Positions 1 through 59,331 of a DNA stretch of 59,331 bases are shown piece after piece; position 1 is the first letter of the stretch; every line of letters begins with the position of its first letter. Both the position numbers and the translations under genes were made by a program. The notes below the pieces were generated by a model. The model did not search any database, was not told the origin of the DNA, and worked only from the letters and a program-made list of their open reading frames with translations. Origin of the DNA: Phycisphaerales bacterium (lineage in GTDB: Bacteria; Planctomycetota; Phycisphaerae; Sedimentisphaerales; Anaerobacaceae); the NCBI GenBank assembly GCA_020352215.1, contig CP070675.1:1779890-1839220 (forward strand). The letters are read 5' to 3'.

Positions 1-822
1 CGCTCCAACCGGCAGCCCGATCAGCCGCAACAGATCCATCTTCCGGTTGAATCTTTGACGTTTGAGGGTGTTTATCCGCATTTGCTCGTTAAGCACGTTC
101 AGTTTAGCCGTCAGGACTTCCCACTTGACGCTTAGGTTGTTCGCATCCATCCTTTGCTGCTTTATCTCAGATTGCTTCTCGAACTGCGCAAGCAGATCCT
201 CACGTGTCACGATCTGTCGTTCCTTTAGCTTCACGAACAGAAATGCCCGCCTTACCTGAGAGAACACCCTGGCAACCTGATTCTCATAGTTGAATAGCGC
301 GTTGCGTTGCTCGTCGCGTAGGTCGACATCAATTGGGTTGTCTTTGCCGTACTCAAATATCCGCTGGCTGATCGTCGCGCTTACACTGCCCGCGTCGGCA
401 CCGCCGTTCGCGGATGCGAAGTCCCTGAAGTGCTCATATTGGCTGATTATCTCAATTGCAGGCAGGAACCGCGAATTGGCGACCAGTCTGCTGCCGCCAA
501 CTGCAATTATTTGCTCCCGTGCCTGCTTGATCTCGTTGCTGCTGAGAAATGCCAATTGCAGACACTCTTCAAGTGTCAGCGTCCGCTTGGCCTTCATCTG
601 TCGCGGCTCGACCGTTCTTGCCGGCAACTGCCCGACTGCCCTCCGAAATGTAAGACTATTGGGCTCGGAGGCCCTTATCTTAGTTTCCTCATCAAGGCGT
701 CGTTCAACCTGCTCTAACGGCGGCTCAAGCCTCTCGGCCGAGACCAGCTTCCGCGGCGTGTGAGCCAACAACGATAAGGCCGCAACAACCAGCACGAATC
801 TGTAAATTCTCTGCTTCAACAT
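1..822 (-). CDS. TolC-family outer membrane efflux protein, N-terminal part (cut by window edge)
   Basis: An open frame of 274 codons starts at ATG 822 and runs off the left edge without a stop. The N-terminus (MLKQRIYRFVLVVAALSLLA) is a signal peptide. About 80 residues in, the segment LTLEECLQLAFLSSNEIKQA matches the start of the outer-membrane efflux (OEP/TolC) repeat, and long heptad-rich helices follow, ending in MDLLRLIGLPVGA at the edge. Proteins of this family form the outer-membrane channel of tripartite exporters. The gene lies downstream of a sigma-54 promoter and next to a histidine kinase/NtrC regulator pair, which suggests dedicated control. The MacAB-like exporter at 22-26 kb has no channel gene beside it, but a link is only a guess. 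The Shine-Dalgarno sequence is weak. The family call is firm; the partner exporter is unknown. Confidence 0.9.
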   Translation of the reverse strand, partial: MLKQRIYRFVLVVAALSLLAHTPRKLVSAERLEPPLEQVERRLDEETKIRASEPNSLTFRRAVGQLPARTVEPRQMKAKRTLTLEECLQLAFLSSNEIKQAREQIIAVGGSRLVANSRFLPAIEIISQYEHFRDFASANGGADAGSVSATISQRIFEYGKDNPIDVDLRDEQRNALFNYENQVARVFSQVRRAFLFVKLKERQIVTREDLLAQFEKQSEIKQQRMDANNLSVKWEVLTAKLNVLNEQMRINTLKRQRFNRKMDLLRLIGLPVGA

Positions 823-1206
823 CGTTCAAAAACACCCGACTGAGTCTTCAAAGAAGCCTGTTCGTGTCAATAACAGCACATACGCCGCAATCAGATCCTG
901 GCCGACGGCGCTGCCATCTGGCCCCGACGGAGCCTACCCGATAACAAGAGAGCGTGCCCTTTCGAGCGGAGACGCCAGGAGCGGGCGTCGTCGCGCATTT
1001 GGTTGGGTCTGCGAATTCGAAAACGTCCCGATCCTCTCAGCGGTTGTGGCGTGATTAAGCGGGGGCTCTTAGGGGCACGCCGGGTCATGGCTCTGCGTTC
1101 TGGCTCCTCCACGGGAGTCTGTACTCTGTTGGCATACTTGCTCTGCTTCATCAAGCTGACCTGCTTGCATGAATAAGCTCGTCCGTTCGACATGAATTAT
1201 TATCAC
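823..1206 (-). other. Long leader between sigma-54 promoter and efflux gene
   Basis: If transcription starts about 12 bases after the promoter's TTGC element, roughly 374 untranslated bases precede the efflux ATG. Two overlapping open frames on the minus strand here are rich in Arg and Pro, have no recognisable domain and no good ribosome-binding site, so I do not call them genes. No clear riboswitch or terminator was recognised. Confidence 0.35.
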
Positions 1207-1221
1207 GCAAAGGGCGTGCCA
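1207..1221 (-). promoter_or_regulatory. Consensus sigma-54 (-24/-12) promoter
   Basis: On the minus strand the sequence reads TGGCACG-CCCT-TTGC, an exact match to the sigma-54 consensus TGGCACG-N4-TTGC. It points at the TolC-family gene that starts at 822 and lies 156 bases beyond the stop codon of the sigma-54 activator. The match and spacing are seen directly. Use by sigma-54 is inferred. Confidence 0.85.
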
Positions 1222-1321
1222 GGGAGTCCGCGAGCACCAATCATTGCCGTAAGTCGTTGTGGCAAAGGAAGATATGGGCGCACCTTTGTTTTGAAGCCGA
1301 AGCCGCGGGCTGGCTGGTTCC

Positions 1322-1359
1322 TGTGTCGCGCACGACACACCTGTGTCACGGCCGAAACA
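1322..1359 (-). promoter_or_regulatory. Two tandem palindromes, likely activator (enhancer) sites
   Basis: Site 1 (1322-1339) is TGTGTCGCGCACGACACA, with perfect 7-base arms around CGCA. Site 2 (1342-1359) is TGTGTCACGGCCGAAACA, the same arm pattern with one mismatch. The centres are 20 bp apart, about two helical turns on one DNA face, and about 135 and 155 bp upstream of the predicted start of the sigma-54 promoter. That is the usual place for dimer sites of NtrC-family activators. The activator gene ends 19 bases away, so it is the natural candidate to bind here. Confidence 0.7.
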
Positions 1360-1377
1360 CCTGGGCATGGACGGATG

Positions 1378-2754
1378 CTATTTGATTCCGTACTGCTCAA
1401 ACTTCCTGTAGAGGGTTTTCCTGCCGATGCCGAGCAGTTCGGCGGCCTTTTCTCGATTACCACCGGTCTTTGCCAGGGCGTTTTGGATCGCCTCTCGCTC
1501 TGCCTGCTCGGTGGCCTTGCCTGCAATCTCGGCAAGCGAAGTGCCTGCTGCCTCCACCTTCGCTTCATCCGGCTCCTCTGAGCAGATCCGGCTGGGCAGA
1601 TCCGCCGGTTCAACAGAGCTACCGGCCGCGACGGTCATTGCACTGTAGATACAGTTTTGCAGCTCTCTGATGTTGCCGGGCCATTCGTAGGCGGTTAGCA
1701 ACTCCATCGCCCCGCCGGAGACTGCAGGATGTTCGACCCCCAAAGGCGTAGCAAACTTCTGTAGGAAGTATTCAACCAACAAGGGGATGTCTTCTTTACG
1801 CTGGCGAAGCGGACAGACATTCAGGCTCAGAACATTCAAGCGCCAATAGAGGTCTTCCCTGAATGTTCCTTGTTCAAGCATGATTGCCAAATCCCGATTG
1901 GTTGCTGCCATCACGCGGACGTCAACAGCAATCGGCTGGGTGCCGCCCACACGGTGAAAATTCCCTTCTTCGATTACCCGTAAGAGCTTGACCTGTGCCT
2001 CGAGCGGAAGCTCTCCGATTTCGTCGAGAAACAGTGTCCCTCCGTCGGCAGCTTCGAACTTACCCACTCGCAGTTGTTTCGCGTCTGTAAATGACCCTGC
2101 TTCGTGGCCGAAGAATTCACTTTCAATCAGATGAGCGGGAATCGCACCGCAATTGACCACGATGAAAGGACATGACTTGCGTTTGCTGGCTTGATGAATT
2201 GCCCGCACTATCAGCTCCTTGCCTGTACCGCTCTCCCCCCAAACCAGCACTGTACCGTCGGTAGCTGCGAACTTGTGCATAAGAGCAAATATCGATTTCA
2301 TCTTGTTCGATACGCCCACGATATTCTCAAACCCGTATGTCTGTTGAAGCTGATCTTCGAGCTGCTTGACCCTCCGCGTCAGTCGCACCATCTCTGTCGC
2401 ACGCGATATGATTGCGAGAAGCTCATCGTTGTCGAACGGTTTTTGTAAGTAGTCGAACGCCCCCTTCTTCATCGCCTCAACTGCCGACCGAACCTCACCG
2501 TGAGCGGTCATTATTATGATCTTGCTGTCGGCACTAAGTCGTTTGTCGAGTGCCTCCATCACCTCCATGCCGTCGATACCCGGCATTTTCAAATCCAGCA
2601 GAACGACCGACGGCATGAACTCCGCGTATGCGTCAAGTCCCGACTCGCCGCTGTCGGCGGCCTTAACCGCGTAGCCGTTCTTCTTCAGTAAGGCCGACAA
2701 AATCGAACGTATGCTCGCTTCGTCGTCGATGACTAACACCCGCGCTTTCTTCAC
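1378..2754 (-). CDS. Sigma-54-dependent response regulator (NtrC family)
   Basis: 458 residues, normal length for the family. The receiver domain covers about 4-118, with acidic residues D10/D11 and phosphoacceptor D54 in LLDLKMPG. The AAA+ domain covers about 143-375, with Walker A GESGTGKE (173-180) and Walker B LFLDEIGE around D244. A Fis-type helix-turn-helix is at about 420-458. The sigma-54-contacting loop reads GSFTDA (220-225) instead of the usual GAFTGA. The kinase gene lies 31 bases upstream on the same strand, so the two form an operon. Phosphorylation by that kinase should let this protein activate the sigma-54 promoter just beyond its stop codon. The layout resembles AtoSC/ZraSR/PrsKR-type pairs, but which family it belongs to is not resolved. 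Confidence 0.95.
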
Positions 2755-2785
2755 GTCTTTCGGCTCCGAATCAATACGGTCATTT

Positions 2786-4030
2786 CTACTTCACGGGCAG
2801 CGAGATTCTCACTCCGGCACCTCCGTTTTCGGCCTTGTCTATCCATATCTCCCCATTGTACTGCTTGACAATACTGCTGCAAATTGCCAAGCCGAGTCCT
2901 GTCCCGCCTGGCTTGGTTGTGAAGAAAGGCTCAAACACCTTCTGACGCAGTTCCGGTGCTATTCCATCCCCCGCATCCTCCACCTCTATCAACATCCTTC
3001 TGCTGTCCGGACCGGAACCCCGTCCGGCTTCCACGGCCAGACCGGCCCTAATAAGCAGCGTCCCACCTTCCGGCATTGCCTGCAGACCGTTCATAAGCAC
3101 ATTCACAAGCAGTTGACGCAGCTGCACCAGGTCAAATGTGAGCCTCGGCAGATCACTGTCGAAATCCGTTTCCAACCTGACGTTTTGACTCTTCGCCTTA
3201 GCCTCGATCAAGCCCAGACAGCGTTTGATCTGCTCAGCAACGTCGATCTCTTCCGTATTGCTCTCAGCAGGTTGAGCCAGTGACAGCAAGTTGCCGACAA
3301 TGTTGTTTAGTCGATCCACCTCGTCCAACGTGTCGTCAGCAAGTTTCCTCTGGTCTGTCCCTTCGTCGAACTCACTCGCAAGGTACTGCACAGTGCTGCG
3401 AATCGCCGTCAGCGGATTGCGAAGCTCGTGGGCGATACCCGCCGCAAATTGGCCCATCGTTGCGAGCTGCTCAGCCCGAAACATCCGTTCGTTCTGCCGC
3501 AGGCGCTCCTTAAAAAGAAGGGCGTTCTCAAACGCCAGACCAGCCTGTCGGCTGAGCACCTGCAAATTTGCCAACTGCACCTTGTTCAACGGCCCTTCGA
3601 GCAGATGCACAAATACTATCCCGATCAATCTATCCATGGAGATCAAGGGCAAAGCCAGATTCACCGATGAGCCCGAAAACGGCTGAAGGTCAGACTCCAA
3701 GTACCTCGTGACCTCTTTGTTGTCCTCGAAGAACAAGATTTGGCGATTGGTGCGAAACCACTGAGCTATCCTGCCGTCAATCGGCAGCTCCGGCAGCTTA
3801 TAAGCCTCCCGGCTCACCTTATCAACAGCAAGAAAAGTGCGTGCCGATTCGCTACGGTCCGCAAGGTACACAAACGCCTTCTCAACACTCGTCAGCTCCC
3901 GAAGCTTGCTCAGCAAGTTGTTAGTCAGTTGCTCCGGGTCGACGATGAGCATCAAGGTGTCTTCGAATTCGGCCAGCGAGCTGTCGCTCTCCATCGGCTT
4001 GCCAAAGATGTGGCGAATCTTCTCGAACAT
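2786..4030 (-). CDS. Soluble GAF-domain sensor histidine kinase
   Basis: 414 residues with no membrane segment, so it is a cytoplasmic sensor. A GAF-like domain spans about 25-175. The dimerisation/phosphoacceptor segment follows, with H201 in AGIAHELRNPLTAI. The HATPase domain has an N-box around 310-320, DAGDGI at 352-357 and GGTGLGLAI at 375-383. It should autophosphorylate and pass phosphate to the adjacent NtrC-type regulator. The signal is unknown; GAF domains often bind small ligands. The start has an AAGGGAG ribosome-binding site and a strong sigma-70-type promoter 57-84 bases upstream. PrsK kinases of PEP-CTERM systems share the GAF-HisKA-HATPase order but have membrane segments, which this one lacks. 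Confidence 0.95.
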   Translation of the reverse strand: MFEKIRHIFGKPMESDSSLAEFEDTLMLIVDPEQLTNNLLSKLRELTSVEKAFVYLADRSESARTFLAVDKVSREAYKLPELPIDGRIAQWFRTNRQILFFEDNKEVTRYLESDLQPFSGSSVNLALPLISMDRLIGIVFVHLLEGPLNKVQLANLQVLSRQAGLAFENALLFKERLRQNERMFRAEQLATMGQFAAGIAHELRNPLTAIRSTVQYLASEFDEGTDQRKLADDTLDEVDRLNNIVGNLLSLAQPAESNTEEIDVAEQIKRCLGLIEAKAKSQNVRLETDFDSDLPRLTFDLVQLRQLLVNVLMNGLQAMPEGGTLLIRAGLAVEAGRGSGPDSRRMLIEVEDAGDGIAPELRQKVFEPFFTTKPGGTGLGLAICSSIVKQYNGEIWIDKAENGGAGVRISLPVK

Positions 4031-4086
4031 AGTAGCTCCCTTGGCGGGTAGCGGATAGACTAACTCCCGTATAGCGCACGCAATGT

Positions 4087-4114
4087 ATTATACTCCCAGG
4101 GCGAATGCGGTCAA
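4087..4114 (-). promoter_or_regulatory. Sigma-70-type promoter for the kinase/regulator operon
   Basis: The minus strand reads TTGACC, a 16-base spacer, then TATAAT. The predicted start is near 4080, about 50 bases before the kinase ATG. One mismatch in the -35 box and none in the -10 box. Confidence 0.7.
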
Positions 4115-4176
4115 GCGGACGGACGGCTTGCGCAGACTTGCCAGTGCCTGCGACGGTGCCAAAGGCCGTGACCCTT

Positions 4177-4374
4177 CTACTCTGTCTCTGGCTCATCTTT
4201 CTTCTCTGCCTCGGCGCGCTTAGCGAGGGCATCGAGGATTTGTTCGGGCCGGGCTTGGTCCAAGAGCAGTGTCTCGGCGTCGGCCAGATGGATGGTGATC
4301 TCCGATGCCGGATGTTCGCTTTTTTTTCGATACGGCCCAGGCCGACACACGCTAGATCTTGGCGTTGAGCTCAA
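4177..4374 (-). pseudogene. C-terminal fragment of EACC1-like partner of the CHAT protein
   Basis: This frame encodes a segment with alternating hydrophobic strands and a short helix (SEITIHLADAETLLLDQARP followed by EQILDALA) and a charged tail. This resembles the end of the small EACC1 (effector-associated constant component) proteins that accompany CHAT/STAND effectors. It lies out of frame with, and overlaps, the preceding fragment 4352-4612. The two look like halves of one gene of about 140 codons. The upstream frame ends at TAG (4352-4354), and an eight-base A run (plus-strand T, 4320-4327) between the halves is a typical slip site. No ribosome-binding site supports a separate start at 4374. 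The EACC1 assignment is inferred from layout and pattern only. Confidence 0.4.
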
Positions 4375-4612
4375 TGTGCTTGGCTAAGTCCCACGTGGCC
4401 GGCACCGCGCGGGGGACCGCAAGGACCAGGGCTGCCACCGCCACGGGATCGCCCCGCATCGGCGGCCCGGGCTGCTTGCTCACTCGCTCCTGTGTCCGGT
4501 CTTCGAACGTTTCAGAAAGCAAGGCGGCCAATTGTTGGCCTAATGCATCTTGTTGCTCGCCGTGTACTTGAAATTCGATACTCCGTTCCGGCGTGATTGT
4601 CTCTACTATCAC
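4352..4612 (-). CDS. Small EACC1-like partner protein, N-terminal part (gene probably broken)
   Basis: 86 codons from a GTG start. The GTG overlaps the stop of the large CHAT gene as GTGA, so translation is probably coupled. The protein has an N-terminal beta-like stretch, a polar linker, and a helix DPVAVAALVLAVPRAVPATW before stopping at TAG. Small proteins with this order, followed by a two-stranded end, occur as EACC1 next to NTP-dependent conflict effectors in Aravind-group analyses. The missing end is encoded in another frame just downstream (4177-4374). This is either a real truncated gene, a pseudogene, or a sequence-error artefact. Function in the family is not biochemically established. 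Confidence 0.5.
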   Translation of the reverse strand: MIVETITPERSIEFQVHGEQQDALGQQLAALLSETFEDRTQERVSKQPGPPMRGDPVAVAALVLAVPRAVPATWDLAKHIELNAKI

Positions 4613-7600
4613 GATTGCTCGTTCGATTGACCTTTATCCGCTTGTTGCTGCTCAATCCGGTCCAAAAGGTCCTGGACCTGTTGTGCCTCATCCGGCCAGC
4701 CGAGTTGCTTGAAACCATCGCGCGAGCGTCGCAATATCTCGAGGCCCTCATCCGTCTTGCCGGATGCGCACAACAATTGGCCCAAGTCCGAGCCCACAAA
4801 GCATATACCGTCCAAGCGCCCGAGCTCCACGTTGATCTCATAGGACTCGGTGAGATGCTTACTTGCGCTTTCCCAGTCCTCCTTCTGCATTTCAATTTCC
4901 GCCATGTCCCACAACGTGACCGCCTTGGTGTCCACATCGCCCAACCGCTCATAGACAGCTAATCTCTCCTTGTGGAGCTTCATGGCCTCGTCCACCTGGC
5001 CCTTGGAGACCAAGGTGCGGGCGATGTCACCTAAGGTCACCGCATGTGAGCGGGTATCGCCCAACTGCTCATAGACAGCCAATCTCTCCTCGTGGAGCTT
5101 CATGGCCTCGTCCGCCTGGCCCTTGGAAGCTAAGATGCGGGCGATGTCACCTAAGGTCGCCGCACGCGAGCGGGTATCGTCCAACTGCTCATAGATGCCA
5201 AGTTCCTCCTCGTGGAGCTTCATGGCCTCGTCCATCTGGCCCTTGTCAACTAAGATGCAGGCGATGTCGCCTAAGGTGACCGCACGCGAGCGGGTATCGC
5301 CCAACTGTTCAAATATGCCCAGCATCTCTTGATGGAGCTCCATGGCCTCATCCATCTGGCCCTTGTCAACTAAGATGCGGGCGATGTCGCCTAAGGTGAC
5401 CGCACGCGAGCGGGTATCGCCCAACTGCTCATAGATGCCAAGTTCCTCCTTATGGATCTTCATGGCCTCGTCCACGTCGCCCTCGTCAACTAAGATGCAG
5501 GCGATGTCGCCTAAGGTCACCGCACGCTCACGGGTATCGCCCAACTGCTCATAGACAGCTAATCTCTCCTCGTGGAGGTTCATGGCCTCGTCCACCTGGC
5601 CCTTGGAAGCTAAGATGCGGGCGATGTCGCCCAAGGTCACCGCACGCGAGCGGGTATCGCCCAACTGCTCATAGACAGCTAATCTCTCTTGATGGAGCTT
5701 CATGGCCTCGTCCACCTGGCCCTTGGAAACTAAGATGCGGGCGATGTCGCCTAAGGTCACCGCACGCGAGCGGGTATCGCCCAACTGCTCAAATATCCCA
5801 AGCATCTCTTGATGGAGCTTCATGGCCTCGTCCACCTGGCCCTTGTCAACTAAGATGCGGGCGATGTCGCCTAAGGTCACCGCACGCGAGCGGGTATCGC
5901 CCACCTGCTCATAGATGCCAAGTTCCTCCTTATGGAGCTTCATGGCCTCGTCCACCTGGCCCTTGTCAGCTAAGATGCGTGCGATGTCGCCCAAGGTCAC
6001 CGCACGCGAGCGGGTGTCGCCCAACTGCTCATAGAAGGCCAGCTCCTGCTCGTGGAGCTTCATGGCCTCGTCCATCTGGCCCTTGTCAACTAAGATGCGG
6101 GCGATGTCACCTAAGGTCACCGCACGCGCGCGGGCATCGTCCAACTGCTCGCAGATGCTAAGTTCCTCCCCATGGAGCATCATGGCCTCGTCGGGTCTAC
6201 CTTCCTGGGCCAGGCGGTGCCCCTGCGCAATCAAAGTCGCACCGAGTTCCTCCGGATCGACCTCTTCGCCCTGTTGGCGGGCGGTCTCCAGAACCTCGAT
6301 TGCCCTCTGGAAATAGTCGCGTGCCACCTCTACCCGATCTGCTTCCTCACGTAGCTCGCCCGTTGTCGGCAACAGGTCCGACGACACACTTTGACCCGAG
6401 CCATCGAGGACCTCGACTTCACGCCTACCCGGGGCCGCTCCCTTCCGGAATTCGGTTCTATTTTGCAGCCACTGCGGTGCGCTATCTGTTATGTTGCGGA
6501 AGATATCGGGTTGCGGGGCAATCGCCGCCAATCGGGCCAGCTCGAAATCGGCGGCACGCGGCCGCCGCTCGCCGTCATCGCCACCCCACGCCTCGTAGAG
6601 ACGGGTAAGCACACTGTCCAACACGACTCTCTGCTCCTGTTCGCCCAGCGAACCGGACAACGGACGCACCAGCGGATGCGCCGCAACTGCTGCGGCACCG
6701 GCCTCTACGATATCCTCGTGAAGGTCCCACAATCCCAGGCCCAACAACCTCTCCACAGCCTCTCTTGCTTGGCCCAATCCCGTTGCCGGACATACCGGCT
6801 CAAAAACCGTCAAGGGGACCGGCAGCTCGAACACAGTGGAGACTCGAAGCAGTTCCCGCTCCCCGGCCGAAAGCAGGCCGATCAGGCGCTCGACGACAAG
6901 GTTCGTCAGGAACTCCGGCAACTCCGCTTCGTCTGGTGGCTCGCCCGCATCAATGAACTGCTCAAGCTCCGTCAGCACCTCGTCACAACGCTCCGGATTC
7001 TCCAGCGCCATCGAAAAGAGCAAATCCTGCAGGCCCGGATTGCCCAGCCCGGACCGGATCACACGTTCGGTGCGCGAAGGCTCGGCCGTTACCTTTCGGG
7101 CGCGCTGCTTGGCACCGGCTTGCTTCTTCGATTCGTACGTCTCCATCGGCCGAAGCTGTACATCCAACAAGTCATCGGCCAGGTTCTTGCCGTCTTCGTT
7201 CAGGCTAAACGCGTGTCGGCTCGTGAACAGCAGCCGCGACCGCGTGTCGGCGTTGCGAAAGGCCAGTAGAACGCCGCGAACGGCGGGTACCAATTCGGGA
7301 GCCACTCGATGCGGGCCATCTGGACGCTCTTCAAGACACTGCTCAAAATCATCGAAGACAAGCAACACAGGTTGCCGGACAGTTACCCCTTTGTCGTCCG
7401 GGACCCAATCCTTGAAATGGTTCTCAAGCAGGTCTTGAAGGATGGCGCCTAGTCGCTCCGGTTTGTCCTCGACTTGCCTGCGGGCTGCTGCAACAGCATC
7501 CTGCAGCTCCTTGCGGCCGCTGGTGGACCCCAGCGCGTCCAGGATGGTCCCTGCATCGTAACGGCCGTGCAGGACAATGGTTTCGTAGTTCGACATCCGC

Positions 7601-8862
7601 TGGGCAATCCGCGCCGCTAGGCTGGACTTGCCTTGCCCTCCGAGACCGTGGATGTAAGCCCCGCTGTGTTCGCCCTCCCGAAATGCCCTCAGGATGGTCT
7701 GGATGGGCCGGCGCCGGCCCACAAACTCGTGCAGGCCTGCCACCGGAACCTGGTGGTTCTTTTGGTCCAGAAAGACCTTGGGGATGATTTCGACGTCACG
7801 GCGCCGGGCAAGCCTGCTCTTGCTCAGCACGCCGCCGCCCTCGGAACCCAAGTACAGACGCGCCAGATGCCAGTTGCCGCAGGAACTCGGAGAAAGTTTT
7901 CTTTCCTGCTCGGCCGCAAGCAAATCCAGGCGAGCGCCACCGGCAGCCTGACGCAGCGTTTCGCCCCGCGAGAGACGATTATACAAGCCCTTGGCGAAAA
8001 GGGTTGCGGCACCGTCCCGCACGGGCCCGGCCCAGCCGAGGACCGCAGGTATTCCGTGCTGAATCAGCGAAGAGGACAGTGAGTTGAGTAACCGGTCCGG
8101 CCCGGCGGTCTCACATACCGAAACAAACAACAGCTGCGGTCTATGCACGCTAAGACGCCGCGAAAGATCCTCAACGCCGGTAGACTTGCTGCTGCCCAAT
8201 TCATCTTCCAGCGCCAGAGTCGGCTCGGGTTCGGCGGTACCGTGACACGAGAGGTGAATCACATCGACGTTTCCCTCAAAGGCCAGGGTATCCTCCAGCT
8301 GTTCGAGTGTGCCGCTCTCCTCTACGATCAGGTCCATCTCTATCGTGCCGGTGGCACTTAGAATCGCCGTCTCTTCGGCCTCGAAGGCCAGCTTGCGCTC
8401 TTGACGCGGGGTGGCCGCCACAAACACCGTGCACAGCCGATACCCCGACGGGGCTCTGGGGTCTTTGCGTGGACCGAGACGTCGAACGGAAACAAACTGC
8501 AGGTCGGACCTCGTGGCCCAGTGGCTGGCCTCGTCCGCCAGCAACTCCCACGGAACTTGCAGAAAGGTTCTCTCCTGCTCATCGGGCCGGGGGCGAGTGG
8601 TGAATTCCAGAACCAGGGGGGCGACGGTGGACTCCTTTATCCTCTCCAGCCAGCTCTGATCGTCATCGAGCCAGCGGTATATTTGCTGGCCGAGCTTGAG
8701 AAGTTCGTCCGGAGCGTTGCCGCGATCCAGAATGCCGAGATAGGTCTTGGCCCACTCTGCGAACGCCGCAAAATCCTTTTCCTTTAGCTCCCTGCTTTCG
8801 GCTATTGAGTCCCACAGCAACTTCAGCCTTCGGCGGTCCAGCTTCAGCACGATTTCGCTCAC
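4609..8862 (-). CDS. CHAT protease - STAND NTPase - TPR conflict-type effector
   Basis: 1417 residues. The CHAT (caspase-like) domain spans about 80-340, with catalytic His in HLSCHG (H207) and catalytic Cys in FVSVCETA (C250). A STAND/AAA-type NTPase follows, with Walker A GLGGQGKS (406-413), Walker B VLLVFDDF (499-506) and LLFTSR further on. Residues 916-1315 are ten near-identical 40-residue TPR-like repeats, capped on each side by diverged copies. In this class the NTPase and repeats are thought to sense a trigger and unleash the protease. No signal peptide or membrane segment is visible, so it is cytoplasmic. The downstream EACC1-like gene overlaps it by GTGA. A good promoter lies about 110-138 bases upstream. 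Both catalytic residues and both Walker motifs are intact. Confidence 0.93.
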   Translation of the reverse strand: MSEIVLKLDRRRLKLLWDSIAESRELKEKDFAAFAEWAKTYLGILDRGNAPDELLKLGQQIYRWLDDDQSWLERIKESTVAPLVLEFTTRPRPDEQERTFLQVPWELLADEASHWATRSDLQFVSVRRLGPRKDPRAPSGYRLCTVFVAATPRQERKLAFEAEETAILSATGTIEMDLIVEESGTLEQLEDTLAFEGNVDVIHLSCHGTAEPEPTLALEDELGSSKSTGVEDLSRRLSVHRPQLLFVSVCETAGPDRLLNSLSSSLIQHGIPAVLGWAGPVRDGAATLFAKGLYNRLSRGETLRQAAGGARLDLLAAEQERKLSPSSCGNWHLARLYLGSEGGGVLSKSRLARRRDVEIIPKVFLDQKNHQVPVAGLHEFVGRRRPIQTILRAFREGEHSGAYIHGLGGQGKSSLAARIAQRMSNYETIVLHGRYDAGTILDALGSTSGRKELQDAVAAARRQVEDKPERLGAILQDLLENHFKDWVPDDKGVTVRQPVLLVFDDFEQCLEERPDGPHRVAPELVPAVRGVLLAFRNADTRSRLLFTSRHAFSLNEDGKNLADDLLDVQLRPMETYESKKQAGAKQRARKVTAEPSRTERVIRSGLGNPGLQDLLFSMALENPERCDEVLTELEQFIDAGEPPDEAELPEFLTNLVVERLIGLLSAGERELLRVSTVFELPVPLTVFEPVCPATGLGQAREAVERLLGLGLWDLHEDIVEAGAAAVAAHPLVRPLSGSLGEQEQRVVLDSVLTRLYEAWGGDDGERRPRAADFELARLAAIAPQPDIFRNITDSAPQWLQNRTEFRKGAAPGRREVEVLDGSGQSVSSDLLPTTGELREEADRVEVARDYFQRAIEVLETARQQGEEVDPEELGATLIAQGHRLAQEGRPDEAMMLHGEELSICEQLDDARARAVTLGDIARILVDKGQMDEAMKLHEQELAFYEQLGDTRSRAVTLGDIARILADKGQVDEAMKLHKEELGIYEQVGDTRSRAVTLGDIARILVDKGQVDEAMKLHQEMLGIFEQLGDTRSRAVTLGDIARILVSKGQVDEAMKLHQERLAVYEQLGDTRSRAVTLGDIARILASKGQVDEAMNLHEERLAVYEQLGDTRERAVTLGDIACILVDEGDVDEAMKIHKEELGIYEQLGDTRSRAVTLGDIARILVDKGQMDEAMELHQEMLGIFEQLGDTRSRAVTLGDIACILVDKGQMDEAMKLHEEELGIYEQLDDTRSRAATLGDIARILASKGQADEAMKLHEERLAVYEQLGDTRSHAVTLGDIARTLVSKGQVDEAMKLHKERLAVYERLGDVDTKAVTLWDMAEIEMQKEDWESASKHLTESYEINVELGRLDGICFVGSDLGQLLCASGKTDEGLEILRRSRDGFKQLGWPDEAQQVQDLLDRIEQQQADKGQSNEQS
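4918..6117 (-). repeat. Ten tandem 120-bp repeats encoding TPR-like units
   Basis: The period is exactly 120 bp and the reading frame is kept throughout. Each unit encodes the pattern TLGDIARIL-x-x-KGQ-x-DEAMKLH followed by a variable ELGIY, MLGIF or RLAVY segment and EQLGDTRSRAV. Differences cluster at a few positions, so copies look recently duplicated or homogenised. Order of the variable segment from N to C terminus: LAFY, LGIY, LGIF, LAVY, LAVY, LGIY, LGIF, LGIY, LAVY, LAVY. Confidence 0.95.
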
Positions 8863-8971
8863 GGTGGCAGCTCCCTACATTCGGGTACCAGAACATGCAA
8901 GGTATCTGCAACGGCAAACCCGGAAGTCTGACTTCGGCAAACAATCAGAAGTCGACGTTGATCCAGACGCG

Positions 8972-9000
8972 ATTATAGCGCGTGGGCAGTGACAGTCCAA
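8972..9000 (-). promoter_or_regulatory. Sigma-70-type promoter for the CHAT operon
   Basis: The minus strand reads TTGGAC, 17 bases, TATAAT. The predicted start is near 8965, giving a leader of about 100 bases before the CHAT ATG at 8862. Confidence 0.6.
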
Positions 9001-9195
9001 CGAAAATTGACTATTTTCGATTTTGGCGTGGGGGGGGGTGAACTGGGGGCGTAATCGTGCCGGCGTGGGGCAGCAATTCAGTTTTGAGTCCTGGGTTGGC
9101 GTTTTGAGCTGGGCCTTTTTGGTCTGGTCGAAACAAAATTCTTCTTGACATCCAGCTCGTCGCTCGTAAGATGCTTATAAAACAAATATGCTGAA

Positions 9196-9417
9196 ATGGT
9201 AGTAGATAGAAGACAGAAGGAAAAGACGAGAGGCAGAAGACAGAGCCCGCGAGTGCCGGATCGGCGCGCAATTGCAGAGGCTTTTTTGCAGAACAAAGCC
9301 AATTTGCGTGAGGCCCAAATGTGGGTAAACTCATCCTTAGCAAGGGATTATGAAAATGGGAGGTGTCTTTGGAGGCCGGAAAAACAAAGCCAATTCAAAG
9401 CCAAACAAGGCCAAGTT
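9196..9417. repeat. Degenerate interspersed-repeat patch in a 795-bp gene-free region
   Basis: The gap 8863-9657 holds no convincing gene. It contains a purine-rich stretch (9196-9244, repeats of AGAAGACAGA and GAGGCAGAAGACAGAG) followed by related units: AACAAAGCCAATTTG at 9292, AACAAAGCCAATT at 9383 and AAACAAGGCCAAGTT at 9403. From memory, similar AAACAAAGCCAAT-rich patches are common between genes in Phycisphaerae assemblies. Open frames here translate to low-complexity NKANL- and QSQFK-like peptides and are unlikely to be real proteins. Confidence 0.6.
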
Positions 9418-9580
9418 CGCCGGCCATATCCCTGCCCGCCGGCAAGGCATACAACCGGGCCGGCTGGACAAGAAAGCCCCATTGCAGGTGGGCCAGGAAT
9501 TGCGGCGGGTCACACATTCTTATACCACACACAAAGACCGCGCAACCTCCCGTCATCGGTGGGCCGAAGCGCAAACGACA

Positions 9581-9609
9581 GGGGCCCATGCCTAATCAGC
9601 ACAGGCCCC
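9581..9609 (-). terminator. Possible terminator hairpin after the split LamG gene
   Basis: GGGGCC (9581-9586) pairs with GGCCCC (9604-9609) around a 17-base loop, about 50 bases past the stop codon at 9658. It is followed on the same side by a 16-base motif shared with the other LamG gene (TATCGTCGGCTAATCA, 9622-9637). No U tract is present. Confidence 0.4.
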
Positions 9610-9657
9610 GGGTTGGTACGTTATCGTCGGCTAATCATTTAGCCTCGTTGCGAGACT

Positions 9658-11523
9658 CTACGGCGCAGGCCATAGCTGCTCATCCAGCCATTCATCTGCC
9701 AGAGCCTCAATATCCTCGAAGCCGACGGAACCATATACATTCAGATCGAACGACACACTGAACGGCTCGGTCCTGCCGGCAAGCCTCGCGACCTCGGCGT
9801 GCGACAGTGCCCCAGCGTAGACGCGAACGTCGTCCATGGGGCCGACGAAAAGCCGAGCAGGCGTTCGCTCATTATCGAGAATGCCGATGGCCAGCCCAAG
9901 GGCGTCAGCCGGACCGAACGCAGAAGCGGCGGGCACCGAGCCTTCGTTTTCGCCGTCCACGTAGAGCGTGATCTCCGTGCCCGACATGACCATGCCTGCG
10001 TGATGCCAATCTCCGTCGTCATACGTCCCACTGCTATAGACATTACTATTATCCTCTGCCGCGTTGCTGCCCAATGGACATCGGTGCAGGAAGCGCAGGG
10101 TGCCCGCCCCCTGGAGCTCCAAGAGAATACCGTGCAGTACTCCGGGAGAATAGGCCGACAAGAGGTCTCTGTTACCCGTCCCACCGTCAGACCGGAACCA
10201 CGTAGTCATCGTATACTCCGGCAGTTCGAAGGGGCCGACGGCGAACATATAGTCGTTAAAGCCATCGAAGTTAATTGCTTGGCCGACTACACCTTCTACG
10301 TAAGTGGGCCCACCGGTTGTAACGCCGTTGTTGGTCCCGGCGCTGTCATTGGCGGTGCCTTCAAACTCATAGTGGGCGACCAGAGAAGCGGTGCTGGGTT
10401 GCTCCGGTGTGACCAAATGGCCGCTGGTTCGCCACTGGTTAGCCATGATCTCAAAGTCTGCGAGGTCGACTTCGCAGTCGCTGTTAAGATCGGCATCCGG
10501 TTTCAGAAGTGAAGGAAGGCATCTGGCCGGATTGAGCCTCATATCGTCAAAGTAAACTATTCCCGAACCACCAACTACTCCCGTGCGCTCAAGGCCGACA
10601 CTCACCTCAGTGACATTGCCAAAGTCAACGCCGGCGAAAGCTCCGAGGTTGACATTCCACTCTTTCCACGCGGTCCGCGTTATACTGTACACATCGCCGT
10701 CGTATGGCACCTTGGATCCGTTGATCTTCACATACATCTGGTCGGTGACTTTGTTGTTCGGATCGCCATAGAACCACAGTGTTAAGGCCCGAATCCCGCT
10801 CTTGGCCCAATCCTCGGTACTGTCAAATGTACGTGTGGCCTCAGAGTAGAACGGAGTGGCCGTGTTGTTGTAGGTGAGCGGCATGGACTGCCTACCCGAG
10901 TGCACTATAGTCTGCTCCACCCAGGGCGCCTCATCGGTTCCCACAAGGGCTCCCGAGCCATTTCCGAGACGGCCGGGTTCCGGTTGCGTGTATCCGACCC
11001 CGTCAATCCAGACCTGGAAAATACGGTTGAAGTTCTCGTAGTCATCGTTGTAGCTCTCGAAGTTATCCACGACGAGATACTGTCGCGTGCTGAAGTCCCA
11101 GACATCACCTTCCCAGCTGGTGGGAGTCTCGGCATCGTTGGCCTCGATGATCTTCCAGTAGTAAGTTTGGCCCAATTGAACCTCTCCCGTGTCGTAGCTG
11201 GTCTGAGATACGGTTTGCACCGGAGCAGTACCATCTTCGACGGCCCTCCTGCTTGTGCTCAAGTACAGTTTGTGAAGGGCGGCCTCTCTTCCGGCTCGCC
11301 AGCTAAGAGTCACATTATCCACGTCCACATCCGTGGCCGCTGGAGCCGGATCAGGTTCTCTTGCCCAGACCGGCGTGTAGAGGAAGCGGACCTCACTGAG
11401 CCCGTACTGGGCCGCATCTTTCCAGTTGCTGCGAGCTGTGATCTTGACGTACTTGGCCATCGCACCATCAAGGTCGACCGCGGTGTTGGCTTCATATCCG
11501 GCCGCCCCGGGAGCGTCCGCGAA
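9658..11523 (-). pseudogene. C-terminal part of TAG-interrupted secreted LamG protein
   Basis: This reading frame continues directly, in the same frame, from the upstream piece 11524-12894 past one TAG codon. The first ATG inside it (11460) is in the middle of a discoidin-like domain and has no ribosome-binding site, so it is not a separate gene. After the rest of that domain come a fibronectin-like segment (to about TYYWKI), a DNFESYNDD carbohydrate-binding-like domain, a dockerin-like linker (DADLNSDCEVDLADFEIMAN), a LamG domain and a second dockerin-like end finishing WLDEQLWPAP. The second half is paralogous to the C-terminal half of the protein at 40519-44064. It would be surface-exposed or secreted if the full gene were translated. 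Confidence 0.7.
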
Positions 11524-12894
11524 CTAGGTATCAAACGTCGACCACTCGACGGCATCGGTCGAATAGGCTACGGTGGCGTCCTTGATCCCGAAACCGATAG
11601 TAGGCTCAAGGACCGAGTTGTGATTCCACACCAGCATCTGATACAGCTTGTACACTTTATCGAACTCGTACTGGATCCAAACCGCGTCGGTGTCGGCACC
11701 GGTGCTTAGCCACATGTCCTCCATCACTGTCGAGTGCACCTTGCCGGCTTCATCCAGCCCGGATTCGTTGACGGTATTCACAGCCTCGAAACCGGTGGTC
11801 TCGCTGGAGGCGGTGACCGTGATGTCTGCGGCGGCCACGGGATAGCCAGCCGGTTCAGCCGTGAAGCTCCAGACGACACCCTCGTGTATGGTCGTGCCTC
11901 CCAGTTCGACTGAATCGATTCGCCAATAGTACGTCTCGCCAAATTTCAAGCGGCCCAGCGGATAGCTGGCCTGGTCTTGCCGACCTTTGTAGACACCGGC
12001 CGGATCGGAGGTCACACTGGCGTCGTTGACATCGTCGAAATCGGTGCCGAAATATACATCATGCTTGTCCGCGGTCTCGCCGGGTTGCCAGCTAAGAACC
12101 GTACCGTCTCGTGGCACGTCCGGTGCTCCGTTACCTGGGCTCGGTTGTGTCGCTTCGCTTGAGACGATCGTCTCGAGCTCGAAGCCATTCATACCCCAGA
12201 TTTGGCGGTGAACACCTGCGGCATCTGAGTAGGGCGCAAAACGAAAGACAACATCATCTGTCCCATTGGCAGTAATTGACGTGCGATAGGTTGAAGGAAG
12301 TGAGTATGCGTCAGGACCACCTTCTGTTGCGCCGGAATCGGGGGTGCCGCCTGCGGTTCCATCAGTCATAAGACCATCGGCGAGTGGAACGAAAGTCGCG
12401 CCGCCATCTGTCGAAAGCCAGACTGCGAATGGGCCGTGACAATGTTTGGTATCGTGATGGAATGACGTCCACGCATGGACGCCAGCGGGTAACCCACCGA
12501 GAGTCAGTGTCATATAAGTGGGGGTGCCTGTGGTGCCATCCCAGTTGCCGTGACCACCATTGCCAGTGCGCGTATCGATGCCGATCCAGTCGGTGACGAG
12601 GTCAATATCACCTGCATCATCGTTCCAGGTAGCATCATTAGCGGCACCGCGGTCAATTGACTGCTGTACGCGGTTGTCTGTGGTATTTGGCCAGGCTGGA
12701 GTCACCGTGATTCCGCCGTAATCGGCGGTGATGAAGTCAGCAGGAACTTCATGTCCTGCAGAATATGCTTGCCAACCTTCCTGGTTGTAGGGCCCGCCAT
12801 CCTGAGTGAGAGAGCTAAAATCTACTCTTAAGACGATACCGGCTGAGGCAGTGCTTGCCATCATAACGACCACTACGAATAGTCTTCGGAACAT
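11524..12894 (-). CDS. Secreted multidomain protein, N-terminal part up to in-frame TAG
   Basis: The start at 12894 is supported by AGGAGG eight bases upstream and gives a signal peptide (MFRRLFVVVVMMASTASA). Residues about 19-225 form an uncharacterised domain nearly identical in pattern to the PEP-CTERM protein next door and also resembling the start of the CotH protein at 15696. A fibronectin-like segment follows (TYYWRIDSVELGGTT region), then the first part of a discoidin (F5/8C)-like domain, cut by TAG at codon 457 (11524-11526). The same frame then carries on for about 620 codons to 9658. I read this as one gene with a nonsense change. Function is unknown; the domains suggest carbohydrate binding or a surface structure. 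Confidence 0.75.
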   Translation of the reverse strand: MFRRLFVVVVMMASTASAGIVLRVDFSSLTQDGGPYNQEGWQAYSAGHEVPADFITADYGGITVTPAWPNTTDNRVQQSIDRGAANDATWNDDAGDIDLVTDWIGIDTRTGNGGHGNWDGTTGTPTYMTLTLGGLPAGVHAWTSFHHDTKHCHGPFAVWLSTDGGATFVPLADGLMTDGTAGGTPDSGATEGGPDAYSLPSTYRTSITANGTDDVVFRFAPYSDAAGVHRQIWGMNGFELETIVSSEATQPSPGNGAPDVPRDGTVLSWQPGETADKHDVYFGTDFDDVNDASVTSDPAGVYKGRQDQASYPLGRLKFGETYYWRIDSVELGGTTIHEGVVWSFTAEPAGYPVAAADITVTASSETTGFEAVNTVNESGLDEAGKVHSTVMEDMWLSTGADTDAVWIQYEFDKVYKLYQMLVWNHNSVLEPTIGFGIKDATVAYSTDAVEWSTFDT

Positions 12895-13215
12895 CTTTAC
12901 GTCCTCCTGTTCTTGTTGTGAAACACGAACGTTTCTGCAAGGCCCCACCGCGTCAACTGCCCAGATGACTCCTGGGTGGCAATTCGCTTTGCCAGAGATC
13001 CTTTAATTGCAAATGGAAAAAGGGTGAAACGTACCGAACCTTTTTCGGCCGTCTGCTTCACCCTGTCCTAATGTTCAGAAGTCCAGACAATCCAACTGTG
13101 CGTCTGTGCACAGCGCGCACAGCGCATAGTAGCAACTCCAACATCCGTTGCGTGTCGAACCGACCTGGTGGAGAACGGTCGATCCAACTCCAGTCACCCC
13201 TGATCAAGGCCTGTA
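12895..13215. other. Gap between two paralogous secreted-protein genes
   Basis: Contains the terminator at 13014-13064 and the leader of the split LamG gene. Nothing else was recognised apart from a sigma-54-like sequence with wrong spacing, which I rejected. Confidence 0.5.
13014..13064 (-). terminator. Rho-independent terminator with nested stem
   Basis: On the minus strand AGGGTGAA and TTCACCCT form an 8-bp outer stem (arms at 13057-13064 and 13021-13028). An inner CCGAA/TTCGG hairpin lies within it, and the outer stem is followed directly by TTTTTCC. It lies about 150 bases past the PEP-CTERM gene stop, in the right orientation. Confidence 0.65.
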
Positions 13216-14057
13216 CTACGAACGACGACGTCTAAGAAGCAGTCCACCGAGGCCCAACAACGCAATTGTCGCCGGCTCGGGAACAAGCTCGAAGCCATTC
13301 ATACCCCAGATTTGGCGGTGAACACCTGCTGCATCTGAGTAGGGCGCCCAACGCAACACAACATCATCAGTGCCATTTGCAGCAAACGACATGCGATACG
13401 TTGAAGGAAGCAAGTACGGATCAGGACCACCTTCCAGTGCATCATCGCCAGAGTCGGGGGTGCCGCCCGTGGTTCCATCGGTCATAAGACCATCGGCCAG
13501 CTGTGCGAAAGTTCCGCCGCCATCTGTTGAAAGCCAGACTGCGAATGGGCCGTGAACATGCTCGGTGTCGTGATGGAACGATGTCCAGTCGTAATCGCCA
13601 GCGGCTAACCCACCGAGTGCGAGTGTCATATAAGTGGGTGTGCCTGAGACGCCGTCCCAGTCACCGTTGCCACCATTACCGGTGCGTGTATCAATGCCTA
13701 TGAAGTCGGTGACCAGGTCGATATCCCCTGCGGCGTTGTCCCAGCTAGCGTCATAAGTGGCACTCCGGTCGATCGACTGCTGAACGCGGTTGTCCGTCGT
13801 ATTTGGCCAGGCGGGAGTCACAGTGATTCCGCCGTAATTGGCCGTGCCAAATTCAGCAGTCACTTCATGATCCGCATGATAAGACGACCAACCGGGTTGA
13901 TTGTGGTTGGCCACAAAGAGGCTTGGATCACCGGCAGTGCTTGAATCACCACCACTATCCTGATTCGAGTTAAAATCTACCTGTAAGACAATACCGGCTG
14001 AGGCAGAAGTTGCCATCAACAACCCGCTGCCACAGCCAAACAGATAACCTTTTTCAT
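13216..14057 (-). CDS. PEP-CTERM protein with uncharacterised N-terminal domain; frameshift in signal peptide
   Basis: The body is one uncharacterised domain (GIVLQVDFNS to IWGMNGFEL), followed by a clear PEP-CTERM tail: VPEPATIALLGLGGLLLRRR. The tail marks it for exosortase processing; no exosortase gene is in the window. The best start is ATG 14057, with GGAGG nine bases upstream, reading MKKVICLAVAAG. That frame meets TGA after 13 codons. The signal-peptide end (LLMATSASA) and the body lie in the next frame, so a single base is missing around the GGG at about 14020. The only in-frame alternative upstream is a TTG inside the ribosome-binding site. It is paralogous to the first 225 residues of the next gene. 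Either a recent frameshift or a sequence error. Confidence 0.8.
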
Positions 14058-14362
14058 CAATCACATCCTCCAAAATGGACTTTTACATCCCCCAAATCAC
14101 TCCGACAATTTCAGCTTGCTGCTTCGCCACGATTCCATTGAGACCGGTCACCAAGCGGCCTCAATAGTATCCGCGACCGCCTTTACCGCACCAGAATTTC
14201 GGACTTTGGTCAAGTAAATTTTGGGGCTGCCCCCTTCGAATTTGGGCCAGAAACCGCGTTTTTCGGCCTGAATACGTAAAAAGGGCGATGATGTACCCGC
14301 TATTGTGGCGCCAAGTGATCATATTCCCGCGGCAAGAATTCTCGGCCAACCGTGTTGCCTGC
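14058..14362. other. Gene-free stretch between prepilin and PEP-CTERM genes
   Basis: Apart from the ribosome-binding site of the PEP-CTERM gene, no gene, sigma-54 site or clear hairpin was seen. Confidence 0.4.
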
Positions 14363-15223
14363 TCATCTGGCGTCCATGTGGCGATATGCCCAGCCGTCGG
14401 CCATATACTCAATATCCAGTGTCTGGTTATCGGGGGGATATTCGATGCCGTACAGCGTCACCCCTTGATTGATCAACTTATCCACGCGCTCGATGGTGAA
14501 GCGATCTCGCCATTTCCGCACCTCCGAATGACCGTCGCAGAACCCCAGGATACTGCTGTCACCGTGGTTGACTGCCATCGGTCCCCACCAGCCCCACTCG
14601 TTCACTCCCGTATACTCGGGGGCTCCGAATGCAAAATGATGGCTTGAATTCCAATTGCGTGTTTCGCCGGACTCCACAAACACATAACGGGTCGACGGCG
14701 AAGTAATCTCGTCGAACCTCCTGATCTGCATGTTGTATTGGGGATCGCTCGGGTCTGGATGTCCATACAAACACATGGGGACACCGTAAGAGACAAAAAC
14801 CGTGGTTCCGTCATAAATGCTCTTGCGGACATTGTCGGCAGGACAGTGATAAATGTCCGCGTCTCTAACATATGGGTATAAAACACCCACTTTAATTCCC
14901 CGGATCTCATCCTCCTTTGTCACCGCAGGATCTGTTTGGGTGTTGCTGAGCAGGTTGCCGCTCGCGCCGCGAGGCACTCCGCACCAGCCGACGTACGCAC
15001 CGCCCGGCTCGGTGCCATTGTCCTCGGAGCTCATGATGCGACCGTCATTATCTCCCATGTACACGTACCAACCCAACGCAAGATTCTTGGTGTTGCTCAG
15101 ACACACCACCGAGCCTGCCTTTCGCTTAGCCAAGCTCAGTGCCGGCATAATGACGGCCATCAAAATCGCGATAATCGCGATCACCACCAGCAACTCGATC
15201 AGGGTAAAAGCTTTCGTTTTCAT
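14363..15223 (-). CDS. Type II-secretion-like prepilin (planctomycete N-methylation type)
   Basis: 286 residues from ATG 15223. The N-terminus MKTKAFTLIELLVVIAIIAI is a prepilin peptidase/N-methylation motif, with Ala rather than Gly before the conserved Phe, and Glu at mature position 5. The rest is a globular domain ending in a His-x9-Asp-Gly pattern (VNHGDSSILGFCDGHSEVRK), as in the many DUF1559-like prepilins of planctomycetes. It is probably an inner-membrane or periplasmic pseudopilin-like protein. No secretion ATPase or peptidase is nearby, as is usual for these solitary genes. A longer start at TTG 15247 is possible but less likely. Confidence 0.9.
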   Translation of the reverse strand: MKTKAFTLIELLVVIAIIAILMAVIMPALSLAKRKAGSVVCLSNTKNLALGWYVYMGDNDGRIMSSEDNGTEPGGAYVGWCGVPRGASGNLLSNTQTDPAVTKEDEIRGIKVGVLYPYVRDADIYHCPADNVRKSIYDGTTVFVSYGVPMCLYGHPDPSDPQYNMQIRRFDEITSPSTRYVFVESGETRNWNSSHHFAFGAPEYTGVNEWGWWGPMAVNHGDSSILGFCDGHSEVRKWRDRFTIERVDKLINQGVTLYGIEYPPDNQTLDIEYMADGWAYRHMDAR

Positions 15224-15695
15224 AGCCTTGCTCTTTGTAGTAGGCAACGGGGCCGCGCCCTGCTCTCCTCACGAGTGGATGCAGGACAAACGTCTGCAGA
15301 CGCAATGCCCTACAATACGGTTCAATTATACTCCAACGATGCCGCGAATGGAACCTCATTTTATCATAAAAAGAATCCTCATCTCGTGTAGGTGATAGGG
15401 AGATTTGACGGCACGTCGGGCCTTATTGGCCGCTCGGCTGGTCGCAAGGGCGGGCAGTGCTACTGGAGTTTGGCGGCTTACTCTGCCATAATAGGGCAGT
15501 TTTCGTGCACAAGCACCATCTGCGAAGTCGAACGGGCAAGCTCGGTTCAAATGACTTACATGCGTGAGAATAATCACCTTGGATGGAGGTTGCTTGAGGA
15601 TACCGAGACGGTTCAGGAGAAGCGGTAGAATCTGCTCAGGAACGGAATCCCGGGTTTCTTGAGAGTTTTGGAGCTGGCTCATCTGCGGCCGGCAA
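15224..15695. other. Divergent intergenic region
   Basis: Separates the prepilin (minus) from the CotH protein (plus). A candidate minus-strand promoter lies at 15325-15353. No gene was recognised. Confidence 0.4.
15325..15353 (-). promoter_or_regulatory. Candidate sigma-70 promoter for the prepilin
   Basis: The minus strand reads TTCCAT, 17 bases, TATAAT. The -10 box is perfect and the -35 box weak. The leader to ATG 15223 would be about 95 bases. Confidence 0.4.
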
Positions 15696-18600
15696 GTGAA
15701 CGTGAAGCACGCAACGATCATATTTGGTCTTATGTCTCTGTCACTGTTTGTTCCGGCTGAGAATGCCGCCGGGGGTGATTCCGCTGCCTTACGGATTGAC
15801 TTTACACAAACTGGAGACCCGGTAGAGGCCGGCTATGAAGGGTACTTCGCAGACCACGAGCAGGCCGCAACCTTTACCTCCCAGAGCTACAGCGCCTTCG
15901 GCACCAGGATTACCCTGACGCCGAGTTGGGCCGCAGGCGCGACGCCCCAGTGCATGCAGATGATCGACCGTAGCTCCAGTGGCAGGAATGGTTACACGGG
16001 CGCCCACGCCGATCTACTCAATGATTGGATAGGGACGGATAACCGCCAGCCCGGTGATCCGATGACGTTGACCATACAGGGGCTACCTGCGGGTACGTTC
16101 AACTGGATTTCCTATCACCACGACACCGACGACCAGACCGGCAGTTTCAATGCGACGGTCCACGATGCGCTCGGTTCAACCAAGATCAGAGGCATCGATA
16201 TTTCGCATTCCGAACAGGGTGCGGTCGGCCGGGTCGACGGTTTCGAGAACGTCACAAAATTGGCCACGACAATTGCCTCGAACGGAACGAGTGACATTAC
16301 CGTGGTATTTGACCTGACCTCCGGCACCAATCCCGTCTCTGTCGCCCTCTTTGTCATGAACGGTCTGGTCCTGGCAGTTAATGACCCCTGCTATAACTCA
16401 CCGCCAGCCGTTCAAGGACCGGACACCCTCTCTGTCTTTATCGGCGAGCCGACCGTCATCGACGTCACTGTGGTCGACGACGGGTTGCCCTATCTCGAGG
16501 GTTGTGATCCCGACCAGCCTGAAACGGGCACATCATACGAACTGCAGTACCAGTGGTCGCAGCAGAGTGGCCCCGCGCCGGTGGGAATAGATCCTGTATC
16601 GGCGGACGTGGAAGACCCAACAGTCACCTTCACCCAGGCCGGGACCTATGAATTGCTGCTGCAGGTTTCGGACGGCCCCGTCGGGCTCGGCGCCGAGGAC
16701 GGAAAGATTGGCGAGTTTCTCGTCACCGCAGAGGTCATCAAACCTTTCTACGGAGACATCGACCGCAACGAAATCGTTGACTTGCGGGATCTTCGCATCC
16801 TTGCGGACCAGTGGCTCGACTCTCCCGTCTGCCTCGACGGGCCGCACTGTGCAGACCTGGATTACAGTGGGAGCGTCACGGGCGATGACTTTGCCCTGTT
16901 GTCTTGGAACTGGCTTGTGACAACGACAAGAGTGGTGATCAATGAGTTCGTCGCTTCCAACGTCAAGAGTCTGACCGACGGCGATGGAAACACGTCCGAC
17001 TGGATCGAATTGTATAACCCCGACGCCAAACCAGTGTCCCTCAACGGCTGGCATCTAACAGACGATGCGGGCAATCTGCGCAAATGGACCTTCCCTGCCA
17101 CGGCTGTCGTGCCCGCCGAGGGATACCTGGTCGTTTTCGCCTCGGGCCAGGCAGCCGACGACTATGTCGACAGCAGGGGATATCTGCACACCAATTTCGC
17201 CCTCGACCGACAGGGAGAATACCTCGCTCTTGTCAATCCCGGCGGAGCAGCCGTACACCAGTTCGCGCCTTCATTTCCCCCTCAGGAAACCGACATCTCC
17301 TGCGGCATGTGGCATACCGTGTTCCGCTATTTCGCCGTGCCGACTCCGGGACAGGCAAACAAACAGGCATTCCTTGGTTATACGGCCAAGACTTCCCACA
17401 GCCATTCGCGGGGATTCTACGATGAGCCGTTTCTCTTGCGGATTTCCTGTGACACGCCGGGTGCTTTCATTCGATATACCTTGGATGGGTCGGAGCCTAC
17501 CGAACAGTACGGCACGATGTATGATCCCGATACGCCCATCCCCATTACGACGACAACGCACGTGCGGTCCGTCGCGATCAAGCCCGGCTACAGATTAGGG
17601 GATGTGACAACACACACCTATATCTTCGTCGACGACGTCGCCAAACAACCCGCCAATCCACCCGGCTGGCCAAGCGACTGGGGTTACAGCTCGGATGCCG
17701 GAGCCGTCGTCCCGGCCGATTACGAGATGGACCCGCGAGTTGTTAACAGTACCCTTCCGGGCTACTCTATCCGTGATGCCCTCCTCGATATCCCCACGGT
17801 GTCGATCTCGATGCTCCCCGACGACTTCATCAGTGACGCGACCGGCATCTACTCCAACTCCCAAAGCCGCTGGGAGCGCAAATGCTCGGTCGAGTATATC
17901 CTCCCCGACGGCACCGAGGGCTTTCAGCACGACTGTGAAATCGAAGTCCACGGCAATGCCAGCCGCCGCCCATATCGGATGCAGAAGCATTCCCTCCGCC
18001 TGACCTTCAGCTCACTATACGGGACCCCCAAGCTCAGGTACCCCCTCTTCCCCGAATCCGACGTGGAAGAATTCAACCAGCTCGTCCTCCGCGCCAGCTT
18101 CACTGATTCATGGGGCCTCGTCTCCTGGGGCGAGAGCCGCTACCGCCCGAATGACTCGCAGTACATCCGCGACGTTTGGATGAAGGAAAGCCTCGGCGAC
18201 ATGGGCCAACCCTCGAACCATGGCAACTTCGTGCACCTTTATGTGAACGGTCTCTACTTCGGTATCCACAACCTCACCGAACGTTTTCGTGAGGAATTGC
18301 TCGCCGACCGTCTCGGAGGTGAACCCGAGGATTGGGAAATCAACGAAGACCTCTCCAGTCCGGGTGGCCGTTGGAACGCCATGATGTCCATCAATCCGGC
18401 CACCTCCGGCGGATACGCCCAAATGAAGGACTACCTCGATGTGGAGAACTTCGCCGATTATATGCTTCTGCACTTTTACGCCGACGCCGAGGACTGGCCG
18501 CACCACAACGGCTATGCCGCCGCCAACGCCGTCAGCGGCGATGGCAGATTCCGCTTCTTCGTTTGGGACCAGGAGATTGTTCTGGACTACCACGGCCGCG

Positions 18601-21359
18601 CCGCCTCACGCATCGGCAGCAGCGGCGGAGCAGGGAGTGTCTTCCAGAAGATGCGTACCAGTGAGGAGTTCCGTCTTCTCTTCACCGACCGCGTGTACAA
18701 GCATTGCTACAATGACGGAGCCCTCAGCTCGAATGCCTCTCAGGGCCGTTATCTCAAAATCGCCAACTGGATCGACAAGGCCATCGTCGCCGAGTCCGCC
18801 CGTTGGGGTGACACCCAGATGAGCACTCCCTACGGCAACACGATCCGCCAGCCCAGTCCCCTTGACGACATCAACCACAACCTGTACCCGCCGGCCCCTC
18901 ATGGTCCCGACTACTACTTTACCCGCGAGGATTCCTGGGTCATCGAGCGAGACAACGTCATCAATAACTATATCCCGGCAATTCACGACTTGGCCAACTC
19001 CTACGCCCTTATCAACGTCCTGCGCGCCACAAACCTCTATCCCGACTTTGATCCCCCGGCGTTACATATCAATGGAGCGTATCAACATGGCGGTCATGTC
19101 TCACCTGGTGACGTGCTCACCATGACCAGTCCATCCGGCAAAATCTATTACGCAATCGACGGCAACGATGTCCGTATGCCGGCAGTTGTTGACTTCACGG
19201 GCACCACGCTGGTGAGCGAACACACCCGGAAGTGTGCGCTGGTGCCGAGCGGCGACATTGGAACCGGCTGGAGAACTGATCTGGATTTTGACGAGTCCGG
19301 CTGGACGTGCGCAAGCGGGGCGCCCGGCGGCGTCGGCTACGAAACCGGCTCCGGTTACCAATCCCTCATAAGCATCGATGTTCGGGCCGAGATGTACCTC
19401 GGCAACGCAAGCTGCTACATCCGAATTCCCTTCACTGTGGATGCAGGCAAGCTCGCAACCTTCAATTCCATGGTCCTGAAGGTTCGTTACGACGATGGCT
19501 TTATCGCCTATCTCAACGGCGGCAAGATCGAAGAGGCAAATCCGCCAACCTCCACTCCCCAGTGGAACTCAATCGCCGCCGGCTCACATGGTGACCCTGC
19601 AAATCTTGACAGTTTCAACGTCACCGATGATCTCGGCCTGTTGCAGCCGGGTGACAACCTCCTGGCTATTCACGGCCTGAACACATCTCAGCGTAGTTCA
19701 GATTTTCTCATATCGGCGGAGCTCGTCGCAGGCCAGAGCACAGCAACATCCGAACTCATATCAGACAGCGCCATCGAATACTCTGCGCCGGTACAACTTT
19801 ACGAGAGCACCCATATCAAGGCACGAGTGCTCAGAGGAACCGAGTGGAGTGCACTCAACGAGACGATCTATGCGGTCGGCCCGGTGGCGGAGAGCCTGCG
19901 GATAACCGAGATCATGTACCATCCGCCGGATACGGGCGACCCGGACGATCCCAACGAGGAGTTTATCGAGCTGAAGAATATTGGGACGGAGTTAATAGAC
20001 CTGAATCTTGTCCGATTCACCAACGGTGTCGATTTCACCTTCCCTCGCTGGGAGCTTGGCGAAGGCGAGTATGTGCTGGTGGTACAGGACCAGGCAGCTT
20101 TCGAGGCCCAGTATCCAGGCCTATCCGGTATCACCGCCGGTCAGTATACCGGCAGCCTCCAAAACAATGGCGAGCGTATTAAGCTGGCCGATGCAGCGGG
20201 CACGGTCATCCACAACTTTAGGTACGAGGACGGCTGTTACGATCTCACGGATGGACTGGGTTTCTCGCTGACGATCAAAGACCCCGCCGCAACTGATCCG
20301 AACTCGTGGGACAACAAAGCTGGGTGGCGTCCGAGCGGCAATATCGGCGGCTCGCCCGGGTGGGATGACAGCGGAGACGTTCCTGCACTGGGTAGCGTGA
20401 AGATTAACGAGCTTCTGGCGCATTCACACGCCCAGGCCTCCGACTGGATAGAGTTGCACAATACTACCGGCAGCCCGATTCACATTGGCGGCTGGTTCCT
20501 CAGTGACGACAACGTGGATTTTATGAAATACGAGATAGCCGACGGGACGTGGATCGACCCATGCGATTACGTTGTTTTCTATGAGAATCTGCACTTCGGC
20601 AACATAGCCGATCCCGGCTGTCATGTTCCGTTCGCCTTAAGCGAGAATGGTGAGACCTTGTATTTGCACTCCGGCCGCGATGGCGTGTTGACCGGCTATA
20701 GCGAGGAGGAAACCTTTGGCGCTTCAGCGACCGGGATAGCGTTTGGCCGGTACAAAAAGAGCGGCGGTACATATAATTTTGTCGCTATGAGCGCCAATAC
20801 CCCAGGCTTCACTAATGCTTATCCAAAGGTCGGGCCCATCGTAATAACTGAGATCATGTACAACTCGGAGTCCGGCGATCAAGACGAAGAATACATCGAG
20901 ATGCTCAACATTAGTGGCTCTTCGGTCGTGCTGTACGACTATGTAACAGCCCAGCCGTGGAAGTTCACCGATGGTATCGAGCTTACGTTCCCGACCAATC
21001 CGGTCGTGACCGTGCCCGCCGGCGGGTATGTGCTGGCCGTGAAGGACTTGGCAGCATTTACCTTGAGATACGGCAGCACGCCCTCCGGAGTTCAGGTTTT
21101 CGAATATGACGACGGCAGGCTCGACAATGGGGGAGAGAAGCTGGAAATCGGCATGCCGGGTGACATCGATACGGCAGGTGTGCGTCAGTATATCCGGATC
21201 GACAGAGTGAACTACAGCGACGGTTCTCATCCGATAGGTACCGATCCCTGGCCGAGTGCTGCCGACGGCGGCGGCCAGAGCCTAAACCGCAAAGTCCCGA
21301 GCGACTACGGCAACGACGTAGCCAACTGGCAGGCGGGAATACCTAGCCCCGGACAATGA
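15696..21359 (+). CDS. Giant secreted CotH-kinase-like / lamin-tail-domain protein
   Basis: 1887 residues with a signal peptide ending near 26. Order: uncharacterised domain (about 28-230) like that of the two secreted proteins at 11.5-14 kb; PKD/Ig-like (231-345); dockerin-like linker (YGDIDRNEIVDLRDLRILAD, about 352-410); lamin-tail domain (about 414-530); chitobiase-C-like segment (570-650); CotH-type domain (about 699-1100, with VHGNASRRPYRMQKHSLRL and FRFFVWDQE); a second chitobiase-like piece; a carbohydrate-binding-like domain (1180-1330); then three more lamin-tail domains starting near 1398, 1565 and 1712. Architectures like this are common in planctomycetes, but substrates are unknown. 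CotH proteins can be atypical protein kinases. Start is GTG 15696 or GTG 15702. It stands alone on its strand. Confidence 0.9.
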   Translation: MNVKHATIIFGLMSLSLFVPAENAAGGDSAALRIDFTQTGDPVEAGYEGYFADHEQAATFTSQSYSAFGTRITLTPSWAAGATPQCMQMIDRSSSGRNGYTGAHADLLNDWIGTDNRQPGDPMTLTIQGLPAGTFNWISYHHDTDDQTGSFNATVHDALGSTKIRGIDISHSEQGAVGRVDGFENVTKLATTIASNGTSDITVVFDLTSGTNPVSVALFVMNGLVLAVNDPCYNSPPAVQGPDTLSVFIGEPTVIDVTVVDDGLPYLEGCDPDQPETGTSYELQYQWSQQSGPAPVGIDPVSADVEDPTVTFTQAGTYELLLQVSDGPVGLGAEDGKIGEFLVTAEVIKPFYGDIDRNEIVDLRDLRILADQWLDSPVCLDGPHCADLDYSGSVTGDDFALLSWNWLVTTTRVVINEFVASNVKSLTDGDGNTSDWIELYNPDAKPVSLNGWHLTDDAGNLRKWTFPATAVVPAEGYLVVFASGQAADDYVDSRGYLHTNFALDRQGEYLALVNPGGAAVHQFAPSFPPQETDISCGMWHTVFRYFAVPTPGQANKQAFLGYTAKTSHSHSRGFYDEPFLLRISCDTPGAFIRYTLDGSEPTEQYGTMYDPDTPIPITTTTHVRSVAIKPGYRLGDVTTHTYIFVDDVAKQPANPPGWPSDWGYSSDAGAVVPADYEMDPRVVNSTLPGYSIRDALLDIPTVSISMLPDDFISDATGIYSNSQSRWERKCSVEYILPDGTEGFQHDCEIEVHGNASRRPYRMQKHSLRLTFSSLYGTPKLRYPLFPESDVEEFNQLVLRASFTDSWGLVSWGESRYRPNDSQYIRDVWMKESLGDMGQPSNHGNFVHLYVNGLYFGIHNLTERFREELLADRLGGEPEDWEINEDLSSPGGRWNAMMSINPATSGGYAQMKDYLDVENFADYMLLHFYADAEDWPHHNGYAAANAVSGDGRFRFFVWDQEIVLDYHGRAASRIGSSGGAGSVFQKMRTSEEFRLLFTDRVYKHCYNDGALSSNASQGRYLKIANWIDKAIVAESARWGDTQMSTPYGNTIRQPSPLDDINHNLYPPAPHGPDYYFTREDSWVIERDNVINNYIPAIHDLANSYALINVLRATNLYPDFDPPALHINGAYQHGGHVSPGDVLTMTSPSGKIYYAIDGNDVRMPAVVDFTGTTLVSEHTRKCALVPSGDIGTGWRTDLDFDESGWTCASGAPGGVGYETGSGYQSLISIDVRAEMYLGNASCYIRIPFTVDAGKLATFNSMVLKVRYDDGFIAYLNGGKIEEANPPTSTPQWNSIAAGSHGDPANLDSFNVTDDLGLLQPGDNLLAIHGLNTSQRSSDFLISAELVAGQSTATSELISDSAIEYSAPVQLYESTHIKARVLRGTEWSALNETIYAVGPVAESLRITEIMYHPPDTGDPDDPNEEFIELKNIGTELIDLNLVRFTNGVDFTFPRWELGEGEYVLVVQDQAAFEAQYPGLSGITAGQYTGSLQNNGERIKLADAAGTVIHNFRYEDGCYDLTDGLGFSLTIKDPAATDPNSWDNKAGWRPSGNIGGSPGWDDSGDVPALGSVKINELLAHSHAQASDWIELHNTTGSPIHIGGWFLSDDNVDFMKYEIADGTWIDPCDYVVFYENLHFGNIADPGCHVPFALSENGETLYLHSGRDGVLTGYSEEETFGASATGIAFGRYKKSGGTYNFVAMSANTPGFTNAYPKVGPIVITEIMYNSESGDQDEEYIEMLNISGSSVVLYDYVTAQPWKFTDGIELTFPTNPVVTVPAGGYVLAVKDLAAFTLRYGSTPSGVQVFEYDDGRLDNGGEKLEIGMPGDIDTAGVRQYIRIDRVNYSDGSHPIGTDPWPSAADGGGQSLNRKVPSDYGNDVANWQAGIPSPGQ

Positions 21360-22071
21360 GATACTGCGGCACAAGCGCTTCTTGACTATGGTGTCATCCT
21401 GCCCTCACCAATTCCCGGTCGACTCCCAACCGTCCAATGTAATCAAGGGTTTCGAGGAAGTACTGGTCGGCCAATTCCTCAATCAGCTGAATTCCAGCCG
21501 ATGTCTGCGTCCCAAAGCTCCGCAGTAATTCAGGTCACCCGGGGGTCCTCCATCAAAACCTATCATTAGCCAGCACAACTCATCGAAAAATGTAGCCCAC
21601 CCCTATAATTCCCAGGTTAGGTCACAACACTACGCCAATAGTCATTCGGGTTTTACTGTTCGGTTCCAGTTGGGATCAATTCTTTCGAGAGCCACGCGGG
21701 CTTGTAAACTGCTCTTCGTGCAGATTGACCTGTGCGCAGCCGAGCGCCGGCCACCACCACAATCAAGTGAAATCGTGTCTTCGTAACCATAATCTCCATT
21801 CACCTTGCGAGATGCAGCCCATTCTACCGCATCTTCTTTCACGCCATAAGCGAATTGCCGGCTTTCCCAGTCGGTCGTCGGTCTGTCTTGTTATTTTAGT
21901 TCTCTGCTGCTGTGCTCCTCCGTAATAGGAGACTAACAGAAACCTTCCCGTGTAACACAATTGTAATACACTGGTAACGAAACGGTGGAAAGAGAGAAGT
22001 ATGTTCTGGAACGTTCTTGTGGCCGCAATGGGCGAATTAAAGTCCTTGGCGCATGCGGATTCGAAGGTTGT
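21360..22071. other. Gene-free region with coding-like remnants
   Basis: No intact gene was recognised. On the minus strand around 21397-21605, short frames with protein-like composition occur: ATFFDELCWLMIGFDGGPPG, then in the next frame ELLRSFGTQTSAGIQLIEEL leading to a stop near 21397. They would join if one C were restored near 21535. This may be a decayed gene end, but I do not recognise the family. A 66-codon minus frame at 21642-21842 is unsupported. Confidence 0.3.
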
Positions 22072-22100
22072 TTGACATAGGTATGTCCGCTGGATAGCAT
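22072..22100 (+). promoter_or_regulatory. Promoter of the ABC exporter operon with overlapping palindrome
   Basis: TTGACA (22072-22077), 17 bases, TAGCAT (22095-22100). The palindrome GACATAGGTATGTC (22074-22087) overlaps the -35 box and spacer, a typical position for a repressor site. The leader to the adaptor ATG is about 80 bases. Confidence 0.5.
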
Positions 22101-22188
22101 TACACGTTAAACGTACTTTGGAAAGAAGGAATGTCTTTCTCATTTCTTCTTCTCGAACACTGAACTCTTTCAGGGAGGTAAGTGACTT

Positions 22189-23274
22189 ATGAGAGTTTGG
22201 AAATGGCTTCTTGTCTTAGCAGCGATCGCCGTAGTGATTGTCGCCGCGCTCAAATGTCTTCGTGGTAGTGGGCAGCCGGATATCCGTTGGGTCGAAGTCA
22301 CCCGCGGAGCCATTGAAAAGCAGGCCGTGGCCACCGGTACGATCGGCCCGGAATTTGAGGTAACGGTGAAGCCTCAGATCTCTGGCATCGTCAGCCAGGT
22401 CTTCAGGCGCATGGGCGAGAAGGTGGCGGCAGGTGAGCCTCTTGTGAAGATCAAGCCCAATCCCACACCCTTCGATTCGGTGGCAGCCAAACGGGGTGTG
22501 GAAGCAGCGAAATTGAATGAAGAACGAGCCATCGAGTTTAGGGAAGGTGAGAACCTGGCTGCGAGGCTGATGGGTGTGATGATGGGGGAGAAGGAGATGC
22601 AGCGTCAGTACGAGCAGGCCCGCCTGGGTCGGGTACGGGCGGAAGAACAGCTTGCGCTGCTCAAGCAGGGAAAGGTCATCATGGACGATGAGGTGATCGA
22701 TTCTGTGGTGACTTCTCCAATCGAGGGTTACATTCTCGAGCGGCGCGTCAACGTGGGTGACCCGGTGGATGCTTTGGGTTCCCAGGGCGGCGGGACAGTC
22801 CTGTGCGTTCTGGCGGACATGGATACGCTTGTTTTTCGAGGAACGGTCGATGAGATTGACGTGGGCCGTCTTACCGAAGGACTGGAGGCCCGGATTCAGG
22901 TGGGAGCATTGCCAAATTGTCTGCTCAAGGGCAGACTCGAAGAGATAAGCCTCAAGGCCCGACAGAGGGACAGTGCCACTGTTTTCGAAGTGCGCCTTTC
23001 TCTCGAAAAGGCCGAGGACGTCGTGCTGCGGGCAGGATACTCAGCCACGGCCAACATCCTGGTTCAGAAGAAAGAGGATATCCTGCTTCTGCCTGAGCGG
23101 GTCATCGAGCGAAGGAATGGTGTGGGTTTTGTCCAGGTTGTTCTGGAGAAAGCTGAAGGTGCCGAAACGAGGGAAGTCAAGACGGGATTGAGTGACGGAT
23201 TGATGACGGAAATTGTCTCAGGGTTGGAGGAGGGCGACCGCGTGCTTGAGCGGACCTATGAGGAGATAGAATAA
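22189..23274 (+). CDS. MacA/HlyD-type periplasmic adaptor (membrane fusion protein)
   Basis: 361 residues. One N-terminal membrane anchor (WKWLLVLAAIAVVIVAAL), a first lipoyl/barrel-sandwich half (VTVKPQISGIVSQVF, GEKVAAGEPLVKI), a helical hairpin (about 95-165), the second lipoyl half (VVTSPIEGYILERRVNVGDP), then beta-barrel and membrane-proximal domains. Such proteins join an inner-membrane ABC transporter to an outer-membrane channel. It is the first gene of a four-gene operon and its stop overlaps the next start by one base (TAATG). A GGGAGG-type ribosome-binding site precedes the start. No channel gene is present in this operon. Substrate unknown; MacAB-like systems export peptides, lipids or macrolides. 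Confidence 0.93.
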   Translation: MRVWKWLLVLAAIAVVIVAALKCLRGSGQPDIRWVEVTRGAIEKQAVATGTIGPEFEVTVKPQISGIVSQVFRRMGEKVAAGEPLVKIKPNPTPFDSVAAKRGVEAAKLNEERAIEFREGENLAARLMGVMMGEKEMQRQYEQARLGRVRAEEQLALLKQGKVIMDDEVIDSVVTSPIEGYILERRVNVGDPVDALGSQGGGTVLCVLADMDTLVFRGTVDEIDVGRLTEGLEARIQVGALPNCLLKGRLEEISLKARQRDSATVFEVRLSLEKAEDVVLRAGYSATANILVQKKEDILLLPERVIERRNGVGFVQVVLEKAEGAETREVKTGLSDGLMTEIVSGLEEGDRVLERTYEEIE

Positions 23275-24518
23275 TGAGGCTCCTGCCGTCATTGGTTCTT
23301 TTTGCCAGAGACTTGCGGACACAGAAGCTGCGTACCTTCTTTGCCTTACTTGGCATCACCTGGGGAACGGCGGCTGTGGTGCTACTACTTGCGTTTGGTG
23401 TGGGCTTAAGGCGCTTCCAATCTCGACGTCTGCATGGTGTCGGAGATGGTATAGTCGTAGCCTGGCCTCTGAAGACCAGTTTACCATTTGAGGGCTTGCC
23501 GAAAGGCCGCCCAATTCGCCTGAGAGTTGACGACGTCCTGAAGCTGGCCTCCGAAATCCCCGAGCTTGAGGCGGTCTGCCCTGAGCTCAGCTTGTGGGAT
23601 CAGCCGATGGTTTACGGCGGTCGCAATGATCGGGCTTATGTTGGGGGCGTCTATCCTTGTTTTGGTAATCTGCGTTATATCTACCCGCAGTCCGGCGGGC
23701 GTTTTCTTAACGAGAAGGATATTGAGCAGCGACAGCGAGTCATCTTTATCGGCGACGGCATAAAGAAAGAGCTTTTCGGTGACGGCGAAGCGGTTGGCGA
23801 AACAGTATTTATTCGGGGTACAGGCTTTATCGTTATTGGCGTGTTGCAACCCAAGTTACAAAGCAGCTCTTATGGCAGCGGGCCGGACGACCGAATCGCC
23901 TATATCCCCGCTTCCACGATGACCTCTGTTTTCGGGCAGCGCGATGTGAACAACTTTGTCTACCGCGCCAAGGACCCCCGGCAGCAAGCCTTTGTGACGC
24001 GGAGAGTCTATCAGGTTTTGGCACGAATCTGCGGATTCGATCCTGCCGATACCGAGACTCTATTTCTCTGGGACGCATCTGAAACAAACAAGTTTATCTT
24101 CTACTTCTTCCTTGGCTTCAACACATTGTTGGGGCTGTGCGGTGTATTCACGTTGCTGGTAGGCGGCATCGCCGTGGCGAATATCATGTATCTGCTCGTC
24201 GGGCAGAAGACCAGTGAGATCGGAATCCAGATCGCCGTAGGTGCCAAGCGACGTCACATCCTCACGCAGTTTTTGTTACAGGCCCTCGTGCTTGTGGCTG
24301 CCGGTGGTGTGGCTGGTTTGCTGATTTCCTGGGGCCTGACATACATTCTCGGCGTTGTGCCAGTGCCCGAGGAGCTTGGCGTCCCGGAGATGTCTCCAAT
24401 TGTCTGCCTTGTTACCGTGGTCTTGCTCGGAGGAATCGGTTTGTTGGCCGGTTATTTTCCCGCAAGGCGGGCGGCGTCCCTGGACCCCGTCCGCTCTCTG
24501 GGGTTTGGAGGCCTATGA
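23274..24518 (+). CDS. MacB/FtsX-type ABC transporter permease 1
   Basis: 414 residues. A first membrane helix near 15-40 is followed by a large periplasmic MacB-type domain (about 45-270) and three C-terminal helices (about 277-300, 333-360, 378-398). It ends in PARRAASLDPVRSLGFGGL, close to the FtsX-family pattern (PARRAA-x-x-DP-x-x-AL). Unlike MacB itself it has no fused ATPase; that is encoded separately at 25760. It is translationally coupled to both neighbours (1-base overlap upstream, ATGA overlap downstream). With the second permease it probably forms a heterodimer that transmits ATP-driven movement to the periplasm. Confidence 0.93.
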   Translation: MRLLPSLVLFARDLRTQKLRTFFALLGITWGTAAVVLLLAFGVGLRRFQSRRLHGVGDGIVVAWPLKTSLPFEGLPKGRPIRLRVDDVLKLASEIPELEAVCPELSLWDQPMVYGGRNDRAYVGGVYPCFGNLRYIYPQSGGRFLNEKDIEQRQRVIFIGDGIKKELFGDGEAVGETVFIRGTGFIVIGVLQPKLQSSSYGSGPDDRIAYIPASTMTSVFGQRDVNNFVYRAKDPRQQAFVTRRVYQVLARICGFDPADTETLFLWDASETNKFIFYFFLGFNTLLGLCGVFTLLVGGIAVANIMYLLVGQKTSEIGIQIAVGAKRRHILTQFLLQALVLVAAGGVAGLLISWGLTYILGVVPVPEELGVPEMSPIVCLVTVVLLGGIGLLAGYFPARRAASLDPVRSLGFGGL

Positions 24519-25753
24519 GTTCGGTATCGCACCTAATACGACAGCTCAAGCAAGACAGAATCAGAATTGCCCTGACTCTCTTCGGCATCGTCTGGGGCAC
24601 CGTGAGCATTACGGTCTTATCGGCCTTGGGAGAGAGTGTGCATCGAGCACTTCTGAAGGGACAGAAAGGACAGGGCGACGGTTTAGTCCGTGTAGCCGGG
24701 GGTGTGACATCACGACCCTATGCCGGGTATCCAAGGGGCAGGTGGATTGGCTTCATCCGGCGGGATGGCCAGCTCATCCGCGACAAGGTGCCTGAAGCGG
24801 AACTCGTGTGCGCCGAATTCGGCGCCCCGTTTCGAGAGGTAGCATGGAGGGGACGTGTCATAAATGTGCAGATGTTGGGAGTGGAACCGGCTTACCGTGA
24901 TCTGCGCAGCTGTTTTCCGCAGGAAGGGGGACGCTTCATCAACGACTTGGATATGCGCCAGCGCCGGCGGGTCGCATTTTTGGGTAACGATATCAAAGAG
25001 AAGCTCTTTGGCGAGGCGTCCGCGGTCGGACAGACCGTGCGAATCATGAACCTGCCGTTTACAGTCATCGGGGTGCTGCGGCCCAAGTTGCAGCTGAGTT
25101 CCTATTTCACGCTCGATAAGAGCGCGGTCTTCATCCCTGCTTCGACCTTCGAGAGCCTGATCGGATGGCGACACGTCAGCGGGATTCTCTATCGACCGAA
25201 AGACCCAGCTACCGGCCAGAAAACGAACGCTACTGTGAGGACGCTTTTGGCCGCCCGGCACGGGTGTGACCCAAACGACTCTCGCGTGTGGAATGTCTAC
25301 AATACACAAGAACTTGTCGACATCCTCAATGACGTGGGTTTTGGGATGCGGGTGTTTATGTTCCTGATCGGGGCACTGACGCTCATAGTGGCCGGCGTGG
25401 GTGTGGCGAATATCATGTTCGTGCTGGTCCAGGACAGCACGCGCCAGATCGGGATTAAGATGGCGGTCGGAGCAAAGCCGAGGCAGATCCTGCGGCAATA
25501 CCTTCTCGAAGGTTTCGCGCTCGTGCTTCTCGGTGGCGTGATCGGGCTGTTGGTTTCATGGGCCGTGCTATGGCTCATCCGTCAAATTCCCATGGATCAA
25601 GAGGGGCTGGCGTATCTCGGCCGGCCGGAGCTCTCGCCGGTCACGGCGCTGACTGTCTCTTCAGTATTGGCGTTGATCGCTCTGGCGGCCGGGTTCTTCC
25701 CGGCACGTCGCGCTGCCTCCGTTGATCCCGTCGAAGCCTTGCGATACGAGTAG
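24515..25753 (+). CDS. MacB/FtsX-type ABC transporter permease 2
   Basis: 412 residues, a paralog of the preceding permease with the same layout: helix near 18-38, periplasmic domain with the shared pattern RQRRRVAFLGNDIKEKLFGE, and three C-terminal helices, ending PARRAASVDPVEALRYE. Its start overlaps the upstream stop by four bases (ATGA). The ATPase gene begins six bases after its stop. Two different permease genes suggest an obligate heterodimer, as in LolCE-type transporters, rather than the MacB homodimer. The presence of a MacA-type adaptor points to efflux rather than lipoprotein sorting. Confidence 0.93.
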   Translation: MSSVSHLIRQLKQDRIRIALTLFGIVWGTVSITVLSALGESVHRALLKGQKGQGDGLVRVAGGVTSRPYAGYPRGRWIGFIRRDGQLIRDKVPEAELVCAEFGAPFREVAWRGRVINVQMLGVEPAYRDLRSCFPQEGGRFINDLDMRQRRRVAFLGNDIKEKLFGEASAVGQTVRIMNLPFTVIGVLRPKLQLSSYFTLDKSAVFIPASTFESLIGWRHVSGILYRPKDPATGQKTNATVRTLLAARHGCDPNDSRVWNVYNTQELVDILNDVGFGMRVFMFLIGALTLIVAGVGVANIMFVLVQDSTRQIGIKMAVGAKPRQILRQYLLEGFALVLLGGVIGLLVSWAVLWLIRQIPMDQEGLAYLGRPELSPVTALTVSSVLALIALAAGFFPARRAASVDPVEALRYE

Positions 25754-25759
25754 ACAAAC

Positions 25760-26440
25760 ATGGATGACAATCAATTCATGGTACTGCGTGATGTAACCAA
25801 GGTGTATCCAATGGGGGACACCGACGTGCAGGCTCTGCGGGGAGTGAATCTGCAAATCCGGGCGGGGGAGTTTGTTGCTATATTAGGCCCGTCAGGATCG
25901 GGCAAGTCTACAATCATGCATATCCTGGGCTGCCTCGACACCCCTACGTCCGGGACGTATCACCTTGATGGCGTTGGCATACAAGGTCTGGACCCTAATG
26001 AACTCGCCGAGATTAGGAATAGCAGGATTGGTTTTGTCTTTCAGAGCTTCCACTTGCTACCCAGAGCGACGGCCTGTGAGAACGTCGAGCTTCCCCTGGT
26101 CTTTGCAGGAGTCAACGCCGCTGACCGCAGGACTATGGCCGAGCGTGTTCTCGAGCAGGTGGGTTTGGGGCATCGCATGCGACACCTACCCAACGAGCTA
26201 TCCGGCGGCGAACGCCAGCGAGTTGCAATCGCGCGCTCTCTGGTGAATGGGCCCTCTATCCTGCTGGCCGATGAGCCGACCGGCAATCTTGACTCGCGCT
26301 CGGGGGCCGAGATTCTTGCGCTCTTCGAGCAGCTACACGCCGAAGGCCGGACCGTTATTCTGGTGACACACGATGAGAGTATCGCCCAGCGCACCCAGCG
26401 GGTGATTAGCATCTTTGACGGGAAGATTCAACCAGACTGA
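25760..26440 (+). CDS. ABC transporter ATPase (MacB/LolD family)
   Basis: 226 residues, normal for the family. Walker [10 protein letters not shown] (43-51), Q-loop in FVFQSFHLL, signature [14 protein letters not shown], Walker [13 protein letters not shown] and H-loop in ILVTHD are all present. It should power the two permeases encoded just upstream in the same operon. There is no membrane segment, so it is cytoplasmic at the inner membrane. Confidence 0.95.
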
Positions 26441-26753
26441 GATCACTAACGTTTCGAGCCCGCGATGGTCACGTCTTGTCGCAGGCACTTGAGATAGGGA
26501 GACTGTTCGCAATGTCGATCCAGGCGTGCAAAAACCCAGCAAGCCGTGCACAGGCCTGAACGTGGGTTGTGGGAGTAACGACAGTGTGCTGAGTGCTGTT
26601 TGCACGAGCCGCCTCTGAACGGAAAGGGCTGAGCGGGGCAGTTGCAGGAATTAACCCTTCTTCATTTGAATCGTCCAGAGAGCAGTTTAAGGATCAGGCG
26701 ACATCAGATAAAATTCACTTGCAATGGTCATTTCTTCGAATAGGAGACTGAAG
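26441..26753. other. Gap after the exporter operon
   Basis: AACCCA and TGGGTT arms around a 24-base region near 26538-26573 could form a weak hairpin. No gene or convincing promoter was recognised. Confidence 0.3.
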
Positions 26754-28835
26754 ATGAAATATCATTTCAGAGTCAGACTGACGATAATTGTTGTGCTGAC
26801 ATTTGCATCATCCAAGTGTTCGGTATACGGCCGCACTCCTGATCTTCGAGCAAAACAAGTCGGTCAGTATTACCGAGTAGAAATACTCTGCGACGGCGAG
26901 GTTCTTCTGACCGGCCCCGCCGAGGGTCTATGGTCGATTGCCACCGACTGGAAAGACGGCTGGCCCACTGCGTGGGTTCACGCCGGCCCGACACAGATCG
27001 AGCGAGTTGGAAACTGGACGATTCTGCGCGGCGAGCTGAAGACCCCCGCAGGGACGTGGCGTCTGTCCGACTCCTACATACCCGAAGGCCGCGTCGTGAA
27101 GTGTATCAGGCGATTTGTCTGGAGTGGGCCGGATACTGCAAAGCGCACTACGCTTTCGGTCCGCTTCCAGTGTCCGGGCAAAGGTTCAGCCGTCCTGCTG
27201 CCCGGCATCCTGTACTACGGCAACCCATCGGGCGCTAAGAGCAAGAGAGTGCCCGTCTACTCCGGCAAGCCCGGAGAAGAAGCCATCTTCGAAGAGCACC
27301 GCTATCCCATGCCCTACGCTAGCATCGAGTGGCCCGACAAGAAGGGCTTAGCCGGAGCCGCGTTGCATGGCTTGCCCTCACCTGTGCCGTACGGGAATCT
27401 GCAAGACCAGTGGTGGTCGATGGGAGTTACAGCCAAAGAGAGCGGGACCGAGTTCGTGCTCATGTCGGGTCCTTGCGCCTCCAACGGCAGACGCAGTGTC
27501 ATCAAGGCGGCCCAGCGAGGATTCGTACCGTACGATGGCGCGTACATCGATGTGCCTGCCGGCGCAATCATTGAAAAGACGTTCTACCTGGAGGCCTATG
27601 AGGTAGCTGAGAAGGGCTCAGGATTTCAGCATCCCACGCGAACGTCTCTGGAAGTCTTCTCTCCCTATTCCCTCGACGGTATGCCGACATTTCGGCAGAT
27701 CCTCGAAGCCAAGTACCGCTTCGCCAAGACTCGCTGGCACCAAGACGGTGACATCGCGGGCTTTAAGAAATATCCCGACCGCGACTATTTTGTTTTCGGC
27801 TGGTGTGGTCAGACAGCCGCACCCGGATATGCACTGCAGGTCCTGGCGGATAAGTTCGGCGACCCCAAGGCTCTGGAGATGGCAAGAAAGTCCCTTGACT
27901 TTCTTTCGTCGGCGCAGTTCTACGACCAGGGCTTCTACACGTGGTACGACTACAAGCAGAAAGAATGGGTTCAAAGGGGGCGACCTGAAGTGCTCTCTCA
28001 AGGTCAGGCGATGCTGAACTTCGCCAACGCGATTCGCGTGGGCAGAAAGAACGGGCTGGATGTGACCCGTTGGGAGCGATTCCTGCGCAAGGCGTGTGAC
28101 TTCCATGCAAAGAAGATCCTCTCGGACGATTGGAACCCGGTATCGACCAATCAGGCGTTTTTCATCGCGCCACTGTGCAAGGCCTCCGAGCTTTTTGGCG
28201 CCGAGCGGTATCGCCGGGCCGCGGAGAAGGCGGGCAATGTGTATGCATCCAGGCATGTGAGTATGCGCGAGCCTTATTGGGGTGGCACTTTGGATGCGAG
28301 CTGCGAAGACAAAGAGGGCGCCATGGCAGCCCTGCAGGGATTTGTAGCGTTGTATGAGCTGACAGGTGACAAGAAATACCTTAAGTGGGCCGAGCATGCC
28401 TGTGACGTTGCGCTGACGTATGTGGTGGTCTGGGACATTGACCTGCCGGCGGGTCGTCTCCGCGATCACGGATTCAAGACTCGCGGCTGGACCGCCGTGT
28501 CTGTCCAGAACCAGCACATCGATGTATACGGCGTGCTGATTGCTCCGGACATATACCGGCTGGGACAGTTCCTGGACCGAGATGAGCTGAAGAAGCTCGC
28601 GATCCTGATGTACCGAAGCTGTGGCCAGCTCATCGATCCCTATGGCAGCCAGGGCGAACAGCCCCACCACACCAACTACGCCCAACACGGCAAATTCAGA
28701 AAGCTACTTGATGCCAACAACGTTTCCGGAATCCGCGGCAACTATGTGGAAGAATGGACGGTGTTCTGGATTACAGCCCATTTCTTGAACGCGGCCGCAC
28801 AATTCGAAGAGCTCGGCGTGCAGATTTGGGATTAG
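26754..28835 (+). CDS. Secreted six-hairpin-type protein, probable polysaccharide-active enzyme
   Basis: 693 residues from ATG 26754, preceded by AGGAGA. The N-terminus (YHFRVRLTIIVVLTFASS) is a signal peptide. Residues about 30-290 look like a beta-sandwich (many short strands, WSIATDWKDGWPTAW). The C-terminal half has repeated helix-loop patterns typical of an (alpha/alpha)6 barrel (YFVFGWCGQTAAPGYALQVL, YKQKEWVQRGRPEVLSQGQA, EDKEGAMAALQGFVALYELT). This order is seen in polysaccharide lyases and unsaturated-glycoside hydrolases, but I cannot name the family. A sulfatase lies downstream on the same strand beyond an inverted inserted-looking gene, and the two may have formed one operon. The last codons lie in a 21-bp direct repeat. 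Confidence 0.75.
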   Translation: MKYHFRVRLTIIVVLTFASSKCSVYGRTPDLRAKQVGQYYRVEILCDGEVLLTGPAEGLWSIATDWKDGWPTAWVHAGPTQIERVGNWTILRGELKTPAGTWRLSDSYIPEGRVVKCIRRFVWSGPDTAKRTTLSVRFQCPGKGSAVLLPGILYYGNPSGAKSKRVPVYSGKPGEEAIFEEHRYPMPYASIEWPDKKGLAGAALHGLPSPVPYGNLQDQWWSMGVTAKESGTEFVLMSGPCASNGRRSVIKAAQRGFVPYDGAYIDVPAGAIIEKTFYLEAYEVAEKGSGFQHPTRTSLEVFSPYSLDGMPTFRQILEAKYRFAKTRWHQDGDIAGFKKYPDRDYFVFGWCGQTAAPGYALQVLADKFGDPKALEMARKSLDFLSSAQFYDQGFYTWYDYKQKEWVQRGRPEVLSQGQAMLNFANAIRVGRKNGLDVTRWERFLRKACDFHAKKILSDDWNPVSTNQAFFIAPLCKASELFGAERYRRAAEKAGNVYASRHVSMREPYWGGTLDASCEDKEGAMAALQGFVALYELTGDKKYLKWAEHACDVALTYVVVWDIDLPAGRLRDHGFKTRGWTAVSVQNQHIDVYGVLIAPDIYRLGQFLDRDELKKLAILMYRSCGQLIDPYGSQGEQPHHTNYAQHGKFRKLLDANNVSGIRGNYVEEWTVFWITAHFLNAAAQFEELGVQIWD
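28815..28835 (+). repeat. 21-bp direct repeat, left copy
   Basis: The 21 bases starting GGCGTGCAGATTTGG and ending at the TAG of the preceding gene recur exactly at 31220-31240. The two copies bracket the oppositely oriented gene at 28855-31017. Confidence 0.9.
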
Positions 28836-28854
28836 TGCGGCCTCTGCTGCAATC

Positions 28855-31017
28855 CTACAACTCGTTGATTATGTATTGAATCCATTCATCTTTGAGAAGC
28901 TCTTCTTTGGTGATTGATTTGGGCCGATCGGCAGTAGGAAGTTCTAAGTCGGGCGATGTTCCAACGATCTCGTTCACGCTGCCATCCGGGTTGATGGTGA
29001 TTTCCGTCTCCACTCGAAATATCATTTCGCTGGCCGGTAGCTTGATGGCAGGCGGCCCGATATATGCGGCATGGCCGCCGCCGGTATTTTGGCCCACGAG
29101 TTTGGCAAAGCCGGTTCGTTTGACGGCATTGGCAAAGTCATCGGCTGCGGAGAAGGTGCCCCCGTTCGTCAAGACATAGACGTCACCGCTGAAGTTATAC
29201 CGATGGCGCGGCTCTATTCGACGCGTTAGTTCGTAGAATACCCAGTCATTTGGATCAAAACCTTCGGGAGCATCGATCTCTTCTACATTCACCACATGCT
29301 CTTTCTTAGTCGAACACAGCGTTCTGAGAGTCTTTAGGACCGACTTCTTGAGACTATCTCGGTATTTTCTCCTTATCCCCGCGATTTCGGAATATGTCAC
29401 TGGCTCATCCAAGAAAGGTATCATGAGATTATCATAGCCATACTTGGGTACTCCGCCGGGATTGCTGCGAATATCGATAATCAGCTTCTTGTATTTGCCT
29501 GTGGATTGCTCCAGGAATGTCCTAATCTTCCTTCTGTCCCTTTTGAAGATACCGTGGAATACGGATGAAAGCTGCCCTAACTTGAAACACTTTATCTTAA
29601 TGTACCCCACGTCTTCCATCAGTTCGATACACGTGCAATTTGCTTTCGGCTCGATCGTTCGTTCCTCTCGGGCTTTCTTCTGATAGGGACACTCCTTGAG
29701 CTTGGGGACATATGCGCTCCGTGCAGATCCATCAGGCAGCAGGAAATCAATCTGCCATCCCTCGAAACCAGGCCCCTCGCTGTAGGTCAACAGACGCTCT
29801 TCGATTAGCTTGTGTATCCAATCCCTGGAGACAACGTCGTAACGCAGATAGGTCTTTTCCTTCAGGAACTCCTGATAAGACGAACAGTCCATTCCGTTGA
29901 CCTTCGCGATCTGTGAACCTTGAGGTATTGTGATTTCGTCGCTCTGCCAGTCGCCCTCGAGCAAGTACTGCGCGTCCTTCAGGACGACACCAAAAGGAGG
30001 ATGCCCGCAGCGGGAGAGGGTGTCGGAAAGCCTCGGCCAATACAGGGCTTCACCGCTCGTCCAAGGATTGATGTCAATATCAATGATGCCCACCATGATG
30101 GCCATTGAGGCCCACTTCAACTCGCTCGCCCCCACCAGGTAACGATGGCCAGCCGAGCAGATCAAATCATAATAGCCGCGCACCACCCGATAGAATTCTT
30201 CGTTGCTCTCGGCCTGTTCCGCATACTCCAGATATTGGGGCAAGAGGGCTTCATAGCTGGGATTACCTTTGTGCTTCTCCGTAAGCTCAACCAACGGACT
30301 GTAATCCCTTGCCCACCGGGCCAGGAATCGAATATCCTCTTTTCGCTCGTCGGCGGTTAGCTTCGGCGTAGTCGCACACCCCACGAGAACGAGGACTGTG
30401 ACAAGTACTACGACCCATAGCCACATCGGGCCGAACGTTCCTACACTTTGCTTATAAGGTTGGTATTTCCGCGGAAACCTTCTCAGCATATCGTTCCTCT
30501 CTTCACTTACAGCCTGAATAGAATAAATCATAAAAATTAGCGGTATAGTCAAAAGCCCATCAGGGTTTCTCAGCAGTATCGCCAGGCCGAGACAGGTCAA
30601 GACGATGCCTGTATAAGCAGGATGTCTAAGATAGCGGTACAGACCTGATGTTATCACTCCGTCCTTAACATCCTGGGCGCCGATTACTCTCCTCTGCAAG
30701 ACGGTCACAATCTGCATTACGAGCCCGGCACAAATAAACAGTCCCCCCACGATTATCCAGACAGTGCCTTGATATTCCAATTTGTTCAACGCGCGAATTG
30801 GACACCCAAATGTTGGCAGAATGACAAGCAGATATGATAAGAATTGAAAACAGATCACAAGAAGTATATTGAATACCTTATTCTCCAGAAGCTTCTGATA
30901 GCGAGCTCGGTCTCTAAGTAAAGACCTTCCGACAAGTACCGTTGCTCCCAAAGCTGCAATAATTATGAAACGGGCCGCCCACATTTCTCGTAACTTCTTT
31001 CTATTGAAAGTTGTCAT
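28855..31017 (-). CDS. Isoprenylcysteine-methyltransferase-like membrane domain fused to S41 protease
   Basis: 720 residues. Residues 1-197 hold about five membrane helices and the ICMT/PEMT-like signature SGLYRYLRHPAYTGIVLTC with RHP at 131-133 and EE at 172-173. This part is an integral-membrane methyltransferase in other proteins. Residues 198-214 form another helix ending in a lipobox-like LVGC (C214), followed by a soluble region with a PDZ-like stretch (about 345-400) and an S41 tail-specific protease domain (LIIDIRSNPGGVPKYG; catalytic Ser likely S623 in TNGGTFSAADDF). This looks like a methyltransferase gene joined to a lipoprotein protease. Both parts seem intact. The gene faces opposite to both neighbours and lies between 21-bp direct repeats. 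No good ribosome-binding site was seen at 31017; ATG 30984 is an alternative. Confidence 0.85.
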   Translation of the reverse strand: MTTFNRKKLREMWAARFIIIAALGATVLVGRSLLRDRARYQKLLENKVFNILLVICFQFLSYLLVILPTFGCPIRALNKLEYQGTVWIIVGGLFICAGLVMQIVTVLQRRVIGAQDVKDGVITSGLYRYLRHPAYTGIVLTCLGLAILLRNPDGLLTIPLIFMIYSIQAVSEERNDMLRRFPRKYQPYKQSVGTFGPMWLWVVVLVTVLVLVGCATTPKLTADERKEDIRFLARWARDYSPLVELTEKHKGNPSYEALLPQYLEYAEQAESNEEFYRVVRGYYDLICSAGHRYLVGASELKWASMAIMVGIIDIDINPWTSGEALYWPRLSDTLSRCGHPPFGVVLKDAQYLLEGDWQSDEITIPQGSQIAKVNGMDCSSYQEFLKEKTYLRYDVVSRDWIHKLIEERLLTYSEGPGFEGWQIDFLLPDGSARSAYVPKLKECPYQKKAREERTIEPKANCTCIELMEDVGYIKIKCFKLGQLSSVFHGIFKRDRRKIRTFLEQSTGKYKKLIIDIRSNPGGVPKYGYDNLMIPFLDEPVTYSEIAGIRRKYRDSLKKSVLKTLRTLCSTKKEHVVNVEEIDAPEGFDPNDWVFYELTRRIEPRHRYNFSGDVYVLTNGGTFSAADDFANAVKRTGFAKLVGQNTGGGHAAYIGPPAIKLPASEMIFRVETEITINPDGSVNEIVGTSPDLELPTADRPKSITKEELLKDEWIQYIINEL

Positions 31018-31219
31018 GCGACATGTCTCATTGCACTGTTCTTGAGACGCTCCTGCGCACTTCGGGCCCCATAGTACCAGAACTTCATATCAGCGTCACC
31101 AACCTTCCGCAAGGTTCATTCCATAGGCCTCACCATTCTGAGAACACGTGTTGCTTCACTAAGGCCCAGCTGGTATCATAGCCGAATTGTTTCAGCAACT
31201 ATTAGTCGTGAAGGAACCT

Positions 31220-31240
31220 GGCGTGCAGATTTGGGATTAG
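31220..31240 (+). repeat. 21-bp direct repeat, right copy
   Basis: Exact copy of 28815-28835. Here it reads in frame as PGVQIWD-stop without a gene attached, 47 bases before the sulfatase ATG. It marks the right end of the segment carrying the methyltransferase-protease gene. Confidence 0.9.
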
Positions 31241-31287
31241 AGCATCACCGTATCGCACGGGTAGTCTGACGCTGAAGGAGACAAACG

Positions 31288-32712
31288 ATGACTCCGGACA
31301 ATATTACGCGGCGGCAAATGCTCATGGCCTCGGCCCTGGCGGTGACAGAACTGTACCGCGCCAGCCAGCCGGGCTTGGGGGCTACGCCGCCCCTCCCAGA
31401 GCGTCCCAACATCGTTTTCATTGCCATCGAAGATTTTAGCCCCCAGCGGCTCGGCTGCTATGGCGGCCCGGTCTCCTCGCCGAATATCGACCGCTTAGCA
31501 TCGGAAGGCCTGTTGTTCGAGAATGCCTATTGCATGTCACCCGTGTGCAACGCATCCCGGACGTCGCTGCTCACGGGGCTAAGGCCTGATACTACGAAGG
31601 TCTTTAGCAACAGCCAGGACTGGCGCAAGATTTTGCGCGGCGTAACCACAATGCCCATGTACTTTCGCAAGCATGGGTACGAAACCATCCGCATCGGAAA
31701 AATGTTCCACGGCAAATGGGAACACAGTAACAGTTGGACGCAAGTCATCCCGGAACTGTACGATCGTCAGGCCGCACAGGCAATGCGAAAAGCCATTGGC
31801 CCCGCAAAACCGGGCAAGCCGGGCGCCAAGGACAACCTGAGATGGGGTCCGACGGGAAATACCCCAGAGAGTGACAGAGACGGACAGATTGCCGAACAAG
31901 CAGCCCGCTTCCTGCGCCGAGAACACGACAGCCCGTTTTTCTTGGGCATCGGTTTCCACTCCCCCCATCTTGCATTCCGCGCACCCGATCGCTTCCACAG
32001 TATGTATCCACCGGAGAAAATTCGCCTTCCCAAGACCCCTGAGAACGATCTGGCCGACACTCCAATCGGCGGGCCCCACGCAGATCATCTCCGACTCACC
32101 ACCGATGAACGGCGTCAAGTCATCTCCTCACACTACGCAACCATCTCCTATGCAGACTGGTGCGTCGGGAGGGTGCTCGACACGATCAAACGCACGGGAC
32201 GAGAGAATAACACGATTGTTGTTCTGTGGAGCGATCACGGGTTCATGTTGGGCGAGCACTTTCTGTACCGCAAGGTGAACCTATACGAAGAATCCGCTCG
32301 CGTCGTCTTCATCTGGAAGGTGCCGGGCCTGACGCTGAAGGGGCTGCGTTGTCGGCGGCCGGCCGAGACTATCGACGTGTTCCCGACCCTCTTCGATCTG
32401 TGCAACATTCCTCAGCCGGACCGGATCGAGGGCCTCAGCATGAGAGCGCTTCTCGAAAGACCATCACGGCCGTGGAAAAAGGGCGCGATTACCTGGAAAG
32501 CCGGCAAAGGAGAGCTCGTCGCGATTCAGACGGAACGATACCGTCTCAACAAACGCCTGTCGGACGGCTTTCTCGAGCTCTACGACCACCGCGTGGACCC
32601 CGGCGAGTTCACCAATGTGGCCAAGGAGCCGGCTTATCGAGATGCCGCCCTTGAATTGACCAAACTGCTGGACGGCGGCTGGCAAGCCTGCCTGCCGCCG
32701 GGATACCGCTAA
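31288..32712 (+). CDS. Type I sulfatase (iduronate-2-sulfatase-like), probably Tat-exported
   Basis: 474 residues, preceded by a GGAGA site. The twin-arginine N-terminus (TRRQMLMASALAV) suggests Tat export. The sulfatase signature CNASRTSLLTG (87-97) has the Cys needed for formylglycine maturation in C-x-A/P-S-R form. Further family marks are NIVFIAIEDF (metal site, with Glu in place of the first Asp), GFHSPHLAF, and VVLWSDHGFMLGEH. The C-terminal part (YDHRVDPGEFTNVAKEPAYR) is typical of the iduronate/choline-sulfatase-like group. It would remove sulfate esters from polysaccharides in the periplasm. No anaerobic sulfatase maturase was seen in the window. Confidence 0.95.
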   Translation: MTPDNITRRQMLMASALAVTELYRASQPGLGATPPLPERPNIVFIAIEDFSPQRLGCYGGPVSSPNIDRLASEGLLFENAYCMSPVCNASRTSLLTGLRPDTTKVFSNSQDWRKILRGVTTMPMYFRKHGYETIRIGKMFHGKWEHSNSWTQVIPELYDRQAAQAMRKAIGPAKPGKPGAKDNLRWGPTGNTPESDRDGQIAEQAARFLRREHDSPFFLGIGFHSPHLAFRAPDRFHSMYPPEKIRLPKTPENDLADTPIGGPHADHLRLTTDERRQVISSHYATISYADWCVGRVLDTIKRTGRENNTIVVLWSDHGFMLGEHFLYRKVNLYEESARVVFIWKVPGLTLKGLRCRRPAETIDVFPTLFDLCNIPQPDRIEGLSMRALLERPSRPWKKGAITWKAGKGELVAIQTERYRLNKRLSDGFLELYDHRVDPGEFTNVAKEPAYRDAALELTKLLDGGWQACLPPGYR

Positions 32713-32762
32713 TACTCGATCCGCGGGACGATCATTCTGACCAGAGCACGACTCTAAAGCCC

Positions 32763-32907
32763 GTAGTCATTTGACTGCAGGGGCAAGAATCCGCGTCACA
32801 CGTGCAGGCCTGTAGCCATTTGACCATGGGTGCGCCGGGCCTTCGAGAACTTGGGCTTGCGTGCGTACCCGCAAATTCTCCTTAGAGGTTTGTAGTCATA
32901 TGACTAC
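32763..32907. repeat. Three copies of a palindromic 16-bp element
   Basis: GTAGTCATTTGACTGC (32763-32778), GTAGCCATTTGACCAT (32812-32827) and GTAGTCATATGACTAC (32892-32907). The third is a perfect palindrome and the others match one or both half-sites partly. Start-to-start spacings are 49 and 80 bp. They lie in the 286-bp gap between two convergent genes, so they are in 3' regions of both. Confidence 0.6.
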
Positions 32908-32998
32908 GCGGCGACAACCAGGAGGGCGAAGTTCGGTGGTGCGAAGGATCGCACCCTAAGACCAGGGCGAGCGAAAGGGGCATTGCCGGTGGGGACTG

Positions 32999-33796
32999 TC
33001 AGAAGCAGGTGGTTTGTCGGTCGAGGGTACACTCAAGCCACGCTGAGGCCATCACGGTGAAGTCGGCGAAGTCAACTTTGCAGTCACCATTGAGGTCTGC
33101 GGCGAGTTCGACGAGACATATCGGCGGTTGGGAGGGAGCCACAAGGACCGTTGCATCGGGATTGTCGTCCGCAAATATCTGGAAGCCGATAGCGCTCAGT
33201 TCCGTGCGGTCATACTCATTGATTGCGGTCGCCTGGCCGTTATTACCCTGCGTGTGCGGCTCGGGGTTGTCACTGATGTTCGACGGGAGAGCGTTATTGA
33301 AGTCCAGCACAATCGTGCGAGCTTGCCCGGGTGGTATCTCCGTCCACGCAGATTGCCAGAACGTGTCGTTTCTCGGGTCGCTTGGGGGGACGCCGCTCCT
33401 GCCGGTGAAGCCGGTGTTGATAAACAGACTGAATCCCACCGGACCGGCGTCGAGATTCTTGACCCAAAGGGCGTAGCCGTCGAAGTTGGAGAAATCGCCG
33501 TTCCCGTGGCTCGGCACAACTTGGCCGTACAACGTGGCCACCGGGTAGTCGTCCTTCACCCCCGTGCTGGACGCACTCAGCCCTGAAAATGCGAACAGGA
33601 CCGTCTCGCCGAATGCGTCGGTCTGCGTCACAGCGGCACCCCAACCGCTCGCCGACAATTCGCCATGCACGAGCTTTTGCTCCGGGATTGTGAAGTAGTT
33701 TACCGGCGGCGCGTCGGCGATGACGGCTGACTCCGTCACCAGTACCAGCGCAAGTAAGACCCATACCGGGAATTCGAGAAATAGATGGCTTCTCAT
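32999..33796 (-). CDS. Secreted protein with single dockerin-like C-terminal repeat
   Basis: 265 residues. Signal peptide (FLEFPVWVLLALVLVTESAV region), then a beta-rich domain of about 180 residues with no family I recognise (YFTIPEQKLVHGELSASGWG, NNALPSNISDN), then one dockerin-like calcium-binding repeat LNGDCKVDFADFTVMASAWL near the end. The same type of linker or tail occurs in the other large secreted proteins here. In planctomycetes such tails may serve cell-surface attachment; that role is inferred. It is convergent with the sulfatase gene. Confidence 0.8.
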   Translation of the reverse strand: MRSHLFLEFPVWVLLALVLVTESAVIADAPPVNYFTIPEQKLVHGELSASGWGAAVTQTDAFGETVLFAFSGLSASSTGVKDDYPVATLYGQVVPSHGNGDFSNFDGYALWVKNLDAGPVGFSLFINTGFTGRSGVPPSDPRNDTFWQSAWTEIPPGQARTIVLDFNNALPSNISDNPEPHTQGNNGQATAINEYDRTELSAIGFQIFADDNPDATVLVAPSQPPICLVELAADLNGDCKVDFADFTVMASAWLECTLDRQTTCF

Positions 33797-34014
33797 GGCT
33801 GCTCCTCCTTATATAGTTTCAAGCCGACCGAAGCTAATACAATCATACATCTTCTGGGGTAACAGGTCAAGAAAACACGGCCAGCCACGTTTCTTAGGAC
33901 ACGTGCCGGCGCAGCGTGACGGGCGGTTGCGCTTCAGAGAGATGTGAACACTTCTCGCGGTGCCCTCGTATGGCAATGAGGAAATGTAAATAGCCTACAA
34001 GGATGGAACGGACC

Positions 34015-34218
34015 ATGGCTGAAGAAACGATCCAAAGTGATGTACAATGCGATCCTGAGCTTCACAGCGAACACTTGTGCTACATAGTATCTCAAGGTTT
34101 CCACCTGACGGATGAACAAGGGTACCGAACTCTCGTCGAAGAACCAGAGTTTGCGTGCAGCCATTGCGGCAGGAGAGCCAAGAGTAATACGAACCTTTGT
34201 GTGCCAGCCAAGTTGTGA
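34015..34218 (+). CDS. Small protein with C-terminal Cys-rich (zinc-ribbon-like) end
   Basis: 67 residues from ATG 34015 (an ATG at 34003 is in frame but sits on the ribosome-binding sequence AAGG). The end FACSHCGRRAKSNTNLCVPA has a C-x2-C pair and a later Cys, which could bind a metal. I recall small proteins ending in a similar CxxCGR...NLC pattern in planctomycetes and deltaproteobacteria, but no function is known. The gene stands alone. Confidence 0.6.
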   Translation: MAEETIQSDVQCDPELHSEHLCYIVSQGFHLTDEQGYRTLVEEPEFACSHCGRRAKSNTNLCVPAKL

Positions 34219-34221
34219 TGC

Positions 34222-34431
34222 TCAGTGAATTCGAATCATAGCTTCAAACCGGCGTCTCAGAGATTTCCGAGTACGCTTCGGTATAGTGAGACCTTGCTTT
34301 ATACGATCAGCCCAACATTGCCTCCACTCTGTCAAATCAGGACATTCAATTGCTCTGTTGTCAATGTTGATTTGTTGCATCAAGGCCTTGGTGGAGCCGT
34401 CTTTTCTGTTCAAGCCTGGCCAATAGAGCAC
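34222..34431 (-). CDS. Possible small hypothetical protein
   Basis: A 69-codon frame from GTG 34431, convergent with the preceding small gene. Composition is basic (KRTRKSLRRRFEAMIRIH at the end) and protein-like, and the open frame extends further upstream without a good start. No ribosome-binding site or known domain was recognised. It could be the remnant of a longer gene. Confidence 0.3.
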   Translation of the reverse strand: MLYWPGLNRKDGSTKALMQQINIDNRAIECPDLTEWRQCWADRIKQGLTIPKRTRKSLRRRFEAMIRIH

Positions 34432-34507
34432 CGATGAATGATTTTGGTAGAGGCATCGAATCGTGAGTGTCCTCGTTCAGCCAGTGCGAGTATGGGACCA
34501 ACACACT

Positions 34508-34536
34508 TTTGCATGTTTATGGCTTTCTGTTATAAT
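34508..34536 (+). promoter_or_regulatory. Candidate promoter of the FKBP gene
   Basis: TTTGCA, 17 bases, TATAAT (34531-34536). The leader to GTG 34624 is about 80 bases. Confidence 0.45.
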
Positions 34537-34623
34537 GCCGTGTCAAGTTCAAGTTGTGCGTTCAGACAGGGTTATCGGTCGATCCGGCGCATGGCGACGT
34601 CTTAGGTGAAAAAGGAGACGAAA

Positions 34624-35358
34624 GTGAAAACGAGAATTCAAATTGTGATGCTGGTGTTTGGCTGCCTGTTTGTGATGTCGGTGTATGCGGCCCAAAAAGG
34701 CTCAAAAGAAGAAGTTGCGGTGCCGCCGCCCGCCGGGGAAGGCGTGGCCCAAGAACCGATCCCCCTCAAGACCGAATTGGATAAGGTCAGCTACGCGATA
34801 GGGGCTCAATTAGGTCAGAATTTCAAGGTTCAGGGCATCGAGGTTAATGTTGAGTCGCTGACGCGGGGACTCGGAGATGCGATGGCAGGCAAGGAACTGG
34901 CGCTTAGTCAGGGTGAAATCCGCCAGGTTATGACGAGCTTCCAGAAGCGCATGATGGCGAAACAGGGAACCAAGAACCTTGCCGAGGGCAAGGCATTTCT
35001 TGAGGCAAACAAGACTAAGGAAGGTGTGAAGGTGCTTCCGAGCGGTCTTCAATACAAGGTGATCAAGGAAGGGACTGGACAGACTCCCACGGCTGACGAC
35101 AAAGTGAAGACTCACTACCGTGGTACTTTAATCGACGGCAAGGAGTTCGACAGTTCCTACAAGCGTAATAAGCCCGCCGAGTTTCCTGTCAGGGGAGTGA
35201 TCAAGGGCTGGACCGAGGCCTTGCTGCTCATGAAAGAAGGCAGCAAATGGGAATTGTACATACCTGCGAATTTGGCTTATGGTGAACGGGGAAGGCCTAG
35301 CATTCCACCTAATTCCACGCTCATCTTTGAGATTGAGCTGCTTGAGGTGGTCAAGTAG
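34624..35358 (+). CDS. FKBP-type peptidyl-prolyl isomerase (FklB/Mip-like), exported
   Basis: 244 residues from GTG 34624, chosen because AAGGAG lies six bases upstream and the product then begins with a clean signal peptide (KTRIQIVMLVFGCLFVMSVY). An N-terminal helical dimerisation domain (about 45-130, VSYAIGAQLGQNFKVQGIEV) is followed by an FKBP domain (about 140-244, LPSGLQYKVIKEGTGQTPTA, VKTHYRGTLIDGKEFDSSY, IPANLAYGERG). It speeds proline isomerisation during protein folding in the periplasm. It is a single-gene unit with a promoter upstream and a hairpin terminator downstream. Confidence 0.95.
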   Translation: MKTRIQIVMLVFGCLFVMSVYAAQKGSKEEVAVPPPAGEGVAQEPIPLKTELDKVSYAIGAQLGQNFKVQGIEVNVESLTRGLGDAMAGKELALSQGEIRQVMTSFQKRMMAKQGTKNLAEGKAFLEANKTKEGVKVLPSGLQYKVIKEGTGQTPTADDKVKTHYRGTLIDGKEFDSSYKRNKPAEFPVRGVIKGWTEALLLMKEGSKWELYIPANLAYGERGRPSIPPNSTLIFEIELLEVVK

Positions 35359-35523
35359 GACTCGTGGTCTGCCAGAAGTAGAAGATCGGCGGAAAGCCGA
35401 CACGTTGCGTTGCTGCACTCACATTGATGGGTGTAATGACGAAGTTGTTGCAAGGGCAAAGGCTAACCGCCGCAGTACAGTCAAGCCGCAGGACTCGGAG
35501 GGATTATTTTCCCGGACAGTGAA

Positions 35524-35547
35524 GGGCTGGCCATCCCAAGCCAGCCC
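35524..35547 (+). terminator. Terminator hairpin between convergent FKBP and RRM genes
   Basis: GGGCTGGC (35524-35531) and GCCAGCCC (35540-35547) form an 8-bp stem with an 8-base loop, followed by CTCTTCTT. It could serve both strands. Confidence 0.6.
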
Positions 35548-35616
35548 CTCTTCTTAGACTACCATAGCCAAATAGCAGCAGGGTGCAGAAAAACTTTTTT
35601 TGGGCGGCACTGATTG

Positions 35617-35919
35617 TCAGTAGCGACGCCCGCCGCGACCGCCACCGCCACGACCACCTCGGCCGCCACCACGGTCGCTTTTCGGACGAGCTTCGTTGAC
35701 GTTAATGGTACGTCCACTCAAATCCTTGCCGTTCATTTCGGTGATTGCGGTTTGGGCTTCATCCTGTGACGGCATTTCCACAAACCCAAAGCCTCTTGAC
35801 TCGCCACTGAACCTGTCTTTTATGACAGTGGCGGTTTCGACCTGGCCAAAGGCCTCAAAAGCCTGACGCAAATCGTCGTCCGTGATCTCACGTGCCAGAT
35901 TTCCTACATAAATATTCAT
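35617..35919 (-). CDS. RRM RNA-binding protein with Gly/Arg-rich tail
   Basis: 100 residues from ATG 35919, with AAGGG upstream. A single RRM domain has RNP2 IYVGNL (3-8) and RNP1 SRGFGFVEM. The tail is GGGRGG repeats ending RRY, as in cyanobacterial and planctomycete Rbp proteins, which are often cold-induced single-stranded RNA binders. The track of Gly/Arg codons is simple sequence and may vary between strains. A cold-shock-domain gene is 4 kb away, but there is no direct operon link. Confidence 0.95.
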   Translation of the reverse strand: MNIYVGNLAREITDDDLRQAFEAFGQVETATVIKDRFSGESRGFGFVEMPSQDEAQTAITEMNGKDLSGRTINVNEARPKSDRGGGRGGRGGGGRGGRRY

Positions 35920-36081
35920 TTCGATTCCCTTTTCCTCGCCTTCAATGGACACTCTCCATTCAGAAGGACTTACCTAAATTATTGGAGCTGACTTTCATCA
36001 AAATACCAACTTTGGTCGGCAACCACAACGATTTTGGCTGTCTTTCGCAGATTTTTCTCGCCCGCTGACCGCGTTCCCTCT

Positions 36082-37167
36082 TCACTTTGTGAGTGTCAGG
36101 CACTTTTGAGCCTTCTGTACTCCGTTCACAATAATCGTTATCTGATGCTTGCCGGGATGGTGTTTGCGAGTCGGCATGTCTGCAAAAGAGTGCTTCCTCG
36201 TCACCGTATGTTCACCCCGCGCAAAGGTATTCTCAGTAATCTTAAAGACCTTCTTGGAGACCTTGCCCTTGGCCCTGGCAAAATAGACCGCATATTCAAG
36301 GCGGATTTTGCAGGTTCTCTTTGTGCCGACCCGTAGGGTGAAGGTAAACCGCACGTGTTCCCCTCTGGTGAGCCTTCTTCTATCGAACGCCAGTTCCTCC
36401 ACACTGATGTGTTTTGGATCGCCAAAGCCGAAGAGTAACATGGCTCGCCTATCGCCTGCCTTGAGCATGGTGCGGCAGGCATGCTTGACAATCCAGTCTG
36501 TATTTTTGCTCTTGCCAAACCATCGCTTGCACACGTCCAGCACGAGTTCGGGGTGGTCCTTGGAGATGTCATTAAGGTTGTTGGCCACACTCTTACGCAC
36601 AAACTCAGAGTTATCATCCTTGAGCTTCTCCAGGATGGGCAGTATCAAACTGGGCTCCTTCTTGAACGCCGGTATAGCCATTGCCCAAGGAAGCCTCGGC
36701 CGACATCCCTCGCTTGCAAAACGCCGCACGTTGGGATCCTTGTCCTTAGCGAGTTCCTCCATAAAGGTCATAGCCCGCTTCGGCTCCCTGATGATAAAGG
36801 GACGAATCGCAAATTCAGAGCTTGAGAACTTAGTGAATAGCGCCAGTGCATCCAGTGACAGATCCCAATCATCAAGACCGTACAGTTCAACAAAGTCCGG
36901 CAGACACATTGCCTCAAAACCCTCTACAAATGATGCGGCCCTCTTAAGAATGCTCAAGGCCCCCTTGTAGGACTTGGGCAACGTCTGTCGCAGGCATTCT
37001 GTCGTATGTCGCATCTTGGCCTTGAGCTCTTTGCTGTCGAAGCCTTCATCAAACACCAAAGTGGAAAATTTTCTTTTGTCAAAGCCGGGATAGAATCGCT
37101 TGAGCACATTTGCCATGGCATCAATAGAAGATGAGGTGAAGAACATGTCCTTGAGCTTCTGTGCCAT
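36082..37167 (-). CDS. alkC: AlkC-like DNA alkylation-repair glycosylase with C-terminal Ig-like domain
   Basis: 361 residues. The N-terminal two-thirds are HEAT-like helical repeats of the AlkC/AlkD superfamily: the segments RRFASEGCRPRLPWAMAIPA and FVRKSVANNLNDISKDHPEL match the region that wraps DNA and carries the catalytic acid residues. Residues about 250-361 form a beta-rich domain (HVRFTFTLRVGTKRTCKIRL) like the Ig-like extension of one AlkC subgroup. These enzymes remove 3-methyladenine and 3-methylcytosine from DNA without flipping the base. A good ribosome-binding site (GGAAGGAA) precedes the ATG. The gene stands between unrelated genes on the same strand, about 100 bases after the DUF6259-like gene. 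Confidence 0.85.
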   Translation of the reverse strand: MAQKLKDMFFTSSSIDAMANVLKRFYPGFDKRKFSTLVFDEGFDSKELKAKMRHTTECLRQTLPKSYKGALSILKRAASFVEGFEAMCLPDFVELYGLDDWDLSLDALALFTKFSSSEFAIRPFIIREPKRAMTFMEELAKDKDPNVRRFASEGCRPRLPWAMAIPAFKKEPSLILPILEKLKDDNSEFVRKSVANNLNDISKDHPELVLDVCKRWFGKSKNTDWIVKHACRTMLKAGDRRAMLLFGFGDPKHISVEELAFDRRRLTRGEHVRFTFTLRVGTKRTCKIRLEYAVYFARAKGKVSKKVFKITENTFARGEHTVTRKHSFADMPTRKHHPGKHQITIIVNGVQKAQKCLTLTK

Positions 37168-37267
37168 AGTGATTCCTTCCGTTGTCCCAAGGTATACTTG
37201 GCAATTGGCCGCGGATTATCAGAGCGAGGCCTGTATTTTGCGGCGAAAAGAATGATTGTCCTGTACA

Positions 37268-39439
37268 TTACTCCGGCTTGACTACAAGTAGCCGAATCTC
37301 CCACGGTCCCAGAGTCTCGGTCATGCGAACGGGACCGAAACCAATCGGTCTTCTGCCGGTGTCTGCACCGGGGCAAATCTGTGTGATAGTGTATTCAGAC
37401 GTGTCTGAAGCAATGTTGTATTTGCCCGGTTCTATGATGAATTCGATGGTGTTATCCCTCTCCAAATAGTTTACCAGGAAGATGCCCAATGAATTGTCTT
37501 CGGCCTTCCACACGGCTGCCTGCATGCTCGGAAGCGTCGCAGTTCGAGGATTGTTGCCGTGATCGGGCCAAGGTTCAGTGATGGTCTCAATACGGTTTGC
37601 AGGTTCCACAACCTCAACCAGCTCTCCGAAAGTAAGGAACTTCCGTGCGGCGATACGATACTTGCCAACCTTCTTGAGGTAGGCTGCTTTCCTGGCGTGT
37701 CTGGGCTCAAACAGCTCAAAGCCCATCCACCCGCACTGATTGCCCCAGATTAACGCCCGGCCTTGTGCCGCGATCCAGGCTCGGTCACCGTGCTGGAACC
37801 ATGATGGACTTCCAAAATAAAGGGTGTATCCTGAATACACGGCCGTGGTCATTGGAATAGACCGGTCATCGGGCTTTATCCAGGTGAGAAAGGCGTCTAC
37901 GCCGTCCATGAAGGGCTCAGCCGCGCATTCGGTCGTAATGATCATGTCCCGACCTTGACCGTGAGCCACTTGTTGAACTGCCTTCAGCATCTTGCGATAA
38001 CCATCAACCCACCAGCCGCCTCCGCCGACGGGGTGGCCGTGGGACTTATCAAAGCAGAGAACAGGACCGGCTGCTGCTATCTGATCAATGTAAACGGCAT
38101 TTGCGCCTACTTCCGTGCCCAGGCGTTGGACGATTTGTGTGACCTTGTCCTGCCAGAACCGGGTGTAGCAGCACATAGGAGCCTGCTTGACCCCGTTTCC
38201 GTAGGTCTCGACGTAATGATTTCCCTTTTGATTCTTGCAGGTGTGGGGCAAGTACTTGCCAAAGTCATCGTTTGAGATGTCGACGATCCTGCCGTTGATA
38301 TAGGGCATAATCACCAAGCCTTCTGCTACGAGATTGCGTACCTGGTCGGGAACGCCCGGTTTAGTGGGGAAGTAGTGCGGATAGTGCGTATCGAAGGGGA
38401 TTTGGTGCCAGTTATACCAGTGTGCGGCGAGAGGGACATCGAGGTACGTCTGTGCGTCGATCAGCGGTTTGTTCTTTTGCTGCAACGTTCCACCTTCAGG
38501 TCCGATGTAACCGCCCACGAGCATCCAGAGCCCAACGTCTTTGAGTATTGTGGGCACGGATGCGCGGTCCGACAGTCTGCCCTCGGATGTCCATGGGGTG
38601 GTGACGGCGAAACTGCGATAAGTTTTGCAGGCCTGCATCCACCTTCCTTGGTACACCCCCAGCATCACCGGGAAGGGAGCTTCGAAGTCGGAGCCGGGAA
38701 CAGCCATATCTTCGACATTGGTCCTTAGGTAGAACTCCTTGCCGGGCTCAATTACAAAGCTCTTGTCCCACGCACGAGGATCATGAGCGGCCATATAGAC
38801 GGCGCTGGTTCCTCTCATGGCACACATGAACTGCATGGGCATAGACCAGCCGTGGGGGTATCTGTACGACATTCTGCTGTTGCACTGGCGGTACAGCTTG
38901 CCCCAGTTGCGTCTGGGCACCGCGATGTCATACTCACCTGGCTTGAGATATCCATTGCACTTCGGAAAGTCAACTTGCCACAGGCCCCATGTCTCGGACG
39001 TATTCTTGACCCGTATTCGCCATGAGGCAATCCCGGAATTCCTGGGCAAATCAACCGTTACACGCACGGTTATGACGCCCCTCTGGCCATCTATATCGAC
39101 GTTGAGCCATTCAAAAGTCGCCCGTCTGAGACCGTTGGGGAGTTCTTCGAGGTTGTATGAAGTGCACGGAAGTTGGGCACTTGACAGGCTTTTCTTCTCG
39201 TCGCCACGAGACAGAACAAGCTCCCACAGGAAGTGTTTGCCTTCGACGGGCCGGATGTGATTGATTCCGGTTGTCTGATCTACCATGGCGGCCAATCCTA
39301 CGTGGTCAGGCTGAAACTCGAAACGAACTGCGTCATTGGCTAACCGCACTCTCCGCTGAGGCTGGGTCCCCAGGCAGACTGCAGAGAGTCCGATCAGGCA
39401 CACGGTTGCCACACCGTTTCTTGACCATAGGTGAGACAT
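37268..39439 (-). CDS. Secreted DUF6259-like protein, probable glycoside hydrolase
   Basis: 723 residues from ATG 39439, supported by AAGGAG seven bases upstream. A signal peptide (NGVATVCLIGLSAVCLGT) is followed by a beta-sandwich (about 25-300), a TIM-barrel-like catalytic region (about 300-620) with HWYNWHQIPFDTHYPHYFPT, VIMPYINGRIVDIS and MIITTECAAEPFMDGVDAFL, and a C-terminal beta domain. The segments resemble DUF6259 proteins, which are treated as glycoside-hydrolase-like, but activity is not established to my knowledge. Acidic residues in VYIDQIAA and TTECAAE are candidate catalytic positions. The family name is from memory and less certain than the general fold. Confidence 0.75.
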   Translation of the reverse strand: MSHLWSRNGVATVCLIGLSAVCLGTQPQRRVRLANDAVRFEFQPDHVGLAAMVDQTTGINHIRPVEGKHFLWELVLSRGDEKKSLSSAQLPCTSYNLEELPNGLRRATFEWLNVDIDGQRGVITVRVTVDLPRNSGIASWRIRVKNTSETWGLWQVDFPKCNGYLKPGEYDIAVPRRNWGKLYRQCNSRMSYRYPHGWSMPMQFMCAMRGTSAVYMAAHDPRAWDKSFVIEPGKEFYLRTNVEDMAVPGSDFEAPFPVMLGVYQGRWMQACKTYRSFAVTTPWTSEGRLSDRASVPTILKDVGLWMLVGGYIGPEGGTLQQKNKPLIDAQTYLDVPLAAHWYNWHQIPFDTHYPHYFPTKPGVPDQVRNLVAEGLVIMPYINGRIVDISNDDFGKYLPHTCKNQKGNHYVETYGNGVKQAPMCCYTRFWQDKVTQIVQRLGTEVGANAVYIDQIAAAGPVLCFDKSHGHPVGGGGWWVDGYRKMLKAVQQVAHGQGRDMIITTECAAEPFMDGVDAFLTWIKPDDRSIPMTTAVYSGYTLYFGSPSWFQHGDRAWIAAQGRALIWGNQCGWMGFELFEPRHARKAAYLKKVGKYRIAARKFLTFGELVEVVEPANRIETITEPWPDHGNNPRTATLPSMQAAVWKAEDNSLGIFLVNYLERDNTIEFIIEPGKYNIASDTSEYTITQICPGADTGRRPIGFGPVRMTETLGPWEIRLLVVKPE

Positions 39440-39924
39440 TTGTATTCTCCTTCCCATCGGGTTGCGACGCGATTCCGACTGTCCCCGCTGCGCGGGATTC
39501 CTTTCCGTCAACGCCCGGTTTGTGGCGGTCTTGTATTAGAGAGATAGCATAGTCGAAGCCATTAGGTTCCACAAGGGTAGGTGCTTACCAGGATAGAGCG
39601 TGGTTGCCTGCGGATTGCCCCTCGGAACCGTGTCCAACTGCGGAAGAGCGCGGGGCACTGTTTGGCCCCTGCCGGTTTGTGCCGAAGCAGAGAAGACCGG
39701 CGTAACAGTCTCGCGGGGACAGGTTTATGATATGGGGACAGGTCAGGATATAGGACGAAAAGCCACTTATTTTATTTATTTTTCTTGGACTTTCGCAGTC
39801 CTTCTCAGTATAGTAGGTTATTCTTGGCGCATGTTCTTTCGTCTCTCAAGGGCATGCACCTAACAAATCAAGAATGAGAGACACTGTTTGAGTGGCCCTG
39901 TAAACAGGCCAAGGAGAAGCATAA
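39440..39924. other. Divergent intergenic region with cold-shock gene promoter
   Basis: Contains the promoter at 39785-39814, and in the cold-shock gene's leader a bulged hairpin (GGCCCTGT / ACAGGCC, 39893-39910) immediately before the ribosome-binding site. No gene was recognised. Confidence 0.5.
39785..39814 (+). promoter_or_regulatory. Promoter of the cold-shock gene
   Basis: TTGGAC, 18 bases, TATAGT. The leader is about 104 bases, long as in many cspA-type mRNAs, and ends in a small hairpin next to AAGGAG. Temperature control is inferred from this and from the family. Confidence 0.5.
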
Positions 39925-40128
39925 GTGAGTACAGGTACGGTAAAATGGTTCAATTCAGGAAAAGGATTTGGTTTCATAGTCCCGGATGACGGTGGCGATG
40001 ACTTGTTTGTCCACCATTCGGAGATCAAGACCACGGGCTATGCATCGCTCGATGAAGGCCAGAAGGTCGAATTCGAAATCGGACAGGGCAAAAAAGGCCC
40101 ATGTGCGACCAACGTAGTTCCTGTCTGA
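39925..40128 (+). CDS. CspA-family cold-shock protein
   Basis: 67 residues, the standard size, from a GTG start with AAGGAG nine bases upstream. It carries [14 protein letters not shown] (RNP1) and DLFVHHSEI (RNP2), the single-stranded nucleic-acid binding surface of cold-shock domains. It probably acts as an RNA chaperone in the cytoplasm. Followed by a good hairpin terminator at 40153-40178. Confidence 0.97.
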
Positions 40129-40152
40129 CCAAGCAACGAGGCTTGAGAGCCA

Positions 40153-40178
40153 AAGGCCCTTCCAAATGGCAGGGCCTT
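40153..40178 (+). terminator. Terminator of the cold-shock gene
   Basis: AAGGCCCT and AGGGCCTT form a perfect 8-bp stem with a 10-base loop, 24 bases past the stop. A TCTTTCTTT stretch follows a little further on. Confidence 0.65.
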
Positions 40179-40453
40179 CTAACACAGTCTTTCTTTCGAA
40201 TTCAATCCAATTCTTCATTCTGACTGCCTGACGTCCAAGAATGAGGGGGGAATTCTCGATTGGTGAGGCGTCTGTAGGGATCCCCTTTCCTCCGCATCCC
40301 CATGCCGACATGGAACCACTTTTTCAAATCGTCATGGTTGGGTCATTCCTTGTCCGTGACGACTCCCACAGCCTAGGGGCGGTTGTCTTATGTTTGCTGC
40401 GTAGGCGCAGCGGGAGAAGGTGGTGCCCAATCCTGCGTGCTTCCGACACAGCC

Positions 40454-40482
40454 GGGGCCTATGCCGGACCGGCATAGGCCCC
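40454..40482 (-). terminator. Strong hairpin after the large LamG/PA14 gene
   Basis: GGGGCCTATGCCGG (40454-40467) and CCGGCATAGGCCCC (40469-40482) are exact complements around one base. The stem lies 36 bases past the stop at 40519, next to the 16-base motif TATCGTCGGCTAATCA (40494-40509) that also follows the other LamG gene. Confidence 0.6.
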
Positions 40483-40518
40483 AGTTCATGCAATATCGTC
40501 GGCTAATCAATCAAAACC

Positions 40519-43500
40519 CTACGGCGCGGGCCACAACAGCTCATCGAGCCACGTATCGCCTAAAGCCGCAATGTCGAATAAGTCAACGGCACCGTCCGCA
40601 TTCAAGTCGAACGCCTGGCTGAAGGGCGCGGTTCTGCCTGCAAGCCAGGCAACCTCAGGCCCGGACAGAGCACGGTTGAGGATGCGGAACTCATCGAGCA
40701 GACCCATGTAATACGCGTCAGCCACGTACTGCGACCTGCCAAGCCAGTTGTTTGTAGTCGGGCCAAGATCGCTTGGGTTGAGCGTCGCTTCAGTATTCTG
40801 AGCGACGGCCAAGCCGTCCTGATACAACGTGATCGTATCGTTGTCGGCGTCGATCGTCACGGCGACATGGTGCCACCCGCTGGGCAGGGTGGTCGGTGCG
40901 GTCACCAGTTGTTCTGGGGCCCCGCCGCCCTCGATCGTAATGCCGAATCTCATCTGGCCGTTTGTCCCCAGGCGCGGCGTAAGGAACATGTAGGCCGTGG
41001 TGTCGTTGCCGAAATCGAAGATGCGCTGCCAGGCGCCACCGGCATTCGAGAAGTTCGCCCACGTTGCAATGGTGCAGTTCGTAAGCGAGCCGATGAGCGA
41101 ACCGATCGGCAACTCTACATAATCGTCGGCGCCGTCGCACCTGATCGCCTGGCCCAGGTAACCGGTCCCATAAGTCGGGAGACCGCCTGGCGTGCCGTGT
41201 TGCCCGCCGACGCTGTCGTTGGCGTTGCCATCAAGGGCGTAGTGTGCCACCACAGCTGACGTTCCGGGATCAACTGGTGTGACCAAATGACCGCTCGTGA
41301 GCCACTCGTTCGCGACAATCTCGAGGTCGAGATAGTCAACCACGCAGTCGTCGTTTAGATCGTTGACGGGCTTCAGCTGTGATGCGACGCACCTGGGCCC
41401 ATAGAGCCTGATATCATCGATAAACAGGTTGCCCGTGGGACCGGGCACAGGACTGAGCCTGTTGCCGACGCCAAGGTAGATCTTATTTACAGACGTAAGA
41501 CTTACAGGCGTGAACCTGCTAAGTTCAATATTAATCTCTTGCCAGTTGCCTGTCGTCACCTTACTGGTATCCGTATCGGGGACATCTACACGGGTACCCG
41601 TGCTGTCTTGGAGTCCCACGTACAGCGTGGCAGGGACGTTACACGGATCACCGTAGACCCACAGCGACATAGACGTGACACCCCTGCGGGAGAAGTCCTG
41701 CGGCACGGGCCATTCGCGTTCGGCCTCTGAATAGCGGGCTTTGCCGCCCGTACCTGTATTGTCGTAGCCGAGCGGCATGGACTGGCCGCCACCATGGACG
41801 ATGGTTTGCTCGGCGAACGGCGCGTTGAGGTACCCTACGGTCGAACCGGTGCCGTTGCCTGTCTTGCCCGGCGGCGGTTCAGTGTAGCCGTATCCATCTA
41901 TCCACGTCTGGAATATCCGGTCGGGTGAGTAGTCGTTGTAGTCCTCGAAGTCATCGATCACGATGTAATCGGCCGTCGTAAAGCTCCAGAGCCTACCCGG
42001 CGTGATGGTCGCATCGTTGTTGACCTCATCCACCCGCATATGGTAGGTCTGGCCCCACACAAGGGGTGACTCAGTGGGAAGGTAGCTGGTTGTACCCAGT
42101 CGGCCTCGATATATCAGGGGAGTCGTGGTATCAGCGGCGGCTACGGCATCCGCGTCGGTGCCGAAGTACATATCGTGCTGAACGGCCTTGACTCCGGCCT
42201 GCCACGAAACAACAACAGTGTCCGGCACACCAGTAGCACCGTCACCGGGCGATGGGGCATAGGCCCTCTCCGGCAGGTAAGGCGTCGGGCCGACGTACTC
42301 GGCACTGATCACCTCCCTAACCGGGATGCCCGGACCTTGCCAAGCGGCCGCCACGTTGTCGCCGCCACTCCCTTCCTTCATGATCGCCTCGATGTAGTAC
42401 CTCTTACCGGCCTCCAGCGCAATAGCAGCGGACCTCTGGATTGCCCCACCGCCGGTGCCACCACCGGTGCCGTCGAAATCACGTGAAGGCACCCAACCCG
42501 TGACTTCGCAAATCATCACCGCGTTGGCCGGGTCCTCATCGGTGCTCAGCCACAACTGGGTCTGGTTGTCGCCGGCAACCCAGAACGTGAAATCACCTGA
42601 AGCCGGTGGGAACAACCAGCCGCTAAGTCGGCTACCGTAGCTGTCCGTCCAGTCTACGGGCCCCTCGAAGAGGTCCACCCACTCCCACCCATCCGGATTG
42701 TCGGGGTAGTTCACACTGCCCGTCAGGCCACTCAGGGCGTCGCCACCGATACCGAGCCACCACTGACGCAGTATCCTGCCCGGGCCGGCCGCTACGGTCT
42801 CAAAGCTCCACAGATCACCTTCTCGTTCGGTCCCGTCGGTCTCGACTTCATTGACCCGGAAGTAATAGACCGTCTCTGCACTAAGCAGGCCCGGATCATA
42901 GGTAGTCTCTTCCAGGATACCCTTGTCGGTATCGCCGGCACCGTCGGCCACTTCGGCCTGGTCGGTGCCGAAGAACAGGTGGTGCTTGAGCGCTGCCATA
43001 TCAGACTTACCGGCACTCCAACTGAGCTTGGCAGTTATCATCACTTCCGTAGCGCCGTCGGCCGGGTTAGGATTCCACGCGGTCAAAGGTGTAGCGGTAA
43101 AACTCCACACATCGCCGGTAACCACGCTCCCGTCGCCCTGGACCTCATCGATCCGCCAATAATACGTCGTCCCAGGGTCAAGACCGGCAGCGTGCCAGTA
43201 CACTGTCCAGCCCTGCGGGCCTATGAAGATCAGGTTGTCGGGATCGGTGCCGAAATACACGTTGTGGGAAACTGCCCCATCTCCGGGCTCCCACTGAAGC
43301 AGCGGCGTGTCCACACCTATGGCACCATCGGGCGGGCTCGGCTCCTCGGCCTTTACGAAGGCCGGGGGTATTCCGTTATACAGGCCCCGGACATGCTCTG
43401 CGGTCAGCGTCCGGTCGTACATCCGTACGTCGTCAATAAGCCCAGTGTAGTAACGCGAATCGAGGGTATTGCCGCCGATATGTATTACGCTCTGCGCGTT

Positions 43501-44064
43501 TAGAGGCGAACTATTCGCGTGATCAACGTCCGCCTCAAATTCACCGTCCATATATATCGTTAGTTTCTGGTTCTTCGCACTTCGGACCGCGACGACGTGC
43601 ACCCAGTTACCTGTCACAATATCGGTGTCTGAGTTTACCGACGTGTCTGGATTGCCGGCAAAGAATGAGAGCTTCGTCCCCAAGACTGCCACTATGAAGT
43701 CATTTGCTACGCCCCCGACATCAGACCACAGCACACCACTGCCTTGGTACGCGTGGCCCCCAAGCTCAAGGCCGGGCGTATCTGTTTTGATCCAGGCCGT
43801 CAGTGCGAAATCATCCTGGACGACCCGTGGGACCTCCACGTAGTCGTCGGTACCGTCGAACTCCAAAGCCCCGTCTATACTCCCGACTACCCACTGTGGG
43901 CCGCCGTACAGTGTGCCGTCGTTTCCCGCGGTCGAGGAATCGATGGCGGTAGTGCCAGCACCGTCATCGAAGGTCCAGTGCCCCACCAGACCGGCCGACG
44001 CGCTGCCGGCCAAAACCAGCACTAAGACAACGCAAATTGCATAGCCACGCCACTCTTTATACAT
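40519..44064 (-). CDS. Large secreted LamG / PA14 / fibronectin-like protein
   Basis: 1181 residues from ATG 44064; the product then starts with a signal peptide (YAICVVLVLVLAGSASA). Order: LamG (about 26-215; LVGHWTFDDGAGTTAIDSST, YYTGLIDDVRMYDR); two fibronectin-like segments, each with a TYYWRIDEV- or VYYFRVNEV-type motif; PA14 (about 410-560; FEGPVDWTDSYGSRLSGWLF); another fibronectin-like segment; a DDFEDYND carbohydrate-binding-like domain (about 660-840); a dockerin-like linker; a second LamG (about 885-1120); a final dockerin-like repeat ending WLDELLWPAP. It probably binds carbohydrate at the cell surface or in the matrix. The C-terminal half is paralogous to the TAG-split gene at 9658-12894, and the 3' flanks are also alike. 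Confidence 0.9.
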   Translation of the reverse strand: MYKEWRGYAICVVLVLVLAGSASAGLVGHWTFDDGAGTTAIDSSTAGNDGTLYGGPQWVVGSIDGALEFDGTDDYVEVPRVVQDDFALTAWIKTDTPGLELGGHAYQGSGVLWSDVGGVANDFIVAVLGTKLSFFAGNPDTSVNSDTDIVTGNWVHVVAVRSAKNQKLTIYMDGEFEADVDHANSSPLNAQSVIHIGGNTLDSRYYTGLIDDVRMYDRTLTAEHVRGLYNGIPPAFVKAEEPSPPDGAIGVDTPLLQWEPGDGAVSHNVYFGTDPDNLIFIGPQGWTVYWHAAGLDPGTTYYWRIDEVQGDGSVVTGDVWSFTATPLTAWNPNPADGATEVMITAKLSWSAGKSDMAALKHHLFFGTDQAEVADGAGDTDKGILEETTYDPGLLSAETVYYFRVNEVETDGTEREGDLWSFETVAAGPGRILRQWWLGIGGDALSGLTGSVNYPDNPDGWEWVDLFEGPVDWTDSYGSRLSGWLFPPASGDFTFWVAGDNQTQLWLSTDEDPANAVMICEVTGWVPSRDFDGTGGGTGGGAIQRSAAIALEAGKRYYIEAIMKEGSGGDNVAAAWQGPGIPVREVISAEYVGPTPYLPERAYAPSPGDGATGVPDTVVVSWQAGVKAVQHDMYFGTDADAVAAADTTTPLIYRGRLGTTSYLPTESPLVWGQTYHMRVDEVNNDATITPGRLWSFTTADYIVIDDFEDYNDYSPDRIFQTWIDGYGYTEPPPGKTGNGTGSTVGYLNAPFAEQTIVHGGGQSMPLGYDNTGTGGKARYSEAEREWPVPQDFSRRGVTSMSLWVYGDPCNVPATLYVGLQDSTGTRVDVPDTDTSKVTTGNWQEINIELSRFTPVSLTSVNKIYLGVGNRLSPVPGPTGNLFIDDIRLYGPRCVASQLKPVNDLNDDCVVDYLDLEIVANEWLTSGHLVTPVDPGTSAVVAHYALDGNANDSVGGQHGTPGGLPTYGTGYLGQAIRCDGADDYVELPIGSLIGSLTNCTIATWANFSNAGGAWQRIFDFGNDTTAYMFLTPRLGTNGQMRFGITIEGGGAPEQLVTAPTTLPSGWHHVAVTIDADNDTITLYQDGLAVAQNTEATLNPSDLGPTTNNWLGRSQYVADAYYMGLLDEFRILNRALSGPEVAWLAGRTAPFSQAFDLNADGAVDLFDIAALGDTWLDELLWPAP

Positions 44065-44565
44065 GACAGTTCTCCCTAAGAAAGTTAGAACTACCGCGCT
44101 TTGGCCACACGCCAGAGCGCCTCTTCTCACCCTCAACGGCTCTGCTCACCTGTGCCTTCAGCAGAGCCTGTCTCGGACGATTAAGCATAGACATTGAATA
44201 GGGCTCTCTCCCTAGCCGCTTGTGCCCGCGGGGCACCACACAACGGTGCTGTGCACCAACATCGGTCCGGTTCCGATTCCACCTCCTTCCTGAGAGAACC
44301 CAACACAGGCTGTCAATTGATAGACAGGAGCTGCCGTTGGCAAACGCCCCACACCATTCGCGTGCGCACCATCGACCTGCGTCCTCCTCCCTTTTCAGAA
44401 ACCGCCAAAAACTTGCCTGTAGAAGACGAAAATTCCCAGGCCTCAATCGTATATATTTGTACCAGATAAGCCCCCCATTTATCAAGGAATAAATGGGCAA
44501 ATTGCGTGGGATGAGGCACAATTCACGTGCGCCAGATTATGGGAAATCCACCGGTCGAAACCCAT
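44065..44565. other. Gene-free stretch upstream of the LamG/PA14 gene
   Basis: CCCATTTAT (44474-44482) and ATAAATGGG (44489-44497) form a perfect 9-bp stem with a 6-base loop, about 70 bases past the dehydrogenase stop. It may be a terminator, although no T run follows. Otherwise nothing was recognised. Confidence 0.4.
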
Positions 44566-45531
44566 TCAGGGTAGCACGCCGTTGACTACGTTTTCGGGCC
44601 TGCCGGCAAGAAAGGCGGCTACATTGTCTATGGCTACATTAAGCAGCCTTTCTCTTGCCGCCCGAGTGGCCCAAGCGATGTGCGGAGTGATATGGCAGTT
44701 CTTTGCCTTCAGCAGCGGGTTCTGTTCATCGGGCGGTTCGATGGTGAGTACATCGAGGCCGGCGCCGGCTATCGTCGCGTTATTGAGTGCGTCGGCCAAG
44801 GCCTGTTCATCTATCAGCGATCCCCGGCTGGTGTTAATGAGAAAAGCCGTTCTTTTCATCGTCGCCAGCTGTTGCTCGCTGATGAGATTCTCGGTCTGGG
44901 GGGTCAGCGGACAATGTAGACTGATGACGTCGGCAAGCCGAAAGACGTCATCCAACTTCACCATCTCACACCCTTGAGGTATTTTCGCCGGCGCAGTTAT
45001 GTCATAGGCGATAACCTTCATGCCGAACGCCGATGCCAACCTTGCTGTCGCCTGGCCAATTCGTCCAAATCCAACGATGCCCATTGTCAGCCCCCTTAGT
45101 TCGACCAGCGGCGTATCCCAGTAGCAGAAATCCGGGCTGCGGCACCATCGCCCATCACTGACAGTCCGTGCGTGGTGGGCCACATTCTGCGTGAGATTCA
45201 GCAGGTGTGCGAAGACCATTTGGGCCACAGAGTCTGTTCCATAGGTCGGAACATTGGTGACCGGGAGGCATAGTTCACGTGCGGCTTCAACATCCACTAT
45301 GTTGTAACCTGTCGCCAGTACCCCGATATACTGCAGTTTGGTAAGGCGCTCGATTACATCTGAGGGCAGCGCCGTCTTATTGGTCAGGACAATTTCGGCC
45401 CCATCCGCCCGCTGCACCGTATCTTCGGCGGCTGTGCGGTCGTAAATCGTACACTCACCAAGCTCCTCGAGACCCATCCAGCTAAGGTCTCCAGGATTAA
45501 GCGTAAAGCCATCCAGGACAACGATTCTCAA
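44566..45531 (-). CDS. D-2-hydroxyacid dehydrogenase (hydroxypyruvate reductase-like)
   Basis: 321 residues. The start is TTG 45531, chosen because AGGAG lies nine bases upstream and the product starts exactly where the family does (RIVVLDGFTLNPGDLSW). The Rossmann motif is GIVGFGRIGQ. The catalytic Arg is in NTSRGSLID, the Glu in LTIEPPDEQNPLL and the His in ITPHIAWAT. The enzyme reduces 2-keto acids such as hydroxypyruvate or glyoxylate with NAD(P)H in the cytoplasm. It begins 16 bases after the DUF2961 gene, so the two form an operon, which suggests a role in sugar-acid use. Confidence 0.93.
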   Translation of the reverse strand: MRIVVLDGFTLNPGDLSWMGLEELGECTIYDRTAAEDTVQRADGAEIVLTNKTALPSDVIERLTKLQYIGVLATGYNIVDVEAARELCLPVTNVPTYGTDSVAQMVFAHLLNLTQNVAHHARTVSDGRWCRSPDFCYWDTPLVELRGLTMGIVGFGRIGQATARLASAFGMKVIAYDITAPAKIPQGCEMVKLDDVFRLADVISLHCPLTPQTENLISEQQLATMKRTAFLINTSRGSLIDEQALADALNNATIAGAGLDVLTIEPPDEQNPLLKAKNCHITPHIAWATRAARERLLNVAIDNVAAFLAGRPENVVNGVLP

Positions 45532-45547
45532 CGCGGATATCTCCTGC

Positions 45548-47056
45548 CTACCGCGGGACGTAATAGTAATACACCAAGGAAGAGTAGTTGGCCGGCGTAT
45601 CGTTTTGATTACCGTGCTCGGTGGAGATTGTTATTGACTTGCGAAAGTGGATCTTGCCTGGCCAGAAGCGATAGACCGTGGTTGACCCATTCACCTGGCC
45701 GAAGACGTCAATCAGATCTTCCGTCTTGGGTTCGCCGAACAAGGGGAGAGAATAGGGATTGGTCAGCCAAAAGGTTGACCAGCCGCCCTGGTATTCATCT
45801 TCGTGGCCCGTGCCGTGGAAACGCGGTTTCTCCTCACCATCGATATAGATCCGCATATCCCCCTCCCACCATCGTTTTCGGTCCGCCTTGACCGGCTCCA
45901 CTGTCATCACCTGGCCGACAACGGCGCCGATACCCTCGTAGTCAAGCAGCACGTAGTCTCTGCGCTCCACGATCGGCCAAGCATTGTTGTACTTGGCGCC
46001 GAAATACCCGATCGTGGCCCCTTCTTGTTCTGGAGGGAAACCGTGTGTGTAGGCGACCTCGACAAAGAATTCTCCTCCGGACTCATAACTCCTATTCTGA
46101 AGAGTAATACGCACAGCATTCCTGAAGGGCATCGGAAAATAGCAGCAGTATGACCCGGAAGTGGACATGCCGACGAACAGGCCTCTCACGTCCGCCTCAC
46201 CAAGACCCGATCCAAAGAATGGGCCGATCGGCACATCTACACTGGGCTGGGTCTGATTATCGTAGAAGATCCTCAGAAAGAAATGGTTCAGGCTATAGGC
46301 GTCCGGGGCATAAAGCGGGTTGATCTTGATATGCTGAATGGTCCCGGCGTCACTCAATGAGAGAAGCTCTTGCTCCGGCGCCTTTCCCCGTGCCGCAGCA
46401 GCGACGGAGACGGTCTTGCTAACGACCTGGTCTTCGGTGACGGGTTTTGGGTCACTGCCGCAGTGCTGGAAGAGGTTGATAAGTCGTGAGTAGTCCTGCT
46501 GCGATGTCCATGATTCGAGCGAGACGTCCTTGTACAGTTGATAATAGATGTTGTAGAAGCCAGCGGTCTTCTCGGTTGTGATCTTGAGGCCTTTGGCAAA
46601 TGGCAATGGCGCTGAACAGCTAAAGCCTCCACTGGATATGAACGAGTGTGTCACCAGCGGATAGGCGAACGGCCGATGCAGGCCGCTAAAGAACTCTTTG
46701 GCCTCGCACTCGATACGCGGCGTCTTTTCCCCGTCAAAGTAGCACTTGATCTTGCCCCAGTGCAGATTGCGCCCGCTGCCCGTAAACCAGAAATTGTAAA
46801 CACAGCCCGGTCCCTTTTCGTCGAAGATGACGTGCTCACCTCTGTCATCTACATAGAGTTGGGAGTAGGTTCCTCGAAAGCCGTCGTCATTACCGCCCGT
46901 GCGATCGTAGCTGGAAAGGTAGTACGACTCAACATTGGGATAGATGTACGGCAACAATGCTAGGTTGTCGTAGAACTCCAGGCCGGAAGGCTGGCCTTGG
47001 ACATTGCAGCTAAAGACGACCATGTACGCGATGAGACCCAAGATTCTTTTACACAT
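45548..47056 (-). CDS. Secreted DUF2961 (GH172-type) protein
   Basis: 502 residues with a signal peptide (ILGLIAYMVVFSCNVQG). Conserved features of the DUF2961/GH172 jelly-roll family are visible: SSYDRTGGNDDGFRGTYSQL, GPGCVYNFWFTG near the start of the fold, YFDGEKTPRIECEAKEFFSG, and the late WWEGDMRIYIDGEEKPRFHG with GTGHEDEYQGGW. Characterised GH172 enzymes act on fructofuranosides and arabinofuranosides as multimers. Substrate here is unknown. It is co-transcribed with the dehydrogenase just downstream. Confidence 0.85.
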   Translation of the reverse strand: MCKRILGLIAYMVVFSCNVQGQPSGLEFYDNLALLPYIYPNVESYYLSSYDRTGGNDDGFRGTYSQLYVDDRGEHVIFDEKGPGCVYNFWFTGSGRNLHWGKIKCYFDGEKTPRIECEAKEFFSGLHRPFAYPLVTHSFISSGGFSCSAPLPFAKGLKITTEKTAGFYNIYYQLYKDVSLESWTSQQDYSRLINLFQHCGSDPKPVTEDQVVSKTVSVAAAARGKAPEQELLSLSDAGTIQHIKINPLYAPDAYSLNHFFLRIFYDNQTQPSVDVPIGPFFGSGLGEADVRGLFVGMSTSGSYCCYFPMPFRNAVRITLQNRSYESGGEFFVEVAYTHGFPPEQEGATIGYFGAKYNNAWPIVERRDYVLLDYEGIGAVVGQVMTVEPVKADRKRWWEGDMRIYIDGEEKPRFHGTGHEDEYQGGWSTFWLTNPYSLPLFGEPKTEDLIDVFGQVNGSTTVYRFWPGKIHFRKSITISTEHGNQNDTPANYSSLVYYYYVPR

Positions 47057-47338
47057 GTTTCACCCGTTACTATCCACCCTTACGTACTTGATTACCATTC
47101 TTCACTGATGCTCAACATACCAAATCGCGTTCGGAATGCAACCATCGGCATGGCAGTCTCACGCATTGTCCTCCAGAGCCATCTTGAATGGCCGAGGCGA
47201 AGAGGATAGCATAAGCGACTGATTTGGCAAGTACTCGGCTAACAGAGTCTGAGACCGTGACAGATCTGCACAAGCAACTGTGCTCTCCGTCTCTAAAACC
47301 GCAGACAGTGATTGTCTTTTCACGAAAGGGCCTGCCCA

Positions 47339-49075
47339 ATGAAGAAGGTCAGATTGTTTCTGCTAATTTCTGCCATGCCTGCTATGTTCTTCGTAGCCTG
47401 TAGCCAGGTCCAAATTGGCGAAGACAAGGTAGAACTCCCAGATGAACCGGCGAGTGAGACAAGCCGGCAAGACGAGATCAAGGAATTCTTAAATTGCCGG
47501 GTCGTACCAAAATTGGGCAATCCTTGGGACTATACTTTCGAGCCGGGCAAGTTTCCAGAACTCCAGTGGGATAGACCATACCTTGTTGAGAAGGTCATGG
47601 GCAAGTTCCCCCTCGAAGCGCGGTGGTTCGATGGTGAGCTCAATGAGGCAAGCACTCCAGAAGGGCCGGGGCGCTATGCCTTCTATGTGGAAGGTAAGAC
47701 ACCGAACGGAATAGTGATACGAAGAGCTTCTACGCTGTATTGTCGCCCCAAGAGCTGGTTCGGCTGGAGCGAGAGGCCAAAGGCCCACTTAGATTTTCTT
47801 GCAGTTGATGGCATCGACAGATCGGTTTGGCAAGAGCATGAAGATGCGATCGCAACGTTTGCCGGAAGAACAGTGCTGCTTTCGATACTGGGTCAGCAGC
47901 GGGGCGCGGTTTTGATGTCCTATTTGCATGAAATGCAGGCTAAGGGGGACAAAGCGACGCTAACGGACACCCCGATAATACGCGACCACGATTATCATCT
48001 TGCACTCAAGCGAAAGATATTAGGCACAGAGAAGAAATATACTCGGTTCCGAATGCCGCGACGGACCAAGGGAAGAAAGGCAACGGTTCTTCATGAGGGC
48101 ACGGAGCAGGAAGCGGGATTCAAGCCCGGGACCGCCGAGAAGATACGCAAGGTGTGCCGGGCATGGTTTGAGGAAAGTGGTGAGCCTTTCATAGTGCATG
48201 TTGCGCGACATGGAGTGGTTATTATTCATGAGCCGTTTGGCAACTGGAGGTGGGGACAGCTAACACGTAATAGTCCGACCGAGATGGCCTCGTTGACAAA
48301 GCTGGTGACGGGGCTTATGTTTGCACAGTTCGTGGATCAGGGATTGATAGGAATCGATGATCCGGTCGGCAGGTATCTCTCTGACTATCCTACATCCGGC
48401 GATAAGGCGATTACCCTCAGACATTGCTTCACACATACAACAGGCTTGTATGGACACGAGGAGTGGGGCGGACTGCACAATCCGTGGCTTGAGAATGTGA
48501 TAGCAAACGGACTTGAGTACCTCACACCGGGGAAAGTGCACAACTACAACGGGATGGGATATGACCTGGCAGGTAGAGTAATGGAGATGGTAAGCGGCAA
48601 GAGTATCTTCAGACTGATGCGGGAGAACCTATTCGATCCACTTGAATTGCAGCACACGACGCTCGAGGAAGACTTGGGTTTTAGCTGTTTCAGCACAGCG
48701 GGTGATTTTGCACGATTCGGGCAACTTCTATTAAATAGGGGCTCCTACGGTGAGCTCGAATTCTTCTCGCCAGAGACTTTTGAGCAGATCCTGCCCAGAC
48801 CATTGAATGAGTTCTATCCGGCCATAGACAAAGACTGGGGAATCGGTATCACATGGATGCGTCAGAAACATCCGGATGCCGGAAAGAACGGGATACCGAA
48901 GGACGCCACGATCCTGGGCAGAAATGTCATCGGGCACGGTTCGGCCACCTCAGCAATACTAAGGGTGGACTTGGATAATGACCTTGTCATCACACAATCT
49001 CGCAGACGAGGCGGCAGAGCGTATGGTAAATATCTTGTGAGATTCTTGACGGCTATCGAGGAAGGCTTGGAATGA
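47339..49075 (+). CDS. Beta-lactamase-fold serine hydrolase, lipoprotein
   Basis: 578 residues from ATG 47339. The signal ends in a lipobox (FVAC, C21), so it is probably membrane-anchored. An N-terminal region (about 45-240) of unknown fold precedes a class-C beta-lactamase/PBP-like domain with SLTK at 318-321 (nucleophile Ser and Lys) and HGS near the C-terminus. The usual Y-x-N motif reads YNG (403-405), so the third residue is changed. HCFTHTTGLYGHEEW is typical of the family. Possible roles are esterase, D-Ala-D-Ala peptidase or other amidase; drug resistance is not implied. It is divergent from the DUF2961 operon. Confidence 0.88.
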   Translation: MKKVRLFLLISAMPAMFFVACSQVQIGEDKVELPDEPASETSRQDEIKEFLNCRVVPKLGNPWDYTFEPGKFPELQWDRPYLVEKVMGKFPLEARWFDGELNEASTPEGPGRYAFYVEGKTPNGIVIRRASTLYCRPKSWFGWSERPKAHLDFLAVDGIDRSVWQEHEDAIATFAGRTVLLSILGQQRGAVLMSYLHEMQAKGDKATLTDTPIIRDHDYHLALKRKILGTEKKYTRFRMPRRTKGRKATVLHEGTEQEAGFKPGTAEKIRKVCRAWFEESGEPFIVHVARHGVVIIHEPFGNWRWGQLTRNSPTEMASLTKLVTGLMFAQFVDQGLIGIDDPVGRYLSDYPTSGDKAITLRHCFTHTTGLYGHEEWGGLHNPWLENVIANGLEYLTPGKVHNYNGMGYDLAGRVMEMVSGKSIFRLMRENLFDPLELQHTTLEEDLGFSCFSTAGDFARFGQLLLNRGSYGELEFFSPETFEQILPRPLNEFYPAIDKDWGIGITWMRQKHPDAGKNGIPKDATILGRNVIGHGSATSAILRVDLDNDLVITQSRRRGGRAYGKYLVRFLTAIEEGLE

Positions 49076-49114
49076 TCTGTGTTCGCCGGAACTGAGATGG
49101 TGGTGGGGCTGCGG

Positions 49115-49273
49115 TCAGGCACCTGTGATTCTTGTGGCGGCCAAGACACCCAGGAGGCAAAGAACCAGCAATACCGCCCTGAGAATTCGCATCAACTGTG
49201 TTCTGGGCTCTATGCACAGCCATACGAAAATGCAAAGGGCCGAGACAAGCAATATCCGCAACAGAAAAGACAT
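49115..49273 (-). CDS. Small two-helix membrane protein
   Basis: 52 residues from ATG 49273, with GGAG four bases upstream. Two hydrophobic helices (SFLLRILLVSALCIFVWL and ILRAVLLVLCLLGVLA) are joined by a short basic loop (EPRTQLMR). A perfect sigma-70-type promoter sits just upstream, with a leader of only about 15 bases. An in-frame ATG at 49288 would coincide with the predicted start of transcription. No family is recognised. The gene is convergent with the beta-lactamase-fold gene. Confidence 0.55.
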   Translation of the reverse strand: MSFLLRILLVSALCIFVWLCIEPRTQLMRILRAVLLVLCLLGVLAATRITGA

Positions 49274-49294
49274 CACACTCCAGACCATAGCCGT

Positions 49295-49324
49295 ATTATA
49301 GCCTATATTGCTATGGCATGTCAA
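49295..49324 (-). promoter_or_regulatory. Perfect-consensus sigma-70 promoter
   Basis: The minus strand reads TTGACA, 18 bases, TATAAT, with both hexamers exact. It drives the small membrane protein at 49273. Confidence 0.75.
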
Positions 49325-49758
49325 GCAGAAACTGCCCATATTTACAGTGCGCACGCGGGATAATCCGGCCGTCCGCGAGGAAGGGCAATTATGTGGGGCA
49401 TACACTTGATGATACGTACACCCCCGGCGAGGCTCGGCACAGAGGTTCTTTGAACTGGCCGCAGCGAATCTGATTTCTCGATGGGCTCAGTGGGGTGGTC
49501 AAATAAGTGGACAGGTACTCTCGCTGGCCGGTTTGGCGTCTGGCATGACAGGGCAACCGGCGTATCAGCACTGATAGGGTGGTTGCCGCAGAAGTGTTGC
49601 GGAACTGCCGGCTTGACAGTCACCGTTCTGTGAGTGACTAATGTAATTATTGTGGGGGGAAAATTAAAGGAATCTAAAACGATAAGCCGAGTAGAGGTTG
49701 TTAAAGGCAAGCGTGCGCTTCTGGCTTTTGTTAGGGGTAAGTCTTAGGAGAACTGATT
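49325..49758. other. Gene-free region between two small membrane-protein genes
   Basis: Apart from the ribosome-binding site of the next gene (AGGAGA, just before 49759), no gene, repeat or clear hairpin was recognised. Confidence 0.35.
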
Positions 49759-49995
49759 ATGCATTACCTGGAAGAAGTAAAGAAGTGGCTTGGCGAGATT
49801 ACCGAGATTGCTCTGCTGCTGGTTGCCCTTGGGATCGTAGTTGAGATCCTCTTTGGTGAGTCGGTTTTCTTCTTTGGAGGAATTGTCGCAAATCTCACCG
49901 AGTTGCTGAGCACACTGGGCGAGAAGGGGATCGTTGGGCTGATCGCCTTGAGTATCATTCTCTTTCTATTCCACAGAAAGAAAGTCGTTGCGTAG
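49759..49995 (+). CDS. Small conserved-looking two-helix membrane protein
   Basis: 78 residues with AGGAGA seven bases before the ATG. An amphipathic start (MHYLEEVKKWLGEIT) is followed by two hydrophobic helices (about 15-38 and 56-72) around a short loop with FFFGGIVANLTELLSTLGEK, and a basic end (HRKKVVA). The strong ribosome-binding site and clean helix pattern argue for a real gene. From memory, similar small proteins occur in other planctomycetes and have no known function. Confidence 0.75.
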   Translation: MHYLEEVKKWLGEITEIALLLVALGIVVEILFGESVFFFGGIVANLTELLSTLGEKGIVGLIALSIILFLFHRKKVVA

Positions 49996-50524
49996 AGTGA
50001 TACTCTCTCCGAGGCCTGCAAGCGCCCCGGGATGAGACATTTAGATGGCTAGAACATCAAGTGGTCCTCGATATGCGCGAGACTGCTTGAAAGAGCCCTT
50101 TGTGGACGTATGGGCCCGATTCGTCGCTCGGAGCCGGATCGGGCCTTACGTGCACAGCTGAGTGGCTCTCGCATCGACCCAACCTTTGCGGCGTAGCGAT
50201 TTGTCCCACCCATCAAAGTGCTCGCCGATTAGCCGCGAGTGTTTTCAAGATCGATCATCGTGTCTCCTGGTCGGGATGTCGACAGCGAGAATCTGCGCAC
50301 GCACGTTTTGCACACCACCCTTGCACTCCTGATAAGCTGCCTTGCTCCGAATCCTGTGTTCCCTCAATCTGTTTCCGCAAAATCATTGATTCCAAATCCG
50401 GACGGATGTGGTAATATGGGGAGCCAAGAGCACCGGACCGGGTCACCGAGGGCCTTAGCACGCCAAGGCAGCTTGGGTGCGACCTCTTCAGTCGAGACAA
50501 GTCAATCACGTAGGAGAGATTCCG
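49996..50524. other. Gap before the polysaccharide cluster
   Basis: GGCCCGAT (50113-50120) and ATCGGGCC (50138-50145) form an 8-bp stem with a 17-base loop, possibly a terminator for the small membrane gene. No gene was recognised in the rest. Confidence 0.4.
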
Positions 50525-51871
50525 ATGGCACCACAGCGAATCAGCAGACGCCGTTTTGTGGCGGCAACGGCAACGACCATGGCTGCGACTCTTGTGCCGA
50601 GGCACGTCCTCGGAGGGCCGAGGCACGTTCCGCCCAGTGAGAAACTCAAGATCGCCGGCATTGGCGTCGGCGGTATGGGAAAAAGCAATCTGCGCCAGCT
50701 TGAGACCGAGAATATAGTCGCGATATGCGATGTGGACCACAGCTATGCGGCCAAGGTGTTCGAGCGGTACCCCAAGGCGAAGGTCCATACGGACTACAGG
50801 CGGATGCTGGACGAGCAAGGAGATATTGACGCTGTTGTGATTGCCACGCCGGATCATACGCACGCGGTCATCGCCATGGAGGCGATGCGGCGCCGAAAGC
50901 ACGTCTATTGTCAGAAGCCGCTAACGCACGATGTGTACGAGTCGCGCATGCTGGCGAAAGCTGCGAAGGAAACCGGCGTGACCACACAAATGGGTATTCA
51001 GGGCCATTCCGGAGAGGGCATTCGACTGATCTGCGAGTGGATTGCAGACGGTGCCATCGGCGAGGTCCGTGAGGTCGATGCCTGGTGCAGCCTATCTTAC
51101 TATCCCTTTGGCCATACGTGGTGGAGTTCCAAGTGGAGCCGGCGTCCGAAAGAGACGCTGCCTGTTCCGTCCACATTGGATTGGGACCTCTGGCTGGGGC
51201 CCGCGGCGGAACGGCCTTATCACCCTGCGTATCATCCGGGCGTATGGCGTTGCTGGTGGGACTTCGGCTGCGGAATGATGGGGGACCGCGGTGCTCATAC
51301 GCTGGACCCGGTCTTTTGGGCGTTGAAGTTGGGCCATCCGACGAGTGTTGAGGCCACCTCGCTGGATCTGAATCCGGACACCCATCCGGTTGCATCCATT
51401 GTGACGTATCGCTTTCCGGCCCGCGGCAGCTTGCCGCCGGTAAAGCTCACTTGGTACGATGGCCTCCGGCCACCACGACCGCTGGAACTCGAAGACGGCA
51501 GGCGCATGGGCCATGCAGAGGGAGGCGCGTTGTTCAAAGGCACCAAGGGCAAGCTCGTGGCCGGCGTCTACGGGGAAGGGCCGCGACTGATACCCGAGAG
51601 CAGGATGAAAGAATATGAGAGGCCCGCCAAGACCATCCCGCGGGTGGATGGTTCGCACGAAGAGGACTGGGTGCGGGCTTGCAAGAGTGGCCAACGTGCC
51701 GGCGCCGACTTCGAGTACTCGGGCCTGCTAACTGAAGTGTGTTTGCTCGGCAACGTTGCCAGGCGGGTAGATGCGAGGATCGAATGGGATGGGCCCGAGA
51801 TGAAGGTGACGAACTTGCCGGAGGCCAACAAGTACGTTCGCACGCCGTATCGGGATGGTTGGACCCTGTAG
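50525..51871 (+). CDS. Gfo/Idh/MocA-family oxidoreductase, Tat-exported
   Basis: 448 residues from ATG 50525, preceded by AGGAGA. A Tat signal (ISRRRFVAATATTMAATLVP) is followed by a Rossmann domain (KIAGIGVGGMGKSNLRQLET, AICDVDHSYA), the family motif KPLTHD with its catalytic Lys (HVYCQKPLTHDVYESR), and the C-terminal alpha/beta domain with a conserved Asp/His pair (GDRGAHTLDPVFWALK). Exported members of this family in planctomycetes carry a tightly bound NAD(P) and act on sugars or sugar polymers. It leads a same-strand set of five genes ending at 57696. Confidence 0.95.
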   Translation: MAPQRISRRRFVAATATTMAATLVPRHVLGGPRHVPPSEKLKIAGIGVGGMGKSNLRQLETENIVAICDVDHSYAAKVFERYPKAKVHTDYRRMLDEQGDIDAVVIATPDHTHAVIAMEAMRRRKHVYCQKPLTHDVYESRMLAKAAKETGVTTQMGIQGHSGEGIRLICEWIADGAIGEVREVDAWCSLSYYPFGHTWWSSKWSRRPKETLPVPSTLDWDLWLGPAAERPYHPAYHPGVWRCWWDFGCGMMGDRGAHTLDPVFWALKLGHPTSVEATSLDLNPDTHPVASIVTYRFPARGSLPPVKLTWYDGLRPPRPLELEDGRRMGHAEGGALFKGTKGKLVAGVYGEGPRLIPESRMKEYERPAKTIPRVDGSHEEDWVRACKSGQRAGADFEYSGLLTEVCLLGNVARRVDARIEWDGPEMKVTNLPEANKYVRTPYRDGWTL

Positions 51872-51952
51872 GAAGACGGATACTCCGGCAGATTTGCCTG
51901 GCGCCGCAGAACATTCAAGCGTGAGATCGAGAAGGATAAGTTCTGAATTCAT

Positions 51953-52810
51953 ATGATAGGGCAGTATCCCAGTCTTTCAGAGATATCTGTAGAGTTGCGG
52001 CCCATCTTGCACGAACGGTTCAAGGCCCTTCCGGATGGGATATCGGAATTCACCTTTGCGAGTATATATTTGTTCCGCGACGCCCACAAATACGGCATAT
52101 CAAAACTGAATCAGGACTCATTTGTAATAGTGGGTCGAGACGCAGATCCGTTCTTTATGCTTCCTTTCGGCCTGCCGGAACGGACTGTTCTGGACGATCT
52201 TTTCGGAAGCTACAATACCATGAAATGTGTCGCGGAGTCACAATGTGAACCGCTTTCTGATATGGGATATCATGTCGTGGAAGACCGTGACAACTTTGAC
52301 TATCTGTATCTGCGCCAGGATTTGGTTCAATTGGCTGGGAGAAAGCTCCATAAGAAGAAGAATCTCATCAATCTCTTTGTGAGGAATCACACGTGTGTGG
52401 CCAAGCCTTTACTTGAGGACTACACCGACGATGCGATGCGGATATTGGAGAATTGGAAGCACCAACGAGATGATCCCGGAGATTACCTGGCCGCCAAAGA
52501 GGCGCTGGAAAGGATGGAGCAGTTGCAACTGTGCGGGGGCATCTTCTACGTCGAGAACGAACCAGTGGCCTATTGTCTCGGAGAGGAATTGGCCTTGGGA
52601 AAGACCTTCGTGATCCATTTCGAAAAGGCGGTTGCAAAGGAAGAATACAAAGGAGTCTACCAATTCATAAATCAGGTCTTTGCCTCGGTATTGCCTGATA
52701 AATACGAGACCATAAACCGGGAACAAGACCTGGGAGATTTGGGCCTCCGCCAGGCCAAGGCCAGCTACAAGCCGGTTGGCTTTGTAAAGAAATACAAGGC
52801 TACGAAGTGA
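51953..52810 (+). CDS. DUF2156 / phosphatidylglycerol-lysyltransferase C-terminal-like protein
   Basis: 285 residues, with a stop codon two codons upstream of the ATG, so the start is well bounded. The layout is two GNAT-like halves, as in the DUF2156 (LPG synthase C-terminal) family. Typical motifs are FASIYLFRDAHKYGISKLNQ, YLRQDLVQLAGRKLHKKKNL, and the end YETINREQDLGDLGLRQAKA with SYKPVGFVKKY. Stand-alone members are cytoplasmic acyl- or aminoacyl-transferase-like proteins of unknown substrate. It sits between an oxidoreductase and a GH16 gene on the same strand, but its role there is unclear. Confidence 0.85.
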   Translation: MIGQYPSLSEISVELRPILHERFKALPDGISEFTFASIYLFRDAHKYGISKLNQDSFVIVGRDADPFFMLPFGLPERTVLDDLFGSYNTMKCVAESQCEPLSDMGYHVVEDRDNFDYLYLRQDLVQLAGRKLHKKKNLINLFVRNHTCVAKPLLEDYTDDAMRILENWKHQRDDPGDYLAAKEALERMEQLQLCGGIFYVENEPVAYCLGEELALGKTFVIHFEKAVAKEEYKGVYQFINQVFASVLPDKYETINREQDLGDLGLRQAKASYKPVGFVKKYKATK

Positions 52811-52878
52811 CAGCCAATACTGTGGGCTGCGCCCGCCGCAATACTGAGACCTGCGGCATAAACGAAAGGAACTGTGCA

Positions 52879-54687
52879 ATGGCCACCAAGGTGCTCCCTG
52901 CGTTTGACATTAGTCTCCTGGTCGTCGTGGCTGTCAGCACTCGAGTTTTCGCCGCGGATACGGAGCGTCCCGAGAGCTGGCTCAGGAGCGGAGAGCTCGG
53001 CCCAGCACCACAGCGCGCTACGAACATCCTTCCATTATCTGATCAGAGCAACAAAGGCAACTGGACGAAGTACGAGCCGCTGAGCGATGAGTTCGAGGCA
53101 GTTGAGCTTGATCTAAACAAGTGGTGGCCGAAGAATCCCAAGTGGCTCGGCAGGCAGCCGGCCTACTTCCATCCGGGCAATGTGAGACTCTCCGGTGGCG
53201 AGCTGCATCTGACCATGAGAAAGCAAGAAGTCCCCGAAATGCCCAAGGACAGAGGATATCACACCTACACCTCAGCCGCCGTTCAGAGCAAGACTAAGGT
53301 CAAATACGGGTATTTCGAAATCAAGGCCAGGCCGATGAAGTCGCACGGCTCAAGCTCTTTTTGGTTCTACGATAGCGCGGCGGAATGGTGGACTGAGATC
53401 GATGTGTTTGAGATTGGTGGCGGTGCCGGCGGCTTCGAGCGCAAGTACAACATGAACGTCCATGTGTTCAAAACGCCCACCGAGAAAAGGCACTGGTCGG
53501 TGCATGGAGCGTGGGTTGCACCGTCAAATCTCGCGGACGATTACCATGTTTATGGATTGGAGTGGGATAACAAGAAAATCAAATGGTATTTCGACGGAGT
53601 CCTCGTTCGGTGGGTGCAGAACACACACTGGCATCAGCCATTGACTTTGAACTTCGACAGTGAAACGATGCCAGAATGGTTCGGCCTGCCGAGAGATGCT
53701 GATCTTCCGTCAACCTACAGCATCGAATACGTCAGAGCATGGAAGAGGATCGAGACAACCACAGGAGCCGAACAGACGGCCTTGACCGCGGTGCCGCTCT
53801 TCTCGGACATGACGTTCAGACAAGGATTCTTGCTGAGCTATCCAAATGTGTCACAAGGAAGACGCGCTGAGGCAGTCTTAGACTTTGGCAAAGAAGGCAG
53901 TACGCCAGCGTGGCGTCTCTGCCAGTGGGGGACGAGTCACAGTCTCGCCGGTGCTCCGTGTGTCCAATTTGACTCCGGCCTGGTCGGATATGAGAATAAA
54001 GCCAAGAGAGTTGCCGTAGCAGAGGCGACCTCGGACAGCTCAGACCTGCTCTTGGAGGTCAAAGGTGCGGCCGAGTACAGACCGGATGCCAGGAAATATG
54101 GACAGAGCTGGCCACACCTTCTCATTGAGCAGGACGCGGTCAATTTGTGCCCGCTGGATGAGTTGGAGGAGCTCCGCTTCAGAGTAGGTATGCGGCTGCT
54201 CCACGTCTATAACCACATGAAAAAAGACGAGTACGATCCGCGGCTGCACGCAGCCCAATTTCAGATGTTTTTCATTGTGAAGAACACTAATTCCAAGTCC
54301 AAGGATTATGGTGACTACTTCTGGTTCGGCGTTCCATTTTTCGATAGCAGGCATGACATTCCTCCGGCCTATATGGCAAAGGATGCCGGCAAAGACGATG
54401 CGACAGGTAAGTTCATTTATACAATCGCTGGCAGCGAGATAAACAATACGCCTTTGAAGGATCGTGACTGGGTGACTTTGGGCAAGGACCTGTTGCCATA
54501 TATCAAGGGTGGACTGAAGGAAGCTACCCAACGAAGATTTCTGATCAGTTCAGATCCGAAGGACTACGCCGTTGTCAACATGAACTTAGGCTGGGAAATC
54601 CCGGGGACATTCGACGCGGCCATACAGATAAAGGGCCTGAGCGTCACAGCAGTAGTTGAGGACAAATCTAATGTCCTGGTCGAGTGA
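52879..54687 (+). CDS. GH16-family endo-glycosidase (agarase / porphyranase / carrageenase group)
   Basis: 602 residues from ATG 52879, chosen for AAAGGAA upstream and a signal peptide (LPAFDISLLVVVAVSTRVFA). The GH16 domain spans about 60-320. The catalytic motif is EIDVFE, with E173 the likely nucleophile and E178 the acid/base. The E-x-D-x-x-E form is the one found in agarases, porphyranases and kappa-carrageenases. Flanking motifs are KVKYGYFEIKARPMKSHGSS and YHVYGLEWDNKKIKWYFDG. Residues about 335-602 form a beta-rich domain I do not recognise, which may bind carbohydrate. The next gene overlaps its end by 17 bases. The exact substrate cannot be told from sequence by eye. Confidence 0.92.
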   Translation: MATKVLPAFDISLLVVVAVSTRVFAADTERPESWLRSGELGPAPQRATNILPLSDQSNKGNWTKYEPLSDEFEAVELDLNKWWPKNPKWLGRQPAYFHPGNVRLSGGELHLTMRKQEVPEMPKDRGYHTYTSAAVQSKTKVKYGYFEIKARPMKSHGSSSFWFYDSAAEWWTEIDVFEIGGGAGGFERKYNMNVHVFKTPTEKRHWSVHGAWVAPSNLADDYHVYGLEWDNKKIKWYFDGVLVRWVQNTHWHQPLTLNFDSETMPEWFGLPRDADLPSTYSIEYVRAWKRIETTTGAEQTALTAVPLFSDMTFRQGFLLSYPNVSQGRRAEAVLDFGKEGSTPAWRLCQWGTSHSLAGAPCVQFDSGLVGYENKAKRVAVAEATSDSSDLLLEVKGAAEYRPDARKYGQSWPHLLIEQDAVNLCPLDELEELRFRVGMRLLHVYNHMKKDEYDPRLHAAQFQMFFIVKNTNSKSKDYGDYFWFGVPFFDSRHDIPPAYMAKDAGKDDATGKFIYTIAGSEINNTPLKDRDWVTLGKDLLPYIKGGLKEATQRRFLISSDPKDYAVVNMNLGWEIPGTFDAAIQIKGLSVTAVVEDKSNVLVE

Positions 54688-56077
54688 AGCAGGCAGAAGC
54701 TGCGGGCGCCGCGTCATCGCTGGCCTGGCCGTGCAGGTGGGATTTCTGCGCTGTCTCGGAATCGGGGGTCTCTTCATCTGCGCTTCGGGCGCATACTCCT
54801 GTTATGGAGCTACTCTTGAAATCTATCCGGCCACTGTCGATTCGCAGGAAGAATTTGAGAGGGCTGCAAACAGCCTCAAACCTGGAGACGAACTCGTATT
54901 GCATGAAGGGGTCTATTCACAAACCGGCCGCAGAGCCGTCACCGCCAGGGGCACGTCCGAGCAGCCCATCACTATTCGAGCAGCCAACGGCGAAAGACCG
55001 TTGCTTACCCGGCCCGCCGACAACATGTACAGGCAAAACAATATAGAGTTCGTCGACTGTGCATATCTCATAATCCGGGCGATAGAATTCAGAGGTGGCA
55101 GCTCCGGCGTTCGGTTTATCCGGGGACATCACGTCACATTTGAAGACTGCGAGATCTCTGAGACAGGCAACAACGCACTTACGATGAACAGCGGAGACTG
55201 CGACTCTTTCATAATTCGCCGCAATCATATCCATCATACGGGCCTGAGCACGCGTGGCTCCACCGAGGGCGAGGGCATGTATATCGGCTGCCATAGCGGT
55301 TCGTGCATTACCACCAATACACTGGTTGAGCACAACTACATCCATCACCTGCGAGCCACCAGCGTCGGTGGAAACGATGGTATCGAGATCAAGTTTGGCT
55401 CGTATGGCAATACTGTCCGGGATAACGTCATCCACGATACCAACATCGGTCGCCGATACCCCGGCATCTTTGTATATGGCGGAGGGCCAAGGGTCAACAT
55501 CGTGCAGGGCAATGTAATCTGGAACGCCGGCGAAGGCATCCAAGTGGTTTCCGATGCGGTTGTCAGCAACAACATCATCTTCAATTGTTCGGCTACGGGG
55601 ATCACCGCGGCTCCCCATGCGGCAGTACCGCAGATGCGGAACGTGACAATTGTCAACAACACCATCGTCAATCAACCCGTGGGTGTGCGGATTCGCTGGT
55701 CTGGGGCTGGCAACATGATCTTCAGCAACAACGCGGTCTATTGTCACGGCCGCACAGCAATCGACGCTTCCGGGCTGGGCGGGTCAGTCTTGACATGCAA
55801 CTATGTCGAGGGCAGGTTGGCCGGCGCAGCTATCGATGGCGCTCGTTTCTTTGACGGCGGGACGGCCTCGGGGGCCTTCAGCGACCCAAACAAACAGAGT
55901 TTCTGGCCCAAACCTGACTCAGTGCTTCTCAACAACGCCGATCCCATCTACGTTCCGGATGTAGATTTCAACCGCGTTGTCAGAAAAACGCCGTTTGATG
56001 TCGGCGCGTACGAAACCGAGGGACGGGCAAATAACCCCGGCTGGGCGATAGAACCAGGATTCAAGTCTGGTCGCTGA
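54671..56077 (+). CDS. Secreted right-handed parallel beta-helix protein (polysaccharide-lyase-like)
   Basis: 468 residues from ATG 54671, inside the end of the GH16 gene, with GAGG upstream. A signal region (about 15-45) precedes an opening typical of chondroitinase-B/alginate-lyase-like beta-helices (ATVDSQEEFERAANSLKPGD, ELVLHEGVYS, TSEQPITIRAANGERPLL). Many PbH1-type turns follow (VTFEDCEISETGNNALTMNS, NTLVEHNYIHHLRA, SNNIIFNCSATGI). It probably cleaves or binds an acidic polysaccharide together with the overlapping GH16 enzyme. No catalytic residues could be assigned with certainty. Confidence 0.85.
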   Translation: MSWSSEAGRSCGRRVIAGLAVQVGFLRCLGIGGLFICASGAYSCYGATLEIYPATVDSQEEFERAANSLKPGDELVLHEGVYSQTGRRAVTARGTSEQPITIRAANGERPLLTRPADNMYRQNNIEFVDCAYLIIRAIEFRGGSSGVRFIRGHHVTFEDCEISETGNNALTMNSGDCDSFIIRRNHIHHTGLSTRGSTEGEGMYIGCHSGSCITTNTLVEHNYIHHLRATSVGGNDGIEIKFGSYGNTVRDNVIHDTNIGRRYPGIFVYGGGPRVNIVQGNVIWNAGEGIQVVSDAVVSNNIIFNCSATGITAAPHAAVPQMRNVTIVNNTIVNQPVGVRIRWSGAGNMIFSNNAVYCHGRTAIDASGLGGSVLTCNYVEGRLAGAAIDGARFFDGGTASGAFSDPNKQSFWPKPDSVLLNNADPIYVPDVDFNRVVRKTPFDVGAYETEGRANNPGWAIEPGFKSGR

Positions 56078-56160
56078 CCTCATGGAGCGGTATATTGCGC
56101 ACAAAACGCTGAATCGGTGGCATGTGGCAACATTCTTTCGATCGGATGTAGGAGATAACC

Positions 56161-57696
56161 ATGTCGGATGGTCAGATGAATAGAAGAGAATTCGTAGGGC
56201 TGACAACTGCGGGCATCGCCGGCGGAGTCCTTGGTCTTGATACATCGTCCACTGCCAAGCAGTCGCTGGTAGAATGGGATCCCCACAAGCCCTTTCTTAT
56301 CACGGGCAAAGCCCTGCGTATTCAGCCGGTTCTCATGTACAGAACCGCTCACAGAAGGCACGCAACCTCGTGGAAGTCCTGGGGAGGTATACTCACCGAA
56401 CAGGCTGCATCAGAGGAGGCGGGGAGAATATCGAAAGAGCTGCAGTCGTTAGCTACGGAGGCTGAGTTCCCGGTACAAGTGCTGCCGATCCTCAAGGTCA
56501 AGTCCGCCCAACAAGCATCACAAGTACATGGAAACTCCTATGATGTGATCATTGTCTATGCCGCCACTGGTTCAGGCAATCTGCTCAGATCGTGTTTTGC
56601 CCGCAAAAAGGACAGAGACACTATGGTCTTTGTCAGACACCGTTCCGGCCCGATTTATTACTGGTATGAGGCGCTGAGCGTCAAATATCTCGGGACCGAC
56701 GATAACGGGGCCGAGCAGAACAGCTACCGCAATCACAGGCCGGTTCATGTCGATGACGTGGTGGTGGACGACTATCAAGAGGTCCTATGGAGATTACGGG
56801 CGCTCTACGCACTCAAGAATTTTATTGGAACGCGGATAGTAGCTCTGGGTGGTGCGTGGGGCAAGTATTCACCGGAAGCGCCCGAAGTCGCCCGTGAAAA
56901 GTGCGGAATCGAGATCGTGGAAGTCAGCTATGATGAGGCGGCACCTCGCATCAGCAGGGCCAGAAAGGACAGCAGTCTTGTCTCCAAAGCACAGAAGTGG
57001 GCTGATAGCTACCTTGCTCTGCCGAATACGACTCTTATGACGGACGCCAGGTATGTAGTCAACGCCTTTTTGTTATGCAGTGTTTTCAAGGATCTGATGC
57101 GAGACCACGACGCACCGGCATTCACGATAAAGGATTGCATGAGCAAGATCTTGCCGATAGCGGAGACGACGCCGTGTCTTTCACTGAGCTTGCTGAACGA
57201 TGAGGGCCTGATGGCTTTTTGTGAATCGGATTTTGTTGTAATACCGGCCGGTATCTTGTTGCGCTACATATCGGGCAAGCCCGTATTCCTGCATAACTCC
57301 ACGTTTCCGCACAATGCAATCGCGACCTGTGCACATTGCAGTGCTCCGCGCAGGGTGGATGCGGTGCATTACGCCCCAGTGGAGATTATGACGCACTACG
57401 AGTCTGAATATGGTGCGGCCCCGAAGGTGGACGTGCCGAAGGGGCAGCAAGTGACATTCATTGATCCCGAATACAGCACGGGCAGGTGGGTCGGTTTCAT
57501 GGGTATCGTGAAGAGCAATCCGTCTTATGATATCTGCCGCTCTCAGCAGGATGTTGAGATTCAAGGAGATTGGAAGAAGCTGATCAAAGAGGTTCGGGAC
57601 TCTCATTGGATGATGGCGTACGGTGACTTTCTCAAAGAGGTCGGCTATGCGTCGCGAAAAATCGGCATAGAGTGGGTGGACATCTCCGGGGCGTAG
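56161..57696 (+). CDS. Tat-exported sugar-isomerase-like protein
   Basis: 511 residues. A twin-arginine signal (NRREFVGLTTAGIAGGVLG) is followed by a large alpha/beta protein. The pattern (PVQVLPILKVKSAQQASQVH, GTRIVALGGAWGK, ETTPCLSLSLLNDEGLMAFC, ESDFVVIPAGILLRYISGKP) resembles the L-fucose/L-arabinose isomerase-like group. CESD and HNSTFPHN lie where that group has metal- and substrate-binding residues. Classical isomerases are cytoplasmic, so a Tat signal is unusual. It may act on released sugars in the periplasm or be a non-catalytic binding protein. It is the last gene of the cluster begun at 50525, 83 bases after the beta-helix gene. The isomerase link is moderate. Confidence 0.7.
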   Translation: MSDGQMNRREFVGLTTAGIAGGVLGLDTSSTAKQSLVEWDPHKPFLITGKALRIQPVLMYRTAHRRHATSWKSWGGILTEQAASEEAGRISKELQSLATEAEFPVQVLPILKVKSAQQASQVHGNSYDVIIVYAATGSGNLLRSCFARKKDRDTMVFVRHRSGPIYYWYEALSVKYLGTDDNGAEQNSYRNHRPVHVDDVVVDDYQEVLWRLRALYALKNFIGTRIVALGGAWGKYSPEAPEVAREKCGIEIVEVSYDEAAPRISRARKDSSLVSKAQKWADSYLALPNTTLMTDARYVVNAFLLCSVFKDLMRDHDAPAFTIKDCMSKILPIAETTPCLSLSLLNDEGLMAFCESDFVVIPAGILLRYISGKPVFLHNSTFPHNAIATCAHCSAPRRVDAVHYAPVEIMTHYESEYGAAPKVDVPKGQQVTFIDPEYSTGRWVGFMGIVKSNPSYDICRSQQDVEIQGDWKKLIKEVRDSHWMMAYGDFLKEVGYASRKIGIEWVDISGA

Positions 57697-58242
57697 TGTC
57701 GCAGGCCCACGTGATGTGGGCTATGAAACTGCAACGACCGACAAGTGGCACCGCGGATGCGCCAAGCTACCTATATGTGATACATCTTGTTAGCGGCAGC
57801 AGGTGGGGCCGGGAAGGGGTCGTTGGTCCTCTGCTTCCAGGTGTTCAGTTCGGCCAACAGCTTCACCCGTAAAATTCTGGAAGTTACGGACAAAAAGCCG
57901 AAAGCGGAGCAGAATCGAGCCCCCATACGGCCAAAGTGAAGCCGGTTTCCAACGGAGATTTGCGTGTCTGCTGGCACGTGGAGGGCCGATTCCGCAATAA
58001 GAAGTGCTCGGGGGCTTGCTATTTCGGAGCAAATTCTGTAAGCTACAGATCTTAGAAGCCAAGCGCTTCGGCTGATGTATCGCGGGGGTATTGTCTAATG
58101 TCGGCGCTTTGGCACGAGGATTGACGACGATGTTCTGGAGGATGGCTCATACGCGACCATCAATACAGCACTTGTTGGGAAATGGTCTGCGTGTTTCAGA
58201 AAAAACCGGAATGAGAACCTATACTGTGTGAGGAGAACGAAA
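57697..58242. other. Gene-free region before the last gene
   Basis: GCCCAC (57705-57710) and GTGGGC (57716-57721) form a 6-bp stem with a 5-base loop, nine bases past the isomerase-like gene, possibly a weak terminator. No gene was recognised. A partial sigma-54-like sequence at 57972-57986 was rejected. Confidence 0.4.
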
Positions 58243-59331
58243 ATGAAGCGAACACTTACATCGGTAATAGTTGCCGCGGTGCTGATGACATGGGGCGCTG
58301 GTGGGGCTTGGGCGGCACCTGAGCTGAGCTTCGTGGGCTCTACTCCTCCTGACGGAGGAACCGTCATGGGCTCATCAGTGGAGATAGAAGTTTCGATAAC
58401 CGAGTCCGCGCTGGCCGGTGTGACATTCAATTGGGACGGGACGGATTATGTGCTCTACGACAATTCTCTGGTCATGATGTTCAACTTCGACAATGTCCTG
58501 CCGGGTGAAACCAGCACTTATTTCGTCGACCTAAGCACGCATGATAACGACGGCGCGGGCCTGTTTTTCGAGGGAGATGAAATCGTCTCCGGAAAATCCG
58601 CGGAATACGGAAATGCTGTTGATTTTGACGGAATAGACGACTACATACGAATTGAAGACTCTCCTGAGCTGAATGTCATCACCTTCACGATCGAATTCTG
58701 GTTCAACGCCCACAATCCTACCGGCAAGACCCAGTCCCTTGTAGCGAGGGGTGAAGACCTGGGCTTTGACATAGCGCAATGGGTGGTTGAACTGGATGAT
58801 CCCCAAAACCCGGATACTGTCCAACTCTGGATCGAAGAAGGCGACGACACTGACTGGCATTACGGTCTGAACACAAGGCCTATGCCAGACACGTGGTACC
58901 ATTATGCCGTGACAAGAAGCTCTAACGGAACGGTAAAGGTCTATTTGAACGGCGTAAAAGAAAATGAATGGACAAATCAGGCTGATCCCGGAATTGTGCC
59001 TGCGCCTATTACTATAGGTGCCAGAACCAACATGTCCCAAGCCGATCCGCAAGATTACTTTGACGGCATTATTGACGAGGTACGCACATGGGACATAGCT
59101 CTGTCGGAGGGCCAAGTGGCAGAGCACTATATGTCAAATCTGCGCAAGTATGGCCCGGATAGTTGGACTTTGTATGTGGATCAGTCCAACCTGGCCAGCG
59201 GAGATTATACATATCAAGTTTCTGCCACGAGCGCCTCGTTGGAAACGGGTACGGCGGGTCCGAGAACCGTCACAATGGACGCTCCGCCCATCGAAGCGGT
59301 CATAATCAAGGGTCCGTATTTGCAGCAGGTT
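58243..59331 (+). CDS. Secreted LamG protein, probably leading into a purple-acid-phosphatase-like domain (cut by window edge)
   Basis: 363 codons are open to the right edge. The start is ATG 58243, with AGGAG seven bases upstream. A signal peptide (LTSVIVAAVLMTWGAGGAWA) is followed by an Ig-like segment (about 28-110), a LamG domain (about 118-300; EYGNAVDFDGIDDYIRIEDS, DYFDGIIDEVRTWDIALSEG) and a second Ig-like stretch. The last visible residues, IEAVIIKGPYLQQV, match the usual opening of the fibronectin-like domain that precedes calcineurin-type phosphoesterases, so the missing part may be a phosphatase. That last point is an inference. A long open frame on the opposite strand (58531-59127) is only its shadow. 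Confidence 0.85.
   Translation, partial: MKRTLTSVIVAAVLMTWGAGGAWAAPELSFVGSTPPDGGTVMGSSVEIEVSITESALAGVTFNWDGTDYVLYDNSLVMMFNFDNVLPGETSTYFVDLSTHDNDGAGLFFEGDEIVSGKSAEYGNAVDFDGIDDYIRIEDSPELNVITFTIEFWFNAHNPTGKTQSLVARGEDLGFDIAQWVVELDDPQNPDTVQLWIEEGDDTDWHYGLNTRPMPDTWYHYAVTRSSNGTVKVYLNGVKENEWTNQADPGIVPAPITIGARTNMSQADPQDYFDGIIDEVRTWDIALSEGQVAEHYMSNLRKYGPDSWTLYVDQSNLASGDYTYQVSATSASLETGTAGPRTVTMDAPPIEAVIIKGPYLQQV

What the first reader, a model, noticed from the sequence alone, without database searches (positions are those of the whole stretch)
1207..1359. Self-contained sigma-54 module: kinase, activator, tandem enhancer sites and perfect promoter before an efflux-channel gene
The minus strand carries TGGCACG-N4-TTGC exactly. 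Two 18-bp palindromes of the TGTGTC...GACACA type lie 20 bp apart, about 135 and 155 bp upstream of the predicted start, immediately after the stop codon of an NtrC-type activator. The order kinase, activator, enhancers, promoter, TolC-family gene suggests a complete dedicated circuit. The roughly 374-base leader before the target gene is unexplained.
Basis: partly seen in the sequence, partly recalled or inferred. Interest (0 to 1): 0.7.

Follow-up and report, generated by a model that had tools for sequence, protein, structure and literature searches.

The report
Dedicated sigma-54 switch for exporter operon
A planctomycete carries a sensor, an activator, two activator-binding sites and a sigma-54 promoter in a row; relatives show this is a real, conserved switch for one large membrane-export operon, an ordinary kind of bacterial circuit in a clade where it had not been described in the papers searched.

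Summary
The minus strand has TGGCACG-N4-TTGC (1221-1207), one perfect TGTGTC-N6-GACACA (1322-1339) and a second with one mismatch (1342-1359), 20 bp apart, just after the activator's stop codon. Comparison makes the case. Six orthologous activators (76-80% identical) from Planctomycetota MAGs all have 2-3 such sites 20-21 bp apart, the promoter-proximal one centred 108-110 bp before the -24 GG. Exact tandem pairs occur in only 6 of 89 family genomes, always at this locus, never in the reversed-pattern control. rpoN is present; a sigma-70 promoter before the kinase is conserved. Relatives keep this gene set in other orders behind the same front end. A more distant relative also has a copy of enhancers and promoter before an amidohydrolase gene. 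The 374-nt leader is not conserved, structured or coding. Verdict: a genuine, single-target sigma-54 two-component circuit of ordinary architecture; new member of a known kind.

The parts
4087..4114 (-). predicted sigma-70 promoter TTGACC-16-TATAAT for the kinase-activator operon
   Evidence: 11 of 12 consensus; a promoter of the same type 82-93 bp before the kinase start in six orthologous loci, 9-11 of 12
2786..4030 (-). sensor histidine kinase: GAF, HisKA, HATPase_c
   Evidence: Pfam; 67-72% identical orthologues directly before the activator in relatives
1378..2754 (-). NtrC-type response regulator / sigma-54 activator: receiver, AAA+ with GSFTDA in place of GAFTGA, Fis-type HTH
   Evidence: Pfam; alignment A3; closest solved structures are NtrC-family regulators
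1342..1359 (-). distal activator-binding site TGTTTCGGCCGTGACACA (one mismatch to the palindrome)
   Evidence: conserved position in six orthologues
1322..1339 (-). proximal activator-binding site TGTGTCGTGCGCGACACA (perfect palindrome)
   Evidence: centre 108-111 bp from the -24 GG in all loci compared
1207..1221 (-). sigma-54 promoter (-24/-12) TGGCACGCCCTTTGC
   Evidence: conserved in all orthologous loci
823..1196 (-). untranslated leader from the predicted start (about 1196) to the OEP start codon
   Evidence: no Rfam match, no homologue in 99 genomes beyond about 30-bp chance matches, folding z -0.36, the 100-aa ORF 1193-891 has non-coding codon usage; leaders in L013, L014 and L017 are about 60-115 nt
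1..822 (-). first 274 aa of a TolC/OEP-family outer membrane protein, first gene of the target operon; cut by an assembly gap
   Evidence: PF02321; 61% identical to L014 OEP, whose last 78 residues match G000:C1:2365363-2365596

Best explanation
This is a cis-dedicated sigma-54 two-component circuit. A GAF-domain histidine kinase and its NtrC-type response regulator are made from a sigma-70 promoter. When the kinase phosphorylates the regulator (inferred; Asp54 and the kinase H-box are present), the regulator assembles on two in-phase palindromes (20 bp, two helical turns) that start right after its own gene, loops to the sigma-54 polymerase waiting at the -24/-12 promoter about 110 bp downstream, and opens it by ATP hydrolysis. 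This switches on one operon coding for an envelope-spanning exporter: OEP outer-membrane channel, an adaptor-like protein with an alpha-hairpin and NEW3 domain, a LamG-domain extracytoplasmic protein, several ABC-2 permeases and an ATPase. Shown: the genes, sites, promoter, their conservation, fixed geometry and uniqueness in the genomes scanned, and the operon gene set. Inferred: binding, phosphorylation, looping, transcription start, tripartite assembly. Unknown: the signal and the exported substrate.
For: Sites and promoter present. Six orthologous loci keep activator, tandem sites (20-21 bp) and promoter with the proximal centre 108-110 bp from the -24 GG; L017 has a third site at the same 21-bp period. 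Exact tandem pairs in 6 of 89 family genomes, every one at this locus, 0 in reversed-pattern controls. Recognition-helix segment [10 protein letters not shown] identical in all orthologues with a C-terminus. A diverged orthologue (64-69%) in G044 has the same half-sites 30 bp apart, the promoter and the OEP gene. rpoN present. Operon recovered from G000:C1:2346600-2366599 and matched in relatives. Adaptor hairpin: RND_mfp match at residues 49-116 and a helical pair at pLDDT about 85-89. Conserved sigma-70 promoter before the kinase.
Against: No expression or binding data. The GAFTGA loop reads GSFTDA (GTFTDA in the diverged group), a variant whose sigma-54 contact is not tested here. The distal site has one mismatch. 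Joining the two halves of the OEP gene across assembly gaps is inference from homology; residues matching L014 280-444 are missing from both pieces. Exporter function is by domain content only.
Confidence: 0.86

Rival explanations
1. The palindromes are RNA hairpins (terminator or mRNA end of the activator gene), and the operon is read through or driven otherwise.
For: They are inverted repeats a few bases after a stop codon.
Against: No T-run follows and the terminator scan does not report them. Two to three copies at a 20-21 bp period and a fixed distance to the promoter are a DNA-site signature. A copy with the promoter stands before an unrelated gene in G044 at a separate place.
Confidence: 0.04
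2. The regulator has a wider regulon, and this operon is one of several targets.
For: G044 has two sets of sites: OEP operon and an amidohydrolase. Single, non-tandem sites with one mismatch occur elsewhere in G000.
Against: Tandem pairs with up to 1 mismatch are unique to the module in G000, G007, G027 and G054; single sites in G000 (12 places, two of them here) compare with 5 for the reversed-pattern control.
Confidence: 0.15
3. The sites bind a different NtrC-type regulator of the genome, not the neighbouring one.
For: The genome has at least six other related activators at 40-46% identity.
Against: The tandem sites occur only in genomes with this orthologue, next to its gene.
Confidence: 0.04

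Closest known systems
Single-target sigma-54 activators next to their operon (Clostridiales survey, PMC6615313; Desulfovibrio response-regulator map, PMC3333781)
   Same: In Clostridiales 65% of activators control one operon, mostly co-located, usually with several UAS sites, mostly 100-250 bp upstream; fifteen groups use TGT-N10-12-ACA. Palindromes of 4-6-bp repeats with 3-8-bp spacers are usual in Desulfovibrio. Here: TGT-N12-ACA, 6-bp repeats, 6-bp spacer, about 110/130 bp.
   Different: Different phylum, different target (OEP/LamG/ABC-2 operon), and the operon's gene order is reshuffled behind a constant front end.
AtoC, ZraR, NtrC and PrsR two-component activators
   Same: Receiver, AAA+, Fis HTH; best NCBIfam scores are to AtoC and NtrC; kinase closest to AtoS/ZraS.
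   Different: Below every curated cut-off: AtoC 492 of 714, NtrC 461 of 558.6, PrsR 421 of 502.6, ZraR 377 of 760.
QseF/GlrR with TGTC-N10-GACA sites (motif string found in PMC8745638)
   Same: Sigma-54 response regulator with short palindromic sites before a sigma-54 promoter.
   Different: Spacing between TGTC and GACA is 6, not 10; GlrR model score 335 of 763.
TolC-dependent ABC exporters with a periplasmic adaptor (from my own knowledge: MacAB, YbhFSR-YbhG)
   Same: OEP channel, protein with adaptor-like alpha-hairpin, ABC permeases and ATPase in one operon.
   Different: Three or more ABC-2/DUF3526 permeases, a NEW3 domain in the adaptor-like protein, and LamG proteins in the same operon.

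Membership tests
NtrC-family (receiver-AAA+-Fis) sigma-54 activator | receiver domain with phospho-acceptor Asp | tested here: met
   PF00072 E 7e-31; D10, D11, D54, T83, K105 invariant
NtrC-family (receiver-AAA+-Fis) sigma-54 activator | sigma-54 interaction AAA+ domain with Walker A and GAFTGA loop | tested here: met
   PF00158 E 5e-69; GESGTGKE present; loop is GSFTDA, keeping F and T, in the six closest orthologues
NtrC-family (receiver-AAA+-Fis) sigma-54 activator | Fis-type HTH | tested here: met
   PF02954 E 9e-16
sigma-54 dependent promoter | GG/GC at -24/-12 with consensus TGGCACG-N4-TTGC and conservation in orthologues | tested here: met
sigma-54 dependent promoter | rpoN in the genome | tested here: met
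   PF04552 E 1.9e-57
sigma-54 dependent promoter | rpoN-dependent transcript starting near 1196 | not testable with these tools
   needs 5'-end mapping
AtoC / NtrC / ZraR / PrsR / GlrR equivalogs | score above NCBIfam equivalog cut-off | tested here: not met
   all below cut-off
TolC/OEP family | PF02321 outer membrane efflux protein above gathering score | tested here: met
   51 bits against 22 for the fragment; full-length orthologues 100-109 bits
tripartite ABC exporter | channel, adaptor and ABC transporter encoded together | tested here: inconclusive
   OEP, ABC-2 permeases and ABC_tran clear; adaptor by weak RND_mfp match and a predicted hairpin only; assembly not testable

The most novel reading that the evidence does not exclude
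Kinase, activator, enhancers and promoter form a fixed front end behind which the genes of a clade-specific OEP/LamG/multi-ABC-2 envelope machine are reshuffled, and whose enhancer-promoter unit can be copied to recruit a new gene (the amidohydrolase in G044). This would be an undescribed surface-assembly or export system of Phycisphaerae-related Planctomycetota.
Probability: 0.35. Interest if true: 0.5.

Novelty: new member of a known kind. Interest (0 to 1): 0.33.

Why it matters
It gives a comparative, statistically clean activator-site-promoter pairing in a planctomycete lineage met here mainly as MAGs, and ties a sigma-54 switch to one envelope-export operon, in line with the proposal that sigma-54 mainly controls the bacterial exterior (PMC3162934). 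The regulator-site pair and the constant front end with a reshuffled operon offer a test case for how activator-promoter pairs acquire targets.

Tried and rejected
Riboswitch or other RNA in the 374-nt leader: no Rfam match at E up to 1, folding z -0.36, rejected. Leader as a repeat or conserved element: only about 30-bp matches in 99 genomes; three of the four inspected (L146, L148, L149) share one coding-like context, taken as chance. The 100-aa ORF 1193-891 as a leader peptide or gene: codon score -0.04 against at least 0.11 for 100-codon pieces of real genes, no Pfam hit, rejected. OEP start further upstream: an in-frame TGA lies two codons before the ATG. Palindromes as terminators: see rivals. 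Autoregulation through the same sites before the kinase: no further site with up to 1 mismatch in the window. Structure models of the NEW3 protein and of the 425-aa protein were poor (mean pLDDT 39 and 36), so no fold search was made; only the hairpin of the first is used. Paper searches for this gene set with sigma-54 found nothing.

Full report
Observation. The minus strand carries TGGCACGCCCTTTGC at 1221-1207. TGTGTC-N6-GACACA is exact at 1322-1339 and has one mismatch at 1342-1359. The activator at 1378-2754 and the kinase at 2786-4030 are confirmed by Pfam, as is the OEP fragment at 1-822. The genome (6.2 Mb, one scaffold) has 7 exact promoter matches and 12 palindromes with up to 1 mismatch, two of which are the pair described. 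rpoN is present.

Conservation. The closest relatives of the activator are in MAGs named Sedimentisphaerales, Phycisphaerales, Phycisphaerae or Planctomycetota. Six of them (L013-L018, 76-80% identity) have, right after the activator stop, two sites (three in L017) of consensus TGTGTCAT-NN-ATGACACA spaced 20-21 bp, and a promoter of the TGGCAC-N5-TTGC type (TGGTATG in L016), with the proximal centre 108-110 bp before the -24 GG in each. L017's extra site keeps the 21-bp period. An exact tandem pattern finds 6 of 89 family genomes, each only at this locus, with no reversed-pattern control hits; genomes reached through L014, L015 and L017 give the same loci. The window's own pair is not among those six because its distal site has one mismatch. 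With up to 3 mismatches, extra pairs occur at about control rates. A scan of 397 genomes of the class at E below 1e-130 finds the activator only in G000 and G044, so the module is narrow in range.

Diverged members. In G044 the activator (69%) ends at a contig end (C9); contig C139 begins with an activator C-terminus nearly identical to that of the sister locus L019, followed by two sites 30 bp apart, TGGCACGGCGCTTGC and a 516-aa OEP orthologue. That C9 and C139 are neighbours is inference from this match. Elsewhere in G044 (C195) a closely similar copy of the enhancer-promoter stretch stands before an Amidohydro_2 gene. This looks like a duplicated promoter recruiting a second target (inference).

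Target operon. Window base 1 lies directly after a 100-N run (L123 14791-14890). The 3' end of the OEP gene was found with the L014 orthologue at C1:2365363-2365596, also next to a 100-N run. Following it on the same strand are a NEW3-domain protein (537 aa), a 425-aa protein, a LamG protein (730 aa), two ABC-2 permeases, an ABC ATPase and a third ABC-2 permease up to the next gap. Relatives hold the same genes in other orders: L167 has ABC-2 x4, OEP, NEW3, ABC-2 x2, ATPase; L128/L152 a 425/LamG/ABC-2 fusion, ABC-2, OEP, NEW3, small protein, ABC-2 x2, ATPase (93% identical to ours); L014/L168 OEP, NEW3, small protein, ABC-2 x2; L013 and L016 start with LamG proteins. The NEW3 protein matches periplasmic adaptors over residues 49-116, and the model shows a helical hairpin there, so a channel-adaptor-ABC assembly is likely but unproven.

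Mechanism. Kinase and activator have a sigma-70 promoter of their own, TTGACC-16-TATAAT, of a type conserved in the six orthologues. The kinase carries a GAF sensor domain and I saw no obvious membrane segment in its sequence, so I infer a cytoplasmic signal. Shown: parts, conservation and geometry. Inferred: phosphorylation, binding, looping, transcription start near 1196.

Leader. The 374-nt leader is longer than those of relatives (about 60-115 nt from the predicted start to the candidate start codons in L013, L014 and L017). It has no Rfam match, no homologue, no unusual folding and no coding signal. Most likely it is unconserved sequence; no function is claimed.

Known context. Single-operon activators next to their targets with several UAS sites mostly 100-250 bp upstream are the rule in Clostridiales, and TGT-N10-12-ACA is the largest UAS type there. 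Similar palindromes were validated in Desulfovibrio. The architecture is therefore ordinary; the members, sites and target are new to the sources searched.

Noticed in passing
G000:C1, 100-N runs at L123:14791-14890 and in L127 (1024, 3430, 6404, 8428, 18997): The one-contig genome is a chain of contigs joined by 100-N placeholders; one OEP gene is split over two places 585 kb apart, so gene order across gaps cannot be trusted.
   Followed up: yes
window:4609-8862 (-): 1417-aa protein with CHAT domain, AAA_16 ATPase and many near-identical TPR repeats upstream of the kinase, ending before a terminator-like site at 4540-4526.
   Followed up: no
alignment of L013-L018, L150 and window, between the proximal enhancer and the -24 element: A weakly conserved stretch (CTATCT ... 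CTTA) lies midway between enhancers and promoter; possibly a bend-protein site, unexplained.
   Followed up: partly
L151 (G044:C195:5700-9700): Closely similar copy of the enhancer-promoter region before an Amidohydro_2 gene.
   Followed up: partly
L017:1832-4314: Two further ABC-2 permease genes lie upstream of the kinase in this relative, so permease genes flank the regulatory pair on both sides.
   Followed up: no
window:9658-11460 (-) and 40519-44136 (-): Further LamG-domain proteins in the window, not adjacent to the operon.
   Followed up: no
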